This document shows, one piece after another, positions 1 through 64,000 of a stretch of DNA of 64,000 bases. The number at the start of each line of letters is the position of its first letter. The first letter of the stretch is position 1. A program made the position numbers and the translations under genes. Origin of the DNA: Aidingimonas halophila. Its GTDB lineage: Bacteria; Pseudomonadota; Gammaproteobacteria; Pseudomonadales; Halomonadaceae. The DNA lies in contig NZ_FNNI01000004.1 of NCBI RefSeq assembly GCF_900106955.1, positions 1 through 64,000 on the forward strand, read 5' to 3'. The notes under the pieces were generated by a model, which was not told where the DNA came from, did not search any database, and saw only the letters and a program-made list of their open reading frames with translations.

Positions 1-27
1 CCATGCGAGAGTAGGTCATCGTCAGGC
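1..27 (+). rRNA. rrf: 5S ribosomal RNA, 3' end (partial)
   Basis: The first 27 bases match the conserved 3' end of bacterial 5S rRNA (the CCATGCGAGAGTAGG block followed by the CAGGC closing strand). The rest of the gene and presumably its rrn operon lie to the left of the window. A strong terminator follows directly. The exact mature 3' end is set to the CAGGC closing strand by analogy. Confidence 0.85.
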
Positions 28-38
28 CCTCACATGAC

Positions 39-71
39 AATCCCCCGGGAACCCCCCGGGGGATTTTTTTT
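39..71 (+). terminator. rrn operon terminator
   Basis: A perfect 11-bp GC-rich inverted repeat (39-49 pairing with 55-65, loop 50-54) is followed by a run of eight T (64-71). This is a textbook intrinsic terminator placed just after 5S rRNA. It faces the convergent hisC gene. Confidence 0.9.
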
Positions 72-95
72 GGGTCGTCGATGGGCCCGGCCGGG

Positions 96-1151
96 TCACG
101 ATGTTAATTCCGATAATGTCTCGGTCAGGCTGACCATTTCATCATCAGTACCAACAGAAATGCGCAAAAAGTCACGTAGGGCTTCTGTATTGAAATGACG
201 TACCAGAATCCCACGTTCGCGAAGCGCAATGAAGAGCTGATCTGCGTCGTATTGCGGATGTCGTACCAGGAGGAAATTGGTCTGTGACGGCAAAACGTCG
301 AATCCCAACTGCTGTAACTGCCGACGTGTACGCTCACGTGTCGTAATGATGCGGGAGCAGCAATCTTCAAAGTGCTGGGTATCCTCAAGGGCCGCGATAC
401 CAGCGGCGTGGGCCACGCTGTCAATGGGGTAGGAGTTGAAGGAGTTCTTGATGCGCTCCAGCCCCTCGATCAATTCTTCGGAGCCGATAGCAAAACCTAA
501 CCGCAATCCGGCTAGGCTGCGTGACTTGGAAAACGTATTGGTTACCAGCAGGTTAGGGTAAGTTTGGATCAAGGGGACGACACTTTCTCCGCCAAAGTCG
601 ACGTAAGCTTCGTCGACGACGACGACACATTCAGAGACTCGCTTCAGTAGTTCCTCGATCGATTCTCGCGAATGCCCATGTCCGGTGGGAGCATTCGGGT
701 TGGCAAATATGATGCCCCCGCTGTCGGCTGTAAAGGCTTCTAAAGGAACTTGCCACTGATCACCCAGCGCGATGGTGCGGTAGTCAATGCCGTATAGGCG
801 GCAATAGACGGGGTAAAAGCTGTATGTGATTGCCGGCATTGAAATCGGCCTTTCCTGGCGAAAAAACGCCTGGAAAGCAAATGCAAGGACTTCGTCTGAA
901 CCATTGCCGACGAAGACTTGAGCGGTATCAACACTGTACGATTGCGCAAGTGCTTCACGTAATGATTGCGATACTGGGTCGGGGTAACGCCGTAGATGAT
1001 CGGCAGGGAAGTCCCGTAACACTTTCTCGACCCCGGACGCTGGTGGGTAGGGGTTCTCATTGGTATTCAGTTTGATCATATGCTCACGCGGTTGCTCCCC
1101 GGGCACATAAGGGGTCAAATCGCGAACGGCAGGACTCCAGTACTTGCTCAT
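96..1151 (-). CDS. hisC: Histidinol-phosphate aminotransferase
   Basis: PLP-dependent class I/II aminotransferase of 351 aa that converts imidazole acetol-phosphate and glutamate to L-histidinol phosphate in the cytoplasm. Visible marks are NTNENPYPP near the N-terminus, NPNAPTG around residues 151-157, DEAYVDF around 180-186, and the PLP lysine in FSKSRSLAGLR (about Lys209). The start MSKYWSP is preferred over a Met four codons upstream because it matches the usual family N-terminus. It stands apart from the hisBHAF operon and converges on the rrn terminator. Length is normal. Confidence 0.93.
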   Translation of the reverse strand: MSKYWSPAVRDLTPYVPGEQPREHMIKLNTNENPYPPASGVEKVLRDFPADHLRRYPDPVSQSLREALAQSYSVDTAQVFVGNGSDEVLAFAFQAFFRQERPISMPAITYSFYPVYCRLYGIDYRTIALGDQWQVPLEAFTADSGGIIFANPNAPTGHGHSRESIEELLKRVSECVVVVDEAYVDFGGESVVPLIQTYPNLLVTNTFSKSRSLAGLRLGFAIGSEELIEGLERIKNSFNSYPIDSVAHAAGIAALEDTQHFEDCCSRIITTRERTRRQLQQLGFDVLPSQTNFLLVRHPQYDADQLFIALRERGILVRHFNTEALRDFLRISVGTDDEMVSLTETLSELTS

Positions 1152-1257
1152 GAAAACTCGCATTGCAGGGTTGAGACTTTGGTCATCTTGACGTTCGCGA
1201 GCGTGTCACGCAAGTCATGAGATTGCGGGCGTTAGGTGCTAATTCAGGACATTCTTG

Positions 1258-2142
1258 ATGATTGCTCAGATTCTTTCGACGCTACTTCCCGTGTTTCTGA
1301 TTGCGGGCTGTGGAACGCTATACGGTTACTTTCGCTCTCCAGACATCAGGGGACTGAATACGCTCAACATGGAGTTATTTGTCCCCTTGCTTGTCGTTTC
1401 AGTGTTGGCCGACCAGCAGGCCCCCTTGGGCGATTATGCTGGCCTGGCTTCAGCGGCCGCCATCGTTGTACTGGGATCCGGAGTCCTGTTATGGCCAGTC
1501 GCTAGGCTGTTCAGGCTCGATACCCGGGTCTTCCTACCTTCCATGATGTTCAATAACGCAGGCAATATGGGGATCCCTCTACTGGTCCTGGCTTTTGGTG
1601 ACGCCATTCTGCCGGCCGCTATCGTAGTGTTTGTGGTGGAAATGCTGCTGCACTTCTCAGTGGGGCTTTATATGGTCAGTCCGGGAACATCGCTGTGGCG
1701 TTTCCTCAGAACGCCGATTGTATTGGCGAGCGTTATTGGGCTGACTTGCAACCTGGGCAACATTGTCCTGCCTGGCTGGTTGCTGGAACCGATGGACATG
1801 TTGGGCAGCGTATCGATCCCATTGTTGTTGTTTTCCCTTGGTGTACGCATGCTGGAAATTGATTTTCGCGACTGGAAGCTGGGTATGCTTGGCGCGGTGT
1901 TGTGCCCCGTCAGTGGTTTGATAGTGGCGATTCCCATCATGTGGTGGATGGACCTGCCCGAATTGCAGGCCGCAACATTATGGGTCTTTGCAGCCTTGCC
2001 ACCAGCAGTGCTTAATTATCTGGTTGCTGAGCAGTATCGACAAGCCCCCCACAAGGTGGCGTCTTTGGTACTGATCGGCAATTTAGGCAGTTTGGTGTGT
2101 ATGCCGATGGTGCTGGCATGGCTGTTTGCTTCGGGGGCTTAA
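1258..2142 (+). CDS. AEC-family permease (auxin efflux carrier type)
   Basis: Integral inner-membrane protein of 294 aa with about ten hydrophobic segments, resembling the AEC/MleP family of carboxylate or amine efflux carriers. The MMFNNAGNMGIPLLVLAFG stretch is the family's conserved Asn/Gly-rich segment. ATG at 1258 is chosen over the adjacent TTG (1255) because an AGGA motif lies eight bases upstream. It is divergent from hisC and stands as a single transcription unit. The substrate cannot be inferred. Confidence 0.85.
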   Translation: MIAQILSTLLPVFLIAGCGTLYGYFRSPDIRGLNTLNMELFVPLLVVSVLADQQAPLGDYAGLASAAAIVVLGSGVLLWPVARLFRLDTRVFLPSMMFNNAGNMGIPLLVLAFGDAILPAAIVVFVVEMLLHFSVGLYMVSPGTSLWRFLRTPIVLASVIGLTCNLGNIVLPGWLLEPMDMLGSVSIPLLLFSLGVRMLEIDFRDWKLGMLGAVLCPVSGLIVAIPIMWWMDLPELQAATLWVFAALPPAVLNYLVAEQYRQAPHKVASLVLIGNLGSLVCMPMVLAWLFASGA

Positions 2143-2257
2143 TCGTAAGATGATTGGGAATCATTGCACGGGGAACTGTCCGTCAGCCAAACTTGTCGTT
2201 ATGCTATGAACAAGTCATCGCATTCGCGGTGATGGCCCAATGGTTAGGAGGACTCTC

Positions 2258-2710
2258 ATGCAGATAAGGAGCTTGCTGGCTGGTTCTGCCATGCTTGCAG
2301 TACTGGCGGGATGTGCCGCAGGACAGATGGAGGAGCAGAGTGCGGAGGAGCCCACTGCGACTGATGGAGCGGTTTATCAGGGAACCTTGCCCTGCCGTAA
2401 TTGCGCTGGCATCGATATCGATGTGCGTCTGATGGGTGAGGAGGATAGCGCTGCTGAAGATCGCACATTCGATCTGGAAGCCAGTTATCGTGAGCATCCG
2501 CAAGACCCACCCGATGAAAATTATGCAGGCCAGTGGGAAGTCCTCGAAGGTACTGAGGCTGAACCTGATGCAACTGTGTATGAATTGACTCCCGAGGGGG
2601 ATGGCCAAGTCTATTATTTCCTCAGAGTGGATGAGAATACGCTGGAGCTGATCGATCCTCAGCGTCGCCGTTTTGAAAATAACGACATGCTGCAGCTTGA
2701 ACGTCAGTAA
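2258..2710 (+). CDS. NlpE-like outer-membrane lipoprotein
   Basis: Exported lipoprotein of 150 aa. The signal peptide ends in a lipobox at LAGCA, giving a lipidated Cys near residue 18. The mature part contains YQGTLPCRNCAGIDIDV, the CxxC-type motif of the NlpE N-terminal domain (copper homeostasis and adhesion sensing upstream of Cpx in enterics), followed by a short acidic beta-rich region. It lacks the C-terminal OB-fold domain of E. coli NlpE, so it is a single-domain version. A copper or stress role is inference from the family. The start has a GGAGG-type ribosome site just upstream. Confidence 0.75.
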   Translation: MQIRSLLAGSAMLAVLAGCAAGQMEEQSAEEPTATDGAVYQGTLPCRNCAGIDIDVRLMGEEDSAAEDRTFDLEASYREHPQDPPDENYAGQWEVLEGTEAEPDATVYELTPEGDGQVYYFLRVDENTLELIDPQRRRFENNDMLQLERQ

Positions 2711-2730
2711 CTCCGATGTGTTCTCTCTTC

Positions 2731-2757
2731 AAGGGCGGCCTGCGGGCCGCCCTTTGT
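2731..2757 (+). terminator. Intrinsic terminator after the NlpE-like gene
   Basis: A 10-bp perfect stem (2731-2740 with 2745-2754) with a TGCG loop and a short T-rich tail. It separates the lipoprotein gene from radA. The tail is weak, so efficiency is uncertain. Confidence 0.65.
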
Positions 2758-2819
2758 GTGCTACAGCGACCCGAATCACACTGATTCATCGTGCGTCATG
2801 AAATTTAGAGAAGCCCGGT

Positions 2820-4196
2820 ATGGCTAAAGCCAAAAGCGCCTACGTATGTTCTGAGTGCGGAGCGGAGTACCGTAAATGGCAAGGGCAGTGTTCAAGCTGT
2901 CGCGAGTGGAATACCTTGAGTGAGGTTCGGTTGGCGTCGGCTCGTTCCAGCAGTGTTGGCGCTACGCTGACAGGGCGACATGGTTATGCCGGGATTACAT
3001 CAAGAGAAGTGGTCGACCTTGCCTCAGTGGACCTTACAGAGGTTCCGCGCCTCACGTCGACCTTCGGTGAATTCGATAGGGTGTTGGGGGGAGGACTCGT
3101 TCCCGGGTCTGCTGTGTTATTGGGTGGGCATCCCGGGGCGGGCAAGTCGACGTTATTATTGCAGGCGGCCTGCAATTTAGCGCAGCAGCACAAGGTTCTT
3201 TATGTGACCGGTGAAGAGTCGCTTTCTCAGGTGGCTATGCGTGCCAATCGCTTGCAGTTGCCTAGTCAGGGGTTGCAGATGCTGGCCGAGACCAGCGTGG
3301 AGATTATTCTTGGTGTCGCTGAGCGAGAGCAACCTTGTGTCCTGATTATCGACTCCATTCAGACCATGCATCTTGAAGAGATCGCATCCGCGCCGGGTGG
3401 CGTTGCCCAGGTTCGGGAGTCTGCCTCTGCCATGACTCGTTATGCCAAGCAGTCCAATACGGTCCTGCTGTTGGTCGGGCATGTCACCAAGGATGGCACC
3501 CTGGCAGGCCCCAAGGTCCTTGAGCACATGATCGATGCGTCTTTGTTGCTGGAGGGGGGGAGTGATTCGCGCTTCCGTACGCTACGTGGGCAGAAAAATC
3601 GTTTTGGTGCAGTCAATGAGCTTGGTGTTTTTGCCATGCTCGAGCAGGGATTGAAAGAAGTGAAGAATCCGAGCGCCATTTTCCTGTCACGTAATGATGA
3701 GCAATCCGCCGGCAGCCTGGTCATGGTGGTCTGGGAGGGGACGCGTCCGATTCTGGTTGAAGTGCAAGCGCTACTTGATGACTCGGCGTTGGGGAACCCC
3801 AGGCGCGTGGCGGTGGGGCTTGATCAGAATCGGTTAGCGATGTTGTTGGCGGTGTTGCATCGCCATGGCGGGCTCTTCACCGGTGATCAGGATGTCTTCT
3901 TGAATGTCGTGGGGGGGGTCAAGGTACTGGAAACCAGTGCAGATCTAGCGGTTTTACTGGCCGTTGTCTCGAGTCTCCAGGGACGCCCCTTGCCCCGAGA
4001 GCTGGTGGTGTTCGGTGAAGTGGGGTTGTCGGGTGAAATTCGACCGGTACCCAGTGGACAGGAGCGAATCGTTGAAGCGGCCAAGCACGGTTTCCAGCGG
4101 GCGATTGTCCCCCGCAGTAACGCTCCCAAGGAGGCGCCGGCAGGAATGGAGGTCATTGCCGTGACCCGGCTGTCGGAAGCGCTGGAGGCGTTGTGA
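2820..4196 (+). CDS. radA: DNA repair protein RadA
   Basis: RecA-like ATPase of 458 aa that processes recombination intermediates by driving branch migration. The zinc finger cysteines are at residues 10, 13, 24 and 27, the Walker A (GHPGAGKST) at 103-111, and the RadA-specific KNRFG motif at 259-263. A C-terminal Lon-protease-like domain follows, with GEVGLSGEIRPV characteristic of the family. Length is normal. It precedes selD on the same strand with a 56-base gap, so a shared transcript is possible but not shown. Confidence 0.96.
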   Translation: MAKAKSAYVCSECGAEYRKWQGQCSSCREWNTLSEVRLASARSSSVGATLTGRHGYAGITSREVVDLASVDLTEVPRLTSTFGEFDRVLGGGLVPGSAVLLGGHPGAGKSTLLLQAACNLAQQHKVLYVTGEESLSQVAMRANRLQLPSQGLQMLAETSVEIILGVAEREQPCVLIIDSIQTMHLEEIASAPGGVAQVRESASAMTRYAKQSNTVLLLVGHVTKDGTLAGPKVLEHMIDASLLLEGGSDSRFRTLRGQKNRFGAVNELGVFAMLEQGLKEVKNPSAIFLSRNDEQSAGSLVMVVWEGTRPILVEVQALLDDSALGNPRRVAVGLDQNRLAMLLAVLHRHGGLFTGDQDVFLNVVGGVKVLETSADLAVLLAVVSSLQGRPLPRELVVFGEVGLSGEIRPVPSGQERIVEAAKHGFQRAIVPRSNAPKEAPAGMEVIAVTRLSEALEAL

Positions 4197-4252
4197 AGTT
4201 ATCTTGGCCGATCATCTAGACTCATGGGTGTAACGTCAGCAAGGAGAATGTG

Positions 4253-5290
4253 ATGAGCGCTATTCGCCTCACTCAGTTCAGTCATGGTGCCGGTTGTGGC
4301 TGCAAGATCGCCCCCGACGTGCTGGATTCCATTCTGGCCAAAGCGGGGCCTGGAGCCGGTCATACGCAGCTGATCGTCGGTAATCAGGGACGTGAGGATG
4401 CGGCGGTTTATGATCTGGGCGATGGTCGTGGCATGATCGCAACGACCGATTTCTTCATGCCCATTGTTGACGACCCATTCGACTTTGGCCGTATTGCTGC
4501 AACGAATGCCATCAGTGATGTTTTTGCCATGGGAGGCACGCCGATCATGGCATTGGGAATCCTTGGCTGGCCGCTCGATAAATTGGGTGCGGATGTCGCA
4601 GGAGATGTCGTCGCTGGGGCACAAGCTGTATGTCGTGAGCTTGGACTGGCTCTGGCGGGAGGCCATTCAATTGATGCGCTTGAGCCAATGTTCGGGCTGG
4701 CGGTCAATGGGCTCGTGGAGCTTGAGCACCTCAAACTGAATAAGGGGGCTCAGGTGGGCGACTTGCTCTATCTGACCAAACCATTGGGTGTCGGGCTGCT
4801 TACGACCGCGGAAAAACGTGGACTGGTGGAAATCGGGCATCAGGGGTTGGCACGGGAAACCATGCTGGAACCCAACGATATCGGTCCTGAGCTAGCCAAG
4901 GTTCAAGGGGTGCACGCTATGACGGATGTGACCGGATTTGGCCTGGCAGGTCATCTGGTTGAGGTTTGCCGTGCCAGTGGCGTCGCCGCTCGTATTGATT
5001 TCAAGCATTTACCCCGGCTCTCTGAAGCCGAGGCCTATCGCCGCCAAGGGGCTGTGCCTGGCGGTACCCTGAGGAATCGTCAGGCATTGGGTGCTGCTCT
5101 GCCCTCGATGGATGAACCCCACTGGCAATGGCTGTGCGATCCTCAGACTTCCGGCGGTTTGCTGTTGGCAGTGCATCCCTCCTGGGCGGATGACGTGGAA
5201 CGGCTCGGACGTCAGCATGAGCTTGCTCTTTCTCCTTTTGGAGAAGTTGTCGCTGCTAAAGGCGACACGCTTATCGAGGTATATGGATGA
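4253..5290 (+). CDS. selD: Selenide, water dikinase
   Basis: Makes selenophosphate from selenide and ATP, the selenium donor for selenocysteine and 2-selenouridine. The N-terminus has HGAGCGCK with the catalytic Cys15 and Lys18 (equivalents of E. coli Cys17 and Lys20), so this is the Cys form, not a selenoprotein. 345 aa, full length. ATG at 4253 is used rather than GTG at 4250 because AAGGAG at 4241-4246 is then well spaced. The stop overlaps the selU start by four bases (ATGA), implying translational coupling. Confidence 0.96.
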   Translation: MSAIRLTQFSHGAGCGCKIAPDVLDSILAKAGPGAGHTQLIVGNQGREDAAVYDLGDGRGMIATTDFFMPIVDDPFDFGRIAATNAISDVFAMGGTPIMALGILGWPLDKLGADVAGDVVAGAQAVCRELGLALAGGHSIDALEPMFGLAVNGLVELEHLKLNKGAQVGDLLYLTKPLGVGLLTTAEKRGLVEIGHQGLARETMLEPNDIGPELAKVQGVHAMTDVTGFGLAGHLVEVCRASGVAARIDFKHLPRLSEAEAYRRQGAVPGGTLRNRQALGAALPSMDEPHWQWLCDPQTSGGLLLAVHPSWADDVERLGRQHELALSPFGEVVAAKGDTLIEVYG

Positions 5291-6405
5291 CGTTGCCATT
5301 GATCGAACCGGATCTTGACCTGTTGCTGCAACGGCGTTCATTGATTGATGTGCGTGCGCCCGTGGAGTTTGCCCAGGGTTCGCTTCCGGGGGCGATAAAC
5401 TTACCATTATTGAATGACGAGGAGCGTCGCCAAGTCGGCATTGCTTACAAGCAACAGGGGCAGAAGGCTGCTATTGCGCTTGGTGAGCGATTGGTCTCCG
5501 GGGCGGTCAAGGAGCGGCGGGTGGCGGCTTGGGTGGAGCAGGTCAATCATCATCCGGATTCCGTGATTTACTGTTTCCGCGGTGGCCTGCGCTCCCGGAT
5601 CGCTCAGCAGTGGCTCTATGATGCCGGTGTCGAACGACCCAGGATTCGCGGTGGCTGGAAGGTCTTGCGTCAGCGTCTTTGTCGCCAGATCGATATGGCC
5701 GCGGAGCGACCATTATTGGTGGTGAGTGGTCTGACCGGGTGTGCCAAGACACGCCTGATCCATCAACTGGACAATGGTATCGATCTGGAAGCGTGCGCCC
5801 GACACAAGGGGTCGGCGTTTGGTCGTCATCCTCTCACCTCTCCGTCTCAGATCGATTTTGAACATGCAATGGGATCGGCTCTGCTGGGAGTCGAGGGGGC
5901 ATATGTAGTTGAGGATGAGTCTCGCCATGTCGGGGCAGTGAATATTCCGCAACGGTTCTGGCAAGCCATGGAGCGGGCCCCGCGTATCCGTGTAGAAATG
6001 CCCCTGGATTGGCGTTTAGAGCAGATTCGACGGGACTACATTGACGATCTGTGGGAAGTCTATCAAAACCAATTCGGTGAGTGGCTGGGATGGAGCCTAA
6101 TGAAAAAGCAGCTGTCCTCAGCACTGGCTCGCTTGAAGAAGCGTCTGGGCAGTGAACGCTTGGCACGGTTACAACGCTTGCAGTCCCTGGCCATTGCCGA
6201 GCATGAGAAGGGAAACCCGCAGGCACATGAAGCTTGGCTCGCCCCTTTGCTGAGCGAATATTATGACCCCATGTACCGCTACCAGTTGGAGAAGCATGAT
6301 CAGGAATTTCTCCATGTGGGGGATTGGCACAGCTGTCTGGAAGCGGCACGTGAATGGTCACTCGACCGTTCGGAGCCACTGAAGAAGGACGCGGTCAAGC
6401 AGTGA
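5287..6405 (+). CDS. selU: tRNA 2-selenouridine synthase
   Basis: Replaces the sulfur of 2-thiouridine at the wobble base of Lys/Glu/Gln tRNAs with selenium from selenophosphate (SelU/MnmH/YbbB family). 372 aa. An N-terminal rhodanese domain has the catalytic Cys96 in YCFRGG, and a P-loop domain follows. The P-loop reads GLTGCAKT (148-155), with Ala where the classical motif has the last Gly. The C-terminal EYYDPMYRYQLEK is a strong family signature. Coupled to selD, which fits selenium use for tRNA modification. Its 3' end overlaps the convergent gene by 48 bases. Confidence 0.95.
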   Translation: MTLPLIEPDLDLLLQRRSLIDVRAPVEFAQGSLPGAINLPLLNDEERRQVGIAYKQQGQKAAIALGERLVSGAVKERRVAAWVEQVNHHPDSVIYCFRGGLRSRIAQQWLYDAGVERPRIRGGWKVLRQRLCRQIDMAAERPLLVVSGLTGCAKTRLIHQLDNGIDLEACARHKGSAFGRHPLTSPSQIDFEHAMGSALLGVEGAYVVEDESRHVGAVNIPQRFWQAMERAPRIRVEMPLDWRLEQIRRDYIDDLWEVYQNQFGEWLGWSLMKKQLSSALARLKKRLGSERLARLQRLQSLAIAEHEKGNPQAHEAWLAPLLSEYYDPMYRYQLEKHDQEFLHVGDWHSCLEAAREWSLDRSEPLKKDAVKQ

Positions 6406-7044
6406 CGCTTGATGATCGAACCGCTTGGGGTCGCCAGCCATGACAGTAGCTATTTGTTCTGCATGGGTCTCGGTCAGCGATGATGGCGTGATCTCAAGTA
6501 GTGCCTGGGCGCTTTCCTGAGTCGCTTCCAGATGGCATTGCATGGCAACGACTCTGCCACGATCCCAAGAAAATCCTTGAACGGGGCAGTTGCTGCTGCT
6601 TCCGAGTGGTGTTGTGCCTTCTGGTAATGCAAGAATCTCATTTTGCCAGAGGAAAGCGTCGAACTGTTCGGGAAGATCGAAGGCACTATCGGGTGCACTT
6701 TGTATGGTATACCAACCGATTTCGGTATAAGGGCCTGGCGACGCAATGGCACCAAGTTCGGTGGCAATGAGTCGGGCGCCGAAGCCGATGCCCAAGAGGG
6801 GTTTGCCGCTTTTCAACGTGCGGGTGATCAATTTGCGTTCGCGCTTTATCCACTCCGGTGCAGGAGAGTTGGCGATATTCATGGGGGCATCGAGTACGAT
6901 CAGGCCATCGCAGTCGGCTAGCCTTGGCAATGCTTCACCCTGATGTAACCGGCAGCTGTTGTGACTATGCCCCATACCGATCAACCAATCAGCTAGCCTG
7001 GCTGGTCCTATATAGTCGGCATGCTCCAGGAAATAGATATGCAT
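6358..7044 (-). CDS. Class I glutamine-amidotransferase-like protein lacking the catalytic Cys
   Basis: 228 aa, resembling GMP-synthase-type GATase1 proteins that sit alone on the genome. The nucleophile elbow, normally G-x-C-x-G-H, here reads GIGFGA (residues 85-90), so Cys is Gly87 and the following His is Ala. The codon is GGC, one base from TGC. The His and Glu of the triad may remain in CHLEAT near residue 171. It therefore probably cannot hydrolyse glutamine, and a binding or regulatory role, or a different reaction, is inference. Its 3' end overlaps selU in the opposite direction. Confidence 0.75.
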   Translation of the reverse strand: MHIYFLEHADYIGPARLADWLIGMGHSHNSCRLHQGEALPRLADCDGLIVLDAPMNIANSPAPEWIKRERKLITRTLKSGKPLLGIGFGARLIATELGAIASPGPYTEIGWYTIQSAPDSAFDLPEQFDAFLWQNEILALPEGTTPLGSSSNCPVQGFSWDRGRVVAMQCHLEATQESAQALLEITPSSLTETHAEQIATVMAGDPKRFDHQASLLDRVLLQWLRTVE

Positions 7045-7135
7045 CTCGTATCAATGACTCGTGCTTTGGCAGAATGAAAAAGCGTGCTTGCCTCGTCACA
7101 GACGAGTGGCTGTTGTCGGTAAAGGGAGTACATTC

Positions 7136-7432
7136 ATGGTGCGCTCGGAATTGCTTGAGCAGATCTACACCATTGTTGCACAGATACCTCCGGGTAGGGT
7201 GACGACTTATGGCCGTGTGGCGAAAATGACGGAAGGTGCTACAGCACGCATGGTAGGTACCGCCATGCGACACCTTCCCGATGGACATGAGCTCCCCTGG
7301 CACCGTGTTATCAATGCCTCGCGTCGGGTGACGGAGCATGAAGGCGCCGCACGACAGCGGGAACGTTTGTGGGCCGAAGGAGTCATCTTTGATGCCTCAG
7401 GACGTGTCAGTCCCGATGTCATGTGGCCCTGA
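7136..7432 (+). CDS. Alkyltransferase-like (ATL) DNA-lesion recognition protein
   Basis: 98-aa MGMT-fold DNA-binding protein. The helix-turn-helix segment with the arginine finger (ARMVGTAM, Arg38) and Tyr25 are present. The active-site motif is PWHRVI with Trp55 instead of the acceptor Cys of PCHRV, which is the hallmark of ATL proteins. Family members bind O6-alkylguanine, flip it and flag it for nucleotide excision repair instead of repairing it directly. The ATG at 7136 follows AAAGGGAG, and the longer upstream reading has no family support. It ends just before the YjaG gene. Confidence 0.92.
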   Translation: MVRSELLEQIYTIVAQIPPGRVTTYGRVAKMTEGATARMVGTAMRHLPDGHELPWHRVINASRRVTEHEGAARQRERLWAEGVIFDASGRVSPDVMWP

Positions 7433-7461
7433 GTCATTGTAGTTACCTCACGGAGTTAAAT

Positions 7462-8052
7462 ATGGACTTTCTACATGACGACTTTCAGCACCGCCTCCAT
7501 CGTTTGAATCAACGCCAAAGCGTAGCTTTCATGGCGGCATTGTGTGAACGCTTACTGCCCAATTATGCTCTCTATGCCGATACGACAGAAAATGGCGACG
7601 TTGCCGCACTACACAACATCCTGGACTTGGTTTGGGAAACGCTACTAGTACCTGGTGCGCATATCGATTTCGACCGTCAAGCCGATAAACTGGGAGCGCT
7701 CCAGCCTCCCTCGAATGATGACAGCTTTGGAGCTCGCCGAGCGTTGGATGCCGTTGTTGCGCTTTCGGCAACACTGGATACGCTTCGCGGAGAAGCTGTC
7801 GATTCTGTGGTTGAAGTGAGCCGGGTGTCTCAGGCTGGAGTGATCGCTTTTATCGAGATGACAGTGCACCTGGAAGAAGACGCCACCCTACAGAGAACGG
7901 TTCGAGATCATCCATTGATGGACGATGAGCGACACTTTCAGCAGGCCGTGCTGGAGCATACCGAACAGATGTCGTCACGCGATTCGGTCAAAGCTCTACG
8001 TCGTCTCGGACGCAATAATGGTGTCAGCAACCTGGGCTTGACCTTGGACTGA
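7462..8052 (+). CDS. YjaG family (DUF416) protein
   Basis: 196-aa soluble protein that aligns well in memory with E. coli YjaG: FMAALCERLLPNYALYAD, LDLVWETL, and the closing SNLGLTLD all have counterparts. Function is unknown in the family; an all-helical fold is expected. The ATG at 7462 follows a CGGAG motif. A more upstream start would overlap the ATL gene and is not supported. It lies 29 bases after the ATL gene, so the two may share a transcript. Confidence 0.88.
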   Translation: MDFLHDDFQHRLHRLNQRQSVAFMAALCERLLPNYALYADTTENGDVAALHNILDLVWETLLVPGAHIDFDRQADKLGALQPPSNDDSFGARRALDAVVALSATLDTLRGEAVDSVVEVSRVSQAGVIAFIEMTVHLEEDATLQRTVRDHPLMDDERHFQQAVLEHTEQMSSRDSVKALRRLGRNNGVSNLGLTLD

Positions 8053-8064
8053 TGTCACTGAATA

Positions 8065-8577
8065 TCAAAAGCGTAGGCCGGCAGTCACCATCAGACCGGC
8101 ATTCCCGAACAGAAGCAGGTCGGTTTCAACAGGACCCAAGCGGGCGCCTATGCTTGGGAGCACGGCAGGAGCAACGCCGAGATCGTTAAACGGAATCTTG
8201 TCTTTCTTGTCACCATCATAGCCGCGCAATAAGCCAGCCGTCAGCTTGGCGTGCACCTCGACACTATCACTGGGTTCCCATAGCGAGAAACGTCTGCCGC
8301 CATAGAAATACCAACTGGGTTGGTCAAATGAATTCTTGAACCACGCTGCACCAGCAAGCCATTCATCAGGGTTACGTGCCTCGGCGCTGATCAGGTTCTG
8401 GCTTTCGGTGTGCTCGGGATCAGAGTCGAAGTGCTTAGTGTAGAGGCTGGTCTGGAAAAGCCAATGATCCACTTCGAGTTTGGGATAGGCGGTTGATGAC
8501 ACACTGAAACCGCTTATCAGCAGGGTGAACATGACAACTATGGATTGTTTGATAGTCTCAGCCTTGTACCATTCCAT
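8065..8577 (-). CDS. Small outer-membrane beta-barrel-like protein
   Basis: 170 aa with a signal peptide-like N-terminus (hydrophobic core VVMFTLLISGFSVSSTAYP). The mature part has alternating aromatic/polar strands, such as QTSLYTKHF and WYFYGGRRFSLW, and ends in Gly-Leu-Arg-Phe, a C-terminal Phe typical of outer-membrane barrels. It resembles pseudomonad proteins that databases often mislabel as glycerol-3-phosphate transporters. ATG 8577 is chosen because AGGGGG lies just upstream. It starts 10 bases after hisF on the same strand, so it is probably read from the his operon. Function unknown. Confidence 0.65.
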   Translation of the reverse strand: MEWYKAETIKQSIVVMFTLLISGFSVSSTAYPKLEVDHWLFQTSLYTKHFDSDPEHTESQNLISAEARNPDEWLAGAAWFKNSFDQPSWYFYGGRRFSLWEPSDSVEVHAKLTAGLLRGYDGDKKDKIPFNDLGVAPAVLPSIGARLGPVETDLLLFGNAGLMVTAGLRF

Positions 8578-8587
8578 GGTTAACCCC

Positions 8588-9361
8588 CTAGAGTCGCATT
8601 TCGATGCCATGTTCTGACATATACCGCTTGGCGTCGGGGATACTGTGCTCGCCGAAATGGAAAATACTGGCAGCTAATACTGCATCGGCGCCCCCTTCCA
8701 GCACACCGGCCACCAGGTGGTCGAGATTCCCGACGCCTCCGGATGCGATGATTGGCACAGAAACCGCTTCCGAAATCGCATGGGTCAGGCCAAGATCAAA
8801 GCCGGCCTTGGTGCCGTCCCGATCCATGCTTGTCAGTAATAACTCACCTGCTCCCAGGGACACCATCTTCCTTGCCCACTCCACGGCGTCCAGCCCGGTG
8901 GCATTGCGGCCACCATGAGTAAAGATTTCCCAATGAGAGGGGCTCCCGGTTTTCGATACCTGTTTGGCGTCAATGGCGACGACGATACATTGGCTGCCAA
9001 AACGCTGAGCCGCTTCGTAAACGAAATCCGGGTTATGGACGGCAGCCGTGTTGATGGACACTTTATCGGCACCCGCATTCAGCATGGTCCGAATGTCTTC
9101 ACAAGTTCGTATGCCGCCACCGACGGTTAGTGGGATGAAGACTTCACCGGCAATACGTTCGACCATTTCCACTGTCGTGCCACGATCCTCGTGACTCGCG
9201 GTGATATCCAGAAAGGTGATCTCATCAGCTCCCTGCTGGTTGTATCGTTTGGCGATTTCCACCGGATCACCCGCATCACGGATACCGACGAAATTGACGC
9301 CTTTCACGACGCGTCCTGCGTCGACATCAAGGCAAGGAATGATGCGTTTGGCCAACCCCAT
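8588..9361 (-). CDS. hisF: Imidazole glycerol phosphate synthase, cyclase subunit
   Basis: 257-aa (beta/alpha)8 barrel. With HisH it turns PRFAR plus glutamine-derived ammonia into imidazole glycerol phosphate and AICAR. The start [24 protein letters not shown] is canonical, and the catalytic Asp residues sit in CLDVDAG (near residue 11) and SMDRDGT (near 131). It is the last histidine gene of hisBHAF and starts 3 bases after the hisA stop. Normal length. Confidence 0.97.
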
Positions 9362-9364
9362 GAT

Positions 9365-10117
9365 TCAACTCCCGGAGGTTCTTCTGGACAGTGTATCGCA
9401 CAAGTGCTGGGCATCGGCGATATTCAGACTGCCCTCATAAATGGCACGTCCCGTAATAGCTCCCAGTATGCCTTGGTCGGCGACGTCGGCCAGCGCACGG
9501 ATATCTTCAAGTCTTGAGACGCCTCCCGAGGCAATGACGGGCAGGCCGCCGTTACGTGCCAAGTCTGCGGTAGCCGACACATTGACTCCCTCCATCATAC
9601 CGTCACGGGCAATGTCGGTATAAACGATCGAGGACACTCCGTCGCCAGCAAAGCGTTTTGCCAGGTCAACGGCCTTTATCGTTGAGACTTCGGCCCAGCC
9701 ATCGGTTGCCACGTAACCGTTGCGTGCGTCCAGTCCGACGATGACATGACCGGGAAATTGTCGGCACATGGTGCTGACGAAATCAGGCTCTTTGACTGCT
9801 TTCGTACCGATGATGACAAAAGACACACCGGCATCCAGATAATGAGCGATCGTCTCTGCGGAGCGAATGCCTCCACCGATCTGGATCGGTAAATCGGGAA
9901 AGGCTCGTGCAATGGCTGTCACTGCTTCGCCATTGACTGGCTTGCCTTCAAAGGCGCCGTTGAGGTCCACCAGGTGAAGACGGCGGGCACCGGCTTCTAC
10001 CCAGCGGGCCGCCATGGCTACCGGGTCGTCGCCATAGGTCGTGGCATCATCCATGCGTCCCTGTTTGAGACGGACGCACTTACCATCCTTGAGATCAATG
10101 GCAGGAATTACCAGCAT
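9365..10117 (-). CDS. hisA: Phosphoribosylformimino-5-aminoimidazole carboxamide ribotide isomerase
   Basis: 250-aa barrel enzyme for the Amadori-type isomerisation of ProFAR to PRFAR. The start [20 protein letters not shown] is canonical, with catalytic Asp8, and a second acidic residue lies in TDIARDGM near residue 130. It sits between hisH (80-base gap) and hisF (3 bases) on the minus strand. Confidence 0.97.
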
Positions 10118-10197
10118 GTTGAATCCTCTTTGGCCCTAACAGGCAAAGTAACGTAGGGCGTGCTAGTGGGGATAGCCGTGATGTTGCCGAGAATGAC

Positions 10198-10839
10198 TCA
10201 GGGTTCCCAGTTGACGAAGTTTTCCAGCAAACGAAGACCAGCGTCAGCACTTTTTTCAGGGTGGAACTGTACCGCGAAAACCGGACCTCGGCCGATAGCA
10301 GCGTGGACACCGACGTCACCGTAGTGAGTCGTGCCGAATACCGAGTTGTCGTCAGCAGCATCGACGTAGTAACTGTGAACGAAATAGAAGCGTTCGCCGT
10401 TGTCGATGCCGTGCCATAATGGATGCGAATGGTTCTGGTCCACTCGGTTCCACCCCATGTGGGGGACCTTCAGGCGGTGACCTTGGTCGTCTCGCATGCT
10501 GTCGTTGAAGCGGCGCACCCTGCCGGGTATGAAGCCAAGGCACGTAGTTCCCTCGTTCTCTTCACTATCATCCAGCAGCATCTGTTGCCCGACACAGATG
10601 CCCAGTAACGGTTTGTCGGTATTGGTAAGCACTTCCTGCACCAAGCCTTGTACGTTACTGCGCTTCAGTTCCGCCATGCAGTCGCGAATCGCACCCTGTC
10701 CAGGCAAGACTAATCGTGTAGCACCGCGAATACGGCGTTCGTCGCGGGTGATCACGACATGCTCATGAGTGACATGCTCCAGAGCTTTGGCAACGGAATG
10801 GAGATTACCCATCCCGTAGTCGATGACGGCGATCGTCAT
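10198..10839 (-). CDS. hisH: Imidazole glycerol phosphate synthase, glutamine amidotransferase subunit
   Basis: 213-aa class I glutamine amidotransferase that supplies ammonia to HisF. It has an intact nucleophile elbow (GICVGQQML, Cys near residue 82) and the His/Glu pair in QFHPEKS. This makes a useful contrast with the nucleophile-less GATase-like protein at 6358-7044. It starts [16 protein letters not shown] and lies 24 bases after hisB. Confidence 0.97.
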
Positions 10840-10863
10840 GCATTCTCCTTGTTCATGGCGGGC

Positions 10864-11457
10864 TCAAAGGCTGCCTTTGGTCGATGGCATACGGCCTGTC
10901 ATGCGAGGGTCCTCGGCAACGGCCATGCGCAATGCCCGACCAAAGGCCTTGAAAATGGTTTCAGCCTGATGATGAGCATTAATACCTTTCAGGTTATCGA
11001 TGTGTAGCGTGAGGCGCGCATGATTGGCCAATCCCTGAAAGAATTCCTGGAATAGCTGCGTATCGAATTTGCCGATGGTTGCACGGGTGAACGTTGCTTC
11101 CATGAATAACCCCGGGCGGCCGGAAAAGTCGATGACCACACGTGACAGGGCTTCGTCGAGTGGTACATAGGCATGGCCGTACCGGTATATGCCACGTTTG
11201 TCGCCGACTGCTTCGGCCAAGGCCTGACCAAGCGTAATGCCGATGTCCTCCACTGTGTGATGATCATCGATATGCACGTCACCTTCAGCCTTGACATCCA
11301 GGTCGATCAAACCATGACGGACAACTTGATCTAACATATGATCGAGAAATGGGACGCCGGTTTCACCGGTCAACTGTCCTTGTCCGTCGAGGTCGATCCC
11401 TATGGTGATGTGTGTCTCCTGGGTATCGCGAGTGACCTTGGCAGTGCGATCGCACAT
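10864..11457 (-). CDS. hisB: Imidazoleglycerol-phosphate dehydratase
   Basis: 197-aa monofunctional HisB that dehydrates imidazole glycerol phosphate in a Mn-dependent reaction. The His-rich metal sites [16 protein letters not shown] and ANHARLTLH are visible. The open frame extends 28 codons further upstream, but ATG 11457 is preceded by AGGAGG and matches the family start. It is the first gene of hisBHAF; hisD, hisG and hisC are not in this operon. Confidence 0.96.
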
Positions 11458-11640
11458 AGGGTGGGCCTCCTGTGCAGGTCGCTGCAGTCGCGCGACCGAT
11501 GATTCATGCCCTCGACGCCGAAAGAATTGGCCAGTGTCCAAGGGTGGAAAGGGGTATTATAGAGAATCGTCCCCCCCATCCGCTACAATGCAGCTCATAA
11601 CAGACGGCGATCAGCCGTCACGGTTTCGGGAGACATGTGA

Positions 11641-12093
11641 ATGCCGGTCACACTTTACCGGGTCGACCATGCCACCTGGGCCGCTGATTCCCAGGTGGCG
11701 TATGACTTGATCCGGATCTATGCCGATGCACCGGATTACCGGCTACCTCAGCCGGCGGGAGAGTTCGTTGAAAACCACTTGCAGATGGGTGGGCTCTTCT
11801 ATTGTGCCCAATTCAACGCGAGGCTGATTGGCGCCGTGGCCGTTCGTGTTGACGAGAGTGCTTGGTGGCTGTCCCATGTCTGCGTTCGGAAAGCGACCCG
11901 GCGCCGTGGCGTCGGGTCGCGTATGCTGTCACTGGTGGCTGAAGCGGCGGCTTCTGATGGTCGAGTGCTTCGGGTTCATGCAGCCTCATTGATGATGGGG
12001 GATCAACTGCTGTTGTCCCGATTGGGCTATCGACTCGTCGCGGGAGGTGCCCACTTCGAATTGAATCCGCTTCCATCTCAGGGAGGACATTGA
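11641..12093 (+). CDS. PanZ-like GNAT acetyltransferase
   Basis: 150-aa GNAT domain. The acetyl-CoA loop is VRKATRRRGVGSRML, almost the same as in enterobacterial PanZ/PanM, which binds acetyl-CoA and promotes maturation of the aspartate decarboxylase PanD. The FNARLIGAVAVRV strand also matches that family. Whether it acts on PanD here is inference. It may be a generic N-acetyltransferase. Its stop overlaps the AsmA start by one base (TGATG). Confidence 0.7.
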   Translation: MPVTLYRVDHATWAADSQVAYDLIRIYADAPDYRLPQPAGEFVENHLQMGGLFYCAQFNARLIGAVAVRVDESAWWLSHVCVRKATRRRGVGSRMLSLVAEAAASDGRVLRVHAASLMMGDQLLLSRLGYRLVAGGAHFELNPLPSQGGH

Positions 12094-14432
12094 TGCGAGC
12101 GTTGTTACGTACGTTGCTGGCGGTGATCGGCGTTCTGGGGCTCGTCATGCTGGGCGCCGTTGTCTATGTCACCACGTTTTTCGATCCCAATGACTTGAAA
12201 CCGAGACTTGTGGAAGTCGTGCGCGAGCATTCCGGTTTGGAACTGACACTCGATGGACCGTTGTCGTGGTCGTTCTATCCGCGATTGGGGGTCAGTGTCC
12301 AGGAAGCGAAGGCGCGGTTACCTGATCAGGATACCGAGCAGGCATTCATGGCCTTTAGCCAGGCTGAAGTCAGCTTGGCGTTTGCACCGTTGCTTTCCGG
12401 AGAGATCGCCATTGATGGCCTGACTGTTGATGGAATGCGGCTCAATCTGTCGCGGAATGAAGAGGGGGAGGGTAACTGGGAGGCCTTCCTGGAGCGCTTG
12501 GGGGAACGCAGCGAAGAAGCTGAAGCCGCGCTGGCTCCAGCCTCTTCGGGACCTAACCCCGATGATCATGGCGGCATGGCTGTGGCACTGGATATCGCCA
12601 GCGTGAAGCTACGTGATGGCGATATACGGTTCAGCGATGAACTCTATGACCGCCATTGGCATATCACCGGTGTCAATGTCGGTGGCTCCAATGTCAATCC
12701 AACATCAGCGTTCCCATTGAATACGACCTTTCGTGTGGATGCCTACTCGGGAGCGAAGCGTCCAGATGAGGCAGAGGAAGACGGTCCCACTCCCTATTTG
12801 AGCAGCGAGGTGTCGTTCGACAGTCGGGTAAAACTAGGACTGGCCGATGACCGTTACGAGTTCAATGAACTGTCCTTGAAAACTGATACGGCATTCGAGG
12901 CTCTCGAAGATCGTCGACAGCAGTTGACTCTGACTCTCGATGAGCTCATGGCCGATCTAGCCACCCAGCGTTACGAGGCTGAAGGCGGGCAACTGAAAGG
13001 TGGCCTTGATCACCCAGCCTGGGGCGACGATGCCATGCCTTTGACATTGGATTTCGATGCCGAGACCGACCTGAGTGAACAGAACGCGCGGATCAATCAG
13101 TGGCGGCTCACGGGGGAGGATGGTCTGGACCTGGGCGGCCATCTGCTGATCAGTGACCTGTTTGAAGGCATGCAGTACAGCGGTCAGGTCAGTATGGCAC
13201 CAATGTCTCTCAGGCCCTGGCTTGAGCGATTCAACGTCTTGCCCAACACCGCGAGTGACGATGCGCTGAGTGATGTGACGCTGACCAGCCCATTGCAAGG
13301 CAATGCCGAAGAGGTAATGCTCAGCAACCTGACGCTGGTGATGGATGACAGTACCTTTACCGGGTACCTGAATGCAGGGCTGGATGGCGAGTTGCTTGAC
13401 TTCGAACTCGATGGCGACGCGCTGGATCTTGATGCTTACCTTCCGCCTCCCGATGAGGAAGGGGCACAGGAAGAGAGTGCCATGCTCGGTATCCCTGGCG
13501 TGTCAGAAGCGTATGCGCAGGAAGAGGAATCGCAAGCAGAGTTGCTGCCGACTGCCTGGCTCGCTGCGCTGACGCTGAACGGTGAGTTGCGTCTTGGCCG
13601 ACTCGATATATTGGGTATGGTGCTCGAAAATGCGGAACTGGTACTACAGGGGCAGAATGGCAATCATCGGCTAGAGCGCCTCGATGCGGATCTGTACGAG
13701 GGATCATTGTCAGCCACTGGCAGTCTCGACCTGCAGGATACGCCGCCTCATTGGCAGCTTGAGCCGCGACTCGAGCAAGTGCAAATCGCCCCTCTCTATC
13801 AGGCCCTGGCTGATACCGAGTCGCCATTACGTGGGCGTCTCTTTCTTTCAGGGGAACTGTCCACGCAAGGAAATACCATTTCGCACCTTCGTCGCAATCT
13901 CGATGGAACGGTCGAGACACGCATTGATGACGGCGCCATGCTGGCCACGAACGTCTCACGGGAACTCTGCAGTGTGGCCGCCAACCTGGAGGGTGAGGAA
14001 ACGACGCGAGAATGGAGCGAAGACACTCGCTTCGATCGCGCACAGGCAAGCTTCGAGATACGTGACGGGGTGGCCCATAATGACGACCTTGATGTCGCCA
14101 TTCCCGGTATAGATCTGGGGGGCGAAGGGCAGCTGAATTTCGAGACGCAACGTTTCGATTACCGAGCGTCCGCGCGGTTTGTCGATACTGCCGATGCGGC
14201 TTGCGATGTGAACCCCCGGCTTGAACGTATTCCGATGCCCGTCCGCTGCGAAGGGGAATTGGGTGGTGAAACGGGGGAATGGTGCCGTTTCGATCGCGAT
14301 GCGTTCGTCGAGTCGATTGGTGATCTGGCCCGAGATGAGGCGATCGACCGGGCCAGCGAAGAAATCCGCGAACGCCTGGAAGAAGAAGGCGGTAAGGAAC
14401 TTGAAGATGCACTTCGCGGTCTACTGCAATGA
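12093..14432 (+). CDS. AsmA family protein
   Basis: 779-aa inner-membrane-anchored periplasmic protein. One N-terminal membrane helix (residues about 5-27) is followed by a long beta-rich AsmA domain. FFDPNDLKPRLVEVV and LDGPLSWSFYPRLGVSV are typical of the AsmA N-terminus, and a C-terminal conserved AsmA_2-type region follows (RNLDGTVETRIDDGAM). Members are related to the bridge-like lipid transfer proteins TamB/YhdP and affect outer-membrane lipid homeostasis. The mid-section is very acidic, as expected for a halotolerant host. Translation is coupled to the PanZ-like gene upstream. A terminator follows. Confidence 0.9.
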   Translation: MRALLRTLLAVIGVLGLVMLGAVVYVTTFFDPNDLKPRLVEVVREHSGLELTLDGPLSWSFYPRLGVSVQEAKARLPDQDTEQAFMAFSQAEVSLAFAPLLSGEIAIDGLTVDGMRLNLSRNEEGEGNWEAFLERLGERSEEAEAALAPASSGPNPDDHGGMAVALDIASVKLRDGDIRFSDELYDRHWHITGVNVGGSNVNPTSAFPLNTTFRVDAYSGAKRPDEAEEDGPTPYLSSEVSFDSRVKLGLADDRYEFNELSLKTDTAFEALEDRRQQLTLTLDELMADLATQRYEAEGGQLKGGLDHPAWGDDAMPLTLDFDAETDLSEQNARINQWRLTGEDGLDLGGHLLISDLFEGMQYSGQVSMAPMSLRPWLERFNVLPNTASDDALSDVTLTSPLQGNAEEVMLSNLTLVMDDSTFTGYLNAGLDGELLDFELDGDALDLDAYLPPPDEEGAQEESAMLGIPGVSEAYAQEEESQAELLPTAWLAALTLNGELRLGRLDILGMVLENAELVLQGQNGNHRLERLDADLYEGSLSATGSLDLQDTPPHWQLEPRLEQVQIAPLYQALADTESPLRGRLFLSGELSTQGNTISHLRRNLDGTVETRIDDGAMLATNVSRELCSVAANLEGEETTREWSEDTRFDRAQASFEIRDGVAHNDDLDVAIPGIDLGGEGQLNFETQRFDYRASARFVDTADAACDVNPRLERIPMPVRCEGELGGETGEWCRFDRDAFVESIGDLARDEAIDRASEEIRERLEEEGGKELEDALRGLLQ

Positions 14433-14461
14433 GCATCATTGAAAGTTGAAAGCCAGTCCCT

Positions 14462-14489
14462 GCGCCGACATCATGTCGGCGCTTTTTTT
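14462..14489 (+). terminator. Intrinsic terminator after the AsmA gene
   Basis: A 9-bp perfect stem (14462-14470 with 14474-14482), a 3-base loop and a run of seven T. It ends the PanZ-AsmA transcript 16 bases before the mutY start. Confidence 0.88.
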
Positions 14490-14504
14490 CGCATTGAGTG
14501 ATGC

Positions 14505-15599
14505 ATGAGTGACTTACTCGAAATCGGCCTGACACCAAATGAATTTCAGCGTCGAGTCCTGACCTGGTATCAAGCCAACGGACGCAAGGCTCTCCCGTGG
14601 CAGTATGACAAAACGCCCTATCGTGTGTGGGTTTCCGAGATCATGCTGCAGCAGACTCAGGTAGCAACCGTGATCCCATATTACGAACGGTTCATGGAAC
14701 GGTTCCCGGATGTGGCCTCTCTCGCTGCCGCTTCACAAGATGAGGTATTGCACCTGTGGACCGGCCTGGGGTACTACGCTCGCGGACGAAATCTGCACAA
14801 GGCAGCATGTCTCGTCATGGAGGCCTATGGCGGGGAATTCCCTGTTCACAGCCTGGAGGAGATGGCTTCCCTGCCCGGGGTCGGGCGCTCGACGGCCGGC
14901 GCCATCATCAGTCTGAGTACCGGACGTAGAGCGGTTATCCTCGATGGCAATGTCAAGCGGGTGCTGACGCGCCTGCACGCCATCGAAGGTTGGCCCGGTC
15001 GTACCTCGGTCGAGCGGATACTTTGGCAACTCGCCGACCGCTATACCCCCAATACTGACTTGCCTGAGTATTCTCAGGCGATGATGGATCTAGGAGCGAT
15101 GGTATGCACTCGAGGTAAGCCGAGCTGCCTGCTGTGTCCTTTCGAGGATGTCTGTGTCGCCCATGCCAGGGGGGAGGAGCGTCGTTTTCCCGAAAGCAAA
15201 CCCAAGAAGCGCCTGCCCGAGCGCCAGACGTTGATGTTATTGCTGTATGATGACGCAGGGTGCGTCTATCTCGAGCAGCGTCCGGGGGCCGGTATTTGGG
15301 GAGGACTCTGGTGTTTCCCGCAGTTCGACGATATGACGTCGCTGGAAGACTGGCTGGCAACGTATTCTCCTGGCGCTTCGGTCGAGGATATCTGGTCGGT
15401 ATTCACACACACTTTCAGTCACTTTCGTCTTTTCATCACGCCGGTACCCGTGCATTCGCCTCATGGTGTGGCAGTGAGCGATTGCGGAGGCTGCTGGTAT
15501 GATCCTGTCAGCCCTCCGAACCTTGGCTTGGCTGCACCGGTCAAGGCTCTTCTCGAAACACTCACATCCGATGCCGTATCATCGCCGACACACCGATAG
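14505..15599 (+). CDS. mutY: A/G-specific adenine glycosylase
   Basis: 364-aa base-excision repair enzyme that removes adenine opposite 8-oxoguanine. Glu45 in SEIMLQQTQ and Asp147 in LDGNVKRVL are the catalytic pair. The HhH motif is [12 protein letters not shown]. Four cysteines (201, 208, 211, 217) form the Fe-S site, and a C-terminal NUDIX-like domain recognises 8-oxoG. Length is normal. It is followed 15 bases later by yggX, the usual order in gammaproteobacteria. Confidence 0.97.
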
Positions 15600-15614
15600 T
15601 CAGGAGTTGTAGTC

Positions 15615-15887
15615 ATGTCGCAAACCGTATTCTGCCGCAAGTACCAGAAAGAGCTGGAAGCGCTGCCTTTCCCTCCGTTGCCCGGCAAGAAAGGGCAGGA
15701 GATACAGGCCAGTGTATCCAAGCAAGCCTGGGAAGAGTGGCAAGCGTTGCAGACACGTTTGATCAATGAGAAACATCTCAACATGCTGGATCCGCAATCG
15801 CGGGAATACCTGATGGAGCAGATGGAGCGTTTCCTGGATAACCAAGAAACCGACCAGGCTGAAGGCTATGTACCGCCGGAGGAGTAA
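15615..15887 (+). CDS. yggX: Probable Fe(2+)-trafficking protein
   Basis: 90-aa YggX, which protects Fe-S clusters from oxidative damage and may help iron traffic. MSQTVFCRKYQKELEAL (with Cys7) and the helical body WEEWQALQTRLINEKHLNM are characteristic. It follows mutY on the same strand, a conserved pairing that fits MutY's own Fe-S cluster. Confidence 0.96.
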   Translation: MSQTVFCRKYQKELEALPFPPLPGKKGQEIQASVSKQAWEEWQALQTRLINEKHLNMLDPQSREYLMEQMERFLDNQETDQAEGYVPPEE

Positions 15888-15969
15888 CCCCAGGCATTGT
15901 CCGGCATCTTTTTGAAATGGAAGCCTTGACGGGGTAAGGCCTTTCTAGTTTAATACGCGCCGTTGGCAC

Positions 15970-16045
15970 GGCCAGATAGCTCAGTCGGTAGAGCAGTGGA
16001 TTGAAAATCCTCGTGTCGGCGGTTCGATTCCGTCTCTGGCCACCA
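15970..16045 (+). tRNA. tRNA-Phe (anticodon GAA)
   Basis: 76 bases with an encoded CCA end. The acceptor stem GGCCAGA/TCTGGCC is fully paired. The anticodon GAA is at 16003-16005. The anticodon stem is GTGGA/TCCTC, leaving a U-U mismatch at positions 28-42. It heads a three-tRNA cluster. Confidence 0.95.
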
Positions 16046-16050
16046 TATGC

Positions 16051-16125
<75 letters not shown>

Positions 16126-16148
16126 CGCCAACCCGCATTGCGTGTATA

Positions 16149-16224
<76 letters not shown>

Positions 16225-16261
16225 ATCAAAAGCATTGTTTTTCAATCGCTTGCGAGATATC

Positions 16262-16287
16262 AAAACCGCCTGCCGAGGCGGTTTTTT
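16262..16287 (+). terminator. Terminator of the Phe-Gln-Thr tRNA cluster
   Basis: A 9-bp stem (16262-16270 with 16277-16285), a TGCCGA loop and a T run (16282-16287, partly in the stem). It separates the tRNA cluster from the second tRNA-Thr gene. Confidence 0.88.
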
Positions 16288-16364
16288 GTTGCTACCCAGT
16301 CGCCTTCACTGTAACTGCCATCACTTGCCGTATCGCTGTCCTCGCAGTAGTATCGGTCCTCCCC

Positions 16365-16440
16365 GCCGGTGTAGCTCAGTTGGTAGAGCAACGCACTCGT
16401 AATGCGTAGGTCGGTGGTTCGAGTCCACTCACCGGCACCA
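16365..16440 (+). tRNA. tRNA-Thr (anticodon CGT)
   Basis: 76 bases with encoded CCA. The acceptor GCCGGTG/CACCGGC is fully paired and the anticodon CGT is at 16398-16400. It has its own transcription unit after a terminator. No terminator follows it, and the next gene starts only 20 bases after its CCA end. Confidence 0.95.
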
Positions 16441-16459
16441 TGTTGAGGAGAGTATCACG

Positions 16460-17125
16460 ATGCGCTTCGTGCCGAGTTTCAATGATGGTCAGAAGTATTC
16501 CGAGGCACTTGGCAAGATCGTTTGTGTGGGTCGGAATTACGTTGATCATGCCAAGGAACTGGATAACCCCGTTCCTCGCGAGCCGCTATTGTTCATTAAG
16601 CCCTCGACCAGTGCTGTGCCATTGGAGGACGTCATTAATGCGCCTTTTTCGCGGGGTGAAGTGCATTTCGAGACCGAGCTGGCTTTGCTGATTGGAAAAA
16701 CGCTCACTGATGCCGATGAAACCGAAGCCCAACGTGCCGTCGTGGGGATTGGTTTGGCACTGGATTTGACACTGCGGGATGTTCAATCTCGTCTGAAAGA
16801 AAACGGGCATCCCTGGGAGAGGGCCAAGTCCTTCGATGGCGCCTGTCCGATGTCGAAGTTCCTGCGGGTGGATGTGGTGCCCAATTGGAACGCGCTGGCC
16901 TTTCGCCTCGATATTGATGGCGAGCTTCGCCAGCAAGGAGAAGGAGCCGACATGTTGTTTCCGGTACCGACGCTACTATCGGAAATGAGTCGGCATTTCA
17001 CGCTGCTGCCCGGAGATGTTGTTCTGACAGGCACGCCCGCGGGTGTCGGACCACTGCCGAGAGGCTCCAGACTGGAATTCTCACTGACGGGCGGACTCAG
17101 CGTTGCCACGACAGTTGCCGAGTGA
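16460..17125 (+). CDS. Fumarylacetoacetate hydrolase family protein
   Basis: 221-aa FAH-fold enzyme of the YcgM/FAHD1 type, which includes acylpyruvases and oxaloacetate decarboxylases. IVCVGRNYVDHAKEL, the metal-binding E-x-E in HFETELALLIG, and LTGTPAGVGPL are visible. The ATG has GAGGAG upstream within the 19 bases that separate it from the tRNA-Thr 3' end. The mRNA may therefore be released by tRNA processing. The exact substrate is not determinable. Confidence 0.9.
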   Translation: MRFVPSFNDGQKYSEALGKIVCVGRNYVDHAKELDNPVPREPLLFIKPSTSAVPLEDVINAPFSRGEVHFETELALLIGKTLTDADETEAQRAVVGIGLALDLTLRDVQSRLKENGHPWERAKSFDGACPMSKFLRVDVVPNWNALAFRLDIDGELRQQGEGADMLFPVPTLLSEMSRHFTLLPGDVVLTGTPAGVGPLPRGSRLEFSLTGGLSVATTVAE

Positions 17126-17141
17126 GTGAACTGCCTCCCGC

Positions 17142-19043
17142 TCATTCCAGATACGTGTAGCCTTCCAGACCGGCGGTCAGATCGTTCAGGAAACGCTGCT
17201 TTTCATGAGCAGAAAGTGAACTCTTTTCCAGTTGAACCGCCAGTCGCTGACGAAGGACATTGGCATCAAAGTTGACGTAGTCGAGGACATCGCTGACGGT
17301 ATCGCCGTGGATGTGATGGGATAACCGCCATTGCCCGTCGGCGTCTATGGCCGCATCTACCGAATCCGTATCACCGAACAGGTTGTGAAGGTCGCCGAGA
17401 ATTTCCTGATAGGCTCCGACCAAGAAGAATCCCAGTAATTTCTCTTCTCCCTCACGCCACTCCGGGAGCGGCAGCGTGGATTCGATACCCTGTCCATCGA
17501 CATAACTGTCGATACGACCATCTGAATCGCAGGTAATGTCCTGGATAATGCCTCGACGGGTAGGCGTCCGGTCCAGCCCAGTCAAAGGTAGCACCGGAAA
17601 GATCTGCTGTATTCCCCAGACATCGGGCATCGATTGGAACAGAGAGAAGTTGACGAACAGTTTGTCGGCGAGCTTTTCGGCCAATTCGTCAATGATTTCA
17701 CGGTGGGCACGGTTGCGTGGATCGAGAAGTGAACGCAACAGTTCACACGCCGCAAAATAGACCCCCTCGCCTTCGGCCCGGGCGGTGATGTCGGTCAGTC
17801 CCATGACATAACGGTCCTGCAACTCCCCCATTGCCTGGACTAGGTCATGATAGGCCTCAAGAAGCCCCCGGGAGGCTATCATATCGCTAAGGCGTTGATA
17901 TACCCGCCATAACTCATCGACCATGGGATCGCCATTGACGCTAGGCTCGGGCGGATGGACATTGATACGCTCCTCGCTGATCACGTTGGTGATCAGTACG
18001 GCGTGATGGGCGGTGAGCGCACGGCCGGATTCACTGATGACATGCGGATAGGGTAGCTTGGCGTCGTCGCAGGCCTGCCGAAATGCCGAGACCACTTTGC
18101 CGGCATATTCATGCATCGAGTAATTGATCGAGCATTCGTTACGCGAGGAGGTTCCTTCGTAGTCGACTCCCAGGCCGCCACCGACATCCACGGTGTCGAC
18201 CGGTGCCCCTAGTTCGTGCAGGCTTTGATAGAAGCGAGCACATTCCCGTAGTCCGCGCTGGATATCGCGAATATTGGCGATCTGCGATCCCAGATGGAAA
18301 TGGATCAATTGTAGGCTTGAGAGAGAGCCGGTCTCGCGTAAGCGCTCGATGACCTTCAGGATCTGTACGGCCGTGAGACCGAATTTGGATTTCTCGCCTC
18401 CGGTATTCTGCCACTTGCCTCTCCCGACAGAAGATAGCCTGGCTCGGAGCCCGATTCGCGGCGTCACCGCCAGCCGGCTGGCCTCTTCCAGGATCAGTTC
18501 GAGTTCGGAATACTTCTCCACGACGAGGTAGACCCGGTGGCCCAGTTTTTCCCCCATCAGTGCTAACTGGATATATTCACGATCCTTGTAGCCATTGCAG
18601 ACGATGAGTGAGGGGCTGTCGCCGGAAAGCGCCAGTACAGCCAGCAATTCGGGCTTGCTACCGGCTTCCAGGCCCACTCGGTCATGGCCGCGTTCCTGGG
18701 TTGCCAGCACTTCCTCGACGACACGCCGCTGTTGGTTGACCTTGATCGGATAGACGGCCGAATAGCCACCGGAATAGCCCTCACGAGACATGGCATCATC
18801 GAAGGCGGCACACAGTTGTTCGACGCGGTCATGGAGAATATCGGTGAAGCGAATCAGTACCGGGAGACGCAGGTTGGCGGCGCGCACTTCCTCGGTGAGT
18901 GCGGCGAGGGGAAATGCCGGGCCATCGGAATGACTGCCCAGCGGCCTGACCAGTGCATGGCCGTCGTCATCGACGTCGAAGTAGCCACTGCCCCACTGAT
19001 CGATATTATAGATACGACGAGCGTTGGCAGCGGGTGATGTCAT
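17142..19043 (-). CDS. speA: Biosynthetic arginine decarboxylase
   Basis: 633-aa PLP enzyme that decarboxylates arginine to agmatine for putrescine synthesis. The PLP lysine is Lys101 in VYPIKVNQ. The HFHLGSQ and GGGLGVDYEG segments and the C-terminal active-site Cys/Asp region (DITCDSDGRID) fit SpeA. Its start overlaps the srkA stop by four bases (ATGA), so the two are translationally coupled. It converges on the FAH gene with a 16-base gap and no terminator visible. Confidence 0.97.
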   Translation of the reverse strand: MTSPAANARRIYNIDQWGSGYFDVDDDGHALVRPLGSHSDGPAFPLAALTEEVRAANLRLPVLIRFTDILHDRVEQLCAAFDDAMSREGYSGGYSAVYPIKVNQQRRVVEEVLATQERGHDRVGLEAGSKPELLAVLALSGDSPSLIVCNGYKDREYIQLALMGEKLGHRVYLVVEKYSELELILEEASRLAVTPRIGLRARLSSVGRGKWQNTGGEKSKFGLTAVQILKVIERLRETGSLSSLQLIHFHLGSQIANIRDIQRGLRECARFYQSLHELGAPVDTVDVGGGLGVDYEGTSSRNECSINYSMHEYAGKVVSAFRQACDDAKLPYPHVISESGRALTAHHAVLITNVISEERINVHPPEPSVNGDPMVDELWRVYQRLSDMIASRGLLEAYHDLVQAMGELQDRYVMGLTDITARAEGEGVYFAACELLRSLLDPRNRAHREIIDELAEKLADKLFVNFSLFQSMPDVWGIQQIFPVLPLTGLDRTPTRRGIIQDITCDSDGRIDSYVDGQGIESTLPLPEWREGEEKLLGFFLVGAYQEILGDLHNLFGDTDSVDAAIDADGQWRLSHHIHGDTVSDVLDYVNFDANVLRQRLAVQLEKSSLSAHEKQRFLNDLTAGLEGYTYLE

Positions 19044-20002
19044 GCCGGACTCCGTTGGGGTAATGGCAGTGAGCCTTCATTGAGGCGGGTCTTCAGAATC
19101 GTTCGAAACCGCTGAGGGTCATGTGGCGTCAGGTCGTGGGCTGGCGGGTCGACATAGATGACCAATAAACGGGATAGCCAATAACGCAACGCGGTCATGC
19201 GCAGCATCATCGGCCACGCATTGCGCTCGGCATCGGTCAGAGGGCGTTCAGCAATATAGGCTTCTAGAATGGCGTCATGGCGTGCCTTGTCAAGATGCCC
19301 TGCCTCGTCACTCGCCCAGTCGTTGATAACGATGGCAAGATCGAAGAGCAGATCGCCGGTGCAACCATTGTAGAAATCGATGATGCCGCCCAACCGGTCT
19401 CCTTCGAATAGCGTGTTATCGCGGAAGAGGTCGCCATGTATCGCGCCCTGTGGCAATTCCGGGGCATCACCGAAATAGCTCTGATAGGCGTCCACTTCAT
19501 CCGCCATCAAGGCTTGGTCGTCTGGCGACAGATAAACCAGGACACGGTGGTGCATGGCCACTAACCAATGCAGGTCGCGTGGATTGGGGCGATGGCCGTC
19601 AAAATAGCGAGATACGCAATGCATCCGTCCCAGCGTGTGTCCCAAGGCCCGGCATTGAGACAGGTCGGGGGCGCTCGGTGAAGTGCCCGGTAATCTCGGA
19701 AACAACAGTGCGGGGCGGTCGGCGAGACTCTGCAGTGCTATGCCTTGACGATCGTGCACGGGACCCGGTACCGGTAGGCGATGGTCTGCCAGGTAATCGA
19801 GTAGGTCGACGAAGAAAGGCAATTCATCATGATCGCCTTGTTCGAACAGCGTCAGTACGCAGTCGCGCTGGTCGGTGGTAACGAAATACGTGGTATTTTC
19901 GGTACCGCTGGCGACTCCTTCCAGATGGGCCAGCGTACCGATGTCGAAGCGCGATAGAAAGTCGATGACTTGAGTTTCGCTTAGCGGAGTAAATACAGCC
20001 AT
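19040..20002 (-). CDS. srkA: Stress response Ser/Thr kinase (SrkA/RdoA/YihE)
   Basis: 320-aa aminoglycoside-phosphotransferase-fold kinase. HGDLFRDNTLF is the catalytic loop and IIDFYNG the Mg-binding DFG-like motif. In E. coli SrkA counters the MazEF death pathway and acts under envelope stress. ATG 20002 is chosen (start MAVFTPLSE) because GAGAG lies upstream and it fits the family; the frame opens 10 codons earlier. It is first in the srkA-speA pair. Confidence 0.9.
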   Translation of the reverse strand: MAVFTPLSETQVIDFLSRFDIGTLAHLEGVASGTENTTYFVTTDQRDCVLTLFEQGDHDELPFFVDLLDYLADHRLPVPGPVHDRQGIALQSLADRPALLFPRLPGTSPSAPDLSQCRALGHTLGRMHCVSRYFDGHRPNPRDLHWLVAMHHRVLVYLSPDDQALMADEVDAYQSYFGDAPELPQGAIHGDLFRDNTLFEGDRLGGIIDFYNGCTGDLLFDLAIVINDWASDEAGHLDKARHDAILEAYIAERPLTDAERNAWPMMLRMTALRYWLSRLLVIYVDPPAHDLTPHDPQRFRTILKTRLNEGSLPLPQRSPA

Positions 20003-20121
20003 GTGTCTCTCGCCAGGGTTGCCAAGCGGCACATTGTACCGTCTTGTTGCCCTGATGCACGAACCGGATCAATGTTGGTGTTTCGCTATGATGTGCAGTA
20101 CGGCAGTGGCAGGAGACGTGA

Positions 20122-20397
20122 TCAATCATCCTCTTGTAGCCATTGCGGGATTTCGGTGCTTCCGTTCGTCTCGCGTTCGAAGTCGCCATCGCCTTCATGG
20201 TCGACCAAGGTATAGGCGCCTCCCTCTTCAGGAAGAATCTCGATGGCATAAAGCTGGCCCTGATAGCGATATTCACGAATGGTGCGATCATCTTCCTGAC
20301 GTTCGGTGACGTCAGGCTCCTGAGCCAGCACCCAGCATGAACAAGCCAGCAACGTCGTGGTTCCGACGGTGGTGACCAAGGATTTGATGGTGCGCAT
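20122..20397 (-). CDS. DUF2782 periplasmic protein
   Basis: 91 aa with an N-terminal signal peptide (hydrophobic VTTVGTTTLLACSCWVLA, probable cleavage after VLA). A short acidic domain follows with the IREYRYQGQLYAIEILPEEG core of DUF2782. Members are common near polA and srkA-like kinase genes in pseudomonads, as here. Function is unknown. The start is well supported by AGGAGG upstream. Confidence 0.85.
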   Translation of the reverse strand: MRTIKSLVTTVGTTTLLACSCWVLAQEPDVTERQEDDRTIREYRYQGQLYAIEILPEEGGAYTLVDHEGDGDFERETNGSTEIPQWLQEDD

Positions 20398-20457
20398 GAC
20401 GACCTCCTGCCAATAGGCTCGGGGAGTGGTTACCGGTTTGACAACACTGTTTTGAAA

Positions 20458-21651
20458 TCACTTCATTCCGGCATTGATTTTACCCAGAGGACGCCGGGCC
20501 AGGCTCCAGCCGGCGATGATGAATGCCAGCATCCCGATCAGGATAGCCGTGAAATGGGCGCCAAGATCGATGGCGAGCCCTAGAATGGCTGGCGCGATAC
20601 CTGTGGAAAAGACCATGCAGGCGCTTAAGGTGGCGCGCAAGCGTCCCAGATGTTCCGCTCCCCATAGGCGGATGAGAACGCTGGTGGCAATGGCTTCTTG
20701 CATGCCCATCCCCAGGCCACCGCCAATCATTAGCGCCCAGATACTGATATCGCCGCCCAATGTAATGGCGACCATCATTGCCAGGGTGTAGGGAATCAAA
20801 TAGAGCCGAGCAACCCGCGCCGGACCGAGCTTGTCGACCCAACGACCACCAAGTAGTGCACCGGGTAGCTTGGCGATCCCCATGCCGGCCAGCGCCAGAG
20901 CATAAGTGGATAAGGAGGCTCCCAGGTCGGATGTCATCTGGGCTTGATAGATGAACAGGCCGGTCATTGTGATGGGCAGCGCCATCAGCAATGGCAATAT
21001 CTGCCAGAAGTGACGTTCGCGGAACGGACTGGGCCCCTCTCGGCGTTTTTGCCGGTTCGGCCTGGCGCCGGGAGCCGCTGGCCAAGGACCACGTAGAAGC
21101 AGGGGGAGCCACAGGCAAAGGAGCGCGGCGCCGAATATCCACCAAATGAGGCGCCATTCGAACCAGATCAATAACGTGGCGATCAGCGGAGGGAGGGCGA
21201 TTTCTCCCAGAGGGATGCCCAGGTTCACCAGTCCCAGAGCGCGCCCTCGATTTCGGGTAAACTCGCGCCCTGCCAAGGTATTGCCCAGGTGTGTCATCAT
21301 GCCCTGTCCACAGAACCGGACCAGCCCCAGAGCAATAAGTCCCACTGCCCACCAAGGAGACAGGGTCAATATCAGGACACCGGCTGTCATGGCGATCAAC
21401 GTGGTCAATGCAAAACGGCGGGGGGGAATCCAGTCGATGCTGGGGCCGATACGGAGCATGGCGAAGCCGGCGCATAGTGTCACGATGGCGTAGGCTGTAC
21501 CGAACTGGCCTGCACTGAATCCGAGATGTTCGGAGATTGGCGCCTGAAACAACCCCACGAAATAGCTCTGTCCCAGGCTTGAGGAAAACAAGGCCAGGAA
21601 AGCGATGCTAAGCAGTTGCTTGTGGTCACGCAGGAGGCTTCGATACCCCAT
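20458..21651 (-). CDS. Major facilitator superfamily transporter
   Basis: 397-aa inner-membrane protein with about 12 hydrophobic segments in two halves and a charged central loop rich in Arg and Pro (near residues 188-212). The first half has GPSIDWIPPRRFAL and the second GGRWVDKLGPARVA, both forms of the MFS loop motif. The N-terminal FSSSLGQSYFVGLF resembles oxalate/formate-antiporter-like or NarK-side MFS groups, but no substrate can be assigned. It is divergent from polA. Confidence 0.88.
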   Translation of the reverse strand: MGYRSLLRDHKQLLSIAFLALFSSSLGQSYFVGLFQAPISEHLGFSAGQFGTAYAIVTLCAGFAMLRIGPSIDWIPPRRFALTTLIAMTAGVLILTLSPWWAVGLIALGLVRFCGQGMMTHLGNTLAGREFTRNRGRALGLVNLGIPLGEIALPPLIATLLIWFEWRLIWWIFGAALLCLWLPLLLRGPWPAAPGARPNRQKRREGPSPFRERHFWQILPLLMALPITMTGLFIYQAQMTSDLGASLSTYALALAGMGIAKLPGALLGGRWVDKLGPARVARLYLIPYTLAMMVAITLGGDISIWALMIGGGLGMGMQEAIATSVLIRLWGAEHLGRLRATLSACMVFSTGIAPAILGLAIDLGAHFTAILIGMLAFIIAGWSLARRPLGKINAGMK

Positions 21652-21785
21652 ATGTCTCCTTAATCGGACTCCGTTCCCAGTGACAATGGAGAGATATTTT
21701 ATCAGGCTTGGCCGCTTCGTGCCTGACGAGACACGGTCGACTGCGTATCATGAATTGAATTGCTGCATTCAAGGAAGGTAACGCC

Positions 21786-24551
21786 ATGGCCGACAGTCCC
21801 ATCGTCCTCGTTGACGGTTCGTCATACCTGTATCGCGCTTTTCACGCCTTGCCGCCACTGACGGCGTCCAATGGTCAGCCGACGGGAGCAGTGAAAGGGG
21901 TGCTCAGCATGCTGAAGCGCTTGCTCAAGGATTACCCGCAGAGTCCCATGGCCGTCGTTTTCGATGCCAAGGGCAAGACCTTCCGTGACGAACTGTTCGA
22001 GGAGTACAAGGCGCAACGCCCTCCCATGCCCGATGATCTCAAGGCTCAGGTCAAGCCACTACACGAATGTGTCAGGGCGCTCGGGCTACCGTTGCTCTGT
22101 ATCGAAGGCGTCGAGGCTGATGACGTGATCGGGACCCTTGCCCGGCACGCCACTGAAGCCGGCCGAGACGCCGTCATCTCCACGGGTGACAAGGACATGG
22201 CCCAACTCGTCAATGGGCATATCACTCTGGTCAATACCATGAAGGGCGAGACACTGGATAGCGAGGGCGTAAAAGAGAAGTTTGGCTTGCCACCTTCATT
22301 GATTATCGATTTTTTAGCCTTGATGGGTGACAAGATTGACAATATCCCCGGTGTGCCCGGCGTCGGTGAAAAGACGGCCCTGGCACTGCTGCAGGACATC
22401 GGTGGACTCGACACCCTGTATGCCGATCTGGACAAAATCACTACCTTGAGTGTGCGCGGAGCCAAGAGTCTGCCCAAGAAGCTTGAGGCGCATCGCGATC
22501 AGGCGTTTCTCTCGTACCAGTTGGCCACCATCAAGACCGATTGCGAATTGCCGGTGGGGTTGAGTGATCTCGACGTGGCCAAGCCGGATCGCGACCGTTT
22601 GCTCGAACTCTATCGTGATCTTGAATTCAAGGGGTGGCTGGCAGAGCTCCTTGAAGGCCAGGACGAGGGAGTCGATGATATCTCGGGCGGACAGGCCGTA
22701 AGCGAAGGCTCCAGCCAGGATAACGATCCTGCCTCATCGGCCGAACGTCGGGATGTCATGATTCTGACTCGGGATGAGTTGGACGCCTGGGTCAAATGTC
22801 TCCATGAAGTCGATACGTTCTGCTTCGATCTGGAGACCACCAGTCTCGATTACATGGAAGCGGCCATCGTCGGGATAGGCATTGCGATCGAGCGCGGTGA
22901 GGCCGCCTATATACCGGTGGCGCATGATTATCTCGATGCCCCGGTCCAGCTCGACCGCCAACTCGTGCTGGATACGCTGAAACCGCTTTGGGAAGATGAC
23001 CGTAAAGCCAAGATCGGGCAGAATCTCAAGTATGATATCTCCGTGCTGGCCAATTACGGCATCGACGTTGCGGGCGCTCTGGATGACACCATGCTGGAGT
23101 CCTATGTGCTCAACTCCACGGCCACGCGTCATGATATGAACTCTCTCGCACTCAAGTACCTGGGAGAGACGACCATTCATTTCGAGGATATCGCCGGCAA
23201 GGGGGCAAAGCAGCTTACCTTCAACCAGGTCGACCTGGAGCAGGCGCTGCCTTATGCCTGTGAAGATGTCGATATTACCATACGCCTTCATCATGAGTTG
23301 CGTCCCCGCGTGGAGGCCGAAGGGCGCCTCGCTGACGTGCTCGATACTCTGGAGCGGCCGCTGATCAAGGTCCTTTCGCGAATAGAGCGCAATGGCGTGG
23401 CATTGGATACCCAGCGGCTGCAGTCGCAGAGCCAGGAGCTGGCGTCACGCATCCACGACATTGAGGGGAAGGCGTTCGAACTGGCCGGCCGTGAGTTCAA
23501 CCTGGGGTCCCCCAAGCAGCTTGGTCAGATTCTCTTCGAAGAGCAAAAGATTCCCGTGATTAAAAAGACCCCCAAGGGAGCTCCTTCCACGGCTGAATCA
23601 GTGCTGGAAGAACTGGCACTGGACTATCCCTTGCCAAAGCTCATCATGGAGCATCGAGGACTGTCGAAGCTCAAGTCGACATACACGGACAAGCTGCCTC
23701 AGTTGGTCAGTGCCAAGACCGGACGATTGCATACCAGCTATCATCAAGCGGTCACAGCAACTGGCCGACTGTCGTCGAGTGATCCCAACCTGCAGAACAT
23801 TCCTGTTCGTACCGACGAGGGCCGAAAGATTCGTCAAGCCTTCGTGGCTCGCCCCGGCTATCGTATCGTGGCGGCCGACTACTCTCAGATCGAGTTACGT
23901 ATCATGGCGCATCTTTCCGAGGACAAGGGGTTACTTGACGCGTTTGCCAATGATCTCGACATCCATGCGGCAACGGCGGCTGAGGTCTTCGGCATCGATA
24001 TGGAGAAGGTCTCCAGCGATCAGCGGCGTAGTGCCAAGGCCATCAACTTCGGCCTGATCTATGGGATGAGTGCCTGGGGACTCTCTCGCCAGCTCCATAT
24101 CGAACGCAATCAGGCTCAAACGTATATCGACCGCTATTTCGACCGTTATCCGGGAGTCGCTCGCTATATGGAGCGGATTCGTTCCCGAGCGGCCGAGGAT
24201 GGCTTTGTCGAAACGGTGTTCGGTCGGCGGCTCTATCTGCCTGAGATCAAAGCACAGAACCATGCGCGCCGGCAGGCAGCGGAGCGCACTGCCATCAATG
24301 CGCCCATGCAAGGCACGGCTGCCGATGTCATCAAGCGGGCAATGATTGATGTCGATCACTGGTTGCGGCAGTCGGACTTCGATGCCTGGATGGTGATGCA
24401 AGTCCATGACGAACTAGTTTTCGAAGTCAGGGACAACCAGGTCGATGACTTCACCGGTACCGTGACGTCTCTCATGCGGGATGCCGCTGAACTCAAAGTG
24501 CCTCTGATCGTTGAGGCCGAAAGTGGGGCCAACTGGGACGAAGCGCACTGA
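21786..24551 (+). CDS. polA: DNA polymerase I
   Basis: 921 aa, full length. The domains in order are the N-terminal 5'-3' exonuclease (residues about 1-290), the 3'-5' exonuclease (from about 315, with intact Asp-x-Glu in CFDLETTSLD) and the polymerase. Polymerase motifs A (DYSQIELRIMAHLS), B (RRSAKAINFGLIYG) and C (VHDELVFEV) are all present. It functions in Okazaki maturation and repair. The monocistronic gene is bounded by a divergent MFS gene and a convergent iron-binding protein gene. Confidence 0.98.
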   Translation: MADSPIVLVDGSSYLYRAFHALPPLTASNGQPTGAVKGVLSMLKRLLKDYPQSPMAVVFDAKGKTFRDELFEEYKAQRPPMPDDLKAQVKPLHECVRALGLPLLCIEGVEADDVIGTLARHATEAGRDAVISTGDKDMAQLVNGHITLVNTMKGETLDSEGVKEKFGLPPSLIIDFLALMGDKIDNIPGVPGVGEKTALALLQDIGGLDTLYADLDKITTLSVRGAKSLPKKLEAHRDQAFLSYQLATIKTDCELPVGLSDLDVAKPDRDRLLELYRDLEFKGWLAELLEGQDEGVDDISGGQAVSEGSSQDNDPASSAERRDVMILTRDELDAWVKCLHEVDTFCFDLETTSLDYMEAAIVGIGIAIERGEAAYIPVAHDYLDAPVQLDRQLVLDTLKPLWEDDRKAKIGQNLKYDISVLANYGIDVAGALDDTMLESYVLNSTATRHDMNSLALKYLGETTIHFEDIAGKGAKQLTFNQVDLEQALPYACEDVDITIRLHHELRPRVEAEGRLADVLDTLERPLIKVLSRIERNGVALDTQRLQSQSQELASRIHDIEGKAFELAGREFNLGSPKQLGQILFEEQKIPVIKKTPKGAPSTAESVLEELALDYPLPKLIMEHRGLSKLKSTYTDKLPQLVSAKTGRLHTSYHQAVTATGRLSSSDPNLQNIPVRTDEGRKIRQAFVARPGYRIVAADYSQIELRIMAHLSEDKGLLDAFANDLDIHAATAAEVFGIDMEKVSSDQRRSAKAINFGLIYGMSAWGLSRQLHIERNQAQTYIDRYFDRYPGVARYMERIRSRAAEDGFVETVFGRRLYLPEIKAQNHARRQAAERTAINAPMQGTAADVIKRAMIDVDHWLRQSDFDAWMVMQVHDELVFEVRDNQVDDFTGTVTSLMRDAAELKVPLIVEAESGANWDEAH

Positions 24552-24571
24552 GTCTACCGGCGCTGTTGCAT

Positions 24572-24601
24572 GAAAAGGCCCGCGGGGTCCACCGCGGGCC
24601 T
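24572..24601 (-). terminator. Terminator of the iron-binding protein gene
   Basis: A 10-bp perfect GC-rich stem (24576-24585 with 24592-24601), followed on the minus strand by TTTT. It lies 29 bases past the stop of the substrate-binding gene and between two convergent genes. The plus side has no T run, so it should act mainly on the minus strand. Confidence 0.8.
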
Positions 24602-24629
24602 GTAGGTCAGGGCGAAGCCTGAGCGCTGA

Positions 24630-25658
24630 TCAACGCCAGCCGACGCGATCGAAGATACGCACCGCCTCGGGATTATTCTCACCGAGTTTGCTGATATTGA
24701 TGTCATCCTTCTTGAAGTCACCCCAGGATTCGAGCACCGGGTCCTTCTTGATGCCTTCCACGACCGGGAATTCATTGTTGCCGGAGGCGAAGGCTTCCTG
24801 TGCTTCATCGGAGGCGAGAAACTCAAGGAACGCGATAGCGTTGTCGCGATTGGGCGCTCCCTCGACGACACCTGCACCGCCAACGTTCACGTGTGCGCCG
24901 CGGCCATCCTGATTGGGGAAGATGATGCCAACCTTGCGGGCAGCCTCACGCTCGGCGTCATCGTCGGATTTGAGCAACCGGACATAATAATAGTGGTTGG
25001 CTACAGCGATATCGCACTCGCCGCTGGCAACACCGAGGATTTGATCGGTATCCCCCCCTTCGGGGTCGCGCGCGAAATTATCGACGACACCCTGAGCCCA
25101 TTCTTCCGCCTCTTCGGTACCGTGATGGCCAATCATGGATGCCAGAAGGGACTGATTGTAGATATTATTGGACGAACGAATACAGACGCTGTCCTCGAAG
25201 CGGGGATCGGCAAGATCTTCATAGCTTTCGATCTCACCAGGATCGACATTATCGCGATTATAGTAGATCGCACGTACACGTTGGCTGAAGCCGAACCATT
25301 GACCGTCGGGATGACGCATGGAATCGGGCAGCCGCTCATTGAGCTCGTCGGATTCGATACCCTGAAAGATGCCTTCCTGCTCGGCACGCCACAGGCGACC
25401 AGCATCGACGGTCATCATGACATCGGCTGGACTCGCTTCCCCTTCCCGCTCGATGCGTTCGATGAGCTGATCCGAATCGCCTTCGAGCACGTTGACTTCG
25501 ATGCCGGTACGTTCGGTGAAGGCGTCATAGAGGGCTTCATCCGAATCATAGTGACGAGCGGAATAGAGATTGAGTTCATCGGCCGAGACGGTGGTAGCAA
25601 AGGCGGAACCCGCCAGCAGTGCGGTCAAGGGAATCGATAAACGATAGTGGTTGAGCAT
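24630..25658 (-). CDS. Fe(3+) ABC transporter substrate-binding protein
   Basis: 342-aa periplasmic ferric-binding protein of the FbpA/FutA/AfuA class. A signal peptide ends around TTVSADE. The mature start LNLYSARHYDSDEALYDAF and the tyrosine-rich iron ligands (VANHYYYVRLL) are typical. Starts at 25658 and 25670 are both possible; 25658 has AGG at a workable distance. It binds Fe(III) and delivers it to the permease encoded 1.3 kb away on the same strand, with the ATPase gene divergent between them. A Fur-box-like site lies just upstream. Confidence 0.93.
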   Translation of the reverse strand: MLNHYRLSIPLTALLAGSAFATTVSADELNLYSARHYDSDEALYDAFTERTGIEVNVLEGDSDQLIERIEREGEASPADVMMTVDAGRLWRAEQEGIFQGIESDELNERLPDSMRHPDGQWFGFSQRVRAIYYNRDNVDPGEIESYEDLADPRFEDSVCIRSSNNIYNQSLLASMIGHHGTEEAEEWAQGVVDNFARDPEGGDTDQILGVASGECDIAVANHYYYVRLLKSDDDAEREAARKVGIIFPNQDGRGAHVNVGGAGVVEGAPNRDNAIAFLEFLASDEAQEAFASGNNEFPVVEGIKKDPVLESWGDFKKDDINISKLGENNPEAVRIFDRVGWR

Positions 25659-25712
25659 CTTGAGCCTCATGGGTTGTTGTGGCTGTGTGGAGTATTGCAC
25701 GGTGCAAATGAA

Positions 25713-25727
25713 CAATAATAATTAGCA
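25713..25727. promoter_or_regulatory. Candidate Fur box
   Basis: On the minus strand this 15-base site reads TGCTAATTATTATTG, matching the 7-1-7 Fur consensus TGATAAT-N-ATTATCA at 12 of 14 defined positions by hand comparison. It lies 55 bases upstream of the ferric-binding protein start and 182 bases from the divergent ATPase start. Iron repression is inferred. Confidence 0.55.
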
Positions 25728-25909
25728 TTTCGTGTTTCGCATTGAACATCCTTGGATGACGACCGTCAACCTCTATCGGCTAAAAGCGGGGGTTGCCAAG
25801 AGGTAACGACAATGGAGCAAAGCCAATACGGGACAGATTGACTCGTATTAGCATTGGCAGCGCGATACCATGCAGTTTGCCGTCAATGGATTAGTTGTGT
25901 GCCCAGCCG

Positions 25910-27088
25910 ATGATTTCCCGATCCGAAGCGAACCGTCGCCAAGCGACACCGTCACCTGCCCGAGTGCTCTCCATGCAGCACATTCATCACCGTTACGGAA
26001 AACTCGAGGCGGTGCATGATGTCAGCTTGGACGTTCATTCGGGGGAGGTGGTATGCCTTTTGGGGCCATCTGGATGCGGTAAAACCACCCTGTTGCGTAT
26101 TGCCGCAGGCCTGGAGGACGTTCAACAAGGGAGTGTGGCGATCAATGATCACTCAGTGGCTGCGTCGGGCCACCGATCTCTGCCGCCGGAGAAACGCAAT
26201 GTCGGCCTGGCATTTCAGGATTCGGCACTGTTTCCCCATCTCCGCGTCATCGAGAACGTCACTTTCGGTATCAAGTCCCAACCGAGTGGCCAACGACGTC
26301 AACGGGCGCTGGACCTGTTGGAACAGCTTGGCATGGCGCGGTATGCCAATGCTTACCCGCATACCTTGTCGGGAGGCCAGCAACAGCGGGTTGCTCTGGC
26401 TCGTGCGTTGGCACCGGAGCCACAGGTGATGTTACTGGATGAGCCGTTTTCCAGTCTGGACGCACGGCTGCGCGACAGAATTCGTGATGACACCCTGCAT
26501 GTTCTCAAGCGAGCTGGTGCGGGAACGTTACTGGTGACGCACGACCCGGAAGAGGCGATGTTCATGGCCGATCGTATCGCCTTGATGAAGGCGGGGCGTG
26601 TCGTACAGATCGGCACACCGCGGGAGCTTTATTGCTATCCGCGGGATCCCTTCGTCGTGACGTTCTTCGGTGATGTCAACGAGTTGAGCGGCCGTGTCCA
26701 GGGGGGGGGCGTTCAAACCCCTTTGGGACCAGTCGATGCGGGGGGATTGCCTGATGGGGCGTGTGCTCAGGTATTGATTCGCCCCGAAGCCCTGCATGTG
26801 GCCGAACTCCCTGAATCGGGGACATCTCATCGGTACAGCCACGTGATCATGGCGAAATTGCTGGGCAGGACCAGTTTGTTACATATTTGTGCTCATGGTC
26901 AGACGGGCCAGGAAGCGCACCTTCATGCCCGTGTTCCCGGTGTCTTTCTGCCGGCGGAGGGGCAGCCGATCTCGATTCGGCTCGATCCGTCACAAGTCTT
27001 CGTCTTTCCGGCGGCTACCGGGGCGCGAGCGGCGCATGGCGGCACTCAGGAAGATTACCGGGAGTATGCCCACAGCGACGATGGCTAG
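25910..27088 (+). CDS. Iron(III) ABC transporter ATP-binding protein
   Basis: 392-aa FbpC/AfuC-type ATPase. Walker A is GPSGCGKTT, the signature is LSGGQQQRVALARAL, Walker B is VMLLDEPFSSLD, and the H-loop is LLVTHDPEEAM. A C-terminal TOBE-like regulatory domain follows. The N-terminus before VLSMQHIHHRYGK is about 20 residues longer than usual, and the start is uncertain (25910 ATG; TTG 25895 also open). It is divergent from the binding protein and overlaps the 3' end of the convergent permease by 99 bases. Confidence 0.9.
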   Translation: MISRSEANRRQATPSPARVLSMQHIHHRYGKLEAVHDVSLDVHSGEVVCLLGPSGCGKTTLLRIAAGLEDVQQGSVAINDHSVAASGHRSLPPEKRNVGLAFQDSALFPHLRVIENVTFGIKSQPSGQRRQRALDLLEQLGMARYANAYPHTLSGGQQQRVALARALAPEPQVMLLDEPFSSLDARLRDRIRDDTLHVLKRAGAGTLLVTHDPEEAMFMADRIALMKAGRVVQIGTPRELYCYPRDPFVVTFFGDVNELSGRVQGGGVQTPLGPVDAGGLPDGACAQVLIRPEALHVAELPESGTSHRYSHVIMAKLLGRTSLLHICAHGQTGQEAHLHARVPGVFLPAEGQPISIRLDPSQVFVFPAATGARAAHGGTQEDYREYAHSDDG

Positions 27089-28690
27089 CGATGATGTAGC
27101 CGCCTCGGCCAAGCGTTCATCGGAAGCCAGATTATGCGCTCGCACGGCCAGTGTATCGAAGTTGAAGGGCCGGAGAATGATGGTTGCCGGCAATTCTTTC
27201 ATGACATCCACGAATACCAGAATACCGGCTGCCAGCAGGCTGCCACGCATGATGGGCGTATGTACTCGGCGTAGCGTACCGCCGGCGGTATGGCCAAGTG
27301 TACGTGCAGCGGCATCCATTGCCGGTGTCACCTTGCCGAGACTCGCTTCAACGGCATTGAATGATACGGCGAGGAAGCGCACGACATAAGCATAGATGAG
27401 GATAAAGGCCGAGCCACTGAAAATCAGGCCGACCAGCATGTCGTAGTGCGCGCGCGTCCAGGCGTTGATTTGATTATCCAGCCATGAAAAAGGAATCAAA
27501 ATACCCACGGCGATGACCGAGCCGGGGATGGCATAGCCCATCGCTGAGATACGGGTAGCCGTACGAGTTACCGGACTGTCGTGGAGCCGGGCACCATAGC
27601 TGAGCAGCACAGCGAAACCGACAGCGATGACCGCAGCAATCACCGCCAGTATCAGGCTGTTACCGGCATATTGCATGAAATTGGCGCCAAGTCGCGCATC
27701 TCCTTGCTCGATGGCGAGATGGCCGAGTAGTACGCACGGCAGGATGAAACCGATCAATACCGGTGTGGCACACGCGATGTAGGCGCCCATAGCACGCCAG
27801 CCATGTAGCGGGAACTCCGGCAGTTGCTGATAACGGCTGGAGGTATGGAAATACTGACGTTTTCCTCTGGACCATCGCTCGAGCAACACGAAGAGGATGA
27901 CGAAGGCAAGCAGGCAGGCGGCGAGCTGTGCTGCGGCCACCTGCTCCCCGAGACCGAACCAGGTGCGATAGATACCGGTGGTAAACGTATCGACGCCGAA
28001 GAATTGGACGGCGCCGAATTCATTGAGGGTCTCCATCAAGGCCAGGGAGACCCCGCCGACGATGGCCGGCCGGGCTAGAGGCACGGCAATTCCGGCGAAT
28101 AGACGCCATGGTCCTCGTCCCAGGGTCCGTCCCACATCGAGTACGCAGACCGACTGTTCGAGAAACGCGGCACGAGCCAACAGGTACACATACGGATAGA
28201 GTACCAGCGTGATCAGTGTGGCGCCGCCGCCGAGCGAGCGAATGCTGGGGAAGAAATAGTCATCGCGCCCCCAGTCGAACAGTTCACGCAGCCAAGTCTG
28301 CAAGGGACCGGCATATTGGAGGAAATCGGTGTAGGCGTAGGCGATGACATACGTCGGCACCGCCAGCGGTAGCAACAATGCCCATTCGAAGAAACGGCGA
28401 CCCGGGAAACGACACATCACGACCAGCCAGGCGGTTCCGGTGCCGATGACAAAAGTGCCGATCCCGACTGCTGCCACGAGAACCAACGTATTGCCGATAT
28501 AACGACTGAGCACCGTGCTGGCGAGGTGCTGCCAGATGTCGTTCGTAGGCACGACGATATGAGCGAGGATGATCAATACCGGTAGCGCCACGATCGCCGC
28601 GATGACAAGCGTTAGAACAGTCCAGGGACTGAGATGTGACGTGAGTCGTCCGGGAAGCGAGGTCGATCTGGGACTGGTGGCACTGAACAA
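26990..28690 (-). CDS. Iron(III) ABC transporter permease
   Basis: 566-aa inner-membrane protein with two fused BPD-type permease halves of about six helices each, as in FbpB/SfuB. The EAA loops are visible (EQSVCVLDVGRTLGRGPWRLF in half one; EASLGKVTPAMDAAARTLG in half two). It works with the adjacent ATPase and binding protein in ferric iron import. It sits alone on its transcript, and its last 33 codons overlap the ATPase gene antisense. Confidence 0.93.
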   Translation of the reverse strand: MFSATSPRSTSLPGRLTSHLSPWTVLTLVIAAIVALPVLIILAHIVVPTNDIWQHLASTVLSRYIGNTLVLVAAVGIGTFVIGTGTAWLVVMCRFPGRRFFEWALLLPLAVPTYVIAYAYTDFLQYAGPLQTWLRELFDWGRDDYFFPSIRSLGGGATLITLVLYPYVYLLARAAFLEQSVCVLDVGRTLGRGPWRLFAGIAVPLARPAIVGGVSLALMETLNEFGAVQFFGVDTFTTGIYRTWFGLGEQVAAAQLAACLLAFVILFVLLERWSRGKRQYFHTSSRYQQLPEFPLHGWRAMGAYIACATPVLIGFILPCVLLGHLAIEQGDARLGANFMQYAGNSLILAVIAAVIAVGFAVLLSYGARLHDSPVTRTATRISAMGYAIPGSVIAVGILIPFSWLDNQINAWTRAHYDMLVGLIFSGSAFILIYAYVVRFLAVSFNAVEASLGKVTPAMDAAARTLGHTAGGTLRRVHTPIMRGSLLAAGILVFVDVMKELPATIILRPFNFDTLAVRAHNLASDERLAEAATSSLAIVAVGILPVIFLSAAMRRSRPGSRRKDEDL

Positions 28691-28802
28691 GCGGGCGCTC
28701 CTTTCAATGGCATGGCCAGACAGGGGTTGAGGGCGTCATGATGAGAAATCAGATAGTATCAGGTCGTACATTCGACTTCAGCAGCGAGGGGAAGTGTCTC
28801 TG

Positions 28803-31046
28803 ATGCCGGCGAATGAGAAGCCCTCCGGGACAGTGGTCGGAGCGTCGCAAGTGACATCGGCAACGTCCGATGACCCCGTTATTGAAGCATTGCAGTCCTG
28901 GTCATCACAGCTGCAGGTGCAGCGATGGCGAGGGTTGCTGTGGGTGACCGGGGAGAGCGGAGATTGTTACCGCCGTGCTCGAGCCATTTGGGAGGGTATC
29001 CGGTGGACGGTGCCGATATGGGTGTCCGCCGTGGCACCTGCCTGGATGGCGGACGACGAGCATTGGTTATCGCCGGAGAAGGCGCGCACGCGCCTCGGTG
29101 GAGAGTGCGACCTGGTCGTCATGGATGCGGTCGGAACCAATGACGGCTTTGATCCGGAGGCCTTCGGGATCCTCTCCGGTGCGATTACGGCCGGGGGGCT
29201 GCTGGTTCTGTTGACGCCGGTCGACTGGGGCTGCCGCCCGGATGCCGATTATCGGCGTCTGGCCGAATACCCTTATGAACCGTCGCAGTTGTCGGCACAT
29301 TATTTGCGACGATTGTCTCGCCACCTGACTCATGCAGATGACATCGCTCACTGGCCGGTACTGGAAGCGCTGAGTCTGCCCCCGCTGAAAACAAGCCATT
29401 CACCGGCGACGACATGTCACGATCCCGACTGCCTGACGTCGGATCAGGCGTTGGCCGTGAAACGTCTGACTCGCCTGCGTCGCCGTCGCCCACTGGTTAT
29501 CACGGCGGACCGCGGCCGGGGTAAAACCGCGGCGCTGGGAATTGCCTGTGCACGTCTGCTGATGGCCGGGGAGCGTGACATCTGGGTGACGGCGCCGCGT
29601 TCCAGTGCGGTAGAGGCATTGTTCGAGCGCTTGAAGGTGCTATGTCCTGAGGGTGAACGACAGCGTCACTGTTTCACCTTGATGGATGGTGATAGGGCAC
29701 ATCGGGTACGCTTCGCTGCTCCTGACGCATTGACTGCGCTGGATGAAGATGAAGAAGCCCCCGGCGGTCGTGGGAGTATATTGTTGGTCGATGAAGCCGC
29801 TGCCATTCCTGCGCCGTTACTTGGGTACTGGCTGGTGGTGTTTCCCCGCATTGCCTTTGCTACCACCGTGCACGGCTATGAGGGCGCGGGGCGTGGATTC
29901 GCCTTGCGTTTTCGCGATCGGCTCGACCAACTGACACCCGAGTGGCGCGGCTGCCACATGGCCGAGCCGGTGCGCTGGGCATCCGGCGATCCGTTGGAAT
30001 CGGTGACATCCCGGTTGTTGATGCTGGACGCTGAACCATCGGAAACGGTTGTGTCGGCCGGCCCGACTCCGGTTCGTTGGTCACCTGCGATGCTGGCCAG
30101 CGATGAGATACGACTGCGAGCGCTTTTTGGGCTGTTGGTCCAGGCGCACTATCGGACGCAACCCAGTGATCTTCGGCGCCTGCTGGATGGTCCTGGTGTT
30201 TCCCTGGCGGGAAAGGAGGTCGCCCGGTCACCTGTGGCTGTCGTGGTGACCGTGGATGAAGGGGGATTCGATCGCTCACTTGCCGATCAGGTCGCGCTTG
30301 GCTTCAGACGCCCACAGGGACACTTGCTGGCGCAGTCATTGGCGGCGCATGCGGGTTCTCGACAAGCGTTGACTTCGCGGGTGCGCCGAATATGGCGGAT
30401 TGCCGTACACGAGAGCTATCGGCGCCACGGTTGGGGCGCGCAATTATTGTCCGGCGAAGTGAACCGTGCGAGCGACGATGAGATCGATTTGCTGGGAGCC
30501 AGCTTCGGCGCTGACCCTGGACTCATGGCGTTCTGGCGACACCAAGGCTTCCGAGCCGTGCGTGTGGGGCTGACAAGGGAAGCCGCCAGCGGTGAACATG
30601 CTCTCATGGTCGTTCGTGGTACCAGTGCGGCAGGCAAAGAGCTTGCGAACGCGCTGGCCAATCGGTTTCAGGCACTGTTGCCCGCTCTGCTGGCATTCGA
30701 GTTACGTCGTCTCGACCCCCTGGTGGGGGCCGCCATATTGAGCGAAGGCGATGGGCAGACACTCTCCGCCGACGCATGGCGCGACGCCGAGGATGTCATC
30801 TCGGGCAACCGTGAGCCTGGCCTCGCGCGGCCGGCGTTGCAGGCATTGACTCGGCTGGGATTGCGTCAAGGCGCGCCGTTGAATGATGATGCCTGGCTGT
30901 TGGTGGCCGTGCTGTTTCAGGGACGTGATCCGGCATGGCTGGCACGGCGACTGTCGCTGTCGGGAGGGAAGCAGGTGAGACAGCGCTTGAAAGAGGCACT
31001 GGCACGCTGGCGGCGTGGCCTTGACGAGGGCTGGGCGTCGGGATGA
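28803..31046 (+). CDS. tmcA: tRNA(Met) cytidine acetyltransferase
   Basis: 747-aa enzyme that makes N4-acetylcytidine at the wobble base of elongator tRNA-Met using acetyl-CoA and ATP. An N-terminal DUF1726 domain precedes a RecD-like helicase with Walker A TADRGRGKTAALG and Walker B LLVDEAAAIP. A GNAT domain (RIAVHESYRRHGWGAQLL) and a tail follow. GAGGGGAA at about 28786-28793 fits ATG 28803 better than the GTG at 28794. Its end runs into the pepD upstream region. Confidence 0.95.
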   Translation: MPANEKPSGTVVGASQVTSATSDDPVIEALQSWSSQLQVQRWRGLLWVTGESGDCYRRARAIWEGIRWTVPIWVSAVAPAWMADDEHWLSPEKARTRLGGECDLVVMDAVGTNDGFDPEAFGILSGAITAGGLLVLLTPVDWGCRPDADYRRLAEYPYEPSQLSAHYLRRLSRHLTHADDIAHWPVLEALSLPPLKTSHSPATTCHDPDCLTSDQALAVKRLTRLRRRRPLVITADRGRGKTAALGIACARLLMAGERDIWVTAPRSSAVEALFERLKVLCPEGERQRHCFTLMDGDRAHRVRFAAPDALTALDEDEEAPGGRGSILLVDEAAAIPAPLLGYWLVVFPRIAFATTVHGYEGAGRGFALRFRDRLDQLTPEWRGCHMAEPVRWASGDPLESVTSRLLMLDAEPSETVVSAGPTPVRWSPAMLASDEIRLRALFGLLVQAHYRTQPSDLRRLLDGPGVSLAGKEVARSPVAVVVTVDEGGFDRSLADQVALGFRRPQGHLLAQSLAAHAGSRQALTSRVRRIWRIAVHESYRRHGWGAQLLSGEVNRASDDEIDLLGASFGADPGLMAFWRHQGFRAVRVGLTREAASGEHALMVVRGTSAAGKELANALANRFQALLPALLAFELRRLDPLVGAAILSEGDGQTLSADAWRDAEDVISGNREPGLARPALQALTRLGLRQGAPLNDDAWLLVAVLFQGRDPAWLARRLSLSGGKQVRQRLKEALARWRRGLDEGWASG

Positions 31047-31084
31047 CGACACGAATGATAACGACACATGAGCGAGGCGATTCC

Positions 31085-32569
31085 ATGAACGAGCATCTCG
31101 ATACGCTGGAGCCACAACCGCTGTGGCGACATTTCCGGATATTGTGCGAGACCCCGCGTCCTTCCGGCCGAGAGGAGGCGCTGGTCTCCCATCTTGAAGC
31201 TTGGGCCGATAGCCAGGGTCTCGCTTACGATCGTGACAGTTTCGGCAACCTTCGCATTTGCAAGCCGGCCACAACGGGTCATGAGTCGGCGCCGGGTATC
31301 ATCCTCCAGGGACATCTGGACATGGTTGCCGAGGCCAATGCCAGCCATGACCACGATTTTACCCGTGATCCTATCGACACCTATATTGCCGATGGCTGGC
31401 TGCGTGCCCGCGGGACGACCCTGGGGGCTGACAACGGCCTCGGAGTCGCGGCGGCACTGGCGATTCTCGAAGATACCTCTTTGATTCATGGGCCACTCGA
31501 GGCCCTGTTCACACTCCAGGAAGAGACCTCCATGGGGGGTGCCCTGGCACTGGATGACAACTGGCTCGATGGCGATATCCTGCTGAATCTGGATTCCGAG
31601 GACCGCGAACAGGTCTTCATCGGTTGCGCTGGTGGTGCCGATGTCGTGGTCGAAGCTGGTTTGCCGACCCAGGACGTGCAAGTGGATGAGTCCATCGTGA
31701 ACGTGGCACTGACCGGTCTGCAGGGGGGACATTCCGGTCTTGATATCCACAAGGGGTTGGGAAACGCCAATCGCTTGCTGGTGCGTGTGTTGCGCCATCT
31801 GCAGACATACGACGCGCGTCTGATCGATTATCGGGGTGGGGCCCTGCGCAATGCGATTCCGCGTGAAGCCTTCGCTACATTGGCAATGCCGGCTGGTGCG
31901 ATCGATGCCGCATCGGCGATGGTCGATGAGCTGCAGTCGGTGTTTCGTACCGAGTTGCAGGGCGTGGATGATGCCGTGAGCGTATCCCTGTCACCGGTAG
32001 AGACATCACACACTGAGCAGGCCTTGACGCCGCCGGCCAGCCGCTATCTGATCAATGCCCTGCATGCCGCTCCCTGCGGTGTGGAACGCATGAGTACCGA
32101 TGTGCCCGGTGTGGTCGAGACATCGAACAATCTCGGGGTGGTAGTGCTGGATAACAGCCGGTTCTATCTCTGTGCCCTGGTGCGGTCGTTGCGCGACAGC
32201 GCAACGCAAGACATGGCCGATCGGTTCGCTGCACTGTTCGCTCTGATTGGTGCTGAGACGCGGGTCGAGAATGCCTATCCTGGCTGGACACCAGACCCGG
32301 AGAGTCCGTTGCTGGCTCGCTTCGTGCAATTGCATCGGGATACGCTCGGCAAGCAGGCTGACGCCAAGGTGATCCATGCCGGCCTTGAGTGCGGGATTCT
32401 GGGAGGTAAATACCCTCACCTATCCATGCTGTCCTTCGGACCACAGATCCGAGGGGCCCACTCTCCCGACGAACGGGTCGAGCTGGATTCGGTCCCCGAG
32501 TTCTGGCGGATGTTGCGCACCTTGATCGAGGATCTGGCCACGGCCGATCCTGCTAGTCGGCACGAATAA
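31085..32569 (+). CDS. pepD: Aminoacyl-histidine dipeptidase (M20C)
   Basis: 494-aa Zn-dependent dipeptidase of the PepD/Xaa-His (carnosinase) family. GHLDMVAEAN, LGADNGLGVAAALAIL and LQEETSMGGAL carry the metal-binding His, Asp and Glu. LECGILGGKYP and SFGPQIRGAHSPDERVEL form the C-terminal site. The start is ATG 31085, 38 bases after tmcA; the frame is open upstream but has no family support. The 3' end overlaps the convergent His-rich gene by 17 bases. Confidence 0.94.
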   Translation: MNEHLDTLEPQPLWRHFRILCETPRPSGREEALVSHLEAWADSQGLAYDRDSFGNLRICKPATTGHESAPGIILQGHLDMVAEANASHDHDFTRDPIDTYIADGWLRARGTTLGADNGLGVAAALAILEDTSLIHGPLEALFTLQEETSMGGALALDDNWLDGDILLNLDSEDREQVFIGCAGGADVVVEAGLPTQDVQVDESIVNVALTGLQGGHSGLDIHKGLGNANRLLVRVLRHLQTYDARLIDYRGGALRNAIPREAFATLAMPAGAIDAASAMVDELQSVFRTELQGVDDAVSVSLSPVETSHTEQALTPPASRYLINALHAAPCGVERMSTDVPGVVETSNNLGVVVLDNSRFYLCALVRSLRDSATQDMADRFAALFALIGAETRVENAYPGWTPDPESPLLARFVQLHRDTLGKQADAKVIHAGLECGILGGKYPHLSMLSFGPQIRGAHSPDERVELDSVPEFWRMLRTLIEDLATADPASRHE

Positions 32570-32915
32570 TGAGGACCGGGACGCCTCCGACCGTCACCAA
32601 GGGGACAGTGTATGAATGCCTGTGGTGATGACGCCGGTCATGTCGTGGCGGACGGCGGTCGTAATGAGGTCTGGTAGGGGTGCGATAGCTTCGCCAGTGG
32701 CGCCTGGGCTTGTGAGAGCGTTGCAGGCTTCTGTGATGCCATTTTCCGGCTTTATGATCCGAGTCATGATAGTGGTGATGATAGGTGTGGTAGTGATATC
32801 CACCACGTCGGTCATGATCAGCGAAGGCGGATGTAGCCAATATCAATGGCAAAACCAGCAGTATGCCGAATAGCAGGCTGCGCAGGCTGTATGTCATGAA
32901 CGTGAAGCGGTCCAT
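32553..32915 (-). CDS. Histidine/arginine-rich secreted protein, unknown function
   Basis: 120 aa. A hydrophobic signal peptide (SLRSLLFGILLVLPLILATSAFA) is followed by a strikingly basic stretch rich in His, Arg and Tyr (HYHTYHHHYH, then further HHRH clusters) and a hydrophobic C-terminus ending in VGGVPVLIIRAD. Such composition could bind metal ions in the envelope, but no family is recognised. ATG 32915 is preceded by GGAGAC. It is convergent with pepD. Confidence 0.7.
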   Translation of the reverse strand: MDRFTFMTYSLRSLLFGILLVLPLILATSAFADHDRRGGYHYHTYHHHYHDSDHKAGKWHHRSLQRSHKPRRHWRSYRTPTRPHYDRRPPRHDRRHHHRHSYTVPLVTVGGVPVLIIRAD

Positions 32916-33075
32916 GGGTTGTCTCCGTCGACACTCGGGCGGCATGTCGGTCGATGCCGTTCCCATACTCTGAAGTATATCGGCGGTGGTGATATTGTGG
33001 GGGGATGAAGGCGCCGTTTGTGTGACTTTCGCGATGCTTTCACAGTCTGTCGCGGCATGGCGACGGTGTCAGACA

Positions 33076-33109
33076 CGGAAAAGACTGACGTCGCCCGGAC
33101 AGGGCGACG
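33076..33109 (-). terminator. Possible terminator downstream of dps
   Basis: An 8-bp perfect stem (33089-33096 with 33102-33109) with a GGACA loop. On the minus strand the stem is followed after a few bases by TTTT. It lies 60 bases past the dps stop. The T run is displaced from the stem, so it is only a fair candidate. Confidence 0.4.
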
Positions 33110-33169
33110 CCATCATGGCATGCAGCATGGGACTCGGGGCGGGCGGAGCGAACGGTTACACAGCGCACG

Positions 33170-33643
33170 TCAGCCGAGATAAGCGCTCAGCATCCACACC
33201 GTTTTTTCCTGTTCACGGATATAGTCACTGACCTGTGCCGCGGTACCTTCGTCATCGGCATCGGAGGCCAGCGAGAGGATCTCACGCTGCAATTCGATCA
33301 GGTTCTGGTAACCCTGCATGATGCCCTTCACACAAGCCTGACCGTCACTGACATTCTTGTCTTCCTCGATACGAGAGATCTTCACGTAGTCGCTGTAGGC
33401 ATGGACGGGCTGGGCACCCAGCGTCAGGATACGCTCCGCCACTTCATCGACTTTCACCAACAGGTCGGTGTAGAACTCTTCGAACTTGGTGTGTAGTTCG
33501 AAAAAGTTGGGGCCCTTGATGTTCCAGTGATAGCCCCGGACGTTCATGTAGAAAATCTGGTAGTTCGCCAGCAGTTCGTTGAGCTTCTCCGCCAGACGAT
33601 TGGCGTTGTCGGCATGCAGGCCAATAGCATTCGTCTCACTCAT
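33170..33643 (-). CDS. dps: Dps-family DNA-protecting ferritin
   Basis: 157-aa mini-ferritin that oxidises and stores iron and protects DNA during stress. The ferroxidase ligands His39, His51, Asp66 and Glu70 keep the exact Dps spacing (12, 15, 4). NVRGYHWNIKGPNFFELHTKFEEFY is the characteristic segment (split here by key residues). ATG 33643 follows AAGGAGG; the open frame upstream is not coding. It lacks a long Lys-rich N-tail, so DNA binding may be weak. Confidence 0.95.
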   Translation of the reverse strand: MSETNAIGLHADNANRLAEKLNELLANYQIFYMNVRGYHWNIKGPNFFELHTKFEEFYTDLLVKVDEVAERILTLGAQPVHAYSDYVKISRIEEDKNVSDGQACVKGIMQGYQNLIELQREILSLASDADDEGTAAQVSDYIREQEKTVWMLSAYLG

Positions 33644-33784
33644 GGGACCTCCTTGATCCGGAATCGATAGTTCGATGATTTTACGCTGCGCAAAAACAGG
33701 CGGTAAGCAACATCGGGCGATGGCTACGATAGGGGCTGTCAATGGCATCGTTACCGGAGAACATCTTGGCGACGCTCCCTGTTT

Positions 33785-34930
33785 TCAAGGCATTTCGCTG
33801 CTGTATGCGGTGATGATCCGGATCAGGCTCTCACTGCGCTCAGCGAGTAATTGGGGGCAGCGCAGCAAGGCGTCGTCGAGACTCATGGGGCCATCGGCGA
33901 GTGCAAAGGCAGCAGTGACGCCCTGCGCATGGGCTGCCTGCCATCCCGTACCCAAACGGCCCGCCAGCACCACGGTGGGCACATGATGGCTCATGGCGCG
34001 TCGAGCGATCCCGATAGGTGTCTTGCCGGCCAGGCTCTGCCCATCGAGTTGTCCTTCGCCGGTAATGACCAGGTCAGCCCTGTCGAGCAAGGCATCGAAG
34101 CCAACCTGCTCCATCACCAGGTCAATGCCGGGGCGCAGGCTGGCGTTGAGAAAGGCGCTGGCGGCGAATCCCATGCCACCGGCAGCGCCGGCACCGGGTC
34201 GCTCGCGCTCATCATGGCGCAACTGATCGGCTGTCAGGTCGGCGAAGTGAGCGAGCGCCAGGTCCAGGCGTTCGACATCGGCAGTCGTCGCCCCTTTCTG
34301 AGGGCCGAATACCGCGCTGGCACCATGTTGGCCGAGCAGCGGATTATCGACGTCGACGGCAGCTTCGATCGTGACATCCGCAAGACGGGTATCGAGCCCG
34401 GACAGGTCAAGGGTCTCCAGTTGCGCCAGAGCCGCGCCACCGGGCGGCAATGTCTTGCCTCGTCCGTCCCGAAGCGAAGCGCCCAGGGCGGCCAGCATAC
34501 CGGCGCCTGCATCGTTGGTGGCACTTCCTCCCAATGTCAGCAGCAGGTGGTTGGCACCGGCGTCGAGAGCGGCAATTATCAGTTCCCCCACACCATATGT
34601 CGTGCTGTGCAGTGCCGTACGCTCATCAGGTGTCAGGTGTTGCAAGCCACACGCTTCGGCCAGTTCGATAAACGCGGTCTGATACTCAGCCAACCAACCC
34701 CATGTGGCTTCACGTTCGCGTCCCAGTGCATCGTGGACGGTGATTTGTCGGCGCTCCGCACCGGTGGCGGCGAGTAGGGCGTCCAGGGTACCTTCGCCGC
34801 CATCTCCCATTGGGCAGAGGTGGCAGTGGGCCGAGGGCAAGCCCAGTTGCACGCCTTGTGCAATGGCCTGGGCGGCGTCCCGGGCGCTCAGGGCATCCTT
34901 GTAACTGTCTGGTGCAATAAGAATGTTCAT
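33785..34930 (-). CDS. garK: Glycerate kinase
   Basis: 381-aa GarK/GlxK-type kinase that phosphorylates D-glycerate to 2-phosphoglycerate. The start MNILIAPDSYKDALSA, GDGGEGTLDALLAATG, LGGSATNDAGAGMLAALGA and ITGEGQLDGQSLAGKTPIG are the family motifs. It stands alone, with no glyoxylate-pathway neighbours visible. In a methanol-oxidising host glycerate kinase could serve C1 or photorespiratory-type salvage, but nothing here proves that. Confidence 0.93.
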   Translation of the reverse strand: MNILIAPDSYKDALSARDAAQAIAQGVQLGLPSAHCHLCPMGDGGEGTLDALLAATGAERRQITVHDALGREREATWGWLAEYQTAFIELAEACGLQHLTPDERTALHSTTYGVGELIIAALDAGANHLLLTLGGSATNDAGAGMLAALGASLRDGRGKTLPPGGAALAQLETLDLSGLDTRLADVTIEAAVDVDNPLLGQHGASAVFGPQKGATTADVERLDLALAHFADLTADQLRHDERERPGAGAAGGMGFAASAFLNASLRPGIDLVMEQVGFDALLDRADLVITGEGQLDGQSLAGKTPIGIARRAMSHHVPTVVLAGRLGTGWQAAHAQGVTAAFALADGPMSLDDALLRCPQLLAERSESLIRIITAYSSEMP

Positions 34931-35073
34931 TGACGTTTCTCGAAGGCCGGTGAACTGTGATGGTCTGCCTAGCTTAGCGGGGTTGTTGCCTGCTCTGAAA
35001 GTGGGGAAGTCATCAACTGGTATCCGTCAGTAAGGCAACTTACACTGCCATCAGGACATGTCGGGAGAGTGCC

Positions 35074-35613
35074 ATGAGGATATCGCTGTTGCTGCTACTG
35101 GTGTTGTCGACGGCAGGATGCGCCACTGGCCCCGTCATGATGCCGGAATCGCCCCATCGACCAGCGGCAACGTGCCAATGGGACTATGACGGCGAAGATG
35201 ATACCTACATGGTGCGCCGCGTGGTATCGGCCCTGGAGGCTGATGGTTTCACGATAGTCGATACGGAAGTGGCGCTGGGACTGACGAGTGCCGAGAAGCG
35301 TCGCTCGATGCCGGCCTATCGTGACTTGTATGCACCTCGTTCTTCTATCGGGTGGTTCGGAGGGGGAGGTCGGGGGCGTTTCGCCAGTGGATTCTCGATG
35401 GGATTTCAACACTACGTGGGGCCGGATCCACAACGCGTGGAACGCATCTCAGTGCTAACGACGAACGGTCGAGGCCGGATATCCCGCATGATCCTGATCA
35501 TCGATGCGGATGGACGTGTACGTGATTCAAGCAATGCCAGCGACGATGCATTCTGTCGCACGTTTCGTGATACTCTCGAACGCCAACCGGCTCGGGTGGA
35601 GGGCGCGTCATGA
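35074..35613 (+). CDS. Lipoprotein of unknown function
   Basis: 179 aa. A signal peptide ends in a lipobox (LSTAGCA, lipidated Cys about residue 16). The mature part has an alpha/beta pattern (TYMVRRVVSALEADGFTIVDTEVA), then a glycine-rich loop (GWFGGGGRGRFASG), and ends in a conserved-looking Cys (DDAFCRTFRDTL). No family is recognised. The four-base overlap (ATGA) with the next lipoprotein gene suggests that the two act together. Confidence 0.7.
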   Translation: MRISLLLLLVLSTAGCATGPVMMPESPHRPAATCQWDYDGEDDTYMVRRVVSALEADGFTIVDTEVALGLTSAEKRRSMPAYRDLYAPRSSIGWFGGGGRGRFASGFSMGFQHYVGPDPQRVERISVLTTNGRGRISRMILIIDADGRVRDSSNASDDAFCRTFRDTLERQPARVEGAS

Positions 35614-35975
35614 AAGGTCGCTTTCTGATTCCATCCATGCTTCTGATGCTGGCGGTCACGGGATGCACGACGACGCCTTTACCCGAGCAGCCGCGGGCAC
35701 AGGTCATGGCCGTCGACGCTGGTGCGGCATTGCAGGAAGCGGCGCTGATGTTCGCCGACAAGGGGTATGTCGTGCGCTATGCAGATGCCGACTTGGGACG
35801 TATCGATGCCGAACGTATTGGTCGGCCAGCCTACCGAGTACGACTCGAAGTGGTCGAGCAAGGGGATCGAGTCCTCGTTTCCTTCAGCGGGAGACGCGGG
35901 TCTCAGCCGATCGATCCGGTCAGTTTCGACCCGCTACTTGCCGAACTACAGGCGCGTTTGGGCAGGTCGCCCTGA
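35610..35975 (+). CDS. Lipoprotein of unknown function
   Basis: 121 aa with a lipobox at LAVTGCT (lipidated Cys near residue 19). The mature part VDAGAALQEAALMFADKGYVVRYADADLGRIDAERIG and a closing strand-rich half echo the first half of the upstream lipoprotein (helix, then an Asp-led strand). This suggests a shared fold, though that is inference from pattern only. Translationally coupled to the gene before it. Confidence 0.68.
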   Translation: MKGRFLIPSMLLMLAVTGCTTTPLPEQPRAQVMAVDAGAALQEAALMFADKGYVVRYADADLGRIDAERIGRPAYRVRLEVVEQGDRVLVSFSGRRGSQPIDPVSFDPLLAELQARLGRSP

Positions 35976-35985
35976 GTCAATGGGA

Positions 35986-36405
35986 TCAGAGCGATAGTCC
36001 GTCGAGCAGGACCATCAATCGTTCCTGCATAGTCTGCAATCCGGCGTCTGCGTAGGGGATCGGCGTACCTTGGCCCCACACCGGCCCGGGCCAGGCATCA
36101 TCGTCACGCTGTCTGACAATGACGTGCATATGCAGTTGCGCCACTATATTGCCCAGGCTGGCGAGGTTGAGCTTGTCGCCTCCCAACGAAGCCATCATGG
36201 CCTGCCCCAGCGTCGTCGCTTCCCGCCACAGCTGCATCTGATCCGTTTCATCCAGATCGTAGACTTCCTGCACATCGGGACGCCGGGGTATCAGAACGAG
36301 CCAGGGAAAACGGGCGTCATTCATTAGCCTTACATGGCATAGTGAAAGATCCGTCAATGGCATGGTGTCCCGTGCCAATCGGGGATCGAGGACAAAACGG
36401 GTCAT
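35986..36405 (-). CDS. HIT-family nucleotide-binding protein
   Basis: 139-aa histidine-triad protein. The motif is QLHMHVIVRQ, a His-x-His-x plus downstream variant of HxHxHxx with Gln replacing the first His. NIVAQLHMHV is typical of the short FHIT-like bacterial group that starts FxLDPRLAxDT. MTRFVLDPRLARDT (36405) is taken as start from family likeness, since no strong ribosome site marks it. Such proteins hydrolyse or bind nucleotide phosphoramidates. Convergent with the lipoprotein pair. Confidence 0.85.
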   Translation of the reverse strand: MTRFVLDPRLARDTMPLTDLSLCHVRLMNDARFPWLVLIPRRPDVQEVYDLDETDQMQLWREATTLGQAMMASLGGDKLNLASLGNIVAQLHMHVIVRQRDDDAWPGPVWGQGTPIPYADAGLQTMQERLMVLLDGLSL

Positions 36406-36488
36406 GTCAGTGCCTGGACCAAGGATTACGGCCATTATCGTATCTCGAAAACGCATGATCTGACAGCCGGGGTAAGGAAAGGGAAACC

Positions 36489-37241
36489 ATGGATATGCTA
36501 ATCATGGAAGGGGTGGCATTGGTCGGCATCGGTGTCATCGCCGGGTTTATCAATGTGCTATCGGCAGGTGGCTCGATGATGACGCTGCCCCTGCTCATGT
36601 TTCTGGGGTTGCCGCCTCAGGTGGCCAATGGCACCAACCGTGTCGCCATCGTGCTGCAGAGCATATCGGCGGTGGGAAATTTCCTGCGTGCAGGGGCCAG
36701 TCATATTGGCTTGAGCTTGCGGCTGTCCGTCCCGGCAGTGGTGGGGTCACTACTGGGCGCCTGGCTGGCTCTACAAGTCTCTGATGCGTTTTTTGAAACC
36801 GTATTGGTCGTCGTGATGGCGGGGTGTTCCGTGATGCTGCTATGGCCGCAGCCCCATGTCGCCACACGTACACTGACGCCTGAGCATCTGACCACGAAAG
36901 TCTATCTGGCCATGTTCCTGATCGGCATATATGGCGGCTTTATCCAGGTCGGGGTCGGTGTGCTGTTCATTGCCGTGCTTTATCGCATGCTGCGCATCGA
37001 TCTGGCTCAGGTCAACGTGTTCAAGGTCTTCATCATCCTGATCTACACCCTGCCTGCGCTGTGCGTATTTCTCTATCATGACCAAGTACGTTGGGGGTAT
37101 GGCTTGTTGTTGGCTATAGGCAGCATGACTGGTGCCTGGTTGGGGGTGCGGGTCAATATGGGGCCGCGCGGGGCGGCATGGGTCAAAGGACTCACTCTGG
37201 TGGTGATCATTGCCATCATGTTGAGACTTCTCTTGACGTAA
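36489..37241 (+). CDS. TauE/SafE (TSUP) family membrane protein
   Basis: 250-aa inner-membrane protein with about eight helices. GFINVLSAGGSMMTLPLLMFLGLPPQVANGTNRVAI is the TSUP signature region (residues about 17-52; shown by its key parts GFINVLSAGGS and ANGTNR), repeated in weaker form near GGFIQVGVGVLF. Members export sulfite, organosulfonates or sulfoacetate. The substrate here is unknown. Divergent from the HIT gene. Confidence 0.9.
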   Translation: MDMLIMEGVALVGIGVIAGFINVLSAGGSMMTLPLLMFLGLPPQVANGTNRVAIVLQSISAVGNFLRAGASHIGLSLRLSVPAVVGSLLGAWLALQVSDAFFETVLVVVMAGCSVMLLWPQPHVATRTLTPEHLTTKVYLAMFLIGIYGGFIQVGVGVLFIAVLYRMLRIDLAQVNVFKVFIILIYTLPALCVFLYHDQVRWGYGLLLAIGSMTGAWLGVRVNMGPRGAAWVKGLTLVVIIAIMLRLLLT

Positions 37242-37321
37242 GGGCGGCAACTACGCGTTCGCGAGGATGGAACTGTGCTAAATTAACGGATAGTTGGCAT
37301 ATACTCCCGGGAGTCGAAAAA

Positions 37322-37450
37322 ATGAAACGATGGCTGGCGGCTGCACTGACAGTATGTTTGCTGGTAGGCGTTACAGGATGTAATACCATGCGGGGCTTGG
37401 GCGAAGACATTGAAGAAGGAGGTGAAGCGGTTCAGCGCGCCTCCGACTGA
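37322..37450 (+). CDS. Entericidin-like lipoprotein (copy 1)
   Basis: 42-aa predicted lipoprotein. The signal peptide ends in a lipobox (VTGCN), followed by NTMRGLGEDIEEGGEAVQ, the short helical body of the entericidin A/B family. The ribosome site GGGAG is 7 bases upstream. In E. coli, EcnA/EcnB are a proposed antidote/toxin pair of membrane lipoproteins under stationary-phase and osmotic control. A similar gene follows 120 bases later. Confidence 0.85.
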   Translation: MKRWLAAALTVCLLVGVTGCNTMRGLGEDIEEGGEAVQRASD

Positions 37451-37570
37451 CAGCCTCGGCAGCTCTGGTATGCACGTTCGTGTCTGGGCTGCTAGGGTGG
37501 GTGATGAGTTGCTTGTGTCTAGGGACACGAGACAATCATTTCCCGTTGTTGTGTTAAGGAGGACATTCCA

Positions 37571-37702
37571 GTGAAAAAGACCGCAGTCCTGACCTTCGCT
37601 CTGTTAATGGTCACCAGTGTATTGGCCGGCTGTAATACCATGGAGGGGGCCGGCGAAGATATTGAGCGTGGTGGCGAAGAGATTCAGGAATCAGCCGATT
37701 GA
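37571..37702 (+). CDS. Entericidin-like lipoprotein (copy 2)
   Basis: 43-aa predicted lipoprotein starting at GTG with AAGGAGG 7 bases upstream. The lipobox is LAGCN, followed by NTMEGAGEDIERGGEEIQ. Copies 1 and 2 share the CNTM-x-G-x-GEDIE-x-GGE core but differ in signal peptide and tail. The gene is too short for common ORF cut-offs and easily missed. It is followed by a terminator. Confidence 0.85.
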   Translation: MKKTAVLTFALLMVTSVLAGCNTMEGAGEDIERGGEEIQESAD

Positions 37703-37735
37703 TCCCGCAGACAAGCCGACGGATTCACTGATCCC

Positions 37736-37762
37736 GGGCGGGCCCTATGGCCCGCCTGTTTC
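37736..37762 (+). terminator. Intrinsic terminator after entericidin copy 2
   Basis: An 8-bp GC-rich stem (37737-37744 with 37749-37756), loop CTAT, then TGTTTC. It closes the entericidin pair ahead of the I78-like lipoprotein gene. Confidence 0.6.
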
Positions 37763-37803
37763 ATAAGAGAGGACATGTTGCGCATGGACAAGGGAAGGTG
37801 GGC

Positions 37804-38142
37804 ATGAGGATATGGAGAACAGTACTGCTGGTGGCAATGAGTTCGACACTGGTGGCTTGTGGTACGCCGAGAAATCAATCGTCTAGTCCCCACGACGAGG
37901 CACCGCCGCCGCCCAACGTCAGTGGTAACGGCAGTGATGACGCCTGTGGCGCCGAGTCGGTTCAGGATCGTGTGGGCCGGCCGTTGAGTGATGCATTGCA
38001 GCGTGCCATCGCCGAAGAGAGCCAGGCCGAACGAGTACGTGTACTTAGCCCCGGGGAGGCCGCAACCATGGATCACCGCCCTGATCGGTTGAACATCCGG
38101 CTGGATGAGGATGATGTCATCGTCGAGATTGGTTGCGGGTGA
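37804..38142 (+). CDS. I78-family peptidase-inhibitor-like lipoprotein
   Basis: 112 aa with a lipobox at LVACG (Cys near residue 19). The mature part has a Pro/Ser-rich linker, then a small domain with CGAESVQDRVGRPLSD, RVLSPGEAATMDHRPDRLNI and a final VEIGCG. This is the potato-inhibitor-like I78 pattern with paired Cys, seen in many secreted bacterial proteins. A role as periplasmic protease inhibitor is inferred from the family. The ATG at 37804 is the first that leaves a proper signal peptide. Confidence 0.8.
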   Translation: MRIWRTVLLVAMSSTLVACGTPRNQSSSPHDEAPPPPNVSGNGSDDACGAESVQDRVGRPLSDALQRAIAEESQAERVRVLSPGEAATMDHRPDRLNIRLDEDDVIVEIGCG

Positions 38143-38166
38143 TGGATTCAGTCGGTGTAATGCCCG

Positions 38167-39171
38167 TCACTCATAACGTTCCTTCCACTGCTGTTTGGCC
38201 ACTTGTTCTTTCAGTACCTCGATGATATCGACCAGTACCTGTTCGGCGATACGGTCGGTATGGGCATCGACGTGCAGCCAGGCATCGAACCCGCTATCGG
38301 CCAGTCGTTCGACGAGGGTATCAAATTCCGGTGAACGCAATCCTTCAATGGCTTCATCGACCAGACGACAGGCAATATCGCTGAGGCTGCTATCCAGTGC
38401 CCGTGCGATCTGTTCGCCAAGCGGCAAGCGTTTGAGGCGCTGGATCTCACGGCTCTCTTCCAGTGTCCGGCCGACCAGCGCGCTGACATACCGCATCATG
38501 TCGGTTCGGTTGCTGGCGTACGCGCTACCTGCGGTATCTTCCAAACGGCGACTGATCTCGTGGATCAGTTGCTGCTTGCGCGGCATGACGACATCGTCGG
38601 AGATGCGCCGCGTCAGTGACTCACTGCCCTTGATCTGCTCCTGCACGTTGCCCAGCAGCCGGATGGCAATACGGTCCGACAACTCCTCCATCAGGATCTC
38701 ATAATATTTTGAGACGACGCTGTATAGGTACCAGCGCCGGACATCGATCAGATTCAGCCGCTGCAGCCGGTACAGCAGTGAGATGACGCGCAGTATACGT
38801 AGCAAGCGGAAACCACCGAGCGGAATGCACCCCAGTACGTCATACCAGTGCACGAAAGGATAGAAAAACCAGCGATGGTAGCGCCGTTCCACAATGGCGG
38901 CGGCCCACCCAGCCAGAACATCAACGATGAAGATGGTGACGAAAGCCAGATCGATGGTCAGGAAATTGGCATGGATGTAGTGGTCATAGGCCTCGTGCAG
39001 GGTGGGGGACAATGCCTCGAACGCTGCGTTGAGTGGCGGTAGCAAGAACAGGCTATCGACAAGCAAGAGCGTCAGGTTGGTGATGACCAGAACGATGATG
39101 ATCAGGTCCCAGGCCACATGCAGTCGTTCTTGGGCCAATTTAAGCGGGCGCGGTGAAGATGTATGAGGCAT
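38167..39171 (-). CDS. Voltage-sensor-domain-like membrane protein without pore
   Basis: 334 aa. Four membrane segments fall at about residues 21-45, 66-93, 102-118 and 119-140. The fourth has Arg at 122, 125, 128, 135 and 138, i.e. every third residue at first, as in voltage-sensor S4. S2 carries acidic residues (IDLAFVTIFIVD), and S3 has WYDVLGCIPL, similar to the ion-channel S3 motif. No pore helices or selectivity filter follow; instead a roughly 195-aa soluble, helical, charged domain does. It resembles bacterial proteins loosely annotated as ion transporters. Function unknown. Confidence 0.75.
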   Translation of the reverse strand: MPHTSSPRPLKLAQERLHVAWDLIIIVLVITNLTLLLVDSLFLLPPLNAAFEALSPTLHEAYDHYIHANFLTIDLAFVTIFIVDVLAGWAAAIVERRYHRWFFYPFVHWYDVLGCIPLGGFRLLRILRVISLLYRLQRLNLIDVRRWYLYSVVSKYYEILMEELSDRIAIRLLGNVQEQIKGSESLTRRISDDVVMPRKQQLIHEISRRLEDTAGSAYASNRTDMMRYVSALVGRTLEESREIQRLKRLPLGEQIARALDSSLSDIACRLVDEAIEGLRSPEFDTLVERLADSGFDAWLHVDAHTDRIAEQVLVDIIEVLKEQVAKQQWKERYE

Positions 39172-39199
39172 GGCGTCTCCTTATGCCGTTGCCTTCAGC

Positions 39200-40189
39200 C
39201 TAGAGGGCAACCAGGCGCTTGCCCAGATTGTCACCCGACAGCAAACCGATCAATGCGTTTGGTACAGCGCTGAGCCCGCCATGCCGAATGTCCAGCCGCC
39301 AGTGCAATTCGCCATGTTCGACCCTGGGGGTCATCGCTTCCAGGAACTCTGGGAAACGGGCGATATGATCGGGAGTGACGAAAGGGATGATCGAGACACC
39401 CTTGGAATTCAAGTGGCCGATATTCGTGGGGGCACGTCGCGGCTCCTGCCATTGGTACTGGCTGATGAGGCCGCACACGATGATACGTCCGCCGGGACGC
39501 ATCTGCTCGATGGCAGCGGAGAAGGCGGTGCCCCCGAGGTTTTCATAATTCAGCGTCAGCCCTTCCGGTATGGCGTGCTGAAGCTGGGAGGGAAAGTCGT
39601 CAGCACGGTGGTCGAGAACCGTGGCGAAACCGATGCGCTGCAACCAGTCGCGCTTGTCCTGACGGCCAGCCGACACGATGACCCTGGCACCGGCCTCTCG
39701 TGCGAGCTGGGCGGCGATGGAGCCGACGGCGCCGGCGGCCGCTCCGACCAGCACCGTATCATCTGCCTGCGGCTTGCCCAGCAATGACATTCCTAGCCAG
39801 GCCGTGAATCCCGTCATCCCTAATGGGTGCAGCCAGCTCAGCGGAGGGTCTCCCGGTGGTGCGCGTCGCAAGCCGTCTCCGTCGTGGGCGATCATTTCCT
39901 GCATGGGCAGATGCCCGACGGCCCAGTCACCGGGATGCCAATCCGCTCGTTGGCTGGCGGTTACCTCGGCGATACCGTAGCCTGAGAGAATGCTTTGGGG
40001 TGCCCAGTGTGAGATATAACCGTACCCGTCGGACTGCATGCGGGTACGCATGTAGGGATCGACACTGATATATCGGAGCGTGAGTTGTAGCGGAGCCTGA
40101 TCAGCCTCGGGGGGCTCAACGTCGACTAACGTGAAATCGTCGGTATTCAACTCGCGTTCGGGGCAATGGTGTAAACGCAGTTGCTGCAT
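39200..40189 (-). CDS. NADPH-dependent oxidoreductase, MDR (CurA/PTGR-like)
   Basis: 329-aa zinc-free medium-chain reductase. The nucleotide loop is VGAAAGAVGSIAAQLARE (about residues 151-168). SVDPYMRTRM, NYENLGGTAF and QYQWQEPRRAPTN are close to the alkenal/one oxidoreductase and curcumin reductase CurA group. It likely reduces the double bond of alpha,beta-unsaturated carbonyls. It is followed upstream by the thioesterase gene on the same strand (14-base gap), so a two-gene operon is likely. Confidence 0.92.
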   Translation of the reverse strand: MQQLRLHHCPERELNTDDFTLVDVEPPEADQAPLQLTLRYISVDPYMRTRMQSDGYGYISHWAPQSILSGYGIAEVTASQRADWHPGDWAVGHLPMQEMIAHDGDGLRRAPPGDPPLSWLHPLGMTGFTAWLGMSLLGKPQADDTVLVGAAAGAVGSIAAQLAREAGARVIVSAGRQDKRDWLQRIGFATVLDHRADDFPSQLQHAIPEGLTLNYENLGGTAFSAAIEQMRPGGRIIVCGLISQYQWQEPRRAPTNIGHLNSKGVSIIPFVTPDHIARFPEFLEAMTPRVEHGELHWRLDIRHGGLSAVPNALIGLLSGDNLGKRLVAL

Positions 40190-40203
40190 GATCGGGGGCC
40201 ACT

Positions 40204-40728
40204 CTATGGGCTGGCTTCAGGGGTATTATCCTGCTGTTGGGCGTGATCGTGCCGTACCTCCTCATCTTCGGCCTGCTTGCGAAGTTTCTTGCGTAGCGCC
40301 GCTTTCTCGAAACGGCTTTTTTGCAATGTCGTCTCGAGCTGAAGCGGCGGCACCTCGGCTGGGTTGCCGGACTCATCGACGGCAACCATGGTCAGGTAAC
40401 AGCTGTTGGTATGGCGGATCAGCTTGTTCTGAATATCCTCCGCGACGACTTTGATGCCGATCTCCATCGAGGAGCGGCCGACGTGGTTGACCGACGCCAG
40501 GAACGTTACCAGCTCGCCAACATGGATTGGTTGCTTGAACAGAACCTGATCCACGGAGAGCGTTACTACATAACGGCCAGAGTAGCGGCTGGCGCAAGCG
40601 TAGGCGACTTCATCGAGCTTCTTGAGAATCGCACCGCCATGTACCTTGCCGCTGAAGTTCGCCAGATCGGGTGTCATCAACACGGTCATCGACAATTCAT
40701 GTTGGCGGGGCAGGTCGTCGTAGGGCAC
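40204..40728 (-). CDS. Acyl-CoA thioesterase (hotdog fold, YciA/ACOT type)
   Basis: 174-aa cytoplasmic thioesterase. FSGKVHGGAILKKLDEVAYACASRYSG is the hotdog helix with catalytic Asp/Glu (residues about 25-51; key parts HGG and DEVA), and VTLSVDQVLFKQPI and HVGRSSMEIGIKVVAED complete the fold. A charged C-terminal tail of about 45 residues (KKLRKQAEDEE) is typical of the group. It hydrolyses acyl-CoAs to free acids. Confidence 0.92.
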   Translation of the reverse strand: MPYDDLPRQHELSMTVLMTPDLANFSGKVHGGAILKKLDEVAYACASRYSGRYVVTLSVDQVLFKQPIHVGELVTFLASVNHVGRSSMEIGIKVVAEDIQNKLIRHTNSCYLTMVAVDESGNPAEVPPLQLETTLQKSRFEKAALRKKLRKQAEDEEVRHDHAQQQDNTPEASP

Positions 40729-40787
40729 GCTCGGGTCTCCTCGTCATTGTCCGTGATGCTCTCAGGATAACCTGCACCAGGCCATCG

Positions 40788-42098
40788 TTACAGGAAGGTC
40801 AGAGCGGCACTGATGATGATGCCGGTCACGATGAGCTGGATCAGACAGAATCCCATGATGTCCTTGGCCTTCAATCCCGCAATGGCCAGTACCGGTAGTG
40901 CCCAGAAAGGTTGCAGCAGGTTGGTCCAGGCATCACCCCAGGCGACGGCCATGGCTACACGCGGAATGTCGGCGCCGAGGGTCTCGGCTGCAGGAAGCAT
41001 GACAGGCGCCTGTACCGCCCACTGGCCACCCCCGGAAGGTACGAACAAGTTGATGATGCCGGCGCTGATGAACGACCAGAATGGCAGGGTATCGGCATTG
41101 GCGAGAGAGGCGAAACTCTGGGCAAATGTTTCCGCCAATCCGGACTCGACCATGATCGCCATGATGCCGGCATAGAAGGGAAACTGGATGACGATCCCGG
41201 CACCGCCTTGGATCGCTTCTTGTAGGCTGTTCAGCAGTCGTCTCGGCGTACGGTGCAGTACAATGGCCAGAAACAGGAACAGGAAGTTGACGATATTCAG
41301 GTTCAGACCGCCACCACGCAATACGAAGTGATCGACCAGGAATAACAAACCGGGAATGCCGACGAGCCAGGCCAGTGCCCGACTGTTTTCCAGGCGTTCC
41401 GCCGGGCGGGAGATATGTTGACGTTCCCGCTGTGTTGTCTTGAGTACCTTGGGATCGACATGAATGCTCTCCTCCTCGGGAGGGAGCATCATGCGATTGA
41501 CCAGCGGGACAACGATGAACAGTACCATCACCAATACCAGGTTGAAGACAGAGAATATCGTCGAGCCGGTACCGATCACGCCGATGCGCTCGGCGGTGAA
41601 ATGGCCGTCGGTGGCGATGGTCAGGGGAATCGAGCCGGCCAGGCCGCCATGCCAGACAATGAATCCCGAGTAGGCACTGGCAACCAGCAACCGATAATCG
41701 ACGCGAACCTGACGTGCCAGTTCCTTGGCGAACAGGGCGCCGACGACCAGCCCGAAGCCCCAGTTAATCCAACTTGCCGCCATTGATATCAATGTCACCA
41801 GAACGATGGCGCGTGGGGCGGTCCCGGCCTGTGCCGCCAGGCGGTCAAGAAGTCGCTGAACAGGTGGCGTGTTGGCGAGCATGAAGCCAGTGATCAGCAC
41901 CAGCAGCATCTGCATCGAGAATTCCAGCAGCCCCCAGAAGCCATCCCCCCAGTATCGGATGACCGCCAGCGGTGTTTGGCGTTCCACACCGATAGCGGCT
42001 GCCGAAGCAACCAAGGTCAGTAACAGTACGAAAATATAGGGATCGGGTAGATAGCGCTCGACCAGTCGCACGGCCGGCCGTGACAGCAATCTGAGCAT
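40788..42098 (-). CDS. Short-chain fatty acid transporter, AtoE family
   Basis: 436-aa inner-membrane protein with about 12 hydrophobic segments. The family signature regions YLPDPYIFVLLLTL, SWINWGFGLVVGALFAKELAR and NLFVPSGGGQWAVQAPVM match AtoE. It is expected to move short-chain fatty acids such as butyrate or acetoacetate. It lies 59 bases upstream of the thioesterase gene on the same strand; linked fatty-acid handling is plausible. Confidence 0.92.
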   Translation of the reverse strand: MLRLLSRPAVRLVERYLPDPYIFVLLLTLVASAAAIGVERQTPLAVIRYWGDGFWGLLEFSMQMLLVLITGFMLANTPPVQRLLDRLAAQAGTAPRAIVLVTLISMAASWINWGFGLVVGALFAKELARQVRVDYRLLVASAYSGFIVWHGGLAGSIPLTIATDGHFTAERIGVIGTGSTIFSVFNLVLVMVLFIVVPLVNRMMLPPEEESIHVDPKVLKTTQRERQHISRPAERLENSRALAWLVGIPGLLFLVDHFVLRGGGLNLNIVNFLFLFLAIVLHRTPRRLLNSLQEAIQGGAGIVIQFPFYAGIMAIMVESGLAETFAQSFASLANADTLPFWSFISAGIINLFVPSGGGQWAVQAPVMLPAAETLGADIPRVAMAVAWGDAWTNLLQPFWALPVLAIAGLKAKDIMGFCLIQLIVTGIIISAALTFL

Positions 42099-42159
42099 GG
42101 CACGGATCCTTGTGTTAAGAGACGGGGTTACAACGCTAACGGATACTTATGGTTTCACG

Positions 42160-43503
42160 CTATCGACCTTGGTCAATATCGGTATGTCGCCAGTACGTTT
42201 GCCGATAATGCCAATAGTACGTGATCAATGTGGCTGAACGTACCAAGGTGAAGGTGACGAAGGCCAGCCATAGCCCGTGATTGCCCCAGCCTCGGGTCAA
42301 CCACCAGAGCGGCAGGTAAACAGCGAGGCCGATATAGATACTGTTTCGCATCTCCCGGGTCGCGGTCGCGCCGATGAACACCCCGTCGAGCAGGTAGCTC
42401 CATACGGCGATCAGGGGCAGGGCAACCATCCAGGGGAGATAGGTGCCGGCTTCATTGCGGACGTCGGGCAGATCGCTCAGCAAGGCGATCAGTTCATGAC
42501 CCGCCAGAGCGAATCCCAGCGCAGCCAATCCGGCCGTAGCCAGCGAGAAACGTGCAGCTGCTCTTACAGCCTGACCGAACTCGTCCCAGGCTTTACGACC
42601 GACCGCACGTCCCGTCAATGCTTCGCTGGCATGGGCGAAACCATCCAGAGCATAGGAGGTCAGCATGATGAACTGCATCAGCACCGCATTGGCGGCGAGT
42701 GTGGTGTCACCCTGGCTGGCCCCCTGGGCATGAAAAAATGCCATGGCAAACAGTAATCCCAGGGTGCGCACGAAGAGATGCACATTGACCTGGAACAATT
42801 CGGCATAGGCGCTGAGATGCCACAGGTAGCGATGCTGGAAGTGTCCCGACAGCGTACGGAGCTGACGTAGGACCAGCCACAAGCCGAACACCAGGGCCGT
42901 GTAGTCGGCGATGACCGAGGCCCAGGCGACACCATCGCTGGTCATGCCCAGCCCGACCACGAACAATAGGTCGAGCACGATGTTGACGCTATTGGTCAGT
43001 ACCAGGACCGCCAGCGTGACCCGAGCGTTCTGCTGGCCCAGAAACCAGCCGAGGATGACATAGTTGGCCAGTACGGCAGGGGCGGAGACAATACGTATCT
43101 GTGCATATTCCGTTGCCAATGCGGTGGCTTCCTGGCTGCCATCGAGCAGCCAGAGGCCGATACGAATCAGTAAGGGAGACAGCACGATCAAGACGGTACC
43201 GATGACGACAGCCATCAACAACGCCTGACCGAGCAGGTTGCGAACGATATCATCGTCACCACGGCCCGCTGCCTGGGAGGTCAATCCTGTCGTGCCCATG
43301 CGCAGGAAACCGAATCCCCAGTAGAGGAAGCTGAAAAGCGTTGCCCCCAAGGTGACTGCCGCCAGGTAACGAGAATCGGGCAGGTGGCCCACCACAGCAG
43401 TATCGACCAGGCCGAGCAACGGTACGGTGACATTGGAAAGAATGATCGGCCAGGCCAGTCGCCAGATACGCGTTTCCTGCGACCGGGCCGGAGACGTGGA
43501 CAT
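42160..43503 (-). CDS. MATE-family efflux transporter (DinF-like)
   Basis: 447-aa membrane protein with 12 hydrophobic segments. It begins with a charged N-terminus (RIWRLAWPIILSNVTVPLLGLVDTAVVGHL; key part NVTVPLLGLVDTAVVGH), the MATE signature, and the DinF-like WGFGFLRMGTTGLTSQAAGRGD. It expels cationic or organic compounds with Na+ or H+ exchange. It lies on the same strand downstream of coaD and the ferredoxin gene. Confidence 0.92.
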   Translation of the reverse strand: MSTSPARSQETRIWRLAWPIILSNVTVPLLGLVDTAVVGHLPDSRYLAAVTLGATLFSFLYWGFGFLRMGTTGLTSQAAGRGDDDIVRNLLGQALLMAVVIGTVLIVLSPLLIRIGLWLLDGSQEATALATEYAQIRIVSAPAVLANYVILGWFLGQQNARVTLAVLVLTNSVNIVLDLLFVVGLGMTSDGVAWASVIADYTALVFGLWLVLRQLRTLSGHFQHRYLWHLSAYAELFQVNVHLFVRTLGLLFAMAFFHAQGASQGDTTLAANAVLMQFIMLTSYALDGFAHASEALTGRAVGRKAWDEFGQAVRAAARFSLATAGLAALGFALAGHELIALLSDLPDVRNEAGTYLPWMVALPLIAVWSYLLDGVFIGATATREMRNSIYIGLAVYLPLWWLTRGWGNHGLWLAFVTFTLVRSATLITYYWHYRQTYWRHTDIDQGR

Positions 43504-43576
43504 GGGCGTTCCCTGCAGGCTGTCCTGGAATAGAAGCGCCCGGCGATCCGGGCGGAGACTGTCCGAGCCGGTTGGC

Positions 43577-43828
<252 letters not shown>

Positions 43829-43873
43829 TTACTCCCGGAACATCCTGAGTCGTCTCATTTCTGAGTGTCACAC

Positions 43874-46277
<2,404 letters not shown>

Positions 46278-46445
46278 GCCGCGTTCCTCGTTGAGCTGTG
46301 TGCAGTCATGCATCATGTTATGAATCGAGTGTCGCGATAATAGCACCGGGGCCGGTGCGGCGTCATGCCAAGCGTTGAACGACCCTGGGGCAATTCATGC
46401 AACCTTGGGCCCTAACTTGTATGATACGACTCCATTCCAAGCTGG

Positions 46446-47159
46446 ATGTCCGTGGTTATGCCTCCCGAGCGCCATATCCCTGCCAGCCGCTCCATCAGCA
46501 GTAACCAGGCCACTCCTCACCATGACCTGGCCCGTCGGGTGAGTCGTGGTTTGCAGAGCCGTTGGCAGAAGCCTTTTGCTCCACATACGCTGCAGGCCTT
46601 CGCCGACGCTCATGATTGGCTTTTATCCCGACAGCGCCCATTGGTACTGGACGCCGGGTGTGGCGTCGGGTTGTCGACCCGCCAACTCGCCGAGCGGCAT
46701 ACCGAGCACGCAGTCATCGGCGTCGATCGCAGTGCCGACCGGCTGTCGCGTGATCATGGCCGACTGCCGGACAATGCCTTGCTGGTACGAGCGGACCTTG
46801 TCGACTTCTGGCGTCTGGCGCTTGATGCCGGTTGGCGGCCGGATTTTCATTATCTTCTTTATCCGAACCCCTATCCGAAATCGGCCCATCTAAAGATGCG
46901 TTGGCATGGGCATGCCGTCTTTCCTGCGATCCTGGCGCTGGGAGGGTGCCTGGAACTTCGTTCCAACTGGCGACTGTATGTCGAGGAATTTTCCTTGGCC
47001 ATGGCCCAGGTCAGCAAGATCAGGGCCGAGGTTGAGCCTTGGGATCCCGAGGGCGGATATCTGACCCCCTTCGAGCGCAAGTATCATCTCAGTGGGCAGC
47101 CGTTATGGCGACTCGTGACGCGTTTGCCTCATGCCCCCTCGCTGCTGCCCAGCGCATAA
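46446..47159 (+). CDS. TrmB-like SAM-dependent methyltransferase
   Basis: 237 aa with the Rossmann SAM motif LDAGCGVGLSTRQLAE near residues 68-83. The TrmB motif FPDPWPK-x-RHxKRR is changed to YPNPYPKSAHLKMRW, and the downstream TD is SN in ELRSNWRLYVEEF. The Asp residues important for m7G46 formation are therefore Asn here. It is close to pseudomonad proteins of the same type, so it is a conserved subfamily. Substrate is not proven; it may be RNA. Start 46446 or 46458. Divergent from fabY. Confidence 0.75.
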   Translation: MSVVMPPERHIPASRSISSNQATPHHDLARRVSRGLQSRWQKPFAPHTLQAFADAHDWLLSRQRPLVLDAGCGVGLSTRQLAERHTEHAVIGVDRSADRLSRDHGRLPDNALLVRADLVDFWRLALDAGWRPDFHYLLYPNPYPKSAHLKMRWHGHAVFPAILALGGCLELRSNWRLYVEEFSLAMAQVSKIRAEVEPWDPEGGYLTPFERKYHLSGQPLWRLVTRLPHAPSLLPSA

Positions 47160-47238
47160 GACCAGGGCAATATCATCAAGGCGTTTGGGTGGTTAGAATA
47201 GCTCGCGTTTCACTGACAATCAGCGGGGGAGCTTGTTC

Positions 47239-47568
47239 ATGGTGTATGTCTATATGGCCTTGGCCATCGTCGCTGAGGTGATCGGCACGAGCGCACTCAA
47301 GGCCTCCAATGAGTTTACCCGCTTCTGGCCGACCGTGTTGGTGGTGATAGGCTATGTCACAGCCTTTTACATGTTGACCCTGGCGTTACGAACGCTGCCG
47401 GTGGGCATCGCCTATGCCTTCTGGGCGGGGCTGGGTATCGTCCTGGTTACGCTCATAGGTATCCTCGTCTACGGCGAGAAACCCGACTTGCCTGCTGTGA
47501 TCGGATTGGCAATGATCGTCGGCGGTGTCGTGGTGATACAGGTATTTTCAAACGTGTCGGCTCATTAA
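47239..47568 (+). CDS. Small multidrug resistance (SMR) efflux protein
   Basis: 109 aa, four membrane helices. Glu13 in ALAIVAEVIGTSALK is the essential proton/drug carboxylate. WAGLGIVLVTLIG and GLAMIVGGVVVI match the EmrE/QacE/SugE group. It probably exports quaternary cations or guanidinium-like compounds with H+ exchange. ATG 47239 is preceded by GGGGGAG at 47224-47230. Confidence 0.93.
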   Translation: MVYVYMALAIVAEVIGTSALKASNEFTRFWPTVLVVIGYVTAFYMLTLALRTLPVGIAYAFWAGLGIVLVTLIGILVYGEKPDLPAVIGLAMIVGGVVVIQVFSNVSAH

Positions 47569-47596
47569 CATCCTTCGTTCTTGTGGGTTTATATAC

Positions 47597-49027
47597 ATGA
47601 TAAGACGGCTTGTTGTCTGTTTGAGCCTGGTGTTTCCCCTGACAGCCATCGGGGCAGGCTTTTCCCATCTTGCTCAGTTGGATGAAGAGGGATTCAAGAT
47701 AGGGGCTCAGGCCCGGTTGCTCGATAATGGCGCAACCCTGGGCGAGATCAATGCCGACCAGTCGTTGTCTCCTGCCTCGGTAACGAAAGCCTATCTGGCG
47801 GCGGCCGCACTCGAACGCTGGGGGCCCCAACATCACTTTACCACCCGTCTGGTAACGGCGGCCGATGTGAACGATCAGGGACATCTGGAGGGTGATCTGG
47901 TGTTGGAAGGCGGCGGTGACCCGGCGCTGGCTTCCGAGCATCTCTGGCGTATGGTTCAGTCTCTGCATCATCGTGGCATTCGCCATATCGATGGTCGCCT
48001 GGTCATCAGTCAGTGGCGATTCGGTCCCGTCGCCTGTGTGACGGAGGATCGTTGTGACGCACGCTCGCGGTCAGGGAATTCCTACAGTGCGCAGCTCTCC
48101 TCGGCCGGCATCAACCATGGGAACTGGTGTGTGCAAGTCCTGCCGGTAGGCAGTACCGGTGATAGAGCCCGCATTGTGAGTTGTGACAACCGGGCACCCC
48201 TGGTCGGTATCGAGAGTGAAGTGAGCACTGGGGCGAAAGACAGTGCCACCGAACTGTATGCCGAGCGTGTCACCAATGGTGATGGGGACCGGCTGGTTCT
48301 GCGAGGCAATATTGCAGCCGATGATTCAGCACGGACCGTATACCGGTCCAGTGCCGATGCGGCTGACCAGACAGCACAGACGCTGTTGACGCTGATCGAG
48401 CAAACGGGAATCACGGTGGAAGAGGGCTATGCGCTCAGCCAGACGCCGCCGCCGGAGTCGTCGAGGACACTGGCGAGTCATGACAGCTCGGCATTGCAGG
48501 AACTGTTATTACGTACCATGAATTACTCCAACAATTACATGGCCGATGTGCTGGCCCTGAACCTGGTGGGAAGCGCACAAGCCGATCTGAGTCAGGCCGG
48601 AGAATCGCTGGAGTCATTCGTCGCGCAGTTGGATGGGCATGGCCCGGCGACATTGCACAGTGGCAGCGGACTGACGCCGGAGAATCGCACGACAGCCGCT
48701 GGCGTCAACGTTCTGCTCGAACATATGTACCGTCAGGCGTCACTGTTTCCATCGTTCGTGGCAGGATTGCAGTCACCGGTCAACGGTGTCATGAGGATGA
48801 TCCGAAAGGGCAGTGATTCGTTCCAGAATAATGTCATGCTCAAGACAGGGACGCTGAATCAACCATTTGCGGTTCGTTCCGTCGCAGGATACTTTCGTAC
48901 TCAGCAAGGCCGATGGGGAGTGTTCAGTGTCATGGTCAATGGGTCCAGCAACACCCCTTACTTGAATTGGACCAAAGTCCTCGATCCTCTCGCCAAGGAC
49001 CTGACCGCCATGATCGAGTCCCATTGA
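47597..49027 (+). CDS. dacB: D-alanyl-D-alanine carboxypeptidase/endopeptidase (PBP4)
   Basis: 476-aa periplasmic class C penicillin-binding protein. A signal peptide (LVVCLSLVFPLTAIGA) is followed by SASVTK-like active-site SPASVTK with Ser61 and Lys64, the SNN triad (NYSNNYMAD) and KTG in MLKTGTLN. It trims peptidoglycan crosslinks and pentapeptides. It lies 28 bases after the SMR gene on the same strand. Confidence 0.93.
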   Translation: MIRRLVVCLSLVFPLTAIGAGFSHLAQLDEEGFKIGAQARLLDNGATLGEINADQSLSPASVTKAYLAAAALERWGPQHHFTTRLVTAADVNDQGHLEGDLVLEGGGDPALASEHLWRMVQSLHHRGIRHIDGRLVISQWRFGPVACVTEDRCDARSRSGNSYSAQLSSAGINHGNWCVQVLPVGSTGDRARIVSCDNRAPLVGIESEVSTGAKDSATELYAERVTNGDGDRLVLRGNIAADDSARTVYRSSADAADQTAQTLLTLIEQTGITVEEGYALSQTPPPESSRTLASHDSSALQELLLRTMNYSNNYMADVLALNLVGSAQADLSQAGESLESFVAQLDGHGPATLHSGSGLTPENRTTAAGVNVLLEHMYRQASLFPSFVAGLQSPVNGVMRMIRKGSDSFQNNVMLKTGTLNQPFAVRSVAGYFRTQQGRWGVFSVMVNGSSNTPYLNWTKVLDPLAKDLTAMIESH

Positions 49028-49070
49028 TCACTCGCTGATACCGTTTGTTGCCTATATAGAGAGCAGAGCC

Positions 49071-49442
49071 ATGAAGCCTGACCATAGAGGTTGGCGTCAC
49101 CTCGTCAATTCGACCCGCTACTCGCTCAAGGGGCTACGAGCGGCATATCGTAATGAAACCGCGTTCCGCCAGGAAGTGGTGCTTTGCGTCATCCTGCTCC
49201 CCCTGGCCTGGTGGATCGGTACTACCCCGCTCGAATGGCTCCTGTTGATCGGAAGTTGCGTCATGGTGCTGATCGTCGAACTGCTCAACAGCGCGATTGA
49301 AAATGTGGTCGACCGTATTGGAACGGAGCATCATGAACTCTCTGGACGCGCCAAGGACATCAGCTCAGCCGCTGTCATGCTGTCCTTGTTGGTCGCAGGG
49401 ATGACGTGGCTGTTGTTGGCATGGCAACGTCTGTGGGGGTGA
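49071..49442 (+). CDS. dgkA: Diacylglycerol kinase
   Basis: 123-aa integral membrane kinase with three helices that recycles diacylglycerol to phosphatidic acid. Glu in LLNSAIENVVDR is the catalytic region and NETAFRQE the N-terminal motif. Length and topology are standard. Followed by glnE on the same strand. Confidence 0.95.
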   Translation: MKPDHRGWRHLVNSTRYSLKGLRAAYRNETAFRQEVVLCVILLPLAWWIGTTPLEWLLLIGSCVMVLIVELLNSAIENVVDRIGTEHHELSGRAKDISSAAVMLSLLVAGMTWLLLAWQRLWG

Positions 49443-49517
49443 TCCATTGGTCTGTGCCGGGTGCCAGTCCGTGCTCGGTTTCACTATGCTGAAGGCAGGT
49501 TCTGCAAGGAGAGAAAC

Positions 49518-52502
49518 ATGGCGCTGCCCGACGGCTTCTTGCCCCCGACAGATATCCCGGTACCGTTGCAGGATGAGTTGAGCAAGGCCGAGCAACGTCT
49601 GGATGAAGCGTTGGTCCAGGCCGATGCCTATGCCGCTGATCAGAACGGTGATCCTCTCAGCGAGAGCTGGTTAGCGCTTTCGGCATTACGTCGCGATCAG
49701 TTGGCTCGTGTACTGGCCACTTCCCCTTATGTGATCGAGACCCTGGTTAATCACCCGGATTTACTGATCCAGTTGGATGCCAATGGTGAACTGGACAATG
49801 CGCCGGATGACGAGCTCCTCTCGCATTGGCTGTTTGACGCCCTTGAGTCGTGTGATGAGGAAGGCGACATGCATGCGGTCATCCGGCGGTTCCGCCATGC
49901 CCGGATGCTGGGGATCATCTGGCGGAATGTGACTCGCCCGGCGGGTGCTGACATGTGGTCGATTTCTGCTGCGGTGTCATCGCTTGCGGAGGTGTGTCTG
50001 GATGGAGCGCTGTCCTGGCTCGAAGCGCATCTGGCACCTCGCTGGGGGTATCCCGTCCCCCGCGACGATGGGAGCCCCCAACGATTGGTCGTGCTGGGTA
50101 TGGGCAAGCTTGGGGCTGGCGAGCTTAATCTCTCCTCGGATATTGATCTGATCTTTGCCTTTCCCGAAAAAGGCACGACCCAGGGTGGCAAGCGTGAGCT
50201 CGATCATCAGGAGTACTTCACCAAACTGGGACAGAAACTGATCACGGCTCTGGACGCGATCACTGCGGATGGTTTCGCGTTCCGTGTCGATATGCGCCTG
50301 CGCCCTTTGGGGGACGGCGGTCCTCTGGTCGGCAATTTCTCCATGCTGGCAAGTTACTATCAAGACCAAGGGCGTGAATGGGAGCGCTATGCGTTACTCA
50401 AGGCCCGAACGGTGGCCGGTGATCGCGACGCCGGGCAGGAGTTACTTGCCGGTTTGCGCCCCTTCGTGTATCGCAAGTATCTCGACTATGGTGCCATCGA
50501 GTCCCTGCGCGAAATGAAGTCCATGATCAACCGAGAGGTCAAGCGCAAGGGGATGGACGACAACATCAAGCTGGGGCGTGGTGGAATCCGGGAAGTCGAG
50601 TTTGTGGTTCAGGCGTTTCAACTGATCCGCGGTGGCCGTGAACCCGAACTGCAGGTCACTTCGCTGAATAGTGCACTCCAGCAATTGGCCGAACTGGAGC
50701 TCCTGCCTATCGAGGTCGTCGAGGAACTGGATGATGGCTACATGTTCCTGCGAGATCTGGAGCATGCGCTGCAATCGATCGAGGATCGTCAGACTCAGGC
50801 ACTGCCTGCTGAATCATTGGATCAGGAGCGAGTCGCCCTGGCACTGGGCATGGAAGACTGGCCGGCGGTGATGGCCAGGCTCGATGAAGTTCGTGCCTCG
50901 ATACGTCAGCATTTCGATGATGTCGTAGCGGATCCGGAAGACGAACACGAGTCAAGTGGCTGTGATGCAGAGATCCAGGACGAACCAGGGATCGCGACTG
51001 AAACCTGGCGGGCACTGTGGCGTGGCGAACTGGATGATCAGGAGGCACGAACGGTGTTGTCCGAGGCCGGTATCGCCGCACCGGAGACGGCGTGGCGTCG
51101 TGTCAATGAACTGCGGCAGTCGCGTATGGTTCATAGCATGCAGCGGGTCGGTTTCGAGCGTCTGGATGCATTGATGCCGCTGCTGCTTTCAGCCGTGGCG
51201 GACAGTGCCACGCCCGATCAGGTGCTGGAACGGGTCTTGCCGTTGATTGAAGCGGTGCTGCGTCGTACCGCCTATCTCGCGTTACTGCGTGAAAATCCCG
51301 AAGCGCTGGGGCACCTGATTCGTCTGTGTTCGGCCAGCCCCTGGATCGCCGAGCAATTGACCCGTTATCCGGTACTGCTTGATGAGTTGCTGAACCCGGC
51401 GACCTTATATACTCCGGCAGATAAAGACAGACTGGCCGATGAATTGCGTCAGGCACTAGGGCGCATTCCCGAAGACGATGAAGAGGCCCAGCTCGAAGCG
51501 CTGAGAGTGTTCAAGCATGCACAGGTCCTGCACGTGGCAGCCTCCGATATTGCCGGGACGCGGGCGCTGATGAATGTCAGCGACTATCTGACTTACATTG
51601 CCGAAGTCGTGCTCGAGCAGATACTGACGATGGCCTGGCGCCATCTCACGCGCAAGCACGGGCATCCACAACCGCGAAGCGATGCTACCGATGGTGCCGG
51701 TTTCATCATCGTCGGTTATGGCAAGCTGGGCGGTATCGAACTGGGATACGGCTCCGATCTGGATCTGGTGTTTCTTCATGATGCTGCTCCTCAGGGCATG
51801 ACGGATGGTGCTCGGCCCATCGACAATCCCGTGTTCTTTACTCGGCTCGGGCAACGGATCATTCATTTGCTGACCGCGATGACGCCGTCCGGGACGCTTT
51901 ACGACGTCGACATGCGTCTGCGCCCCTCCGGCAATTCCGGACTGTTGGTGACCACGCTCGACGCATTCGCGGATTACCAGCGCCAGGATGCCTGGACCTG
52001 GGAACACCAGGCGTTGGTGAGGGCGCGGATGGTGGCGGGAGATGCCGCATTGGGAGAGCGCTTCGATGCGGTGCGTCGGGAGATCCTCGGACAGGAGCGG
52101 CAACCCGAAGCGCTGCGCGATGAGGTCGTCAAGATGCGCCACAAAATGCGCGATCACTTGGGTAGCAGCGCATTGGACCAGGACGAGGGGCGGTTCGATA
52201 TCAAGCAAGATGCCGGCGGTATGGTGGATATCGAATTCCTTTGCCAATATGCCGTGCTGTCGATGGGGAGCCGCAATCCTGAATTGCTTCGCTATAGCGA
52301 TAACATGCGCATCCTGGAAACACTGGAGTCCAGTGGCTGCTTGTCCACCGATGACGCTCGCCACTTGCGGGAAGCCTACTTGGCATATCGGCATGCCAGT
52401 CATCGGGCCGCTCTGACCAAAAGCGCCCCCGTATTGCCGGATGAAGTCGCGCAGCATCGCGATCATGTGAGCGCCCTGTGGCAACGCTGGATGAATGAGT
52501 GA
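49518..52502 (+). CDS. glnE: Glutamate-ammonia-ligase adenylyltransferase/deadenylase
   Basis: 994 aa, bifunctional enzyme that adenylylates and deadenylylates glutamine synthetase under PII control. It has two nucleotidyltransferase domains: GMGKLGAGELNLSSDIDLIF in the N-terminal (deadenylylating) half and GYGKLGGIELGYGSDLDLVF in the C-terminal half. Regulatory linker and helical regions lie between. ATG 49518 follows AAGGAGAG; the upstream open frame is not supported. Confidence 0.97.
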   Translation: MALPDGFLPPTDIPVPLQDELSKAEQRLDEALVQADAYAADQNGDPLSESWLALSALRRDQLARVLATSPYVIETLVNHPDLLIQLDANGELDNAPDDELLSHWLFDALESCDEEGDMHAVIRRFRHARMLGIIWRNVTRPAGADMWSISAAVSSLAEVCLDGALSWLEAHLAPRWGYPVPRDDGSPQRLVVLGMGKLGAGELNLSSDIDLIFAFPEKGTTQGGKRELDHQEYFTKLGQKLITALDAITADGFAFRVDMRLRPLGDGGPLVGNFSMLASYYQDQGREWERYALLKARTVAGDRDAGQELLAGLRPFVYRKYLDYGAIESLREMKSMINREVKRKGMDDNIKLGRGGIREVEFVVQAFQLIRGGREPELQVTSLNSALQQLAELELLPIEVVEELDDGYMFLRDLEHALQSIEDRQTQALPAESLDQERVALALGMEDWPAVMARLDEVRASIRQHFDDVVADPEDEHESSGCDAEIQDEPGIATETWRALWRGELDDQEARTVLSEAGIAAPETAWRRVNELRQSRMVHSMQRVGFERLDALMPLLLSAVADSATPDQVLERVLPLIEAVLRRTAYLALLRENPEALGHLIRLCSASPWIAEQLTRYPVLLDELLNPATLYTPADKDRLADELRQALGRIPEDDEEAQLEALRVFKHAQVLHVAASDIAGTRALMNVSDYLTYIAEVVLEQILTMAWRHLTRKHGHPQPRSDATDGAGFIIVGYGKLGGIELGYGSDLDLVFLHDAAPQGMTDGARPIDNPVFFTRLGQRIIHLLTAMTPSGTLYDVDMRLRPSGNSGLLVTTLDAFADYQRQDAWTWEHQALVRARMVAGDAALGERFDAVRREILGQERQPEALRDEVVKMRHKMRDHLGSSALDQDEGRFDIKQDAGGMVDIEFLCQYAVLSMGSRNPELLRYSDNMRILETLESSGCLSTDDARHLREAYLAYRHASHRAALTKSAPVLPDEVAQHRDHVSALWQRWMNE

Positions 52503-52595
52503 CTCCCAGCGTTGATAAAAAGCACGCGGGATGCCGTAAACCTATCCTGGGCGCGGTATACGACCCATGAATGTCATTGGTAACGAGGTCATAAC

Positions 52596-53051
52596 GTGAA
52601 AAAGATCGTTGTACTCCATGGTCCCAACCTCAACCTGTTAGGGACGCGTGAACCGGATATCTACGGCCGGGAAATGCTGGATGACATCAACAACGCGTTA
52701 CGCGAGAAAGCGCGGGACCAGGGGTGGGATCTACAATGCCTGCAAAGCAATCATGAGGGTGAGCTCGTCGATGCTATCCAAGCCGCATGCCAGGATGGCA
52801 CTAGTGCGATCATCATCAATCCTGCCGCTTATACACACACCTCGGTCGCGATCCTCGACGCTTTGAACATGTTCAAAGGAAGGGTCATTGAGGTGCATCT
52901 TTCCAATGTGCACCAACGAGAACGTTTTCGTCACCACTCATATGTCTCGTTACGCGCGGATGGTGTCATCGCTGGATTGGGCAGTCAGGGTTACCAGGCG
53001 GCGCTGGATTCTATAATGACAAGAGAGGGACAGAGCAGGGCTAATGGCTAA
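52596..53051 (+). CDS. aroQ: 3-dehydroquinate dehydratase, type II
   Basis: 151-aa dodecameric enzyme of the shikimate pathway. It starts [24 protein letters not shown], and [13 protein letters not shown] and [17 protein letters not shown] carry the catalytic Tyr/His/Arg set. In many relatives accB-accC follows, but here a terminator and a convergent gfa follow. Confidence 0.97.
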
Positions 53052-53191
53052 CGAGGAGTAATGGGCTTGATCGGTTTTTTTAATTACCATCATTCTACTT
53101 AGCATGCTATTTTTCTATCATCTGGTGCCCGCCAGATTGTTGTTTCATTGCCCGCATCGATTCTTGATGCATCCCAAGCAATAACCCCCCT

Positions 53192-53222
53192 AGACCCGCG
53201 CCATCGGCACGGGTCTTTTTTT
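53192..53222 (+). terminator. Terminator after aroQ
   Basis: The stem AGACCCG at 53192-53198 pairs with CGGGTCT ending near 53215, with a loop of about 10 bases, followed by a run of seven T. It lies 140 bases after the aroQ stop. The 53052-53190 stretch before it shows no gene beyond a 13-codon open frame that I do not support. Confidence 0.75.
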
Positions 53223-53238
53223 GCACTGACGGGGGCGA

Positions 53239-53814
53239 TTACGACGGTAGCACGCCCTTGGACTTGGCAACATGCGTGGCGATGGCATCCATCAACGGGG
53301 GCGAGAGACAGTCGTAGGGCGTCAGCCCCAGCTCCTCGAGCCGCGAGCGAACACGGCCCATGTTTTCCGGCGGTGTCCCCGACTCGATGATCGACGAGAC
53401 GAAGGCGGCGAACTCGGGACCGGCCCAGCCATCTTCACGGGAAAGTTCAGTGTGAATGAAGTCCAGTCCATGGAAAGGATGGTTGGTGTCCTCGATACGA
53501 CCAAACATGTGGACACCGCATTCACGGCACGCATGGCGCTGGATCGCTGCGGAAGAGTCGACGACCGAAAGTTTGTCCTCGTTGGCGGTCACGCTGAGTG
53601 AATCGCGAGGTACGACGGCCACCATCGAGAACAGGGCGCCTTCCGGTTTCCAGCACTTGGTGCAGCCGCAGACATGGTTGTGGGCGCATTGGGCATTGAC
53701 GGTGACTTCTACCTTGTTGTCACTGCAATGACAATACAACTTGCCGCCCCCAAAGTCGTCGCGCCCTTTGGGCACACCGTTATCGACCGAGGGATGGATC
53801 TTGATGTCACTCAT
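53239..53814 (-). CDS. gfa: S-(hydroxymethyl)glutathione synthase (formaldehyde-activating)
   Basis: 191-aa Gfa-type zinc protein that speeds the condensation of formaldehyde with glutathione. [20 protein letters not shown] and [13 protein letters not shown] provide the Cys ligands of the family. ATG 53814 has AAGGAG eight bases upstream and gives the usual length. The frame continues upstream without stop to ATG 53952, which has a perfect Shine-Dalgarno, adding a 46-residue Gln/Pro/Ser-rich segment. Placed 248 bases beyond the pqqF gene and facing the same way, it fits formaldehyde removal downstream of XoxF. Confidence 0.9.
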
Positions 53815-53967
53815 GGATCGTTCTCCTTGGGAGCCCCCCGAAGGCTGTTCGCTGGTTGGATTGCGCGGTGGTTCCTGGGGTCGTTGTTGGTCGGAGGCGT
53901 GCTGACGACTGTCACCACGCAAGCTGGCCATGATTCGCGATAGCCACGACATTGGCGTCACCTCCTT
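53815..53967 (-). other. In-frame N-terminal extension of gfa with its own ribosome site
   Basis: On the minus strand AAGGAGGTGA (53958-53967), the full complement of the 16S anti-Shine-Dalgarno, sits five bases before ATG 53952. The resulting 46 residues start [14 protein letters not shown] (an amphipathic helix-like stretch) and continue with Gln, Pro and Ser. Whether translation from here yields a longer Gfa or a read-in relict is open. Confidence 0.55.
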
Positions 53968-54200
53968 GGTTGTGTGCAGCACCGTGCGAATTCCGCCAGT
54001 TACCGGGTTGGTAGGTGTATGGGAGCGTCACCTGGCGTTAGCTGCGTATTGTTGTGGTTGTCCGTTGTTACGTTTATGGCTTCCCTTGTCGACATCATCG
54101 ACATTGGCACCCACTAATGTGGGGGCTGGTTACAGTCTAGGTTAGCTTGGGCTTCCTGTTAGGCGCTGAATGACACAAGCCTATTGCCAAATGACAACAA

Positions 54201-56636
54201 TCACTCTCGTGACGCTCGTTCACTCTCATGTAGCCACCAGCAGCCGGGGAGTCGACCGTCGGCCAGTTGGGTAGCCAGCGTGATCAGGTCACCACTTTCG
54301 AGTTGGTCCAACACCCCTCTATCCGTTTCCCACGCCGGATGCGGCCCGTGGTCGGGCTGAGTGCGTAGAGCTTGCCAGCGCCTGGCAATCCCTTCCCACG
54401 CGGTTTCCGGCGCACCTACATGTGCCAAGAGATGTTGACGGCGATGTCGGAAGGTAGCGTCGTCCAGAGTCGCCAAGGCTTGGCCCGGATCAACCAGAAA
54501 GGTCTCGACCATGCCTTGCAGCGTTGCGATATCGGCATGTGGCGACTGAATGACGTAGCCGAGACGCGGCCAGCCTCCGCCCTCGCGATAACGGACGGCC
54601 GCGGCATAACCGAGTTCGCGACGAGTGCGGACCTCATGGTGAAATGCGCCATCGTGGCAACTTGCCAGTAGTTGCATGAGCAAGCGTGTTGCCGGGGTAT
54701 CGTCCGGCCCATCGACCTGCAGCATAAGGACATTGTCATGGCCCTGACATGACAGAAAGCGCTCGGGCCAGGGAGCGACATGCGTGATCGGCCCATGCGT
54801 GTCGGTTGCCGACGAACGAGTGACAGGTATCGTGTCGATCAAACGCTGAAGGCATTCAGGGGATACGGCGTGAGTCATCCAGCCACAGGCCGTCGGCATC
54901 GTGGACAAGGTCGCGAGCGGCTGGTCAAGGCGGTTGAGTAAGCGCTGGGCAATGAGCCCCTGAGAGGCATCGTGAGACGACATCGATGGCATGTCGCCCC
55001 GGGGCCAGGCGGCGATGACTTGCATGGCCAAGGAGGTCAGTCGTGAGGGATCGCCTTGGGCGATCAGGTAATCTCCGTATCGGTCACTAGCCAGAGACAG
55101 TGCCATGCCACGGGCGCTGGCCACCTGCCGTAACGCCAATGTCTTCTGTCGCCAATGCATCAGGCGTGACCGTCGTTGGGTCGGTTCGGCCGGCCAACCA
55201 AGGCAGCAGGCAGGCGGCAGTTCGCTTCCCCCTTGCCAGAAATGGATCCCCTCCAGGGGGAGGCGTCGTAATGACGTTTTGCGATGAGCCGGTCGGTATG
55301 CCAGACGTGGTGCTGCCCGAAGGGACATGAGTTGGGGGAGGTCACAGTCGATTTCGTGGGGCCGGATCGGGGTATGGGTCTCCGGCACATACGAGGAGAC
55401 CGATGACAGCGATGGCTGTCGTTCCAGTACCCGGCGATAGGTCGCTGCTAGCCAGTCCGATAGAACGGCCGGCGTCGTCGGTTCGCTGGCGAGGCGCGCT
55501 TGCATTGCTCGCCGGCGTGCGTGCATCAGGACCCTCGAGTCGAGATCCTGTTCCGGTCGGGGGGGCGATGCGATGGAATGGCGGTGGTCGTTATCCGGCA
55601 GGCGTGCAGCCAAGTCGGAAACGGCAGACTGGCATGTCGCAATGAGGGACAGTTTTTCGGTCACCGCTTGATGTGTATCGACAGACAGCGATAACGCAGG
55701 GCCCGTCCCTGTGGGGAAACGGCTCGCTTCGAGATGAGAGATGTCCGGGCCGAGAGAGGTTGCCAGTTGCCCGTCGTTCAACCAGGCAATGAGCCGGTCG
55801 AGTTGCTCGGTCTGCCGGACCGATAGGCGCATGGGGAGCGGCCAAAGGAGCTCGAGTCGTATTCCGTCGACAGCCCCTTGTTCTGCCGGTAAACACCATT
55901 GCAGATGCCTCGCGCCTTCCTCACGCCAGCGTGAGGGTCGGTCAACGTGCGGTTGGGCGCCAGGCGTGAAGCGGGTACCGGCGTGTTCCAGCCAGCCCAG
56001 CATATCGTCCAGCGGCTGTGGGCCCAGCATCGTGAGTTCGATGCGCTCGGCCCGGTAATGGTCGGTGTAAAAGCCCCGTAACGCCTGCTGCAGTGCCGAG
56101 GTGTCGCCGCCCAGGCTGACATGATGACCGTGACGAAGCTGACTCGCGGGATGTCGGTGGTGGAAGAAACGTGTCAATGCAGCTTGTCGATGCAGGAGAG
56201 GATCGGCGAGCCGGGCTCGGAACTCGGCATCGAGAATACCGACTTCATGAAGAATGGACTCCTTATCCAGCGCAGGGTGAAGCAGCCTGTCAGCCAGCCA
56301 CTCTGCCCCCGTTTCGGCGGCCGCTGAGGGCAGACGCAGATGAATGTCTGTAACGGTTTCGTCGGTATGAGCGTTGTAGCGACCGCCTTGAGTCGTGACC
56401 CAGGCCGTGTCGTAACGCTCCGGGGCACTTTCCAGGAACAGCAGGTGTTCCAATAGATGGGCCAGGCCGGGCCAGGTGTCAGGTTCATCGAGATAGCCGG
56501 CGCCGACGGTACCGACCAGCCGGGCCCAGCGAGCCTCGGGGACCTGGATTGCCAGCAGGCGCAATCCATTATCGAGCCGTTGTTCCTGATGACGCATTCC
56601 GGGCGGGAGACCGAAGGTAACGTCAGCCTGTTGCAT
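54201..56636 (-). CDS. pqqF: PQQ biosynthesis peptidase PqqF (M16 family)
   Basis: 811-aa zinc peptidase of the insulinase/pitrilysin type. The inverted zinc motif HLLEHLLF (about residues 62-69) and the downstream YNAHTDETVTDIHL supply the ligands. Its likely job is to cut PqqA-derived peptide after PqqE cross-linking. It is the last gene of the pqq operon, and its ATG overlaps the S9 peptidase stop by one base. Confidence 0.9.
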   Translation of the reverse strand: MQQADVTFGLPPGMRHQEQRLDNGLRLLAIQVPEARWARLVGTVGAGYLDEPDTWPGLAHLLEHLLFLESAPERYDTAWVTTQGGRYNAHTDETVTDIHLRLPSAAAETGAEWLADRLLHPALDKESILHEVGILDAEFRARLADPLLHRQAALTRFFHHRHPASQLRHGHHVSLGGDTSALQQALRGFYTDHYRAERIELTMLGPQPLDDMLGWLEHAGTRFTPGAQPHVDRPSRWREEGARHLQWCLPAEQGAVDGIRLELLWPLPMRLSVRQTEQLDRLIAWLNDGQLATSLGPDISHLEASRFPTGTGPALSLSVDTHQAVTEKLSLIATCQSAVSDLAARLPDNDHRHSIASPPRPEQDLDSRVLMHARRRAMQARLASEPTTPAVLSDWLAATYRRVLERQPSLSSVSSYVPETHTPIRPHEIDCDLPQLMSLRAAPRLAYRPAHRKTSLRRLPLEGIHFWQGGSELPPACCLGWPAEPTQRRSRLMHWRQKTLALRQVASARGMALSLASDRYGDYLIAQGDPSRLTSLAMQVIAAWPRGDMPSMSSHDASQGLIAQRLLNRLDQPLATLSTMPTACGWMTHAVSPECLQRLIDTIPVTRSSATDTHGPITHVAPWPERFLSCQGHDNVLMLQVDGPDDTPATRLLMQLLASCHDGAFHHEVRTRRELGYAAAVRYREGGGWPRLGYVIQSPHADIATLQGMVETFLVDPGQALATLDDATFRHRRQHLLAHVGAPETAWEGIARRWQALRTQPDHGPHPAWETDRGVLDQLESGDLITLATQLADGRLPGCWWLHESERASRE

Positions 56637-58474
56637 CAGCGATTCCCATGCCTGTCGAAGAATGCCAGTTCCCGAGCGATCATGCGACGCCGGTTGGCGG
56701 GATGTCGGATGCCGTGACCCTCTCCGGCGAACAACACCACCTCGGCCTGGTGGCCGGCCTGCCGCAGTGAGGATGCCATGCGTAGTGTCTGGTCGGGAAC
56801 CACGACACGATCCTGGGTGCCCTGAAAGAAGAGGGCGGGAGCCTGGAAGGCGTCGAGACGATTGACCGGGCTGCGTTGGAACTTGACGCTATCTTCCCCC
56901 AATAACCAGTCGAGATAGCCGGATTCGAAACGGTGAGTCTGGCCGGCCAGCCGCAACGCATCCGTCACTCCGTACAGGCTGGCGCCGGCACAATAGCGTG
57001 TCCCCGAGGCCAAGGTGTTGAGCACGGTGAAGCCGCCGGCACTTTGACCACGGATGAATAGACGCCGGGGATCGACACGCCCACTTTCGATCAATGCCTC
57101 GGCCAGGGCGTTGGCATCCTCGACATCCAATTGTCCCCAGCCTCCGGCCAGGCGTTCGCGATAGTCGCGTCCGAAATTGCCACTGCCCCGCGGATTGAGG
57201 TCGGCGACCGCATAGCCATGCTGTATCCAGTAATGGATCAGTGGATCGAAAACCGGGTAGCAGGCAGCCGTCGGTCCTCCATGAATGCGCACGATGAGCG
57301 GAGGAGGGCAGGCCGATGTCGTCTTTGTCGGTGTGTAGAGGAAAGCGTTGACTGTTTCCCGGTCGTTGATGCAGATGGACAGCGTTTCGGGGAGTGTCGG
57401 TGAATGGGTGGCCGGACTCGCCTGAAGGATCTGATGTCGCTGTTCGGTCAGATGCCAGCGCTCCAGTCTCGCGCTATGCGTCATGCCTTGGGTCAGTGCA
57501 TAGAGCCAAGGTCCATGCAACCCCAGGCCGATGATCCGGGTGACGTCGGGAAGCAGAGTCTTGAGGCGGCGGCCGCGGGTATCCACTTGAGACAGTCGTG
57601 TGCGGCCCTGTTCAAAATGCATCACGATGCCACCATGTTGATGCCAGACATGATGACAGTCGCCCAGCGTCCAGGGGGTGGGGACATGGTCCGCAGCGAC
57701 ATCGCCCAACGGCTGCAGGTTGTCACCGAGCCAGCGATAGGGTTGCCACCAGCCATGATGGTCGCTGATGACGATCAGCTCCCCCTCGTCACTGAAGCGG
57801 GGTTGCGTCACCGCCGCACCGCCATCCCATGACAGGCGTCGTTCGATGTGGCCATCTGAACTTAACGTGGCGATGCGCAACCAGGAGCGTTGCCAGGGCA
57901 TATCGGGCAGCGACCACTCCACCCAGGCGAGCGTGCGTCCATCCGGGGAGAGTGCCGGAGCCCCATAAAAATCGGCTCCCTCGGCAAGTATCTCGCGTCG
58001 ATGGTGCGTCAATGCGACCAGCCTTTGGCTGGCGTCTCGATGGCTGTCGGTCTCTTCGACAACGATCAGGCGCTGGCGTCGATCATCGGCCAGTAGTCCT
58101 CCATAACGTGTCTGTGAGCGGGACCACCAGAATGCCGGCGTTCCGCCTTCAACGGGATGACTCCAGAGCGCTTGGGTAGCGGCATCCACCGTGATGATGC
58201 GATCGCCAAGCAAGGCATGGGCACCACCGCCATAGCCATTGACCCGGCTCCCGATGTCGTGACCGGCATGGCTGATGGCATGACAATGCTCGTCATGCCA
58301 GCGCCATAGGCGACGGTGTCCACTGTCAGAATCGGTAGCCAGCCAGAAGATACCCGCTGTGGTGACACGCAGGTCGCTGAGTCCATCGGCGGGTAGCGAG
58401 GCGGCTGCCAGGTCGGCTTCTTGTGTGCTGTTTGGTCGGATCCTGGCAAATTCGGGGTGGGCCGGCAGTGTCAT
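56636..58474 (-). CDS. S9-family (prolyl oligopeptidase-like) peptidase in the pqq operon
   Basis: 612 aa. An N-terminal beta-propeller-like half is followed by an alpha/beta hydrolase with nucleophile GQSAGG, Asp in GTQDRVV and His in GEGHGIRHP. Pseudomonads have similar genes in their PQQ clusters, where a role in peptide degradation during maturation is suspected. It overlaps pqqE (four bases) and pqqF (one base), so it is a fixed part of the operon. Confidence 0.85.
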
Positions 58475-59622
58475 GCGCGACAGAACACCCGGGATTCATG
58501 GACATTGCGTGGCGTCAACTGTGCCGCCTTCCGCTTATCCTCACTGGCTTCGCGGCGCGCCGATTCGATCAGGTGGTGGTGCGGAGAGAATTCGCATACA
58601 GGATCCGTCGCCGTCGGGTCGCCGGTCAGCAGATAGGCCTGGCAACGGCAGCCACCGAAATCCTGGTGGCGTTCATCGCAGTCGCGGCAGGGGGACGGCA
58701 TCCAGTCCTCGCCGCGGTAACGATTGAACGCGTCACTGTCGTACCAGATCCATTCCAGTGAATCATCTCGGGCGTTGGGGAAGGACATCGGCAGCATGCG
58801 TGCACTATGGCAGGGGAGTACCGCTCCATCGGGTGCCACGCTCATGAAGATCGACCCCCAGCCGCCCATGCAGGCCTTGGGTCTGTCGGCGTAGTAGTCC
58901 GGTACGACGAACAGCAACTGCATGTCACGACCCTCGCGGGAAAGACGCTCACGCCAGCGGACGGTCGTGGCTTCGGCAGTCTCGAGTTGCTCTCGGCTGG
59001 GGAGCAGGCCGTTACGATTGAGATGTGCCCAGCCGTAGAGCTGGCAGTTGGCCAGTTCGACGGCATCGGCGTCGAGTTCGGCACAGAGCGCAATGATGGC
59101 GTCGAGTTGATCGATGTTGTGCCGATGAAGGACGACGTTGAGCACCATCGGATAGCCGGCTGCCTTGACGGCACGGGCCATCGCCAGCTTCTTGTCATAA
59201 GCCTTGCGGGAGCCGGCAACCGCCTCGGCGACATCCGGGTCCGATGCCTGCAGGCTGATTTGGATATGATCGAGCCCCGCCGCATGCAAGGTGTCGATTC
59301 TGGCCTCATCGAGACCTAACCCGGAGGTGATCAGGTTGGAGTAGAATCCCAACTGCCTGGCTTCGCCAACGAGGGTTTCCAGGTCGCGTCGCACCAAGGG
59401 CTCGCCGCCGGAAAAGCCCAGTTGGACAGCCCCCATTGCCCGTGCCTGACGCAATACATCAACCCACTCTTCCGTCGTCAACTCGTTATTGGTAGTGGCG
59501 GCGAAATCCAAAGGATTGGAACAGTAGCTGCATTGCAGCGGGCAACGGTACGTCAGTTCGGCAAGCAGCCATAAAGGCGCTTCCGGTGTCGGCTTCTGTG
59601 TGGATGTGGCATGTTCATTCAT
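58471..59622 (-). CDS. pqqE: PqqA peptide cyclase (radical SAM)
   Basis: 383-aa radical SAM enzyme that forms the Glu-Tyr carbon-carbon bond in PqqA with help of PqqD. The SAM cluster is CPLQCSYC near residue 28. A C-terminal SPASM domain contains Cys-rich [19 protein letters not shown] 59622 is chosen since it matches the family start and overlaps the pqqD end by eight bases, implying coupling. The upstream open frame into pqqD is not coding. Confidence 0.95.
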
Positions 59623-59890
59623 GATGAATCCACCCCTGCTGAACGGCCTCGTCGAGAAACTCGTGCACGTCCGTTTGCAGTTCATCGGCGGGGGCTTGTG
59701 GATAGCGGCTTCGCAATTCGGTGATGACATCGCCGACATTGCGCTCGCCATCAATCAGAGACAATATCGCTCCGGCACTGTCATTCAGCTTTACCATTCC
59801 CTCTGGATAGAGCAGTACATGGCGTCCCTGGGCTTCTTCCCACTGTAGACGCCAGCCAGGACGTAAGCGATAGATACGATCATCCTTCAT
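59615..59890 (-). CDS. pqqD: PQQ biosynthesis chaperone PqqD
   Basis: 91-aa RRE-type peptide chaperone that presents PqqA to Pqq[26 protein letters not shown] and [14 protein letters not shown] are the family core (key parts RPGWRLQWE and LYPEG). Its ATG overlaps the pqqC stop by four bases. Normal length. Confidence 0.95.
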
Positions 59891-60666
59891 GATAGTCCCC
59901 GGTGATAGACACGTTGCTCGGTTACAGTGTGATAGGGTGGCCGCCCGAGCTGATAGGCCATCGTCATGGCATCGAGCATGCTCCAGAGAACGTCGAGCTT
60001 GAACTGGAGGATCTCGAGGGCACGCGCCTGGGCCTGGGCCGTCGTACAGAGTGACAGCGCCAATTCCAGACCGTGCTCCACATCGCGTCGGGCTTCACCG
60101 AGCCGTTTGCGGAAATAGTCGTAGCCATGGCTATCGATCCAGGGGTAGTGCGTCGGCCAGGTATCGAGGCGGCTTTTGTGGGCCTGGGGGGCGAACAGTT
60201 CAGTGAGCGATGAAATGGCGGCCTCGCGCCAGTCCGCACGGCGCACGAAGTTCACATAGGCATCCACCGCGAACCGTACTCCCGGTAGAACGTGTTCCTG
60301 AGACCACAATTCGTCACGACTCAGGCCGACCGCTTCCCCCAGCCGTAGCCAGGCCTCGATGCCTCCCGTGTCGTCATCGTGACCATCGTGATCGAGCAGT
60401 CGCTGAACCCAGCGTCGCCGCGTGGCGGCATCGGGGCAATTGGCCAGCAGCGCGGCATCCTTCTGCGGGATCATGACCTGATAATAGAAACGGTTGGCCA
60501 CCCAACCACGTATCTGCTCGGCCGTGGCTCGACCCTCGGCCATGTCGAACTGATAGGGGTGATGAATATGATAGTAGTCTCCCTTTGCCATCAGGGCGGC
60601 ACGAAAACTGTCGCGGTCGAGTGGCTGACCGTCCGCAGCGGCAAAAGGGGACGCAATCGTTGCCAT
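59887..60666 (-). CDS. pqqC: Pyrroloquinoline-quinone synthase
   Basis: 259-aa heme-oxygenase-fold oxidase that performs the last ring closure and eight-electron oxidation to PQQ without metal or cofactor. [21 protein letters not shown] and [12 protein letters not shown] contain the active-site His and Tyr. It follows pqqB after 55 bases and is coupled to pqqD. Confidence 0.96.
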
Positions 60667-60721
60667 GCTGGCCTCCCGTGTTCACGATGGTCCTGCTCTC
60701 ATTATGACGGTAACGACGGGA

Positions 60722-61651
60722 TTATAGTTTCCAGTACATACCATCGTAGGCAACTTCCACCCCTCGCGTGTCTAGCATGGCACGCTCTTCGGAGTGCTCG
60801 TCGAGGATCGGATTGGTGTTGTTGATATGAATCAGAATGCGCCGTGTCGACTCTGGCAGGGCATCCAGTTCCGTCAGCAGGCCTGATTCCCCCGACAGGG
60901 CCAGGTGTCCCATGTCGGCCCCGGTGGACTGTCCGGCACCAAGACGCTGCATCTCATCATCCCGCCAGAGCGTGCCGTCGACCAGCACGCAGTCGGCGCG
61001 TCGCATCCATTCCCGCAGCTCCGCATCGGGTCGCCCCAGGCCCGGGGCATAGAATAGCGAGCCGCCACTGTCGGAATCCTCGATGAACAGACCAATATTG
61101 TCACCAGGTGAAGGAGCGCCTCGGCGGGGAGAGTAAGGGGGCGCATTGCTATGGATTGCCACAGCGGTGAAGGTCAGCTCGGGGCAACAGTCGATGTCGA
61201 AAGATACATGACGCTTTTCGTCATTGATATCGATGGGGCGCCAATGCAGCCCTCCCTGCCAATGGTCGAGCATCGGGAACAGGGGAAAACCGGTACTCAA
61301 GTCCTGATGCACATTGGGGGTACACCAGACATCCAGTGGACACCCCTCGCGCAGCGACAACAACCCTGTGACATGATCGATCTGGGCATCGACCAGCAGC
61401 ACGGCCACAATACCCGTATCGCGGATGCCGCGGCGTGGATGGAGGGGCGGATTGGCGTTGATCTGGGCACGCACATCGGGAGAGGCATTGCATAGCAACC
61501 AGCGGCTGCCGTCAGTGCTCACGGCAATGGAGGATTGTGTCCTTTCGCAGGCGGTGACGCTGCCGGTTCTAACGCCCTGGCAATATTGGCAATGGCAGTT
61601 CCATTGTGGGAAACCGCCGCCAGCTGCCGACCCCAGTACCAGTACATGCAT
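60722..61651 (-). CDS. pqqB: PQQ biosynthesis protein PqqB
   Basis: 309-aa metallo-beta-lactamase-fold iron/zinc protein; it hydroxylates the cross-linked Tyr-Glu intermediate. [13 protein letters not shown] starts the domain and CHCQYC is the zinc-binding set. It follows pqqA after a hairpin that may limit read-through. Confidence 0.95.
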
Positions 61652-61686
61652 ATCGACTCTCTCGCTATATCGGCCGGGATAGCGGC

Positions 61687-61720
61687 CAAAAAACGGGGCG
61701 CCCCTGAAATGGAGCGCCCC
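61687..61720 (-). terminator. Hairpin between pqqA and pqqB (partial terminator)
   Basis: On the minus strand a GC-rich stem of about 7 bp (61714-61720 pairing with 61695-61701, loop about 12 bases) is followed by GTTTTTTGG. It sits 17 bases after the pqqA stop. This is the usual device that makes pqqA transcripts outnumber the rest of the operon. Confidence 0.7.
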
Positions 61721-61736
61721 TATGGGTATATCTCGA

Positions 61737-61808
61737 TCAACGGTTGGCGATATAGAGAGTCACTTCGAAGCCCAAACGCAGATCGGTATAAGCCGGCTTG
61801 GTCCACAT
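61737..61808 (-). CDS. pqqA: PQQ precursor peptide PqqA
   Basis: 23-residue peptide beginning [17 protein letters not shown] and containing the E-x-x-x-Y pair Glu15 and Tyr19 that PqqE links to become PQQ. AGGAGA lies upstream of the ATG. It is too short for ORF callers. First gene of the operon, facing away from xoxF. Confidence 0.97.
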
Positions 61809-62197
61809 ATACGATCTCCTGTCATGACGTGGTTGCTTTGATACCCGTTTCAGTAAAGCAGTCCTCTGCAGATCTACCTTACTACCTAAGTCTTAGTATA
61901 AGTTCGGCGGCGTTGCAATAGGTTGTTTGCCGTCCAGTGGGTCATGATTCAAGTTCAATAAAATCAGTGAATTGAGATTTTTTGTTGAGTCATGTGTGGT
62001 AGCTGATGGTGATTATGTACCACACAGCAAAAGTCTTTTGACCTTGTTACTTCGGCAGAATTGGCCGGTTCCCCCCTGTCAATGTTTCAACTTGTGCTAG
62101 ACCTTCTAATGTGCAGTCAAAACGACACAAAAACTGATTGCTGGAAAGGTCGCCTCCAGCGGCCAACACCAGCACAAGTGCATTGGAGATAAACGCC
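61809..62197. promoter_or_regulatory. Divergent pqqA-xoxF control region
   Basis: This 389-base gap has no gene. It is more AT-rich than its flanks. It holds a CTAAG-T-CTTAG palindrome (61886-61896, inside a longer imperfect dyad at 61880-61903) 77 bases from pqqA. It also holds a perfect 9-bp inverted repeat (TGTGTGGTA at 61993-62001; complement at 62018-62026) 172 bases upstream of xoxF. No convincing sigma-70 or sigma-54 promoter could be placed by eye. Confidence 0.6.
61993..62026. repeat. Perfect 9-bp inverted repeat, candidate operator for xoxF
   Basis: TGTGTGGTA at 61993-62001 is repeated in inverse complement at 62018-62026, with 16 bases between and 25 bases centre to centre. That is the geometry of two half-sites for a dimeric response regulator. 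No T run follows, so it is not a terminator. Confidence 0.6.
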
Positions 62198-64000
62198 ATG
62201 CTTCGGGAATTCAGCTATGCCATAGCGGCTATCGGGTTGGCCGTATCCGCTCAGGCTCATGCCAATGAAAATTTGCTCGAGCTACAAGAAAACCCGGAAT
62301 ACTGGTCGACTCAGCTGGGTAACTATCAGGGCAATCGTTTCAGCAAGCTCGACCAGATCAACCGTGACAACGTCGATGAATTGAGTGCGCAGTGGCAATT
62401 TTCCACTGGGGTGCTGCGCGGTCATGAGGGCGGTCCGCTGTATGTCGGTGACGGTAAGCTCTATATCCACACCCCGTTCCCCAACAAGGTGTTTGCCTTG
62501 GACCTTGAGGACAATGGGCGCGTGGTCTGGAGCTATGAACCGGACCAGGATTCACGCGTGATCCCGGTCATGTGCTGTGACACCGTCAACCGGGGGCTGG
62601 CCTACGCCGATGGACGGCTGTTCATCGGTCAGGCTGACAACACGCTGGTGGCGCTCGACTCCGAGGATGGGGAGGTCCTCTGGGAAGCCGAGAACGGTGA
62701 TCACACCAAGGGGGAATCCAACACCATGTCGCCGCTGGTCGTGGGTGACAAGGTCATCATGGGCATCAGTGGCGGCGAATTCGGTGTTCGAGGGCACCTG
62801 ACGGCCTATAACGTCGAAACCGGTGAACGGGAGTGGCGTGCCTACTCCAACGGACCGGATGAAGACGTGAAGCTCGATCCGGAAGAAACTCTGATGATGG
62901 GGGAACCTGTCGGCGAGGAGGATCTGGGCGAAACCACTTGGCCCGATGAGGAATGGGAACGCGGTGGTGGTGCACCCTGGGGTTGGGTGACTTACGATCC
63001 GGAACTCGACCTGATCTACTACGGCACGGGTAACCCCGGTACCTGGAATCCGGATCAGCGCACAGTCGACGGCGAGCCCGCCGATAACAAGTGGGCGATC
63101 ACCGTCTTCGCCCGGGATCCGGATACGGGGGAAGCCAAGTGGGTCTATCAGAAAGTACCCTTTGATGAGTGGGACTATGACGGTGTCAACGAGAACCAGT
63201 TGATCGATGTCGAGATCGATGGCGAGCAGCGCAAAGGGCTGGCCATCATCGATCGTACCGGCTTCGGTTTCCTGCTCGACCGCGAGAATGGGGAGCTGCT
63301 GGTGGCAGAGAAGTTCGCCGAGGAGACCAACTGGGCGGATAGCTACGACATGGAGACCGGTCGTCCCAACGTCAATGAAGAGTACAGCACCTGGCGGCAG
63401 GGTGTGGATGTCAACACGACCGACATCTGCCCGACAGCCATGGGCGCGAAGAACATGCAGCCCAGTGCCTATTCACCTGAAACTGGCCTGATCTATGCCG
63501 GGATCAACCGGATCTGCATGGACTATGAGCCCTATGAGGTCGATTATACCGCCGGTCAGCCTTATGTCGGTGCCACACTGAACATGAAGCCGGCCCCGCT
63601 GCAGGATGAGAACGGCATGGAAGGCCGCATGGGCAGCTTCATCGCCTGGGACCCCGTCAAGGGTGAAAAGGTCTGGGAGGTCGACGAGCGCTTCGCGGTC
63701 TGGAGCGGCGCACTGGCCACGGCCGGAGATCTCGCCTTCTATGGCACGCTCGAGGGACACCTGAAGGCCGTCGACATCGAGACCGGTGAAGAGCTGTGGA
63801 GCTTCAAGACACCGTCCGGGATCATCGGCAACGTCAATACCTTCCAGCATGAAGGCAAGCAGTATATCGCTGTCCTCTCCGGGGTCGGTGGCTGGGCCGG
63901 TATCGGTCTCGCTGCGGGTCTGGAAGATCCCGAGGAAGGCCTGGGGGCTGTCGGTGCCTTCTCGGCGCTCGAGGATTACACGGAGTTGGGTGGTGTGCTG
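62198..64000 (+). CDS. xoxF: PQQ-dependent lanthanide-type methanol dehydrogenase (XoxF-like), 5' part
   Basis: At least 601 codons, no stop before the window's end. A signal peptide ends near AQA-HA. An eight-bladed propeller fold is expected, with the vicinal disulfide Cys126-Cys127 in [15 protein letters not shown], Glu194, Asn279 and the catalytic Asp326. Asp328 follows in EWDYDGVNE: this extra Asp is the mark of lanthanide-using enzymes, where Ca-type MxaF has Ala. [13 protein letters not shown] and RGHEGG fit XoxF rather than the ethanol-type ExaA. Acts in the periplasm with a cytochrome outside the window. GGAGAT precedes the ATG. Confidence 0.9.

Follow-up and report, generated by a model that had tools for sequence, protein, structure and literature searches.

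The locus at the downstream end of this stretch raises the question of whether a heterotrophic halomonad carries a rare-earth-dependent system for oxidising methanol. The window, by which we mean the whole 64,000 nucleotides of Aidingimonas halophila DNA analysed, covers positions 1-64000 of contig C14 in a 3.89-Mb genome of 21 contigs, and positions above 64000 refer to the same contig beyond it. Gene integrity, clade, residues, neighbours, co-occurrence and the presence of oxidation genes could all be established. The best explanation, to which we assign a probability of roughly 0.85, is that the locus encodes a periplasmic PQQ-dependent lanthanide alcohol dehydrogenase of the XoxF5 type, most likely acting on methanol, together with an XoxG-like cytochrome, XoxJ, PQQ synthesis, a transporter and a route of oxidation for energy.

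The xoxF5 open reading frame begins with the ATG at 62198 and runs for 609 codons to a stop at C14:64027, 27 bases past the end of the window; the frame and C-terminus beyond the window, which a preliminary description had left for checking, are intact and free of frameshifts. The protein scored 695 bits against TIGR03075 (methanol/ethanol PQQ dehydrogenase; cut-off 480). Its top matches among solved structures were 6oc5 (M. extorquens XoxF1, 802 bits), 6dam (M. buryatense XoxF, 783) and 4mae (XoxF2 of strain SolV, 628), with the MxaF-like chain 9ism (619), other MxaF proteins (567-608), the XoxF1-type 7o6z (574) and PedH/ExaA (325-358 bits) ranking lower. The predicted model (mean pLDDT 80.3, residues 415-419 poor) was closest in fold to 6oc5 (Z 53.3, rmsd 1.7, 570 aligned), tied with 6dam (52.7), then to 4mae (51.3), MxaF 4tqo (51.1), PedH (45.7) and ExaA (44.3). 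The modelled fold sets the methanol type apart from the ethanol type and hardly separates XoxF from MxaF. By itself it leaves some room for an MxaF- or ExaA-type calcium enzyme that happens to carry an Asp at the metal site.

Phylogeny was more informative. We built a maximum-likelihood tree of 61 proteins (52 of the 88 proteins from loci outside the window, eight PDB rows and the window protein), without XoxF3 and XoxF4 references. The window protein fell within the XoxF5 clade (51 of the 61 rows, support 100/99), which also holds 6oc5, 6dam and a Sagittula protein annotated as XoxF5, in agreement with the XoxF assignment proposed earlier. It did not lie among the calcium enzymes: the three MxaF rows form the sister group outside XoxF5 (joined at 99/96), and the four PedH/ExaA rows are far away, with no grouping of the window protein with PedH. 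Long branches make the placement of 4mae, 7o6z and a Mesorhizobium row weak or doubtful. Inside XoxF5, the window protein belongs to a subclade of 23 sampled rows (support 100/100, stem 0.49) from Halomonadaceae, Ectothiorhodospiraceae and Aquisalimonas MAGs, a Rhodovibrio MAG, a Rhodobacteraceae MAG and Aquamicrobium; its neighbours in the tree are Rhodovibrio sodomensis (92/95), Inquilinus (82/95) and Azospirillum and its kin (84/99). We refer to it as the halophile subclade, a label that we take from member names and general knowledge; Aquamicrobium zhengzhouense may not be a halophile, and MAG names may be wrong. This mixture of gamma- and alphaproteobacterial members, some of them MAGs, suggests transfer between lineages. 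Among the best 80 of 175 relatives, the closest named one is Aidingimonas lacisalsi (93%), in keeping with the halomonad-like host of the preliminary description, and numerous species of Halomonas, Billgrantia, Litchfieldella, Modicisalibacter and Vreelandella come after it; a 93% XoxF is likewise found in a further genome that GTDB assigns to the host's genus. That XoxF5 itself occurs widely across the Alpha-, Beta- and Gammaproteobacteria had been established before, according to the parts consulted of PMC6028718 and PMC11996626.

The residues of the metal site point in the same direction. Cys126-Cys127, Glu194, Asn279 and Asp326-Tyr-Asp328 are present exactly as first described, counted from the ATG at 62198, and predict a lanthanide-type site. 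In the tree alignment, residue 328 is Asp in all rows of the halophile subclade (23/23) and of the other XoxF5 (28/28), Ala in the three MxaF rows, and split between Asp (two) and Ser (two) in PedH/ExaA; WDYDG spans this position in 32/32 halomonad loci from the named-genome scan. Because PFDEWDYD was among the seeds of the search for relatives, the uniformity of D-x-D among the fetched loci is partly selected. Moreover, the motif alone is insufficient and context counts, since a glucose-dehydrogenase-like quinoprotein of the same genome (C19:271099-272688, 676 aa, named by eye) also has D-Y-D, within DIWDYD. A calcium enzyme would find some support in N419 and A259-P260, which resemble MxaF or PedH/ExaA and differ from most XoxF5, but the lanthanide enzymes 6dam (XoxF) and 6zcw (PedH) have the Asn of N419 as well. 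No MxaI was found in the genome with a model that was also silent in 14 control genomes and that matches in a Paracoccus record. Based on the tree, residue 328 and the missing MxaI, we rejected a calcium enzyme of the MxaF/ExaA kind; the XoxG/XoxJ and PedABC neighbours described below argue against it as well, and we regard it as very unlikely. Our confidence in a lanthanide XoxF5 enzyme is high.

The halophile subclade also has marks of its own. Thr354 stands in place of the Asn of DRNG in 23/23 subclade rows, against Asn in 38/38 other rows of the tree alignment, and follows Arg353, presumably the arginine that contacts PQQ. Among the 80 XoxF loci retrieved as the best of 175 relatives, 38 have DRTG and 42 DRNG; 16 of the 38 DRTG loci are outside the tree and are placed in the subclade by identity and motif. 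Thr354 is not unique to the subclade among quinoproteins, as a distant enzyme of genome G182 (32% identical, D-L-D) has it too. Other marks are V320, R438 and an extra G86 (each 23/23) and F358 (22/23), and A259-P260, present in most PedH/ExaA rows, is found in most subclade rows too. Acidity is a feature of the protein as a whole (pI 4.12), and mean pI is 4.24 in the 23 subclade rows versus 5.59 (overlapping range 4.22-7.72) in the other 28 XoxF5 rows. An acidic insert at residues 282-289 had been proposed as a host-specific adaptation. That stretch reads TWNPDQRT, and the residues that are extra relative to M. extorquens XoxF1 lie at about 289-293 (TVDGE). We rejected the adaptation because the insertion is shared, at the same place and with similar length, by XoxF5 of Alphaproteobacteria outside the subclade (Azospirillum, Inquilinus, Hyphomicrobium, Bosea); only the acidic composition of the insert reflects how acidic the protein is overall. 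As a tentative idea, which we think has less than an even chance of being right, this could be a salt-adapted XoxF5 subclade, spread over several families of mainly halophiles, in which the altered active-site surroundings (DRTG) shift metal or substrate preference, so that heterotrophs of salt lakes would use rare earths to oxidise methanol or another alcohol purely as an energy source.

We then considered the neighbouring genes (Table 1). The preliminary description had placed the dehydrogenase next to its own PQQ operon and gfa, and both are present, gfa being some 8 kb away, past the far end of the operon. A pqqA-like open reading frame is divergent from xoxF in 32/32 halomonad loci. Among the halomonad loci with 10 kb of upstream DNA, gfa lies within 10 kb upstream of xoxF in 12/16, and formaldehyde is therefore indicated. 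The S9 peptidase in the operon was detected in 7/32 halomonad loci, a count that ignores contig ends; that it acts in PqqA processing is a guess.

Table 1. Genes of the xoxF5 locus on contig C14 of A. halophila and the basis of their naming.
Feature	Position	Strand	Basis
gfa, S-(hydroxymethyl)glutathione synthase	53239..53982	-	TIGR02820 over cut-off
pqqF-like metalloprotease	54201..56636	-	TIGR02110 below cut-off
S9-type prolyl oligopeptidase, in pqq operon between pqqE and pqqF-like gene	56636..58474	-	PF00326
pqqE, likely ATG at 59622	58471..59622	-	TIGR02109 over cut-off
pqqD	59615..59890	-	position and conservation, same place in relatives
pqqC	59887..60666	-	TIGR02111 over cut-off
pqqB	60722..61651	-	TIGR02108 over cut-off
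pqqA, 23-residue PQQ precursor peptide, divergent from xoxF	61737..61808	-	named by eye
xoxF5, PQQ-dependent alcohol (methanol) dehydrogenase, predicted lanthanide site	62198..64000 in window, on to 64027	+	profile, residues, tree, model fold
xoxG-like cytochrome	C14:64202-64726	+	best solved match XoxG 6onq, 1.3e-22
xoxJ, binding protein	C14:64732-65601	+	best solved match XoxJ 6onp, 1.3e-56; MxaJ 5.1e-21
orf212, probably exported helical protein	C14:65598-66236 (L009:4099-4737)	+	ORF, model
PedA1-type substrate-binding gene	about C14:66260-67525	+	model over curated cut-off
PedA2-type YVTN gene	about C14:67513-68490	+	model over curated cut-off
PedB-type ATPase gene	about C14:68487-69251	+	model over curated cut-off
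PedC-type permease gene	about C14:69248-70051	+	model over curated cut-off

Directly 3' of xoxF, beyond the window, are both of the partners sought earlier, xoxG and xoxJ; the XoxG-like cytochrome scores 98.7 against TIGR03874, below the cut-off of 161.75. After xoxJ comes orf212, which has two invariant cysteines (Cys39 and Cys191) in an alignment of 29 sequences and homologues close to xoxF5 in halomonads, Azospirillum, Sinorhizobium, Bosea and Hyphomicrobiaceae. Its model (pLDDT 89.8) gave 415 fold matches in the PDB, none with E below 0.19 and the top 50 mostly coiled-coil or helical-bundle proteins, and we claim no function for it because none of these matches is significant. The four genes that follow are of the PedA1A2BC/Lut type, which makes them a probable lanthanide importer by analogy: in P. 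putida KT2440 the order is likewise pedA1, pedA2, pedB, pedC and the transporter is required for La-dependent growth (PMC6839425; PMC12997753, both in part), and the Lut ABC transporter of M. extorquens plays the same role (PMC7391723, in part). A NitT/TauT-like ABC transporter (binding protein, permease and ATPase; C14:70903-73411, minus strand) lies beside the locus; its binding protein and permease were detected in 4/32 halomonad loci and, elsewhere, close to XoxF5 in S. meliloti, Inquilinus and Rhodovibrio sodomensis.

The same loci bear on whether the gene could be a broken or silent relic, a reading to which its patchy occurrence (same-subclade XoxF at 82% identity or more in 32/201 halomonad genomes and 7/24 genera) lends some weight. 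The frame and key residues are intact, however, and the order from xoxF to PedC is complete in 31/32 halomonad loci; the remaining locus is on a contig of 7.5 kb. We consider a relic about as improbable as a calcium enzyme, if not slightly more so.

We followed the distribution of the transporter in an even sample of 201 halomonad genomes from a larger group, with thresholds of E <=1e-50 for PQQ alcohol dehydrogenases and E <=1e-60 for the PedC permease model. PQQ alcohol dehydrogenases were found in 44/201 genomes and PedC in 38/201, 37 of the latter over the cut-off. All 33 XoxF genomes have PedC, namely the 32 with the same-subclade XoxF and one (G121) with another XoxF5; of the 32, G117 has a partial PedC match that stays below the cut-off and contains a stop. 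The remaining five PedC genomes have PedH-like or distant enzymes only, and each has at least one enzyme with Asp328; two also carry a Ser copy, and the distant D-L-D enzyme of G182 is among them. PedC was found in 0/6 genomes whose only PQQ alcohol dehydrogenases have Ser (five) or Thr (one) at residue 328, and in 0/157 genomes without a PQQ alcohol dehydrogenase. Residue 328 was read in all 13 dehydrogenase open reading frames outside the XoxF genomes (seven in the five PedC genomes, six in the six without PedC), and in seven of the 11 second, PedH-like copies in XoxF genomes, all seven being Asp. From this distribution, the transporter tracks D-x-D enzymes rather than PQQ alcohol dehydrogenases as such, which indirectly supports a lanthanide transporter, the 201 genomes not being independent trials because they are related, for which reason we do not read Fisher values on these counts as probabilities. 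In G121 (loci L110 and L111), the XoxF5 is 63% identical, with DQWDYDG and the ordinary DRNG, and adjoins a PedC-type permease and pqq-like genes; it is probably an independent acquisition within the same family. A second XoxF-like gene of G121 (48%) adjoins cytochrome-oxidase-like genes, named by eye.

It had also been suggested that the organism has a working rare-earth C1 oxidation system. The oxidation genes are indeed complete: besides gfa, FrmA (731 bits) and FghA (430 bits) are adjacent on contig C10, and a formate dehydrogenase alpha subunit scores over its cut-off. Strict methylotrophy, on the other hand, is unsupported because no assimilation route was found, the serine cycle being covered in part. 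Profile searches of the genome gave no match for Fae or formate-THF ligase, the two proteins through which the serine cycle was probed, and for RuMP the hexulose-phosphate synthase model reached 23.6 bits against a cut-off of 200. The sole RuBisCO-family protein fits the OiaX model best (469 bits, cut-off 700), with RuBisCO models lower still, and on this ranking, which covers the RuBisCO side of the pathway, we rejected the hit as a sign of a Calvin cycle. The gene for this protein (C14:264278-265126) adjoins an acid-sugar-kinase-like open reading frame, the kinase being named by eye. With oxidation genes present and no assimilation gene matched among those searched, methanol, if it is the substrate, would most likely be burnt to CO2 for energy.

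Whether methanol is the substrate is a question on which our confidence is moderate. The C-terminal 12-residue segment, which we take to contribute to the substrate pocket, matches M. extorquens XoxF1 residue for residue and is unlike PedH/ExaA, and the recurrent gfa upstream speaks for formaldehyde as the product. Both count against the view that this is a lanthanide XoxF5 that naturally acts on a primary alcohol other than methanol (ethanol, ethylene glycol or one with a longer chain), serving general alcohol use by a heterotroph. That view gains from the lack of any C1 assimilation route among those searched (the serine cycle in part) and from the subclade's own residues near the metal-site motifs. 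According to the sections consulted of PMC6028718, XoxF4 and XoxF5 enzymes have broad substrate specificity, so methanol may not be the natural substrate; PMC11166783, also in part, describes an Ideonella sakaiensis XoxF that prefers long-chain alcohols and ethylene glycol use by a Halomonas. On balance we regard another alcohol as possible but rather unlikely.

For a methanol-oxidising XoxF5, we infer the metal, substrate, electron path, transport and physiology as follows. A lanthanide ion would be held by Glu194, Asn279, Asp326 and Asp328, and the enzyme would turn methanol into formaldehyde, accept other small primary alcohols too, and hand the electrons to the XoxG-like cytochrome. Loading of cofactor and metal may be aided by XoxJ, PQQ would be supplied by the divergent pqq operon, and the lanthanide would cross the inner membrane through the PedA1A2BC/Lut-type transporter. 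Gfa, FrmA and FghA would then take formaldehyde to formate, which formate dehydrogenase would oxidise to CO2, so that the heterotroph would gain energy, not carbon.

These findings add about one in six of the sampled halomonad genomes to the range of predicted rare-earth-dependent alcohol oxidation. Halomonads are used in biotechnology, and the locus brings together, in culturable heterotrophs, an enzyme, its cofactor synthesis, an electron carrier, a chaperone and a probable importer in compact form, while the subclade residues offer a natural variant of a well-studied active site. We found no report of a lanthanide methanol dehydrogenase or xoxF in Halomonadaceae in the open-licence literature searched, and a description elsewhere is possible. 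In the portions consulted, mentions of Halomonas in PMC11356471 and PMC11166783 are incidental, PMC11356471 and PMC8977859 are not about this system, and Halomonas or Halo- does not occur in the XoxF5 papers PMC11996626 and PMC6028718.

In conclusion, this is a complete and well-preserved XoxF5 locus of a known kind, in a family for which the literature searched yielded no report. It shares clade, metal-site residues and fold with the XoxF5 methanol dehydrogenases 6oc5, 6dam and that of Sagittula sp. P11, the last of which also has xoxG- and xoxJ-type genes downstream. The identity to 6oc5 and 6dam is 58-60%, and the halomonad protein differs from known XoxF5 in DRTG instead of DRNG, the extra G86, V320, F358, R438 and the pI of 4.12. 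With MxaF, the calcium methanol dehydrogenase, it shares family and fold, whereas MxaF has Ala at the Asp328 position and its MxaI gene, present in the Paracoccus record, was not found here. The loci of Sinorhizobium meliloti and Azospirillum ramasamyi have xoxF, a cytochrome, an XoxJ-type gene and a PQQ-ABC set in common with the halomonad locus, and an orf212 homologue nearby, but gene order and strands differ: fae and formylmethanofuran genes adjoin xoxF in A. ramasamyi and FrmA/FghA in S. meliloti, whereas the halomonad has pqqA-E divergent from xoxF, with FrmA/FghA on a separate contig. Finally, the transporter set has the same substrate-binding, YVTN, ATPase and permease components, in pedA1, A2, B, C order, as PedA1A2BC of P. 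putida and probably also Lut of M. extorquens, and it adjoins XoxF in the halomonad where it adjoins PedE/PedH in P. putida.
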